A DNA stretch of 34,138 nt, from positions 1 through 34,138 of the forward strand of contig JACQPK010000193.1 in assembly GCA_016207565.1 (NCBI GenBank), written 5' to 3'. Shown one piece after another: positions 1-34,138 of this stretch. Origin of the DNA: Elusimicrobiota bacterium (GTDB lineage: Bacteria; Elusimicrobiota; Elusimicrobia; UBA1565; JACRDR01). The notes below the pieces were generated by a model. That model did no database searches and was not told the DNA's origin. It was given only the letters and a program-made list of their open reading frames with translations. The position numbers and the translations under genes were made by a program. Every line of letters begins with the position of its first letter. Position 1 is the first letter of the stretch.

Positions 1-1
1 G

Positions 2-739
2 CTGCCGACCGCGCCGGCCCCCACACCCCAGGAGCCCCCGAAACCGGTCTCGCCCGAGCAACTGCCCGAATTCGAGGTCAAGCTCGTCACGCCTCCGGCG
101 GCCGAGGCTCCGAAGGCCGCCCTTCCGCCTCCGGCTTCCCCGCCTCCGCCGCCTCCGGCCCCCGCCTTGGCCGCCGCGGCGCCGACACCTGCGGAGCCTC
201 CCAAGCCCACGGAGCCTCCGAAGGCGGCGGAGCCTCCGAAGCCGGCGGAACCCCCGAAGGCGGCGTTGTCCCCCAAGCCGGTCGAGGCCCCGACGCCCGG
301 GGCTGCCGCCGCGACGGGGGCCGGCGGGCCGGCGATCGCGGTCGAGCCGCCCGCGATCCCCGACAACACGCCGCCCGACCAGATCCGGCGCATCGCGTTC
401 TTGTTCGCGGGGACGCATAAGGCCAAGATGACCGAGTTCATCACGTTCTTGGACACGGTGGCGGTGAAGGTCTCGAAGAAGCCGATGTACGTGGAGCGGC
501 CGCTCCTCTGCTCGGTGAGCACGGCCGACGACCCGAAGCGCATCATCGACCGCGCCAAGGAGTCCGGGGCCAAGGGCGCCATCGCGATCCTGGACGGGCT
601 GCCGGACGGCTGGATCCGCGAGTTGGATGAAGCCGCGAGCGAGCAGGATTTCTTTTTCCGCGTCGTCGCCGCCGGGGACGTGGCCAAGCGTTCCGCCGCG
701 GTCGAGCTGTTGGTGGACATGATGCTGTTGCCCGGATGA
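2..739 (+). CDS. C-terminal part of a Pro/Ala-rich protein with a globular C-terminal domain (5' end outside window)
   Basis: Frame is open from base 2 (LPTAPAPTPQEPPKPVSPEQL...) through the listed ORF at 167 (whose start is a TTG) to TGA 737-739; PPKPxEPPK repeats then a non-repetitive domain ending VELLVDMMLLPG. Confidence 0.75.
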   Translation: MPTAPAPTPQEPPKPVSPEQLPEFEVKLVTPPAAEAPKAALPPPASPPPPPPAPALAAAAPTPAEPPKPTEPPKAAEPPKPAEPPKAALSPKPVEAPTPGAAAATGAGGPAIAVEPPAIPDNTPPDQIRRIAFLFAGTHKAKMTEFITFLDTVAVKVSKKPMYVERPLLCSVSTADDPKRIIDRAKESGAKGAIAILDGLPDGWIRELDEAASEQDFFFRVVAAGDVAKRSAAVELLVDMMLLPG

Positions 740-743
740 ACTT

Positions 744-3236
744 ATGGTCGAACTCTGGTCGATCGAACCGTCGCCGACGCCGAAGGACCCGTCGCGCCAC
801 ACCCTCTGGGTGAAGGGCCCGCTGGCGGACGTCCAGGCGTTGATCCGCCGCTTCGGCGCCATCTGCGGCCGCCCGCAGAAGGAGCGGCCGGACTCGGAGT
901 ACGATTTCAGCATCTACCTCCACGGCGCCGGCCCCGAGGCGCTCGGGCGCGTCGAGACCTGGCTCAAGACCGTGGGGCCCGAGGTCCCGTCGCCTTCGCC
1001 CGCGCGCGCGAGGCACGGCGCTCCCGGCAACGGCTCGTCCGGGGTCGCGACGCCTCCCCCGGTGTTTTTGCCGCCCCCGCCGGAGCCGGTTCCCGCGCCC
1101 GCGCCGGCCGGCCCGGAGAGCCTCTCGCCTGGGGAGCCGGTGAGCCCGCCGGAGCCCGCGCCCGAGATCCAAGAGCTCGCGCTTCCTCCCGCACTCCCGC
1201 CCGCGCCGGCGCTCGAGCCCGTCGCCGCCGAGCCCGCGCTTCCCGAGCCGGCCCTGCCCGCCCCCGGGCCGGCAGGCCCGGAGAGCCCCTCCTTTGGGGC
1301 ACCCGAGCCGGCAGGCCCGGAGAGCCCCTCCTTTGGGGCACCCGAGCCGGCAGGCCCGGAGAGCCCCTCCATGGTGGCGCCCGCTCCGACCGCCAATCCG
1401 TTCGACGCGCTGCTTCCCCCGATGCAGCCGCCGCCGTCCGCCAAGCCGGGCCTTTCCGCCTTCGCGGACTTGGCCTCTCCCGGAACCCCGCCGCCCGCCG
1501 AGGCGGCGTTGCCGGAGATCGGGGCCGTCCCGCCGCTCCCGGTGCAGGAGCCGGAGCCCGCCCCGCTCATGCGCACGCCCACGCCGCCGCCGGCGCAAGC
1601 CCCCGCCGCCGAGGCGCCCGCGCCCGGCGACAACCCGTTTATGATCCCGCCGCCGCTGTCGGAGGCGCCGTCATGGCCGGGCGAGTCTCCGACGGCGACC
1701 CAGGGCGCGACGGGCGGGCCGCCTCCGTTGACCGAGGCGCCCGCGTGGGGGCCGTCCACGACCGGCGGTCCGGCTCCCGGTCCGGCCCTCGGGCCCGGCG
1801 ACTCGCCGTTCACGAACCTCCCGCCCGCGCCGTCGGTGTTCCCCGTGCCGCAGGAGCCCACGCCGGCCGCGCCCGAGGCGGCGCCGGCTCCCGCGCCGAT
1901 GGAGATGCCCTCGATCGCGCCGGCCCCCGCTCCGGCCGCCGGGCCGGCGATCGCGGCCGTGCCGGCCGCCGAGGGTCCGATGCCGGAGACTCTCACGGCG
2001 CTCGCCCCGAGTCCCCTCGGCGAGCTCTTCGGCGCGGCGCTGCCGCTCAACCCCTTCTATACGATGGACACGCTTCAGGTCGGGTCCTTCAACCGCTTCT
2101 CGCACGCCGCGAGCATGTCGGTGATCTCGAACCCGGGCGCGATGTACAACCCGCTGTTCTTGTTCGGGGGGCCGGGCGTGGGAAAGACCCACTTGCTCCA
2201 CGCCATCGGCAAGGCGCTCCAGGAGCCGAACCCTTCGGACACCCTCTTCGTCACCACGGGTCCGAGGCTCGCGCGCGCCGTCGCGGAGGCCAAGAAGGCG
2301 GGCCGGGTGGCGGAGATCGAGGCGTTCGCGAAGAAAGCCCGGGCGATCCTGATCGACGACATCCACGTGCTGGGCGTCAATGAGCACAACCAGGAGGCCT
2401 TGGCGCAGCTCCTCGCTTCCTGCTTCTCGTCGGCCAAACAGGTCGTCATGACCTCGGTCTATCCGCCACGCGCGTTGGGCGCCCTCGAGGAGGCGCTGCG
2501 CTTCCAGATCAGCGCGGGCTGGTCCGTGGACATGAAGCCCGTCACGCTCGAGGTGCAGAAGGAGATCCTCGGGCCCACGATGGCGCGCGCCGGCTTCGAG
2601 CTCGACGCGGCGCTCATCGACGGCATCATCCCGAAGCTGGAAGGCTCCTTCGGCGAGCTGAACCGCTGGTCCGACCGCCTGCGAGCGCTGCTCGAGCTGC
2701 GCGCGCTGAACCACCAGCCTTCCTCGCTCCAAGACCTGTTCCCGATCCTGCTCATGCCCGACGTGCCGGCGACGGCCCCCGCTCCGACCGAGGAGATCCA
2801 GTCCCTCCTGGAGGCCATGCAGCCCAACCCGCAGGACGCGAAGGCGCTGCCGACCGCCGTCTTCTTCCCGCAGGGACGCGATGTGCACGGCGAGTTCATC
2901 GCACGCCAGTTCCATGCGGTGATGTCCCAGAACAAGTGGCCGATCGTCCTCAAGATCGTGCACTCGCAGCCGTACGACCCCGAGCAGCTCTTCGGCGTGC
3001 CGTTCGTGATCGGGGACGCCACGCACGACGCCGGCGCGCGCGTCGCGCTCGTGCTCGGCCCCAACCCCGGCTCCGGGCTCGCGTCCCGCGAGGTCGAGTT
3101 CCAGCACGCGGTCCAGCATCTGCTCGAGGGGATCGACCTCCGGGTCGGCTGGGTGAACTTCCTCAAGATCAAAGAGGTGGGTCCGTACTTCCGCGCGGGC
3201 CTCGACGTCTTCGGGGTGTTCCGGAGCCACGCATGA
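744..3236 (+). CDS. DnaA-like AAA+ ATPase domain protein with long Pro/Ala-rich N-terminal region and unknown C-terminal domain
   Basis: Translation has NPFYTMDTLQVGSFNRFSHAAS, Walker A GGPGVGKTHLLHAIG, Walker B ILIDDIHVL, and GELNRWSDRLRAL resembling the DnaA lid; no recognisable DnaA domain IV HTH at the C-terminus. Confidence 0.8.
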   Translation: MVELWSIEPSPTPKDPSRHTLWVKGPLADVQALIRRFGAICGRPQKERPDSEYDFSIYLHGAGPEALGRVETWLKTVGPEVPSPSPARARHGAPGNGSSGVATPPPVFLPPPPEPVPAPAPAGPESLSPGEPVSPPEPAPEIQELALPPALPPAPALEPVAAEPALPEPALPAPGPAGPESPSFGAPEPAGPESPSFGAPEPAGPESPSMVAPAPTANPFDALLPPMQPPPSAKPGLSAFADLASPGTPPPAEAALPEIGAVPPLPVQEPEPAPLMRTPTPPPAQAPAAEAPAPGDNPFMIPPPLSEAPSWPGESPTATQGATGGPPPLTEAPAWGPSTTGGPAPGPALGPGDSPFTNLPPAPSVFPVPQEPTPAAPEAAPAPAPMEMPSIAPAPAPAAGPAIAAVPAAEGPMPETLTALAPSPLGELFGAALPLNPFYTMDTLQVGSFNRFSHAASMSVISNPGAMYNPLFLFGGPGVGKTHLLHAIGKALQEPNPSDTLFVTTGPRLARAVAEAKKAGRVAEIEAFAKKARAILIDDIHVLGVNEHNQEALAQLLASCFSSAKQVVMTSVYPPRALGALEEALRFQISAGWSVDMKPVTLEVQKEILGPTMARAGFELDAALIDGIIPKLEGSFGELNRWSDRLRALLELRALNHQPSSLQDLFPILLMPDVPATAPAPTEEIQSLLEAMQPNPQDAKALPTAVFFPQGRDVHGEFIARQFHAVMSQNKWPIVLKIVHSQPYDPEQLFGVPFVIGDATHDAGARVALVLGPNPGSGLASREVEFQHAVQHLLEGIDLRVGWVNFLKIKEVGPYFRAGLDVFGVFRSHA
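1269..1370 (+). repeat. 39-bp tandem repeat (2 full copies + 24-bp partial) inside the Pro-rich region
   Basis: ccggcaggcccggagagcccctcctttggggcacccgag at 1269 and 1308, partial at 1347; encodes AGPESPSFGAPEP repeats. Confidence 0.9.
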
Positions 3237-5122
3237 GCGAGCTCGCCTGGGCCCTCGTCGGAGCCTCCGCCGCCTTCGGGGTCTATTGGTGGCGGCGGCT
3301 CGCGCAGGCCGGCCCGTCCCTCGGGGAGGGCCCGGCGCGGCACGCCGGCGTGCCAAGCTCGCGGCTCGCGCAGGAGCTGCTCGCGTCGGCCCGGCTGCCG
3401 TCGGATCCCGTGTTGTTCGACGAGATCCTGCGCAGCGGGGCGGACCGGCTCTTGTCGCGCGCCGAAGGACTCTCGATGGCGGTCTGGAAGCGCGGGGAGG
3501 GCGGGGACGCGCTGGTGTACAGGACGGGGGCGCTCGCCGGTCTTTCCTCCGATGAGCTGCGGCTCTCGGAGCGTCATTGGGAGTCCGCCGCGAGCCTGCC
3601 TCGCGGAGTCGATTGGCGCGGCAACCTCACGCTCTTGTCGGAGCCGGCGGCCGCGCGGGGTCTCGGCGCGGCCCGCGTGCTCGCGTGGGGCGGGGGGAAC
3701 CTGCGGGGGCTGCTGGTCGCCGCCGAGCCGGACGCCGGCGGGCGTACGATCGACTCCGCCGGCGGCGACCTCGACCTGCTCGCCGCCCATTTCGGCGCGG
3801 CCGCCGCGCTGGCCCTGAGCCTCTGGGAGATGCAGCGCTCGAAGAAGCGCCTCGAGGGGGGGTTGACGACCCTGCACGAGGTCGCGTCCACGATCGCGGC
3901 TCCCCGGTCGGGCGGCGGCGACAGCCTCAGCGCCGTCGTCTCGATCGTGGCCAAGGCCCTCAACGCCGACCTGTGCGCGTTCCTGCTCTACGACGAGAAG
4001 GCGGGAGAGCTCGTCGTGCAGCCCGGGGCCTACGGGCTCAGCGGCGACGAGGGCTCGCTCTACCGGCTGCCGCTCGACAAGGAGGAGGCCTCCTCCGTCC
4101 GCGTCTTCCGCTCCGGCATCCCCTTCATGACCGGCGACGCTCTCAACGACCCGCGCGTCGTCCAGCAGTACGCCCGCCTGTGGAAATGCCATTCGCTCAT
4201 CGTCGTGCCCCTCACGCTCGAGGGCCGGCGTATCGGCGTGCTCAGGGTCGGCAGCTTCCAACGAGGCTTCTTCAGCCCGGAGCAGATGGAGTTCGTGCAG
4301 CTCCTCGCCGAGGAGGCGGTGGTCGTCCTCGAGAGCGCGATGCTGACCCGCAAGCTCGAGGAGACCAACCAGCGCTTGGGGGAAGTGAACCGGATCAAGG
4401 ACGATTTCGTGTCGACGGTCAGTCACGAGTTCAAGACGCCGCTGACGTCGATCAAGGGCTTTACTACCGTCATGCTCGAGGAGACGGCGGGCCCCCTGAC
4501 GCTCGAGCAGAAGCGTTTCCTCACGATCATCGCCAACGCCTGCGACCGGCTCACGATGCTCGTCGGGGATCTCCTCGACATCGCGCGTCTGGAGGGCGGC
4601 GCCCGGATGGAGTTCGGCCCCGTCTCTCTGGTGGAAGCGTTGCGCCACTGCCGGGAGGTGCACCAGTGGCAGGCGGACGGCCGGTCCATCGAGTTCCGCG
4701 TCGAGTTCCCGGAGGGCCTGCCCTCGGTGCGCGGAGACGGGCGGTGGCTGCGCCAGGTCCTCGACAACCTGGTCTCCAACGCGATCAAGTTCACGCCGCC
4801 GGGCGGCCAGGTGACGGTGGCGGGCCGCGAGCGCGGGGACGCGGTGGAGCTGACGGTCTCCGACACGGGCGTCGGCATCGCGCCGGAGGACCAGGGGCAC
4901 ATTTTCGAGAAGTTCTACCGGGCCCGCAACCGCGCTACCGTGAACGCGCCGGGCACGGGGCTGGGCCTGGCGATCGCGAAGGCGGTCGTCGAGAAGCACG
5001 AGGGGAAGATCTGGTTCGAGTCCGAGGCCGGACGCGGAACGACGTTCCACGTGCTCCTGCCCGCGTCGGTGAGGCCGGGAGATCCGCAGGAGACCGTTTC
5101 GTCGGCGAGTGAGTCGCATTAG
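3233..5122 (+). CDS. Membrane-anchored GAF-domain sensor histidine kinase
   Basis: N-terminal hydrophobic segment ELAWALVGASAAFGVYWW; GAF-like region; HisKA motif FVSTVSHEFKTPLTSIKGF; HATPase motifs LDNLVSNAIKFTPPGG, DTGVGIAPED, GTGLGLAIAK. ATGA overlap with the upstream gene. Confidence 0.92.
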   Translation: MSELAWALVGASAAFGVYWWRRLAQAGPSLGEGPARHAGVPSSRLAQELLASARLPSDPVLFDEILRSGADRLLSRAEGLSMAVWKRGEGGDALVYRTGALAGLSSDELRLSERHWESAASLPRGVDWRGNLTLLSEPAAARGLGAARVLAWGGGNLRGLLVAAEPDAGGRTIDSAGGDLDLLAAHFGAAAALALSLWEMQRSKKRLEGGLTTLHEVASTIAAPRSGGGDSLSAVVSIVAKALNADLCAFLLYDEKAGELVVQPGAYGLSGDEGSLYRLPLDKEEASSVRVFRSGIPFMTGDALNDPRVVQQYARLWKCHSLIVVPLTLEGRRIGVLRVGSFQRGFFSPEQMEFVQLLAEEAVVVLESAMLTRKLEETNQRLGEVNRIKDDFVSTVSHEFKTPLTSIKGFTTVMLEETAGPLTLEQKRFLTIIANACDRLTMLVGDLLDIARLEGGARMEFGPVSLVEALRHCREVHQWQADGRSIEFRVEFPEGLPSVRGDGRWLRQVLDNLVSNAIKFTPPGGQVTVAGRERGDAVELTVSDTGVGIAPEDQGHIFEKFYRARNRATVNAPGTGLGLAIAKAVVEKHEGKIWFESEAGRGTTFHVLLPASVRPGDPQETVSSASESH

Positions 5123-5134
5123 GGGGAAAGAGAG

Positions 5135-5584
5135 ATGAGAATCAACGTCGTCGTTGCTTCGGTGCTGGCGTTGGCGTTCGCGGGGGCCGCTTGCGGCGGG
5201 CCGCAGAGCCGCGTGAAGAAGGGGCAGGTCCAGAACACGATCGATCAGGACCCGACCCGCAAGAGCTATCTGGAGACCATCGGCATCGGCGCGTCCGATC
5301 CGAACCTGCCGTCGGACACGCAGCGGAAGTCCCTCGCTCGGGACGCCGCCATCGTGAAGGCCCAGTACGAGATGCTCGCGATGGTCAAGGGCGTCCAGCT
5401 CGAGGGCGGCGTGACCGTCTCTCGCGCCATCGAGACGGACTCGACGCTCGAGGCGAAGCTCAAGGAGTCCATCAAGGGCGCCGAGGTCATCAAGAGCGAG
5501 TTCACCGCCGATAACGGCTGCGTCGTGACGATCCGGCTCCCGAAGAAGCGCCTCGAGGAAATGATGGGAGTAAAGTTCAAGTGA
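5135..5584 (+). CDS. LPP20-like lipoprotein
   Basis: Lipobox-like signal MRINVVVASVLALAFAGAACGG; ETIGIGASDPNLPSDTQRKSLARDAAIVKAQYEM resembles LPP20-family proteins; AGAGAG-type SD upstream (ggggaaagagag). Confidence 0.7.
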   Translation: MRINVVVASVLALAFAGAACGGPQSRVKKGQVQNTIDQDPTRKSYLETIGIGASDPNLPSDTQRKSLARDAAIVKAQYEMLAMVKGVQLEGGVTVSRAIETDSTLEAKLKESIKGAEVIKSEFTADNGCVVTIRLPKKRLEEMMGVKFK

Positions 5585-6654
5585 GATTCCGACAGCGGCT
5601 ATGGAGCGTGGCCGCTGTCGCGGCCACGCTCCTGGCCGGATGCGCGCACGACCGGCTGAGGCTCGGGAAGGGCGAGGAAGGAGAGGTCATCGAGGCGGAG
5701 GGCTGGTCGCCGATCGATGCCCAAGACGAGATCGGCACCAAGCAGCGGGCCCTCGCCGAGGCTCAGAAGAAGGCGGTGGAGCGCGTCGTCGGCGTGTTCA
5801 TCTCGGCGAAGACCCGGGTGGATCAGGCCGTCAACGTGGACAGCCGCATCCTCGCCAACATCAAGGGCTACATCCGCAAGTACGACGTGGTGAAGGAGCG
5901 CAAGGAGGCCGGGTTCCACAAGACGACGATCCGGGCCTTGGTGCTCTACCGGAAGATCGGAGAGGACTTAAAGGAGCTCGGGCTCGTGCGGCCTCCTCCT
6001 CCTCCGGGCAACCCCCGGGTCGCCGTGCGCATCCAGGCGAAATCCAAGGAGAAGGCCGCGGCGGCGGAGGCCGCGGCGCACGGAGTCCGTCGCGGGCTGC
6101 TCGAGCGGGGGTTCCAGGTCGTCGACGAGGACGAGAAGGAGAACAAGGCGGACGTCCTCGTCACCGGCGACGCGGAGGCGTATCCGATCGAGGACGCCCG
6201 GCTGGCGGGTTTCCGCTCCATGCGCGCGCGGGTGACCGTGAAGGCGACGAAGGCGGGCGGGCAGGTGATGTCGCACAAGACCCAGGAGGCCTCGGGTCTC
6301 GATCCGTCCGCCGAGGTCGCCGAGGGGAAGGCGTACGACAGCGCGGGCGCGCTGGCCGGGGAGGCCTTGGCCAACGAGCTGAACTCGCTCCTCAAGGGAC
6401 GCGTGAACGTGACGGTGCGGGTCCTCGGCCTCAAGGACTTGGGCGAGGCGCAGCGTTTCATCGACGACCTGCGGAACAATCCCGGGATCGACGCGGTCAC
6501 CCTGTCGACCTACGGGGAAGGCCGCGCGGTCCTCGACGTGATGACGGAGGACGTCGCGGGCGAGGAGCTCGCGGCGATCATCCTGCGGATGAAGAAGTAC
6601 GACCTGCTCGCGAAGTCCGTCTCGGCGTACGAGGTCGAAGTGGAAGGGCGGTAG
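5581..6654 (+). CDS. Lipoprotein with FlgT-like N-terminal domain
   Basis: GTG start overlapping upstream TGA; lipobox LLAGCAHD; ALAEAQKKAVERVVGVFISAKT...ILANIKGYIRKYDVVKERKE pattern typical of FlgT-like domains. Confidence 0.65.
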   Translation: MRFRQRLWSVAAVAATLLAGCAHDRLRLGKGEEGEVIEAEGWSPIDAQDEIGTKQRALAEAQKKAVERVVGVFISAKTRVDQAVNVDSRILANIKGYIRKYDVVKERKEAGFHKTTIRALVLYRKIGEDLKELGLVRPPPPPGNPRVAVRIQAKSKEKAAAAEAAAHGVRRGLLERGFQVVDEDEKENKADVLVTGDAEAYPIEDARLAGFRSMRARVTVKATKAGGQVMSHKTQEASGLDPSAEVAEGKAYDSAGALAGEALANELNSLLKGRVNVTVRVLGLKDLGEAQRFIDDLRNNPGIDAVTLSTYGEGRAVLDVMTEDVAGEELAAIILRMKKYDLLAKSVSAYEVEVEGR

Positions 6655-6679
6655 GCCGGCTCCCGGGGACTCCGGCACC

Positions 6680-7294
6680 ATGGGACAGCGGCGAACGGCA
6701 GTGTTGGTTCTCTCGGCTCTGGCCTGGGGCTGCGCGTCGCGTCACACGGTGCGGTACGTCGCTCCGGACTACGCGGCGAAGGCGCCGCCCCGGGTCGCCG
6801 TGCTGCCGTTCGACAACCGGAGCGTGGACCTGCTCGGTCCCGAGATCCTGCGGAAGCTGGTGCACGCGGGGCTCGCGGAGCGGGGCTACGAGCCGGTGCC
6901 TTTGGACGCGGTGGACGCCGGGCTCGACGGGCTCGGGATCCACGAGGGCGGGCAGCTCGCGGGACTGGAGCCCGGCGCGGTGGCCGAGGCCCTCAGCGCG
7001 GAAGGGCTGTTGTACGGGACCGTCGAGGAGTTCACGATGCAGAACGTGGGCTTCGTCGTCCGGCGGGCGGTGCGGCTGAGCCTGAGGCTCGTGCTCGCGC
7101 CCGCCGGGGAACGGTTGTGGGAGGACACGGGAGAGGGGATGACGGGGAAGGTGACGCTCGACAAGAAGGAGGCGCAGCGTACGTTCATCGAGGGCGTGCT
7201 CACGCGAGGCCTCGAGAACCTGTTCCACACGCCGCTGATGCCGGAGTCGAAGGCGGCGGTGCGTGATCTGTTTTCTAGACTTCCTAGGAGGTAG
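6680..7294 (+). CDS. DUF799/GNA1162-like lipoprotein
   Basis: Lipobox LAWGCAS; RVAVLPFDNRSVDLLGPEILRKLVHAGLAERGYEPVPLDAVDAGLDGLGIHEGGQ resembles the DUF799 (GNA1162) family; directly upstream of a CsgG homologue, as in known gene neighbourhoods. Confidence 0.7.
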   Translation: MGQRRTAVLVLSALAWGCASRHTVRYVAPDYAAKAPPRVAVLPFDNRSVDLLGPEILRKLVHAGLAERGYEPVPLDAVDAGLDGLGIHEGGQLAGLEPGAVAEALSAEGLLYGTVEEFTMQNVGFVVRRAVRLSLRLVLAPAGERLWEDTGEGMTGKVTLDKKEAQRTFIEGVLTRGLENLFHTPLMPESKAAVRDLFSRLPRR

Positions 7295-7298
7295 TGCT

Positions 7299-8231
7299 AT
7301 GCGGAAGGGCGGTCTGATCGCGGCCACGGTGTTGGTCGCAGCGTGCGCGCCGAGCGCGTCGGTGAAGCGGAAGCAGGCGATGACGGCGACGGAGACCGAG
7401 AGAGTCGAGTCGAAGTTCACCGGACCCAAGCGCCGGATCGCCGTCGTCGACTTCGAGAACAAGACGGCGTACGGGCAGAACCGACTGGGGTCGGCCGCCA
7501 CCGACGTCTTGATCACGGAGCTCGCGAAGACCGGCAAATTCGTCGTCGTCGAGCGCGACAAGCTGAACAAGGTCCTCGACGAGCAGAAGTTCCAGGCGAC
7601 CGGCGCGGTCGACCCCCGGACCGTCGTCAAGATCGGCAAGATCCTCGGCGTCAACGCGATCGTCACGGGCGTCATCTCGCAGTTCGGCGAAAAGACCCAG
7701 GGCTCGGACTATCTGATCGTCCAGCGCAAGACGCAGATCGCGGAGACGACCATCGACGTCCGCGTCGTCGACACGGAGACGGGACAGGTCCTCTACGCGG
7801 ACTCCGGCAAGGGCGCCGGGAAGTCCACGCTGCGCAACGTCCTCGGCATGGGCGGCCGCGGCGGCTACGACGAGACGCTCGCGGGCGACACGCTCCGCGC
7901 GGCGATCGTGCAGTTCACCGACAACATCGTCAGCCAGGTGAACAAGAAGCCGTGGTCCTGCCGCATCGCGGCGGTCAAGAGCGACAAGCTCTACCTGAAC
8001 GCGGGCCCGACGATGGGGGTCGAGCGCGGCATGGAGCTCGACTGCTTCCATCTCGGCGCCGAGGTCCTCGATCCGACGACGGGGCTCGTCCTCGGAAACG
8101 AGGAGGTCTCCTTGGGCCGCGCCGTCGTGGAGGGTCCGCTCGGCGACAGCGGCGAGGGCTCGATCGCGCGCCTCACGCGCGCCTCCGGCCCCAGCCCGAC
8201 CGCTAAAGACATCTGCCGCCTGGCTCAATAA
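7299..8231 (+). CDS. CsgG family outer-membrane secretion lipoprotein
   Basis: SD aggagg at 7287-7292; lipobox VLVAACAPS; KRRIAVVDFENKTAYG...LITELAKTGKFVVVERDKLNKVLDEQKFQATGAVDPRTVVKIGKILGVNAIVTGVIS is characteristic of CsgG. Confidence 0.9.
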   Translation: MRKGGLIAATVLVAACAPSASVKRKQAMTATETERVESKFTGPKRRIAVVDFENKTAYGQNRLGSAATDVLITELAKTGKFVVVERDKLNKVLDEQKFQATGAVDPRTVVKIGKILGVNAIVTGVISQFGEKTQGSDYLIVQRKTQIAETTIDVRVVDTETGQVLYADSGKGAGKSTLRNVLGMGGRGGYDETLAGDTLRAAIVQFTDNIVSQVNKKPWSCRIAAVKSDKLYLNAGPTMGVERGMELDCFHLGAEVLDPTTGLVLGNEEVSLGRAVVEGPLGDSGEGSIARLTRASGPSPTAKDICRLAQ

Positions 8232-8375
8232 ACGGAGGAACGCAGAGGTACGCAAAGGAAATGACGGAAAGGATCGCAGAGGACAGCCAGGGGGAACTGG
8301 GGGATTTTCACCCCTTATCCGTCCTTCGCGCCCCTTTCCGTAACTTCCCTCTGCGTACCTCTGCGATACTCCGTT
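8231..8375. repeat. Long imperfect inverted repeat (arms about 42-43 nt, extendable) in the csgG-comM intergenic region
   Basis: 8231-8272 aacggaggaacgcagaggtacgcaaaggaaatgacggaaagg versus reverse complement of 8333-8375 aacggagtatcgcagaggtacgcagagggaagttacggaaagg; about 37 of 43 aligned positions match. Confidence 0.85.
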
Positions 8376-8423
8376 CTCGACGGGGAAGGGAACTTTTTCG
8401 GGCGTTTGGCGTATCTATGGGGG

Positions 8424-9938
8424 ATGATCGCTAAAGTGTGGTCCGCGGCGGTGCGTGGGATGGAGGGGTACCCGGTCTCGGTCGAGCTCGAGATCTCGGG
8501 CGGCCTGCCTCGGTACGCGACGGTCGGGCTGCCGGATACGGCCGTCCGCGAGTCGCGCGAGCGGGTCGCGAGCGCCCTGCGGAACTCGGGGTACCAGTTC
8601 CCCGCGCGGAGGATCACGGTCAACCTCGCGCCCGCCGAGCACCGCAAGCGCGGCACGCAGTTCGACCTCCCGGTCGGCTTGGGCATGCTGGCGGCCAGCG
8701 GGCAGCTCCCGGACGGGGACTGGCGGTCGCGCTTCTGGTTCCTCGGCGAGCTGGCGCTGGACGGCCGGGTGAAGCCGGTGTCGGGCGTGCTGCCGATGGC
8801 CGCCGCCGCCCGGGCGCACGGGGCGCAGGGGCTCGTGCTCGCTCCCGAGAACGCCGCGGAAGCGGCCGCCGTGGGCGTCCCGAGCTTCCCCGTCGAGAGC
8901 CTCGAGCACGCGGCGCGGTTCGTCGCCGGGCGGGCGGCGTTGTCGCCGGCCAGGCCCCGGCCCGCCCAAGACGCCGTCCTGGCGCCGGACCTTGCCGAGG
9001 TGAAGGGCCAGGCGCTCGCCAAGCGCGCGCTCGAGATCGCCGCCGCGGGGGGGCATCACCTCCTGCTCTCGGGGCCGCCCGGCTGCGGCAAGTCCATGCT
9101 CGCCCAGCGGCTGCCCGGCATCCTCCCGCCGTTGTCGGAGCCGGAGGCGCTCGAGCTCGCGACGGTGCTCTCGGTCGCGGGAGAGCTGCGCGAGGGCCGG
9201 TGGCCCTCGCAGCGCCCCTTCCGGTCGCCGCACCATAGCGCCTCCCCGGCCTCCTTGATCGGGGGCGGCCAGCCGGCCCGGCCGGGAGAGGTCTCGCTCG
9301 CCCACGCGGGGGTGCTCTTCCTGGACGAGCTCCCGGAGTTCTCGCGGGACGCGCTCGAGGGGCTGCGCGTGCCCTTGGAGTCGGGCCGCGCCGCGGTGGC
9401 CCGCGTCCAGGACCGCGTCGTCTTCCCGGCGCGGCTGCAGCTCGTCGCCGCGCAAAACCCGTGCCCCTGCGGCTACCTCGGACACCCCGGGCGCGAGTGT
9501 GCCTGCGGCCCGGGGCAGATCGCCCGCTACCGGGCCAAGGTCTCGGGGCCTCTCTTGGACCGCATCGACCTGCGCGTCGAGCTCGCGCCCCTGGCGTTCG
9601 AGGAGTGGGCCGACGGGGCCGCGTCGGGGGAGCCGAGCTCGGCCGTCTTGGCCCGCGTGCTCGCCGCCCGCGGGCGCTCCGAGGAGCGGCTGGGCCCCGG
9701 ACGGGCCAACGCCTCCTTGAGGCCGTCCGAGCTCCGGCGGCTCGTCCCGCTGTCTTCGGCCGCGCGCGCGACGCTCGAGAAGGCGGCGGATCGTTTTCAG
9801 CTGTCCGCGCGAGGCCTGGACCGGGCGCTGCGCGTCGCGCGGACGATCGCAGACCTGGCCGGAGAAAGCCGGGTCGCTTCGGCGCACGTGGCCGAGGCGG
9901 CCTTGCTCACGGCGGGCTCAAGGGAGACCGGAAGATGA
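8424..9938 (+). CDS. comM: ComM/YifB family Mg-chelatase-like ATPase
   Basis: MIAKVWSAAVRGMEGYPVSVELEISGGLPRYATVGLPDTAVRESRERVASALRNSGYQFP; Walker A GPPGCGKSMLAQRLPGILPP; NPCPCGYLGHPGRECAC motif. Confidence 0.95.
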   Translation: MIAKVWSAAVRGMEGYPVSVELEISGGLPRYATVGLPDTAVRESRERVASALRNSGYQFPARRITVNLAPAEHRKRGTQFDLPVGLGMLAASGQLPDGDWRSRFWFLGELALDGRVKPVSGVLPMAAAARAHGAQGLVLAPENAAEAAAVGVPSFPVESLEHAARFVAGRAALSPARPRPAQDAVLAPDLAEVKGQALAKRALEIAAAGGHHLLLSGPPGCGKSMLAQRLPGILPPLSEPEALELATVLSVAGELREGRWPSQRPFRSPHHSASPASLIGGGQPARPGEVSLAHAGVLFLDELPEFSRDALEGLRVPLESGRAAVARVQDRVVFPARLQLVAAQNPCPCGYLGHPGRECACGPGQIARYRAKVSGPLLDRIDLRVELAPLAFEEWADGAASGEPSSAVLARVLAARGRSEERLGPGRANASLRPSELRRLVPLSSAARATLEKAADRFQLSARGLDRALRVARTIADLAGESRVASAHVAEAALLTAGSRETGR

Positions 9939-10645
9939 CGACGGCGATACTGACGGTGCTGCTCGCGGTGTCCGCGGATGCCGCCCGGAAGCATACGGTG
10001 GTGCCCAAGGACTGCATGTGGGACTTGGCGCAGCATTACTACAAGGACCCGTTCCAATGGCGGAAGATCGCGGACGCGAACCCGCCGCCCGACGTGAAGG
10101 ACCCGCACTGGATCTATCCCGACCAGGTCCTCATCATCCCCGACATCGACGAGGATGTGCCCGAGCCCGAGGAGCCGGCGCCCGAGGAGGCGGCGACGAC
10201 GCCCGCCGCGCCGATCCAGCCCGTGACCTTCCAGTCCGACCAGGGGGAGCAGACCGTTACCGTCCCGGAATCGCTCTCGACCAAGTTCCCGGAGGGCCTC
10301 GTCTCGGCGCCGCCGTCGAACTACCGCATGATGGCGCTGCCCGGCTGGACGGCCGACGGCTCGGTCGCCGCGTTCAACGGGACGGAGATCATGGCGGCGG
10401 AGGGCGACCTCATCGATCTCGCGATCGAGCGCGGCAAGCCGTCCTCCGGCGACCGCTACGAGGTCTACCGCAAGGCCGCGCCCACCGAGGCCGACACCAA
10501 CAAGGCGGCGACCTACGTGGTGAAGATCGGCGTCGTGCAGCTCCGCAAGCCCGTGGCCGGGAACCGCTTCCGCGCGGTGATCCTCAAATCGAACGACTCG
10601 GTCCAGATCGGCGACCTGATCGTCAAAGCCGCTAAAGGGGGATAG
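9935..10645 (+). CDS. Secreted LysM-domain protein
   Basis: Starts with ATGA overlap; signal-like MTTAILTVLLAVSADA; HTVVPKDCMWDLAQHYYKDPFQWRKIADANPPPDVKDPHWIYPDQVLIIP is LysM-like. Confidence 0.85.
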   Translation: MTTAILTVLLAVSADAARKHTVVPKDCMWDLAQHYYKDPFQWRKIADANPPPDVKDPHWIYPDQVLIIPDIDEDVPEPEEPAPEEAATTPAAPIQPVTFQSDQGEQTVTVPESLSTKFPEGLVSAPPSNYRMMALPGWTADGSVAAFNGTEIMAAEGDLIDLAIERGKPSSGDRYEVYRKAAPTEADTNKAATYVVKIGVVQLRKPVAGNRFRAVILKSNDSVQIGDLIVKAAKGG

Positions 10646-10647
10646 GG

Positions 10648-11046
10648 ATGGATTTCGGCTTCGTCAAGAAAGGCATCTACGCGGTCGTCATCTTCTGCGC
10701 CGCGGTGTGGTACGTCAACTCGCACTACACGTTCGAGCAGGTCCTCGAATACCAGAAGAAGCACCCGCACGCGGAATACTCGCCGCCGATCGTCTACTAC
10801 TCCGGCATGGCCTACTACATCCGCGACCAGCACGAGGGGGCGATCAACGCGTTCACGCAGCTCCTGGCCGACTACCCGACGTGCCAGTACGCGCCCCTGG
10901 CGATGGTCCGGCTGGGAAGCTCCTTCATGGAGCGGAACCGCTACGCGGAGGCGCGCGAGGTCTTCGACCGGTACTTCGAGCAGTTCCCGGAGGATCGCAA
11001 TCGCAAGACCGTCGAAGCGAAGTACGAGTACATCAAGTTCAAATAG
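10648..11046 (+). CDS. Membrane-anchored TPR protein
   Basis: N-terminal TM (GIYAVVIFCAAVWYV) then TPR-like YYSGMAYYIRDQHEGAINAFTQLLADYP / RLGSSFMERNRYAEAREVFDRYFEQFP. Confidence 0.8.
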   Translation: MDFGFVKKGIYAVVIFCAAVWYVNSHYTFEQVLEYQKKHPHAEYSPPIVYYSGMAYYIRDQHEGAINAFTQLLADYPTCQYAPLAMVRLGSSFMERNRYAEAREVFDRYFEQFPEDRNRKTVEAKYEYIKFK

Positions 11047-11049
11047 ACG

Positions 11050-11475
11050 ATGGAACGAACGCTCCCCTTCGCCGAGATGGTCCGCCGCCGCATGGAGTCG
11101 CGGGGACTCGGACTGCGCGAATTCTGCCGGGGCGTCGACCTCGATCCGTCCTTCTTCTCGAAGGTGCTCGCCGGCAAGCGGAGCCCGCCTTCGGAGGACG
11201 ACGTGTTGAGGCGGATCGCCCGCTTCCTGGAGCTCGACGCGTGCGAGCTGATCGTCGCGGCGGGCCGCATCCCGAGGGAGTGGGACCGGCTGTGGACCGA
11301 CCGCCCCCTCCTGGAGGCGGTCAGCCGTTTGTGCGCGCCGGGCATCCGGCGGACCGAGAGCGCCGCTCCCGCCGCCGTCAGGCCGCCTCCCCGCGCCCAG
11401 GGTCTGGGCCCCCGCGCCCAGGGTCTGGGCCCCCGCGCCCCGGCCCCTAAGGCCTTCGGCGACGAGCTCCTGTAG
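11050..11475 (+). CDS. XRE-family helix-turn-helix protein
   Basis: FAEMVRRRMESRGLGLREFCRGVDLDPSFFSKVLAGKRSPPSEDDVLRRIARFLELD; C-terminal Pro-rich tail. Confidence 0.85.
   Translation: MERTLPFAEMVRRRMESRGLGLREFCRGVDLDPSFFSKVLAGKRSPPSEDDVLRRIARFLELDACELIVAAGRIPREWDRLWTDRPLLEAVSRLCAPGIRRTESAAPAAVRPPPRAQGLGPRAQGLGPRAPAPKAFGDELL
11391..11440 (+). repeat. 21-bp tandem duplication with internal dyad
   Basis: ccgcgcccagggtctgggccc at 11391-11411 and 11412-11432, followed by partial ccgcgccc; each contains gcccag-ggt-ctgggc. Confidence 0.85.
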
Positions 11476-11482
11476 GCGTGTC

Positions 11483-12373
11483 ATGACCCTGCACCGGCTG
11501 AAACGGGGCGAGCCGTCTTATCCCGAGTTGCTGGCGTCGATCCCCGACGCGCCCGCCTCCCTGTATGTCCGCGGCCGCCTGGACGCCCTCCCCGCGGTGG
11601 CGATCGTCGGCTCCCGCCGGCCCACCGCCTACGGGCGGCGCGCCGCGCGGACGTTGGCGGCCGACGCGGCGCGCGCCGGCCTGGCGGTCGTCAGCGGCCT
11701 GGCCCGCGGGATCGACACGGAGGCGCACGAGGCGGCGCTTGCCGCCGGAGGAGTCACCTGGGCGGTCTTGGGTTCGGGGCTGGACCGCGTGTACCCGCCG
11801 GAAAACCGGGGCCTGGCCGGCCGGATCATTTCCCGCGGCGCGGTCTTGTCGGAGTTCGAGCCGGGCGAAGGGCCCGAGGCCTGGCGGTTTCCCCGGCGCA
11901 ACCGGATCATCAGCGGTCTCGCCTGGGTCACGGTCGTGGTGGAGGGCCTGATCACTTCCGGCTCCCTCATCACGGCCAAGCTCGCGCTGGACCAGGGGCG
12001 GGAGGTGGGCGCCGTTCCGGGTCCGATCGACTCTCCCATGAGCCAGGGACCGCTCTACCTATTGGAAAGCGGGGCCTTCCCGGTGCGGTGCTTCTCCGAC
12101 GTGCTGGCGAGGCTGCCCTCGGGCCTTTCCTTAGAGTGTCACGGGCCCGTCAAGGAAGGGGGACTTGACGCGGCGGGGATTTCCCATTATAAGGAAGACG
12201 TTGGAGGGACGAGGCAAAAAATCCTAGAATTATTGGGCTCCGGCGAAATCGCCTTCGACGAACTCGTCAAACAGGCGGCCTTAGACGGTCCGGCGCTGCT
12301 GCGCCTCCTGGCCGAACTGGAGATCGACGGCCTCGTGGAGTCCCTCCCCGGCCAAAACTATGCCCGAAGATAG
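11483..12373 (+). CDS. dprA: DNA processing protein DprA
   Basis: VAIVGSRRPTAYGRRAARTLAADAARAGLAVVSGLARGIDTEAHEAAL...GSGLDRVYPPENR...SEFEPGEGPEAWRFPRRNRIISGLAWVTVVVEG; C-terminal winged-helix-like region. Confidence 0.97.
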   Translation: MTLHRLKRGEPSYPELLASIPDAPASLYVRGRLDALPAVAIVGSRRPTAYGRRAARTLAADAARAGLAVVSGLARGIDTEAHEAALAAGGVTWAVLGSGLDRVYPPENRGLAGRIISRGAVLSEFEPGEGPEAWRFPRRNRIISGLAWVTVVVEGLITSGSLITAKLALDQGREVGAVPGPIDSPMSQGPLYLLESGAFPVRCFSDVLARLPSGLSLECHGPVKEGGLDAAGISHYKEDVGGTRQKILELLGSGEIAFDELVKQAALDGPALLRLLAELEIDGLVESLPGQNYARR

Positions 12374-14792
12374 GAAGAAAACCAAGAAAACGGCGAAGAC
12401 GGACAAAGCCGCGCCGGCCCAGGCCCCGAAAGCGTCGTCCAAACCTGCAAAGGGGGCCGCCGCGTTGGTCATCGTCGAGTCGCCGGCCAAGGAAAGGACG
12501 ATCTCGCGCATTCTGCAGAAGGACTTCGTGGTCCGTTCCTCCTACGGCCACGTCCGCGACCTGCCCGAGAAGAAGATGGGCGTGGACGAGAAGAAGAACT
12601 TCGAGCCGACGTACGTGCTCCTGCCCCGGACCAAGAAGATCCTGCCCGAGCTGGAGACCTTGGCCAAGAAGGCGTCCATGGTCTATCTGGCCACCGACCA
12701 TGACCGCGAGGGCGAATCGATCGCCTGGCATCTCGTGCATCTGTTGGGGCTCGGCGACGACCGCGTCCGCCGGATCACCTTCCATGAGATCACCCCGGCG
12801 GCGATCCAGGAGGCCATCAAGGAGCCGCGGGGCATCGATCTCCACCTCGTCCACGCCCAGCAGGCCCGGCGAGTGATCGACCGCCTGGTCGGCTACAAGC
12901 TCTCGCCGCTGCTCTGGAAGAAGGTCCGGCGGGGCCTCTCCGCGGGCCGCGTCCAGTCGGTCGCCGTCCGCCTCCTGGTCGAGCGCGAGCGGGAGATCAA
13001 GGATTTCGCGTCCAAGCCTTACTACAGCCTGGGCGCCAAGCTCTCCGCCGGCACGCCGCCGCCGTTCGACGCCCGGCTGACCCAGTGGAAGGGCGAGAAG
13101 GTCGAGTCCACGCAGGTTTACGACCTGTTCTCGGAGCAGTACCGCGTCCATTCGACGAGGTTCGGCAGCCGGCCCGAGATCGACGCCGTCGTGGTCGCGC
13201 TCTCGGGGGTGCCCTTCACGGTCGCTTCCGTCGACAAGAAGGAGGTGCGCCGCCGGCCCACGCCGCCGTTTACGACCAGCACGCTCCAGCAGGCGGCCTC
13301 GCAGCGCTACGGGTTCCCCGCCGAGAAGACGATGCGGGTGGCCCAGGGGCTGTACGAAGGCGTGGATCTCGGAGACGCCGAGCCCGTCGGTCTCATCACC
13401 TATATGCGCACGGACTCCGTGTCCGTGGCCAAGCTGGCGCAGGAGGAGGCCCGGCGGGTCATCAAGTCCCAGTACGGCGACCCCTACGCCCCCGCCGAGT
13501 ACCCGATCTACCAGACGACGTCGAAAGGGGCCCAGGAGGCCCACGAGGCGATCCGCCCCACCAGCGTCACCCGCGGGCCCGACCAGGTCCGGAAGTATCT
13601 CGACCCCGACCAGGCCAAGCTCTACGACCTGATCTGGAAGCGCTTCGTGGCCAGCCAGATGACCGAGGCCGTCTACGACACCGTGGCGGCGGACATCTCG
13701 GCGGGCCCCGACGCGATATTTCGCGCCAACGGCCGGACGCTCAAGTTCGACGGCTATCTGCGCGTCTACGTGGAGGCGGAGGAGGCCGACGCTCCGTCCG
13801 ACGAGGAGCAGGAGGGACGGCTGCCGGACCTCAAGGCCGGCGACGTCTTGGCCCTCGAGGGGCTGGACCCCGAGGAGCACAACACCAGCCCGCCCCCGCA
13901 CTACAACGAGGCGAGCCTGATCCGCGCGCTCGAGCGCCACGGCATCGGCCGCCCCTCGACGTACGCGCCGACGATCAAGACGATCATCGAGCGCGGCTAC
14001 GTGAAGCGCGGCATCAAGGACCGCAAGCTCATCCCGAGCGAGCTGGGCGTCCTCGTGACCGGGAAGCTCAAGGAGCATTTCCCCGACGTCGTGAGCCTCA
14101 CGTACACGGCCGAGGTCGAGGAGCGGCTGGACCGGGTCGCCGAGGGCGCCGACCAGTGGCAGAAGGTCGTGGGCGAGTTCTACGACCCCTTCCAGAAGGC
14201 CCTCAAGACCGCCTCCTCCGCGATGGAGGACTACAAGCCGATCGAGACGAAAGAGCCCTGCCCGATCTGCGGCCAGTTCATGCTGATCCGCGAGAGCCGC
14301 TTCGGGAAGTACCTCTCCTGCTCCCAGTTCCCGACCTGCAAAGGGAAGATCCGGCTCACCGAGGACGGCCAGAAGGCCGTCCCCGAGATGACCGAGGAGA
14401 AGTGCGAGAGCTGCGGCAAGTTCCTGGTCATCCGCATGGGCCGGCGCGGCAAATTCCTCGCCTGCTCCGGCTATCCCGCGTGCAAGATCACCTATTCGCT
14501 CGACGCCGAAGGCAAGAAGATCGAAGGCTCGCGGCCCTTGGCGACGTCCCGCGGCTGCGAGAAGTGCGGCAAGTCGATGTGGCTGAGGCTCGGCAAGCGG
14601 GGGCATTTCCTTGCCTGCTCGGGATTTCCGAAGTGCCGGAACCTCAAGCCCGTCGGCAAAGTCGAGGCGGAGACGCTCCGGACCGAGGCCCTCGCCAAGG
14701 AGGCCGAGACCCGCGCCGCCCTTCAGGCTCAGTCTGGCAACGGGAACGCCGCTCCCGCGCCGACCACGCCGGTTTCCAAGTCGCAGCCGTAG
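12360..14792 (+). CDS. topA: DNA topoisomerase I with three C-terminal four-Cys zinc motifs
   Basis: VIVESPAKERTISRILQKDFVVRSSYGHVRDLP; ATDHDREGESIAWHL; LITYMRTDSVSV; CPIC..C..FPTC, CESC..C..YPAC, CEKC..C..FPKC. Confidence 0.97.
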   Translation: MPEDRKKTKKTAKTDKAAPAQAPKASSKPAKGAAALVIVESPAKERTISRILQKDFVVRSSYGHVRDLPEKKMGVDEKKNFEPTYVLLPRTKKILPELETLAKKASMVYLATDHDREGESIAWHLVHLLGLGDDRVRRITFHEITPAAIQEAIKEPRGIDLHLVHAQQARRVIDRLVGYKLSPLLWKKVRRGLSAGRVQSVAVRLLVEREREIKDFASKPYYSLGAKLSAGTPPPFDARLTQWKGEKVESTQVYDLFSEQYRVHSTRFGSRPEIDAVVVALSGVPFTVASVDKKEVRRRPTPPFTTSTLQQAASQRYGFPAEKTMRVAQGLYEGVDLGDAEPVGLITYMRTDSVSVAKLAQEEARRVIKSQYGDPYAPAEYPIYQTTSKGAQEAHEAIRPTSVTRGPDQVRKYLDPDQAKLYDLIWKRFVASQMTEAVYDTVAADISAGPDAIFRANGRTLKFDGYLRVYVEAEEADAPSDEEQEGRLPDLKAGDVLALEGLDPEEHNTSPPPHYNEASLIRALERHGIGRPSTYAPTIKTIIERGYVKRGIKDRKLIPSELGVLVTGKLKEHFPDVVSLTYTAEVEERLDRVAEGADQWQKVVGEFYDPFQKALKTASSAMEDYKPIETKEPCPICGQFMLIRESRFGKYLSCSQFPTCKGKIRLTEDGQKAVPEMTEEKCESCGKFLVIRMGRRGKFLACSGYPACKITYSLDAEGKKIEGSRPLATSRGCEKCGKSMWLRLGKRGHFLACSGFPKCRNLKPVGKVEAETLRTEALAKEAETRAALQAQSGNGNAAPAPTTPVSKSQP

Positions 14793-14822
14793 ACCTCTCC
14801 GCCGAGAGGAGTTCGGTGGCAC

Positions 14823-15779
14823 GTGGCTGACAGTCTCGGACTCTGGGTTCAGCGTTTCCTCGCCCACCTGCGGGGCACCCGCGGCGTTTCCCCGCACACG
14901 CTGCGGGCGTATTCGGGAGACCTGGGCGAGCTCCTGAAATTCGCGGGAGCGGGGCTGCCCGTCGCCTCCCTCGATCGCTCGCGCGTCCGGGCCTGGCTCG
15001 CCGAGCTCCAAGGCCGCGGCCTCGCCCGGGCTTCCGTCCTGCGGAAGGCCTCGAGCCTGAGGTCCCTCACGGCCTACCTGCTCGACCAGGAGGGCCTGGC
15101 GTCCGACCCATTCTTAAACGTCCGCCTGCCCAAGCGGGAGAAGCGCCTGCCGCGGTTTTTGACCGAGTCCGAGATGGAGAGGCTGCTGGCGGCGCGTTCC
15201 CCCGTCGGGGGCGAGCCCCTGCGGCGTCGCGATCGCGCGATGATCGAGCTCTTCTACTCGGCGGGGCTGCGCCGTTCCGAGCTGCGGGGGCTCAACGTCG
15301 GGGACGTCGATTTCCTGGGAGGGGTCGTCCGGGTCATGGGCAAGGGCTCCCGGGAGCGGGTCGTGCCGGTCGGCGACGCCGCGCTCCAGGCCCTGCGGGG
15401 CTATCTGGACTCCCGGGCCGGGCCGGGCGGCGGGCGGGACTCCCGCCTCGGGGGGCAGCAGCCGCTCTTCGCCAACGCCGACGGCGCCAGGCTGTCCGAC
15501 GCGGGCGTCGCCTTCGTGGTCCGGCGCTGGACCCGCGCGGCCGCCGCCCTCAAGTCCGTGTCGCCGCACGTCTTCCGCCACAGCTTCGCCACCCATCTCG
15601 TTTCGCGAGGCTGCGACATCCGCACCGTCCAAGAGATGCTCGGACACCGGAGCCTGGCGAACACCCAGATCTACACGCATTTGTCGCTGGAGCGCCTCCG
15701 CGAGGTCTACGAGAAGTCTCACCCGGGCGCGAAGCGCCCGGAGAGTCCTTTCGGGCACCCCCGGGGAGGCGCCGGGTGA
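14823..15779 (+). CDS. xerC: XerC/XerD-type tyrosine recombinase
   Basis: GTG start; N-terminal SAM-like core-binding region; YSAGLRRSELRGL, HVFRHSFATHLVSRGCDIRTVQEMLGHRSLANTQIYTHL catalytic motifs. Confidence 0.92.
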   Translation: MADSLGLWVQRFLAHLRGTRGVSPHTLRAYSGDLGELLKFAGAGLPVASLDRSRVRAWLAELQGRGLARASVLRKASSLRSLTAYLLDQEGLASDPFLNVRLPKREKRLPRFLTESEMERLLAARSPVGGEPLRRRDRAMIELFYSAGLRRSELRGLNVGDVDFLGGVVRVMGKGSRERVVPVGDAALQALRGYLDSRAGPGGGRDSRLGGQQPLFANADGARLSDAGVAFVVRRWTRAAAALKSVSPHVFRHSFATHLVSRGCDIRTVQEMLGHRSLANTQIYTHLSLERLREVYEKSHPGAKRPESPFGHPRGGAG

Positions 15780-16702
15780 GGGACAAGATCGACCTCCTCA
15801 TGCAGGAGACCGGCTGCGAGCAGGGCGAGGCCGAGCTCGCCCTCGAGCTCTGCGGCTACGAGGTGGAGAAGGCGGTCGCGGCCATCCCGCGTCTGTTCCA
15901 GAACATCGGGGTGCTGAAGGCCAAGTTCCACGAGCCGGCCGAGTCGCTGTATGGGCTCATGCTCGTGATCCTGAACCTTCGCGACCAGAGCCTCCTGAGA
16001 GCCCGCTTCGTCGTTTCCTATAACCCGGCGGTCTACGCGACCTCCCTCGAGCAGGGCTGGTTCGATTTCGAAAAGTACCTCTACGCCTGCCGGCTGTGGG
16101 ACGGGAGCCTCCAGTCCCTCTCCCAGGAGCTCGAGCAGCTCGCCGGAGCCTTCTTCGCGAGCCCCGAGGCCGCGCCCTTCTACTCGGAGTCCGCCGACGC
16201 CTCGCTGGAGAGCGGCGTCGCAGGGCTCCGCGCCGCCCTCGGACGCCGCTTCAGCCGCGAGGGCCTGCGCCTGGTGGCGCGCCGCGACGTCCTCGACATG
16301 GGCCAATTCCAGCAGCTCGGCACCGCCTCGCGGCCGAGCCGGCCCCGGCCGCGCCGCCACGCCTTGGGCGGCTCGCTGATCCTGCGCATCGCCCTCGAGC
16401 CCCAGGCCGACGGGCTGCCGGCGGGCGAGCTCCGCGCCGGAGACCTCGTCTACGTCACGATCACCGACCACCGCGACATCGCCCAGTACCTCGCCCGGCT
16501 GTTCGGCCCTTCCGACGCGCCCGGCACGTTGCTCGTCCCCGTCGAGGCGGTCGAGACCGGCCCCAAAGGCGAGGTGGGCGTCCGCGTGCGCTTCTCGCTC
16601 GGCGTCTGCGGGGACGTCAACCTCCCGCCCGACATCCGCCTCAAGGTGGTCCGGCGCAACACGCCCCGCCCGTGGTGGAAAAAGCTCTTCCAAGGCGCCT
16701 GA
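15776..16702 (+). CDS. Uncharacterised protein with UBA-like N-terminus
   Basis: GTGA overlap with xerC stop; MRDKIDLLMQETGCEQGEAELALELCGYEVEKAVAAI fits UBA-like three-helix pattern; remainder unrecognised. Confidence 0.75.
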   Translation: MRDKIDLLMQETGCEQGEAELALELCGYEVEKAVAAIPRLFQNIGVLKAKFHEPAESLYGLMLVILNLRDQSLLRARFVVSYNPAVYATSLEQGWFDFEKYLYACRLWDGSLQSLSQELEQLAGAFFASPEAAPFYSESADASLESGVAGLRAALGRRFSREGLRLVARRDVLDMGQFQQLGTASRPSRPRPRRHALGGSLILRIALEPQADGLPAGELRAGDLVYVTITDHRDIAQYLARLFGPSDAPGTLLVPVEAVETGPKGEVGVRVRFSLGVCGDVNLPPDIRLKVVRRNTPRPWWKKLFQGA

Positions 16703-18055
<1,353 letters not shown>

Positions 18056-18077
18056 GTCCTCTCGTCGACAAAACGCG

Positions 18078-18101
18078 TTGTCAAGGCATGGGCCTTGACA
18101 A
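18078..18101. promoter_or_regulatory. Perfect 10-bp dyad overlapping the -35 box (candidate operator)
   Basis: ttgtcaaggc-atgg-gccttgacaa. Confidence 0.6.
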
Positions 18102-18122
18102 GTCTAGTCCGTCTGCTATACT
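18095..18122 (+). promoter_or_regulatory. Sigma70-like promoter for the riboswitch-led operon
   Basis: -35 TTGACA 18095-18100, 16-nt spacer, -10 TATACT 18117-18122, just upstream of the aptamer. Confidence 0.75.
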
Positions 18123-18132
18123 AGCCCCAGCA

Positions 18133-18229
18133 CGTTGTACCGACAAACTGGCAAACCGTTCGAAAGGGCGGGGCGCAAAGCGTAGGGCGCGGGGCCGAAC
18201 TCCGCGTCGCCTGGCTGCCGAAGACAACG
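18133..18229 (+). ncRNA. c-di-GMP-I (GEMM-I) riboswitch aptamer
   Basis: Conserved GGCAAACC-gttcGAAAgggc-GGGGCGCAAAG ... GGCTGCCGAAG; GAAA-capped P2 stem (ccgttc/gggcgg); P3 stem ggcgcgggg/ctccgcgtcgcc; closing stem cgttgt (18133-18138)/acaacg (18224-18229). Confidence 0.9.
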
Positions 18230-18262
18230 CCTAAGGCGGCGATTTGGAGTAGCTTGCTTTCC

Positions 18263-18329
18263 GCCCGGCCCTGACTGGCTATCTTCGGGATAGAGGGGTG
18301 AGATAGTCAGCGGGGCCGGGCCTTTTTTT
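18263..18329 (+). terminator. Intrinsic terminator downstream of the aptamer (expression platform candidate)
   Basis: gcccggccctgactggctatct ... agatagtcagcggggccgggc followed by ttttttt; 9-bp GC stem extended by a ctgact(gg)ctatct/agatagtcag helix. Confidence 0.9.
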
Positions 18330-18347
18330 GTGGGGAGGCGGGAAAGG

Positions 18348-18869
18348 ATGTCGAGAAGGTGCGCCGAGTTGGGCCGAGCCCCGAGCCGGGGCCGCCGGGC
18401 GTGGGCCGTGGCCGTATGCGCCGCAGGGTTCCTTGCCGCGGCCGCCTCGGCGGAGCCCCTCCCGGTCGGCCTCGAGGCGCACGGCGTGGATGTGCGGGCG
18501 ACGCTCCGCAGCGACCTCGACGTGCGCGACGCCCTCAACCGCCCCGTCTCGCGGGTCCTCGTCGAGCGGCAGCTCGCGGCGGGCGCCGCCGCGGCCGACC
18601 CGAGCCGGGTCGTTTCGGCCTTGCCCTTCGCCCGGGCGCTGTGGGAAGCGATCAACCGGATTCTCTTCGGCGCCGGGCTGCGCGGCGGACGGCCGGCGCC
18701 GGCTCAGGCGGCCGCCCCCGGGTTGCCGTGGAGGTTGCCGCGCCCCGAGCCCGCCGCCCTCGCCGCCGTCGCCGCCGCCTACGCGGCGGTCGTCGTCTCG
18801 CTCTTCCTACGGCCCGCCGCCGTCGCGGCGGCCCCCGCCTTCGCGCGTCCTCACGTCCTCCGCTGCTGA
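18348..18869 (+). CDS. Small exported/membrane protein of unknown function
   Basis: ATG 18348 preceded by ggaaagg; signal-like RRAWAVAVCAAGFLAAAASAEP; C-terminal hydrophobic segment AALAAVAAAYAAVVVSLFL. Confidence 0.65.
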   Translation: MSRRCAELGRAPSRGRRAWAVAVCAAGFLAAAASAEPLPVGLEAHGVDVRATLRSDLDVRDALNRPVSRVLVERQLAAGAAAADPSRVVSALPFARALWEAINRILFGAGLRGGRPAPAQAAAPGLPWRLPRPEPAALAAVAAAYAAVVVSLFLRPAAVAAAPAFARPHVLRC

Positions 18870-18969
18870 GCCTGCCTGGGGAGGCGCTCCCCGACACAAA
18901 CTCGTAACCACCCGTCGTGTCCGGACCGTTATCCTTGCCGTGCTCCGCCCAAGAAGCGGGAAAAAAAGA

Positions 18970-19677
18970 GTGCTCGAAAGCCGAAAATCGACGACGCCGG
19001 CCGCCCCTCACGCGCGCGCGCGATACTATATCGCCGCGCTAGCGGCGTCCCTCGGCTTGGCGCTCGTCTCCCCCGCCCGGGCCCAGGCCCCGGCCGAACC
19101 GAAGAAAGACGCGCCGAAGGCGCTCAAGGACGTCCGCGGCGATCTCAAGGCGCGCAAGGCCTCCGACCGGCGGCGGGCGGCCGAGGCGGTTCGCCGGAGG
19201 GAGGCCATCGCGCCCGCCGCCGAGCTGCGGGCCGCCATCCGGGCCGAGACGAACCCCCACGCGAAGGTCTCCCTCCTGCAGGCGCTCCGGGCGCAGGAGG
19301 GCACCGCCGCCGCCGCCCCCGACCTGGTGGCGGGCCTGAAGGACCGCGTGCCCCTCGTGCGAGTCGTGGCTGCCCAGAACCTGGCCCAGTCGGGCTCCCC
19401 GGCCGCGACCGCGGCGCTGATCGGGGCCCTCGCCAAGGACGAGGATCCGGATGTCCGCAAGGCGTGCGCGGTCAGCCTGGGCCTGCACCGGAGCACCCAG
19501 GCGGTCGCGGCCCTGGCGGCCGCCGCGCAGGACCCGGACCCCTCGATCCGCTGGCACGCCGGCCTGGGCCTGTCCCGGCAGCCGGCCGGTCCCGAGGTGA
19601 CCGCCGCCCTGGACCGGCTCGGGAAGGACCCCGATCCCCGGGTCCGTGAGCGCGTGGCGGCCTGGAGGAAGCGGTGA
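18970..19677 (+). CDS. Exported HEAT-repeat protein
   Basis: GTG 18970 in frame with ORF 18328-19677; signal-like YYIAALAASLGLALVSPARAQA; HEAT-like repeats VAGLKDRVPLVRVVAAQNLAQSGSPAATAALIGALAKDEDPDVRKACAVSLG. Confidence 0.75.
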   Translation: MLESRKSTTPAAPHARARYYIAALAASLGLALVSPARAQAPAEPKKDAPKALKDVRGDLKARKASDRRRAAEAVRRREAIAPAAELRAAIRAETNPHAKVSLLQALRAQEGTAAAAPDLVAGLKDRVPLVRVVAAQNLAQSGSPAATAALIGALAKDEDPDVRKACAVSLGLHRSTQAVAALAAAAQDPDPSIRWHAGLGLSRQPAGPEVTAALDRLGKDPDPRVRERVAAWRKR

Positions 19678-22600
19678 GCCTCCGGTCCCGCTCGTGGAAG
19701 GGGCTTCCCGTACTCGCGGGCCTGCTCCTCTGCGCGGCCTTCCTGCGGTTGGCGCGCTCCTGGGCCGCCACCGAGGCGATGGTGGTCTACCAGGAGGGCC
19801 TGTCCGCCTTGGCGACCCGCGACCTGGACACGACCAACGACGTCTGGGGCACGGTCACCCAGGCGGAGGACTTCAACAGCATGCCGGTCTGGGTGCGCAT
19901 CGCGGCCGCCCCCGTCGGTTCGGCGCGCCCGAACGAGAAGGTCATGGTCATCTTGGACAGCAACTCGGTGCTCAAGGCCATGGTGTTCGACGGCTCGACC
20001 TGGGGGCCGCCGCAGATCCTGTCGACCGCGCTGACCATCACGCGCACGCACATGCGGCCGTACGACGTGAGCTACACGGGGGACTACGCCCTGGTGGTCT
20101 ACGCCAACGGCGCCAACACGGGCTCCGGCTCGATGGCCTACCAGACCTGGGACGGCACGTCGTGGAGCGGAGAGTCGACGTCTACGAACGCGCCGGGGAC
20201 CGTCTGCGCCGCGCGCTGGGTCAAGCTGGCCCGCCATCCCACGACCTGGGAAAACGCGCTGATGGTCATCGACATCTGCAACCCGGCCTGGGTCTTCTTC
20301 GGCCGTCAGACCCAGCAGGTGCCGCCGATCTTCGCGTTCAACCTCCCCACCGGGCAGGAGGTGACGGACGCCAACTACGAGGGCGCCGACGTGGCCTACG
20401 AGATGCTCTCCGGCGAGATCCTCGGCGTGTGGGACCGGCCGTCCGCCAGCGAGAACGACAACGAGCTCGAGTACGCCCATTACAACGGCACGTGGAGCCA
20501 GGGCGAGTTCTCCAACGTCACGGCCGCCAACGGCGACACCGCCCGAAGGGTCAAGCTCGCCTCCAGGCCCGGCTCCGACACGATCGTAGTCGCGACCTAC
20601 GACAACCAGAACGATCTCGGCACGATCCAGTGGAACGGAACGGGCGAGACGACGTTCACCACCGTCCGCGTGGAGACCGCGCTCCGCAACACCGGGATCT
20701 ACAACTTCGACATGGCATGGGAGGAGAGCGGGGGCCAGCTCGTCCTCGCGTACACGGACAGCAACAACTACCTCCGCTACCGGACCTGGGGGGGCTCCGG
20801 CGACTGGGGCGCCGAGAGCGGCAACCTCGCGACGCTGGCGACGAACGCGCCGATTCGCTCGGTCGTCGTCTTTCCGGACCGGGGCTCCGACTACGTCAGC
20901 ATCTTCGGCGTGACCGACGAGCTGCCGACGCTCCCGGGAGGCGCCGTCTACGGCGTCCACTGGGACGGCAACGGGATCTCGAACGGCGCCTCGGGCTCGG
21001 ACGCCCCGCAGCTGGTCACGAACTACCTGTCCGACTGGACCCACGTGCCTTTGGCCGGCGCGGCGGGAACTCTCGTCTATTCGGACGCCGGCCGCCGAAT
21101 GACGACCCGGATCAACAACGAGTCCGACGGCAGCTGGCAGGGAGAGGGCGTGACCCAGCTCCTGGGAGGCGTCCGCTCCTCGGTCCTCAGGTCCGGCACC
21201 ACGCGCGAGGAGAAGGTGCTGGCGACGCTCGACGTGGAGGGCCGTTTGAAGGTGCAGGTATGGACCGAGGCGGGCGGCTGGTCGGCGCCCTTGGAGCTCG
21301 CCAACGGGCTGGCGGGAGTCGCGGCGTACCGGCCCTTCGACGTCGCCTATGAAAGGAAGAGCGGCCGGGCGGTCATCTTCTACGCGAACTCCAACATCCC
21401 GCGCTACAACATCTGGGACGGCACGACCTGGCTGTTCGGTGGGACCGGCGCGGCGATGCCCACCGGCGCGCCCGCCCAGTCCGGAACGCCCTGGTGGATT
21501 CGGGCCGAGGCGAATCCGGATCCGAACTCCGACGAGATCGTGGTCGCGACGCTCGACAACGCCGCGACGCCGGACCTGCGGGCCTACGTCTGGGACGGTT
21601 CCTCCTTCATCAGCGAGCTCCTCCTCGAGGACACGGCCGAGGCGACCGCGGCCAACAACCCGATCACCCAGGTCTTCGACCTCGCGTGGGAGAGCCAGTC
21701 GGGCCGCTGCATGGTGATCTGGGGGGACAACAACAGCACCACCTACCCGAATACCGGCGAGAAGATGCTCCGCTACCGCATCTGGGACACGGGTCCGAAC
21801 ACCTGGGGCTCCGAGACCAACACGCCGGACCAGGATTCGGACACGCCGGACATCCGTTGGGTCCGTGCCGTGGGCGACCCGAGGTCCAACCGCATCATCA
21901 TGGCCTCCTCCTTCTGGCGGTCCGGCCCGAACACGAGCCTCACGCTCAACAGCTGGAACGGCTCCGCGTGGGCGACCGCGACCCCGGGCTTCTACCAGGA
22001 GGTCGTCCTCAACAACCTCGAGCCGAACTTCACCCCCTCGACGTGGGAGCGCCGTCCCTTCGACCTGGGCTTCGAGGCCTCCGGCGAGCAGGGCCTGGCC
22101 GTCTGGTCCGCCGCCAACAACGACGCGCTCCAGTATCGGAAATTCGCCTCGGCGAGCGGCTCGTGGGACGCCACGACGGCGACGGGTCCGAACCTCATCT
22201 CCGACCCGCAGGTGATCCGCATCAACGCCGACACGATCACCGACGAGATGTACGTCCTGGCTTCCAACGCTCAGGGCATGATGTACTCGACTCGCTGGAC
22301 CGGCGCGGCCTTCGACGGGCCGAGCACGACGCTCCTGGGCGCCGTGCCGTTGAACGAGCAGTATCCCCGCGACGGAGGCCCGTCGAGCGGCTTCGTGCGC
22401 TACGAGCAGTTCGACGCCTCGTACCACCGGGACATCCTCAAGCCGGTCACGACGATCACGGCGCCCACGAACAACTCGCACTACAACAGCCTTTCGACGT
22501 TGAGCGGAAGCTCCAACGATCCCACGCCGAACGCCTCGGGCCTCAACCTGGTGGAGCTCAAGCTCGTCCGCCAGTCCGACGGCAAGTGCTGGACCGGGAC

Positions 22601-25600
22601 CGAAGCGGCCGACGACTCCGACTATGTCGCCTGCGGCGCCGGCGGCGTCTGGTTCAACGCCGCGGGCTTCACGCCCTGGACGAAGTCCATCACGACCCAG
22701 TCGAACGTCTTCGCGGACGGCCAGACCTACGTCCTCACCTCTCGCGGCACCGACAAGACGGGGAACGTCGAGTCGGCGACGCCGTCGGTGACGTTCGTCT
22801 ACGACCAGACCCTGCCGACGGGCGAGATCGTCGCGCCGAAGACGATCGCCGGCCTCGACGGCTACTACTCGGAGGCGGGCATCGCGACCGTCTCGGGAAC
22901 GGCCAACGACCTTAACCCCGGCGACGTGAACATCATCCGGCTCAAGCTCGAGCGGGTCGGCGACGGCCAGTACTACGACGGCACCAACTGGAACACCTAC
23001 GCACCGGGCTCCGAGCCGCTGCTCACGCCCAGCCCGAGCAACGGCACGGGCCTGGTCAACTGGTCGCTGAACATCGAGGCGCTCAACGGCAGCGACTCCG
23101 TCTACGACGACCAGGAGACCTACCGGCTGTACCTCCGCGTGACGGACAAGGCGGGCAACGATCGCGCGACCGAGGACGTGGTCACCTTCGCCATCGACGA
23201 GACCGCGCCCACGATCACCTTCGAGGTGCCCAAGCCCCTCACCCCGGGCCCGCTGGTCGGCCCGTCCGAGGAGCCGGTCTATCGGCCCTTCGGCTTCACC
23301 GCTCCGCCGCCTCCGATCGACGCCTACGACGGCGCGGCGGCCGACAACTTCGTGGTGGCCCAGATCGACGTCTCGATCCGTAACGAGATCAGCCTGAACT
23401 GCTGGTCGCACACCAACCAGGCGTTCAACGCCGCCTGCCCGCCGGACCCGGCCGGCTGGTTCAACGCCAACGGCACCACCGACTGGACCTACACCTGGCC
23501 GCCCGCCACCACCAACCTCGACGACTCGCGGCTCCGGCTCACGGTCCACGCCCGGGACGCGGTCGACTACGAGGCGAGCGAGACGTCCGTGATGTACTTC
23601 CGCGTGGACAAGACGACGCCGACCATCGCGATGATCAATCCCCTCGATACCGCCTGGAAATCCACGCTGACGTCGATCCGGGGCACGGCGGAGGACAACG
23701 CGCGCGGCTACCTCGAGGGCGTGCGCGTCCGGATCAAGCGCCTCTACGACAACGCCTACTGGAACGCCGGAAGCTGGGACACGACCCCGCCGGACGTGAA
23801 CTCGGCCAACTTCGTGCAGGCGATCGACGACCGCGACGGCGACACGTTCCTTCATACGCCGGACGTGACGTTCCGGCAGACTTGGACCAGCCCGTTCACC
23901 GATACGGACTGGTACAAGAAGCCCGGGGGGGGCTTCTACACCGCCGCGGACTTGAGCGGCACGCAGTTCAAGCTCTATATCACCGCCCTCGACCGCGCGC
24001 GAAACCGGACGGGGGCGCTCCAGCCCCACGAGCAGAAGTTCGAGGCGGACCCCGCGTTCCCGGCGAATCTCGGCGGGGGGTACGTGACGTTCAACTGGGA
24101 CGCGATCGCGCCGGACACGACCCTCACGTCGCCCGTCGGCGCTACCCTCGGCCCGGGGACTCCGTCGTTTTCCGGCGCCGCCACGGACGCCCACGCGGAC
24201 ATCGACGAGGTCCAGTACCGGCTGAGGCGGACGGACGTGGGTCCGAACCAGTACTGGACGGGCGCGCAGCAGTACCCCGACGGCCCCGACAACACCTGGG
24301 TGACGGTCGAGACCTGGGTGACGGCCAACTACACGGGGCCGGGCTGGAACGCGACCGATGAGCCGAACTACACGGCGACGGACTCCGGCAGGACCTACGA
24401 GCTCACGGTGCGCGCCTGCGACCGGGCGGGGGACGTCGCCCGCCCTTGCGGCGATCCGCTCAAAGAGGCGAACGTCACCACCTCGTTCACCGGGGCGAAC
24501 CAAAAGACGTTCACGATCGACAGCACGCCGCCGACGCTGGGCATCGACGACCCCGCGGTCGACGGCGAGTCGCGGAACCTCGCCAACGACGGCATCGGCC
24601 CGGCCCTCGACCCGAGCGGGAGCGCGGGCGACGCGAGCGGCATCGCCACGACGGAGGTCCAGATCTCCAAGGGTTGTCCCGGCAGCTGCCAGTATTGGAA
24701 TGAGACGACCCCGGGCTGGCAGGCGGGGGTGTTCTGGAACACGACCGACCTGGGGGGCGCCTCGTGGAGGTTCGACTTCGACCATATCACGCTCACGGAC
24801 GGACTCACCTACACCGTGACGCCGCGGGCCACCGACACCATCGGCAACCAGGGCGTCGGGGCCTTCAAGCGTTTCGTCTGGGATGTCTCGCCGCCCACCG
24901 CCAATGTGCTCTTCCCGTCGAGCGGCGCCGCCGTCTCTCCGAACGCGGTCGTGGGCGCCTGGGATAAGTCCGTGTCGGGCGACGCGGCCGACCCGGCGCC
25001 CGGCCAGCCCAACCAGGCCGAGATCTATATCCAGGACCGGACCACCGGCTGGTACTGGGACCCGGTCGACGCCCAGTTCGAATCCTCGCCCTTGGCGCCG
25101 TTGTGGTTCGCGATCGCGGACAGCCCGGCCGACCTGGCCTGGAGCGCCACCTTCAACGCCGTGACCTGGCAGACCGGGGTGTGGTATCACGTCTCGGCGC
25201 GCATCCGCGACCTCGCCGACAACGAGACCGGCCAAAGCTCTCCGGGGAACCCGGGCGACGGCACGGTCCCGCTTCCGATCTTCTACGACACCGAGAAGCC
25301 CGTCTCGCGCGTCTCGAGCATCGCCGACGGGACGTATGTCAACTCCCTGACGAACGTATCGGGCACGGCCTCCGACTTCGGCACCGGACCCCGCCGCGGA
25401 CAGGTCAGCAAGGTCTTCCTCCACGTCTACAACGTCAGCCAGGGCCAGACCTACGACTGGCTCGTGCCCGAGTGGGACACGGGCGACCTCGATCTCGCCG
25501 CCGCCAATCCCGAGACCGTCACGAACCACTGGAAGGAGGTTTCCTTCGTCGGCCAATCGAGCGGCACCTGGAGCCAGTCCCTGACGTTTTTGCCCAGCGG

Positions 25601-28600
25601 CTTCACCTACCGGATCACCGTCCGGGCCAAGGACTGGTCGGGGCAGATCGAGAGCGCGCCCGTCTCGGTTTCGTTCACCTACGACGCGCCGGCGGGCAGC
25701 GACTTCACGAACGAGATGCCGCGCGTGACCATTACGGCTCCGGCCAACAACCTCCATACCTACTCGATCCTGACCCAGCTTACCGGCACCGCCTACGACG
25801 ACGTGAAGGTGCAGAGCGTGAGCGTGATGTGGCGGCGGTTCAACGCCAACGGCACGACGGACTACTGGAACGGCGCCGCGTTCACGGGTACCGAGTCGTG
25901 GGTGGCCGGCCCCCTCGTCGTCCCGCCCGGCGACTCGACCTCCGAGGCCTTCACGTTCAACTTCCCGGGGGCCGACATCTTCTGGCTCGCCGACACCGCC
26001 CACGACGTTCGGGGCCGGGCCCAGGACGCCGCGGGGAACCTGACTCAGTTCGCGTTCTCGACGAGCACGTTCGTCTACGACGTCTCCCGTCCGACCGCGA
26101 CGATCGGCTTCCCGCTGCCGGGCGGCTTCGTGGCCGAGACGGCGCTCTCCTCCGGGTCCGCGGTCGACACCGGCGCGGGCAAGATCGGGCAGGTCCAGGT
26201 CCGGATCCAGCGCAATACCGACAACCGCTGCTTGGACATGGGCGTGCCGCCGAACGGCGACTGGGTGCTCTGCGCCTGGCCGACCTACGATTTCGAGAAG
26301 TGGAACGACGCGACGCTCTCGGGAAACAATCCTTATACGTGGACCTTCTCAAGCGCGGCATGGAACTCGGACGGCCTCGGCGGGCAGTTCACGCTGAACG
26401 CGCGGGCGTGGGACCTGGTTCCCCGTTTGGGCGTGACGTACTCCACGGTGACGTTCAACGCGGACTTCCAAAAGCCGAACTCGAAAGTCACGTTGCCGGA
26501 GCATTCCGCGAGCTACTCGAGCCTCCCGGAGGTCCGGGGCACCGCGCAGGACGCGGGGCCGGCCGGAATCCGGCGCGTGTGGGTGTCCTTCCGCCGGAAC
26601 TCCGACAACAAGTGGTTCAATCAGTCGAACAAGACCTTCGATCAGGACTCGGGCACCTCCCGGCCTCCGGGCGACTCCGGCAGCGGGTCCGTCGGAGGCA
26701 ACTACTGGGTCTCCGTCGACACCGACAACGCCAACCCCGTGAACTGGCTGGCGACCGGGTCTTCGACGCCGACGTGGCAAGACGGCGTGAGCTATACGGT
26801 CTTGAGCGCGGCCGAGGACCGGGGCGGCAACGTGGAGGACCGCCCGACGACGCCCGCGGCCAACAGCAACCGGGTGACGTTCAGCTTCGTGCAGCCCGGT
26901 CCCGAGTCCGGCGTCACGAAGCCGGTCGCCGGGGGGCCGCTCTTCAAGACGGGCGTCGTCTTGCAGGGAACCGCCAACGACCAGACCACGCTCGTGGAGG
27001 TGCAGATCAAGGACGTGACGGACAGCCAGTGCTGGTGCGACCTGCCGGAGGTCTGCGCGGGCGGGGCCGGCTGGAAGGATGAGCCCTGCTCCTTCTGGGT
27101 CAACGTGGTCGGCTACGTCGCCCAGTCGCCGACGTGGAATTTCACGATGCCCGCCGATCCGTCGAGCCAGCTTCACCAGTACTCGATCCAGTCGCGCTCC
27201 CGGCGAACGATCCCGGCGGCAACCGAGAGCCCGAAGCCGGCGAGGACGTTCTACCTCGACGACGTCGCTCCGGTGAGCAACCTGACTCTGCCCGATACCG
27301 GCTTCAAGAACCGGCTGCCGCTCCTCGCCGGCAACGTGACCGACGACTCGACCGACCCCGCCCCGGTCGGGCTGGCGAACAAGACCGTGTACTTCCGCAT
27401 GCAGCACGAGAACGGGAACTTCTGGGATCCCGTCGGCGAGAGCTTCGTGGCCGCCGGGGGGATCGACTGCCTGACCCCGGGGACGACGAACGGGACCTGC
27501 CTGGTCGCGACGCCCACGGGCGCCAGCAGCTACGAATACACGCACGCGCGGTTCACCGACGGAACGGCGTTCACCAACGACAAGCAGTATACGGCCAGCC
27601 TGATCGCAAGGGACTACGCGAGCAACAGCCCCGGAGCCGTGAGCCGGAGCTTCCGCTGGGACCTGGACCCGCCGGTGGCGGCAAGCACGCAGCCGGCGAC
27701 GGCGCCGACGATCAACAGCCTCGGGACCCTGGCCGGCACGGCCTCGGAGGACTTTTCGCCCGTGGTGGTGACCAGCGTCTCCATCCGCTCGCTCCTCGAC
27801 GATAAGTGCTTCGACGGCAGCTTCTTCACCCAGACCTGCCCCTTCTGGCTTTCGGCCAGCGGCTCGGGCAACGCCACGGCCGGCTCGGGGGTCTGGAGCC
27901 GCGCGGCCGGCGGCCTGACCACGCTGCTGGGTACCTACAACACGTGGTACACGATCCTCTCCCGGGGCATCGACGAGGCGGGCAACCATCAGACCACGTT
28001 CGCCGACAACGTCTCCTCCCGTACTTTCCTGTTCGACTCCCTGGCCCCCTTCACCCAACTGACGGTGCCGACCGACAAGGATGCCGGCTCGACGAGCGGA
28101 CGCTACAACAGCTCCGAGCTCGGGACGATCGCGAGCCCGCTGGAAGGCACCGCGCAGGACCAGAACGCCCCCTGGGACTCGGGGATCCGGGACGTGCGGT
28201 TCCAGCTCTATTACACCCAGGCGTCGGAGAACTGGTATCTGCGCACGGACTGGACCCCGATCGCGTTCTCGTCGCACGTGCCCCTCGATAACGGGGGCTG
28301 GGTGCAGCGCTCCGTCTACGACTCGGGGACGAAGGTCTGGAAGTTCCTGCCGGTCATCCCGTGGGGCTACCCCGTCGAGCGTGTCTACACGATGAAGTCC
28401 CGGGCCGAGGACGCGAGCTTCACCGGCACGGGAGCGGCGACCGGCAACTTCGGCAACCCCGTGACCGACGGCGTCGACGTCCGCGACTTCATCGTCGATG
28501 ACACGTCGCCCACCGTGACGCTGACCGCCCCGGCGGCGGCGGCGGTTCGCGAGCTCCCGTCGATCACCGGGCAGGTGAACGCCGACATCTCGGGCCTCGA

Positions 28601-31600
28601 CAAGGTCGAGCTGAAGCTGGCGCGCCAGGACGGCAAGGAGTGGGACGGCGACTCCTGGGAGACGGGGCCTTTGGGGTGGCTCACGGCCTCGTGCCCTGGT
28701 TGCACGACCGGGCTCGTCGCGTGGAGCTACAGCAGCGTCTCCGGCGCGTTCCAGGACAACAACCAGTACACGATCTCCCTGCGGGCGAAGGACCTGGTCG
28801 GAAACACCCAGACGAACGCCGACTTCACGTTCAAGTTCGATACCTCGTCTCCGACCTTGACGATCGAGTTCCCGAGCCCGAAGACGCCGGAGCCGTACTA
28901 CTCGAACGACTCCCTGTCCACGCGCAAGAGCACGTTCACGTGGGGCAACATCACCGATCCGGGGGCCAACGCCTCGGGCGTGACCCAGGTCTGGGTCGCG
29001 ATCTCCTCGGGTCTCACGGGCAACGATATCTGGTGGAACCCGGCCTCCTCGGCCTTCGACCTGGGCGACAACACCGCGATCGAGTGGTCGACGCAGGTGT
29101 ACCGCTACGTCGGCGGCACGTGGGAGTACACCCCGGGCTGGACGCTCAAGGACGGCTACCGGTATTCGATCTTCGTGAAGGCGCGCGACCTGGCCGGCAA
29201 CACCACCAACTACGTGCTGACGCCGGGACAGTCGGGCGGGGCCCACACGCAGGTCTTCCATTATGATGTCACCCGCCCGACCGCGACGGCGACGACGCCG
29301 GCGAACGGCTCGGCCTACGCCGCGCTGACGCAGTTCCAAGGCAGCGCGGCCGACACCGGCGCCGGCGCCTCGGACGTGTCGAACGTCTACCTCGCCGTCG
29401 AGCACGCGGACGGGCCGACCGGTCAGATCGGCTTTTGGCACTGGGGTAACTCGGCGTTCACCAACTCGATCGTCGGGCAGCCGAGCCTCGACCCCGACAG
29501 CTTCAGCCCGGCCTGGCAGCAGGTGGCGAGCGGGCCGGGGGCCTGGACCTGGCCGGTGCCGGGGGGGATGTTCTCCAGTTCGAACACCTACCGGGTCATC
29601 GTCGCGGCGAAGGACAGGGCCTCCAACCGGCCCTCGGACGCCCAGGCGGGCGGGGCCGGCTTCGGCAACTACTTCCGCTACGACACCGAGTCGCCTTCCG
29701 CGAAGGTGACCGCGCCGGCGCTGGCGCCCCGCAACCCCTCGACGATCGGCGCGAACATCACGGGCACCGCCTCGGACGCGACGAGCGGCGCCTCGGGCAT
29801 CAAGACGGTGCAGGTGCTGATGAAGCTCAACTCGCCGGGCTTCGAGGCGTACTGGAACGGGTTCACCTCGGGCATCTTCGGCACCGACTGGGATCAATCG
29901 GCGAGCCGGCGCAACAACTGGCGGGACGTGTCGGCGCCGCTGGACAGTTGGACCGAGGCGCTTCCTCCCCTGCCCGCGGGCGGCCAGCACGACTCGCGCT
30001 ACTACACGATCTGGGTCCGCACCACGGACTACGCGAACAACGTGCTCGCGACCCCCTCGGACGTCCAGCTCGACGCCAACCAGAACTCGGACGGCTCCGG
30101 GGCCTGGCGGTTCATCTACGACGCCACGCCCCCGACGTCCGTGTCGACGGGCCCGGCCCGCTACCTGGCCGCCGCGCCTTTTGCCCTGGCGGGCAACTCC
30201 TCCGACGCGTTCCCGGGCCGGCAGCCGTCGGGGGTCAACGAGGTGAAGCTGCGCCTCAAGCGCTCCGACGGGCTCTACTGGAACTTCGACGACGCCTGGG
30301 GCGGAGAGACCTGGGCCGGGGTCTTGAGCGCGGTTGACCCGTGGTCGATGCCGGTGCCCGTCGTCCAGTTCGCCGACGGCTACGAGTACTACGTGAACTC
30401 CTGGGCGAAGGACGCCTCCGCCAACGGCGAGACGGACCTGTCAACCTGGACCTTCACGCTCGACCAGACCCGGCCGGTCTCGCGCGTGGGCGTCCCGGCG
30501 CACAACGGCTTCTTGGGCGCGGTCACGCAGATCACCGGCACCGCCGATGACCGCTACTGCCAGTGGAACGCCCCGTTCACCTGCCCCGGCGCGGGCGGCC
30601 GGAACTTCGAGAGCGGCATCGCTCCCTCGAGCGTGACCGTCGCGCTGATGCGCTACAGCGACGAGAAGTACTGGAACGGCGCGGACTTCGCCTCGAACGT
30701 GCCGGTCTGGTCGACCGCGTCCTTCGTCGGCCAGTCGAGCGGCACCTGGACCTATAACCTCTCGGCCGGCGCGCTGGTCGACGGCTCGAGCTACACCGCC
30801 TCCTCGCGCGTGGTGTGGGACCGCGCGGGCAACGTCGAGACCCTGATCACGACCAACACCTTCACGATGGACAACCAGGCGCCGGTCTCGCTGGCGACGG
30901 CCCCGACCGGCGCCGTCAGCCAGATGAACGCGCTCTTCGGCACCGCGCGCGACCCGCTGATCGGCCAGCTGGACGTGGTCCTGCTCAAAATCCACCATGT
31001 CTCGGGCCCCGGCTCGCGCGCCGTGTGGAACGGGACCGGCTGGACGCCCGGCGACGACGATATCTGGGTCGGCACGGGCACGATCGGGGGCCTCGTCGAG
31101 CAGACGACCTACACGTGGACGTTCAACCAGGCGGTCACGTGGCGCAGCAACGCGAACTACGAGATCAAGACGCGCGCGCGCGACCGCGCCGGCAACCTCT
31201 CGCCGATCCCGCCGGTTCCCGAGCTGACCTTCACCATCTCGGGTCCCCAGTCGGGCATCACCGGACCGGGCGCGGGCGAGCCCCATTTTCAGCCCGCGAA
31301 CCTGGGCGCGATCACGGGCACCGCGGTGAACGCCTCGACCGCCGCCGTACGGATCATCGACGCGGGCCCGGACCGCGTCCTCGACGACGGCAACGACGAC
31401 CTCGTGTGGACCGGCGCGGTCTGGGCGTCGACCAGCCCGTGGCCGGCGATCTGCGCCGCGGACCTCTGCTATATCGGCGCCTCGGGCTACAACGGCGCGC
31501 CGAACCCGAACACCTGGAGCTTCGCGTTCCCGACCGCGAGCTGGACTCCCGGGCGCCGCTACCGCGTGCAGGCGAAGGCGATCAACCCGCCGGACGGCGA

Positions 31601-34138
31601 GATCGACTTCACGGGCGAGGAGACTCGCACCTTCATCATCGACGCCGCGGCTCCCACGCCGACCGTGACCTTCCCGGCGGGCCAGGCCTACCGGCGCAAC
31701 CAGCTCGGGACGCTGACCGGCAGCGTCTCGGACGCGGCTCCGGGCATCCTGGTGAACACCAACGTGCGCTTCCGCTTCGTGCGGGTGATGGACGGTTACG
31801 AGTGGGACGACACGATCGACGGCTTCGCGGCCCCCGCCTCCAATCCCGCCGGCCAGGACCTGGTGGCGACCCCCGCCGGCGGCAACAACTTCACCTATAC
31901 GAACACGGAGCTCGGTAACGACGCCGGTTTGGAAGACGGCCTCCTCTATCAGATCCGCTTGACGGGCGTCGATCAGGCGGGAAACAACGGGACCGTCAAC
32001 CAGCCGGCCGCCGGCTTCCGCTACGACGTGTCCTACCCGACCGCGACCATGACGACGCCGTTGCCGAACGTGATCATGAACCGGGTCGGACGGATCGTCG
32101 GCAACCATGCCGACCGCGATCCCAACGGCGCCAGCTCGAACTACGACCCCTCCGGGGTCACGCAGGTCAAGATCTTCGTCCAGAGCCAGCAGAACGGCGG
32201 CTTCTTCCAGGACGCGCCGACCGCCGGGTTCTTGAGCGGCACGCCCTTCGGCCTCCAGGCGACCGTGCACGAGACGTCGTTCACCTACAACAACCCCGAC
32301 CTCAACGCGGCGATGTCCGACGGCCGCTACACCCTCTATGTGCAGGCGGTCGACCGCGCCCTCAACGAGCAGTACAGCTTCGCGGCGGCGAACTCGTCGT
32401 TCACGATCCTCGTGGACAAGACGGGGCCCACGATCGGCCTCACCCAGCCGGCGCTCCCCGCCTACAACCAGGGGGCGATCGTCGCGGCGGGCATCGGCGG
32501 CAACGCGGACGATCCCTTGGTCCCCTTGGCCAACGGTACCTCGTCCGGCTTGTTGACGACGGGCGAGGGCATCGACGTGAACCTCTGGTACGTGGTCGGC
32601 GTCAGCAGCAACTACTGGAACGGGTCGAACTGGGTCCCCTCCTTCTCGACCCTCCCGGTCAACGGCGCCGCCGGCTGGACCCTGCTCGCCGCGCCGAACG
32701 CCGCGCAGTGGGCGGCGGCGGGGGACCAGACGTTTTTCGTCCGCGCCCGGGCCCACGACCGCACCGTGCTCGAGGACGGTAACGTCAGCGTGTCGAGCGG
32801 CAACGTGAGCGCGTTCACGCCGGACCGCTCGTTCATCGTCGACAACACGCCCCCGGTCTCGTCGCCGACGTGGCCGGTCAACGGCAGGTACGCGAACGCG
32901 ATCTCCTCCATCACCGGCACCGCGAACGCGGCGTTCTCGGGCCTGGCGTCGGTCGCGGTGAAGATCACGACGAACAACGCCACGGGCCCGTGGTGGGGAG
33001 GCGGGGGCTGGACCTTCGACGCGGGACAGTCCTGGCGGCCGGCGCAGGTGCTGAGCCAGACCACCTGGATCTACCCCGGGACGGCGGGCGACGCGCCCGC
33101 CGCCTTCGCGGCGGCGTTCCAGAACGACTACCGCTACCTCTTCTACACGCGCGCGACCGACAACGCGGCGAACCAGGAGAGCTCGCCGCCCGTCATCGCG
33201 ACGGACTTCGATACGACGCCTCCCATCATTACGATCGCGCGGCCGGCGGGACCGCCCTCGAACCCTGCGTACACCTCCAGCGACACCGTCGACACGACGC
33301 GCTGGATCAACCTGACGTCCGGCACGGTCAACGACCTCGGCACGTTCGCGTCGGGCGTGGGCACGGTGTGGGTCGCGGTCTCGTCGGGCGTGCTCGAGAA
33401 CCTGTGGTGGGACGCGACCTCGGGGCTGTTCACGCAGAGCCAGGCCAACATCCACTGGACCACGAACGTCTTCACGGGGGGCACGAGCTGGAGCACGGCG
33501 CCCGCGACCTTCCTCCACCAGGCCTGGCGCGACGGCGCCTCCTACCGCCTGCACGTCAAAGCCTGCGACGTGGCGGGGAACTGCGGCAACAACAACACCG
33601 CGCCGGGCCTTTCCGCCGCGGGCTGGAACCAGCTCTTCAAGTTCGACCTCAGCCGCCCGACGTCCACCGTCACGACGCCGGCCAACGGCGCCGACCAGCG
33701 GGCGATCGCGCAGCTCGCAGGCAACGCCTCCGACGCGAACGCCGCCGTCTCGCGCGTGTACGCGGCGGTGCAGCACACCGGCGGCGCGGGCGCGCAGCCG
33801 CTCGGCTGGTGGAACTGGGGCAGCGGCGCCTTCGACGCCGTCGGCAACCCGTCGCCGAACGAGCCGCCGGGCGTCTACTGGACGCTGGTCGCCTCCACGA
33901 CGCTCTTCGACCAGTTCACGATGAACTGGTCCACGCCGGCCCCGGCCAACATGTTCAAGTCCTCGGAGACCTACCGCGTCGTCGCGATGGCGGTCGACAA
34001 CGCGGGGAACTTCCAGGCGGGCCCGGATTTCGCGGGGGCCGGCTCGAGCTTCCGCGTCGACACGAGCTCGCCCGTCGCGAAGGTCACGGCGCCGGTCGGC
34101 AGCGTCCGGCTCGCGACCTTGGGCAGCCTGCTCGGGAC
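19674..34138 (+). CDS. Giant secreted repeat protein (WDG-repeat N-terminal region + tandem Ig-like modules), 3' end outside window
   Basis: GTG start overlapping HEAT gene TGA; signal-like LRSRSWKGLPVLAGLLLCAAFLRLARSWA; my frame reading found no stop to base 34138; repeated module pattern (D..xPTxxVTxPxxG...GTAxD...YWNGxxF...YxxxxRAxDxAGN). Confidence 0.9.
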   Translation, partial: MSLRSRSWKGLPVLAGLLLCAAFLRLARSWAATEAMVVYQEGLSALATRDLDTTNDVWGTVTQAEDFNSMPVWVRIAAAPVGSARPNEKVMVILDSNSVLKAMVFDGSTWGPPQILSTALTITRTHMRPYDVSYTGDYALVVYANGANTGSGSMAYQTWDGTSWSGESTSTNAPGTVCAARWVKLARHPTTWENALMVIDICNPAWVFFGRQTQQVPPIFAFNLPTGQEVTDANYEGADVAYEMLSGEILGVWDRPSASENDNELEYAHYNGTWSQGEFSNVTAANGDTARRVKLASRPGSDTIVVATYDNQNDLGTIQWNGTGETTFTTVRVETALRNTGIYNFDMAWEESGGQLVLAYTDSNNYLRYRTWGGSGDWGAESGNLATLATNAPIRSVVVFPDRGSDYVSIFGVTDELPTLPGGAVYGVHWDGNGISNGASGSDAPQLVTNYLSDWTHVPLAGAAGTLVYSDAGRRMTTRINNESDGSWQGEGVTQLLGGVRSSVLRSGTTREEKVLATLDVEGRLKVQVWTEAGGWSAPLELANGLAGVAAYRPFDVAYERKSGRAVIFYANSNIPRYNIWDGTTWLFGGTGAAMPTGAPAQSGTPWWIRAEANPDPNSDEIVVATLDNAATPDLRAYVWDGSSFISELLLEDTAEATAANNPITQVFDLAWESQSGRCMVIWGDNNSTTYPNTGEKMLRYRIWDTGPNTWGSETNTPDQDSDTPDIRWVRAVGDPRSNRIIMASSFWRSGPNTSLTLNSWNGSAWATATPGFYQEVVLNNLEPNFTPSTWERRPFDLGFEASGEQGLAVWSAANNDALQYRKFASASGSWDATTATGPNLISDPQVIRINADTITDEMYVLASNAQGMMYSTRWTGAAFDGPSTTLLGAVPLNEQYPRDGGPSSGFVRYEQFDASYHRDILKPVTTITAPTNNSHYNSLSTLSGSSNDPTPNASGLNLVELKLVRQSDGKCWTGTEAADDSDYVACGAGGVWFNAAGFTPWTKSITTQSNVFADGQTYVLTSRGTDKTGNVESATPSVTFVYDQTLPTGEIVAPKTIAGLDGYYSEAGIATVSGTANDLNPGDVNIIRLKLERVGDGQYYDGTNWNTYAPGSEPLLTPSPSNGTGLVNWSLNIEALNGSDSVYDDQETYRLYLRVTDKAGNDRATEDVVTFAIDETAPTITFEVPKPLTPGPLVGPSEEPVYRPFGFTAPPPPIDAYDGAAADNFVVAQIDVSIRNEISLNCWSHTNQAFNAACPPDPAGWFNANGTTDWTYTWPPATTNLDDSRLRLTVHARDAVDYEASETSVMYFRVDKTTPTIAMINPLDTAWKSTLTSIRGTAEDNARGYLEGVRVRIKRLYDNAYWNAGSWDTTPPDVNSANFVQAIDDRDGDTFLHTPDVTFRQTWTSPFTDTDWYKKPGGGFYTAADLSGTQFKLYITALDRARNRTGALQPHEQKFEADPAFPANLGGGYVTFNWDAIAPDTTLTSPVGATLGPGTPSFSGAATDAHADIDEVQYRLRRTDVGPNQYWTGAQQYPDGPDNTWVTVETWVTANYTGPGWNATDEPNYTATDSGRTYELTVRACDRAGDVARPCGDPLKEANVTTSFTGANQKTFTIDSTPPTLGIDDPAVDGESRNLANDGIGPALDPSGSAGDASGIATTEVQISKGCPGSCQYWNETTPGWQAGVFWNTTDLGGASWRFDFDHITLTDGLTYTVTPRATDTIGNQGVGAFKRFVWDVSPPTANVLFPSSGAAVSPNAVVGAWDKSVSGDAADPAPGQPNQAEIYIQDRTTGWYWDPVDAQFESSPLAPLWFAIADSPADLAWSATFNAVTWQTGVWYHVSARIRDLADNETGQSSPGNPGDGTVPLPIFYDTEKPVSRVSSIADGTYVNSLTNVSGTASDFGTGPRRGQVSKVFLHVYNVSQGQTYDWLVPEWDTGDLDLAAANPETVTNHWKEVSFVGQSSGTWSQSLTFLPSGFTYRITVRAKDWSGQIESAPVSVSFTYDAPAGSDFTNEMPRVTITAPANNLHTYSILTQLTGTAYDDVKVQSVSVMWRRFNANGTTDYWNGAAFTGTESWVAGPLVVPPGDSTSEAFTFNFPGADIFWLADTAHDVRGRAQDAAGNLTQFAFSTSTFVYDVSRPTATIGFPLPGGFVAETALSSGSAVDTGAGKIGQVQVRIQRNTDNRCLDMGVPPNGDWVLCAWPTYDFEKWNDATLSGNNPYTWTFSSAAWNSDGLGGQFTLNARAWDLVPRLGVTYSTVTFNADFQKPNSKVTLPEHSASYSSLPEVRGTAQDAGPAGIRRVWVSFRRNSDNKWFNQSNKTFDQDSGTSRPPGDSGSGSVGGNYWVSVDTDNANPVNWLATGSSTPTWQDGVSYTVLSAAEDRGGNVEDRPTTPAANSNRVTFSFVQPGPESGVTKPVAGGPLFKTGVVLQGTANDQTTLVEVQIKDVTDSQCWCDLPEVCAGGAGWKDEPCSFWVNVVGYVAQSPTWNFTMPADPSSQLHQYSIQSRSRRTIPAATESPKPARTFYLDDVAPVSNLTLPDTGFKNRLPLLAGNVTDDSTDPAPVGLANKTVYFRMQHENGNFWDPVGESFVAAGGIDCLTPGTTNGTCLVATPTGASSYEYTHARFTDGTAFTNDKQYTASLIARDYASNSPGAVSRSFRWDLDPPVAASTQPATAPTINSLGTLAGTASEDFSPVVVTSVSIRSLLDDKCFDGSFFTQTCPFWLSASGSGNATAGSGVWSRAAGGLTTLLGTYNTWYTILSRGIDEAGNHQTTFADNVSSRTFLFDSLAPFTQLTVPTDKDAGSTSGRYNSSELGTIASPLEGTAQDQNAPWDSGIRDVRFQLYYTQASENWYLRTDWTPIAFSSHVPLDNGGWVQRSVYDSGTKVWKFLPVIPWGYPVERVYTMKSRAEDASFTGTGAATGNFGNPVTDGVDVRDFIVDDTSPTVTLTAPAAAAVRELPSITGQVNADISGLDKVELKLARQDGKEWDGDSWETGPLGWLTASCPGCTTGLVAWSYSSVSGAFQDNNQYTISLRAKDLVGNTQTNADFTFKFDTSSPTLTIEFPSPKTPEPYYSNDSLSTRKSTFTWGNITDPGANASGVTQVWVAISSGLTGNDIWWNPASSAFDLGDNTAIEWSTQVYRYVGGTWEYTPGWTLKDGYRYSIFVKARDLAGNTTNYVLTPGQSGGAHTQVFHYDVTRPTATATTPANGSAYAALTQFQGSAADTGAGASDVSNVYLAVEHADGPTGQIGFWHWGNSAFTNSIVGQPSLDPDSFSPAWQQVASGPGAWTWPVPGGMFSSSNTYRVIVAAKDRASNRPSDAQAGGAGFGNYFRYDTESPSAKVTAPALAPRNPSTIGANITGTASDATSGASGIKTVQVLMKLNSPGFEAYWNGFTSGIFGTDWDQSASRRNNWRDVSAPLDSWTEALPPLPAGGQHDSRYYTIWVRTTDYANNVLATPSDVQLDANQNSDGSGAWRFIYDATPPTSVSTGPARYLAAAPFALAGNSSDAFPGRQPSGVNEVKLRLKRSDGLYWNFDDAWGGETWAGVLSAVDPWSMPVPVVQFADGYEYYVNSWAKDASANGETDLSTWTFTLDQTRPVSRVGVPAHNGFLGAVTQITGTADDRYCQWNAPFTCPGAGGRNFESGIAPSSVTVALMRYSDEKYWNGADFASNVPVWSTASFVGQSSGTWTYNLSAGALVDGSSYTASSRVVWDRAGNVETLITTNTFTMDNQAPVSLATAPTGAVSQMNALFGTARDPLIGQLDVVLLKIHHVSGPGSRAVWNGTGWTPGDDDIWVGTGTIGGLVEQTTYTWTFNQAVTWRSNANYEIKTRARDRAGNLSPIPPVPELTFTISGPQSGITGPGAGEPHFQPANLGAITGTAVNASTAAVRIIDAGPDRVLDDGNDDLVWTGAVWASTSPWPAICAADLCYIGASGYNGAPNPNTWSFAFPTASWTPGRRYRVQAKAINPPDGEIDFTGEETRTFIIDAAAPTPTVTFPAGQAYRRNQLGTLTGSVSDAAPGILVNTNVRFRFVRVMDGYEWDDTIDGFAAPASNPAGQDLVATPAGGNNFTYTNTELGNDAGLEDGLLYQIRLTGVDQAGNNGTVNQPAAGFRYDVSYPTATMTTPLPNVIMNRVGRIVGNHADRDPNGASSNYDPSGVTQVKIFVQSQQNGGFFQDAPTAGFLSGTPFGLQATVHETSFTYNNPDLNAAMSDGRYTLYVQAVDRALNEQYSFAAANSSFTILVDKTGPTIGLTQPALPAYNQGAIVAAGIGGNADDPLVPLANGTSSGLLTTGEGIDVNLWYVVGVSSNYWNGSNWVPSFSTLPVNGAAGWTLLAAPNAAQWAAAGDQTFFVRARAHDRTVLEDGNVSVSSGNVSAFTPDRSFIVDNTPPVSSPTWPVNGRYANAISSITGTANAAFSGLASVAVKITTNNATGPWWGGGGWTFDAGQSWRPAQVLSQTTWIYPGTAGDAPAAFAAAFQNDYRYLFYTRATDNAANQESSPPVIATDFDTTPPIITIARPAGPPSNPAYTSSDTVDTTRWINLTSGTVNDLGTFASGVGTVWVAVSSGVLENLWWDATSGLFTQSQANIHWTTNVFTGGTSWSTAPATFLHQAWRDGASYRLHVKACDVAGNCGNNNTAPGLSAAGWNQLFKFDLSRPTSTVTTPANGADQRAIAQLAGNASDANAAVSRVYAAVQHTGGAGAQPLGWWNWGSGAFDAVGNPSPNEPPGVYWTLVASTTLFDQFTMNWSTPAPANMFKSSETYRVVAMAVDNAGNFQAGPDFAGAGSSFRVDTSSPVAKVTAPVGSVRLATLGSLLG

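Follow-up and report, generated by a model that had tools for sequence, protein, structure and literature searches.

The window analysed here is the whole of one contig (C77, 34,138 bases) of the genome of an uncultured Elusimicrobia bacterium, which was assembled to 4.95 Mb in 519 contigs and is 77.5% complete. On its + strand, the gene for adenylosuccinate synthetase, purA (16736–18055; PF00709, E 1.6e-165), which falls outside the regulated unit, is followed by a leader and then by three co-directional genes. The first of these (18348–18869), whose ATG at 18348 comes directly after the terminator of the leader, encodes a small secreted protein of 173 aa with a signal peptide recognized by eye, a motif LDVRDAxNRPVS and a C-terminal VLRC, and it matched no Pfam or NCBIfam family. 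The second (18970–19677; PF13646, E 3.7e-20) specifies a secreted HEAT-repeat protein, its start presumably being the GTG at 18970. The third (19674–34138) overlaps the HEAT gene by 4 bases and runs off the contig, so that its 3' end lies beyond the window. It encodes a giant secreted protein of at least 4821 aa, with a signal peptide (by inspection) and a long tandem array of Ig-like domains: Pfam detects Big_3_3 and Big_13, and an HMM built from the protein's own repeats finds some 29 Ig-like units, each about 130 aa long, from residue 916. An AlphaFold model of the N-terminal region, calculated without an alignment, had a pLDDT of 32. The giant protein is a putative surface or adhesion protein. 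The first-pass annotation had described a riboswitch leading a giant secreted-protein operon; the giant gene does lie downstream, but it is the third gene, and the small secreted ORF comes first.

The leader contains a c-di-GMP-I aptamer (RF01051), the only Rfam family to exceed its cutoff anywhere in the 34-kb window. In an Infernal scan (cmscan), the check proposed in the first-pass annotation, the match occupies 18140–18222 on the + strand, covers model positions 1–87 of 87 and scores 53.9 bits (E 5.2e-8), against a gathering cutoff of 35 bits. Outside the Rfam model, a closing stem P1 pairs CGTTGT (18133–18138) with ACAACG (18224–18229); it was identified by inspection and forms in the predicted aptamer folds. 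With P1 the element extends over 18133–18229, exactly the span that had been annotated, and the GAAA loop said to cap P2 is present at 18162–18165. The aptamer shares with Vc2 and its relatives the full-length match above the cutoff, the GAAA-capped P2 and the ligand contacts G, A and C. It differs from them in P3, where the alignment has deletions at those positions that form the tetraloop receptor in the RF01051 consensus (CUAAG/UAUGG). Docking of a GNRA tetraloop in P2 on a P3 receptor is typical of Vc2; the family model does not demand it, and the receptor is also absent from other RF01051 members in the phylum, which still pass the cutoff. The P3 loop region fits the model poorly, with dips in the posterior, as might be the case if the match had arisen by chance or if the aptamer had decayed and no longer functioned. 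This is rendered extremely improbable by the score and E-value, by three further RF01051 copies in the genome, and by three diverged orthologs that retain aptamer, promoter and terminator with covarying stems (see below).

The base that discriminates between c-di-GMP and cGAMP, equivalent to G20 of Vc2, is G18150, which stands two bases before CAAACC and precedes the P2-proximal G-C pair. This position was correctly chosen in the first-pass annotation, since A14 of the cGAMP riboswitch is likewise the base immediately preceding C15, with which P2 begins (PMC6274999). By alignment, the remaining contacts are A18177 (A47) and C18218 (C92, located from the consensus), and the three together form the c-di-GMP set. 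The predicted ligand is c-di-GMP, in agreement with the earlier preference for c-di-GMP over the A20 cGAMP class (GEMM-Ib). The GEMM-Ib (3',3'-cGAMP) riboswitches of Geobacter have the same fold and general junction sequence, whereas their discriminating base is A, in place of the G found here. The 5' CGACAA, previously taken as a Geobacter-type mark, carries little weight, as close orthologs read CGAAAA. The c-di-GMP-I-GGC variant (RF03167) resembles the present aptamer in its short, receptor-less P3 and aligns at 50.4 bits; this is below its cutoff of 59, its model reads CGCGAA where CGCAAA occurs here, and it expects G at the position of A18177, so assignment to this variant was rejected.

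The cell probably has the means to make c-di-GMP: its genome encodes five or more strong GGDEF domains, each with the canonical Asp. Eight PilZ matches are also present. Hypr cGAMP synthases have Ser where canonical GGDEF proteins have Asp (PMC6456294), and a search of the recovered genome (77.5% complete) found no such domain. RF01786 (c-di-GMP-II) had no match in this genome, in a search that matched none of the control genomes either. Recognition of 3',3'-cGAMP, whether in place of c-di-GMP or alongside it, is improbable. Another leader of the same genome (L001, below) has A at the discriminating position, suggesting that the lineage may use both, and the lack of a tetraloop receptor in P3 and the sub-cutoff match to RF03167 point the same way; the contacts G18150, A18177 and C18218, however, are those of c-di-GMP, and the recovered GGDEF domains all have Asp, although in an incomplete genome a cGAMP synthase could be missing.

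Upstream of the aptamer is a sigma-70-type promoter on the + strand (18095–18122), TTGACA-16-TATACT with TG before the -10 element, which agrees with the consensus at 11 of 12 positions. It is the sole promoter-like site in 17900–19800, where shuffled sequences gave a mean of 0.0, and the orthologous leaders have a similar TTGACA...TATACT. Downstream, an intrinsic terminator (18263–18329, +) is predicted to fold and is kept in three genera. By inspection, its stem consists of 11 pairs (18263–18273 with 18311–18321), a bulged A and 10 further pairs (18275–18284 with 18301–18310), followed by seven T (18323–18329). In the third-genus ortholog (G001), the outer stem has one C-G to U-A change and one U-G to C-G change, both compensatory, and the T tract is weak; in the ortholog from the other genus (G003), one G-C pair has become G-U. 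The terminator dominates every predicted fold at full length, and shares no base with the aptamer, which ends at 18229. A conserved intrinsic terminator between aptamer and first gene is the arrangement of an attenuator. The scan of 17900–19800 gave no second promoter and no further terminator on the + strand. The first-pass annotation had reported neither the promoter nor the terminator (stem 18263–18321).

Downstream of purA, both G003 and G001 have an orthologous aptamer, terminator and small gene (leaders L045 and L046), and their small proteins share the motif LDVRDAxNRPVS, with the C-terminal VLRC found here and in G001. By these comparisons, three genera have kept the leader together with the first gene. 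A second contig of G003 (C93, L056) carries the end of a small gene, with VLLC, then a HEAT protein and then a giant-protein homolog, with 38% identity across the first 1000 residues. There is no overlap between this contig and the G003 contig that holds the leader, their adjacency being deduced, and the arrangement is consistent with conservation of the whole operon in two genera. Within the 100-base gap that separates the small gene from the HEAT gene (18870–18969), the short blocks CCCCGACACA, CTCGTAA and ACCGTTAT are kept in G003. A pattern joining the end of the aptamer to the terminator, GCCGAAGA-N35-65-GGCTATCTTCGGG, was searched in 85,462 species, each represented by one genome; it occurs in JAPLKK010000219.1 and JACQPI010000095.1, both from Elusimicrobia, and in 8 others. 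These eight matches from outside Elusimicrobia (L076–L083) are mostly from Prevotella and relatives.

The riboswitch might govern the small secreted protein only, with the HEAT and giant genes transcribed from a promoter of their own in this gap; these two genes could have such a promoter that escaped detection. The small gene is the only one that adjoins the leader in all three genera, and the partial conservation of the gap in G003 would fit this arrangement. On the + strand of the gap, however, the scan detected nothing resembling a promoter or a terminator, the three genes are co-directional with HEAT and giant genes overlapping by 4 bases, and the gene order at the end of the G003 contig is the same. 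Restriction of control to the small gene is judged fairly unlikely, and a single operon of three genes is preferred.

How the aptamer might communicate with the terminator was examined by predicted folds of the three leaders. The aptamer 3' end, CCGAAGA (18218–18224, +), which holds the C92 equivalent, is complementary to UCUUCGG (18282–18288, +) in the terminator 5' half, and is a candidate antiterminator partner for it. The latter segment lies within CTGGCTATCTTCGGG, the inner 5' segment of the stem, which is invariant in 3 of 3 orthologs while its paired 3' arm varies. Its constancy despite a changing partner suggests a second constraint, beyond pairing in the terminator. CUUCGG being frequent as a tetraloop sequence, the complementarity could also be accidental. 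In ensembles of transcripts ending before the 3' arm, the CCGAAGA:UCUUCGG pairing amounts to 0.3–0.7 in G003, to at most 0.33 in G001 and is negligible here; the dominant pairing in the present leader is a different one, between the P2 3' strand and the 5' arm of the terminator. Shuffled sequences formed a P2-strand duplex as good in 6% of cases here, 2% in G001 and 78% in G003. As an antiterminator common to all three orthologs the P2 strand was rejected, being convincing here and in G001 and absent in G003, where the duplex is no better than shuffles. There are two candidates, and neither pairing is good in all three orthologs; RNAalifold, given the three leaders truncated after the 5' half of the terminator, found the helices of the aptamer and no antiterminator. 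Before the 3' arm is made, the predicted folds pair the aptamer with the terminator 5' half in 2 of 3 orthologs and partly in the third. Competition between aptamer and terminator is predicted in all three, via different pairings.

From the computed features (aptamer, promoter, terminator, conservation and gene order) we infer ligand, antiterminator, sign and surface role, and read the locus as a c-di-GMP-I transcription attenuator over the small-protein/HEAT/giant operon, most likely OFF at high c-di-GMP, with a probability of about 0.66. RNA polymerase would start from the promoter at 18095–18122 and transcribe the aptamer. Binding of c-di-GMP would keep the core and 3' end of the aptamer folded, the terminator hairpin would form, and transcription would stop before 18348. 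With no ligand, the aptamer 3' end CCGAAGA, the P2 3' strand, or both would pair with the terminator 5' half, giving read-through. The net effect would be that c-di-GMP switches the operon off.

Provided that the leader is a switch, the OFF sign is probable because terminator and aptamer share no base, and a ligand-bound aptamer is compatible with the terminator and, on the simplest view, would favour it. A precedent is Cd1, a class-I OFF switch in which aptamer and terminator are able to form together (PMC9262584), and in C. difficile the class-I riboswitches tested behave as OFF switches, among them one that precedes a putative adhesin gene (PMC6200980). The present leader has in common with these (Cd1, and Cdi-1-2 before a calcium-binding putative adhesin; PMC9262584, PMC6200980) a class-I aptamer, a separate downstream terminator, a surface-protein target and probable OFF logic, and differs in its unrelated platform sequence, its occurrence in Elusimicrobia, its giant Ig-repeat target and a sign that is deduced from the leader.

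The opposite sign, with c-di-GMP blocking termination so that the giant-protein operon is turned ON, is unlikely without being far-fetched. Bc2, a class-I ON switch, stands before cap, the collagen adhesin gene of Bacillus thuringiensis (PMC4933901), and likewise combines a class-I aptamer with a terminator before a surface-protein gene. Activation of surface proteins would be plausible by biofilm logic, and predicted apo folds allow the 3' strand of the aptamer to pair with the linker that leads to the terminator. Unlike Bc2, which was shown to be ON, the present leader has its terminator (from 18263) wholly downstream of the aptamer (to 18229), leaving no evident way for the ligand to block it, and it is strands of the aptamer that are predicted to compete with the terminator. 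The first-pass annotation had cited activating adhesin examples as a parallel; the non-overlapping terminator rather favours repression, and the OFF attenuator remains the preferred reading.

There are four RF01051 matches over the cutoff in this genome. One leader (C60:6879–6956, - strand; L004/L007) precedes a second giant secreted protein, 2285 aa or longer, with fibronectin-like repeats by eye, and a leader with a similar secreted protein occurs in G002 (L008). Another (C150:4262–4337, - strand; L003) precedes a CsgG-like protein (PF03783, E 8.7e-14) and has an ortholog in another genus, G003 (L013). The fourth (C513:23707–23784; L001:1501–1578) precedes a PorV/PorQ-like gene, the product of which scores 88.1 bits with NF033709, just under the cutoff of 90; a search of the genome contigs found no relatives of this protein. 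The start codon of this gene is 5 bases after the aptamer (2–6 bases in PorV-type leaders generally), and the PorV-type leader recurs in many Elusimicrobia. On the same contig, an open frame of about 5551 aa (C513:1–16657; L057, L005) ends in a FlgD-Ig domain that resembles a type IX secretion sorting domain (NFPNPFDS).

The discriminating base is A in L001 and in further leaders of its own family (L009, L010, L011, L026), and G in the PorV-linked leaders of the sampled sister families (L024, L030, L033–L037, L041, L043, L044). Taken together, the leaders hint at a surface-secretion regulon, and at a change of ligand in one orthologous leader. As a tentative and rather doubtful extension, the GEMM-I set of this Elusimicrobia family would form a surface-secretion regulon (giant secreted, CsgG-like and PorV-like proteins) in which c-di-GMP would act on the G20 leaders and cGAMP on the PorV leader; the latter, A20 here and G20 in sister families within the order, would be an orthologous riboswitch with a changed ligand.

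The first-pass annotation was right in what it saw and is supported in its main reading. On sequence grounds, the leader is a real riboswitch of a known kind, although its target is unusually large, and would add giant secreted proteins with Ig arrays to the targets of c-di-GMP riboswitches. None of the papers searched deals with c-di-GMP-I riboswitches in Elusimicrobia, a phylum with almost no cultured members. RF01051 is carried by 83 of the 248 genomes sampled from it, pointing to a widespread and apparently unexamined regulatory layer, and the mixture of A20 and G20 leaders offers a natural test of how riboswitch specificity may change in place.
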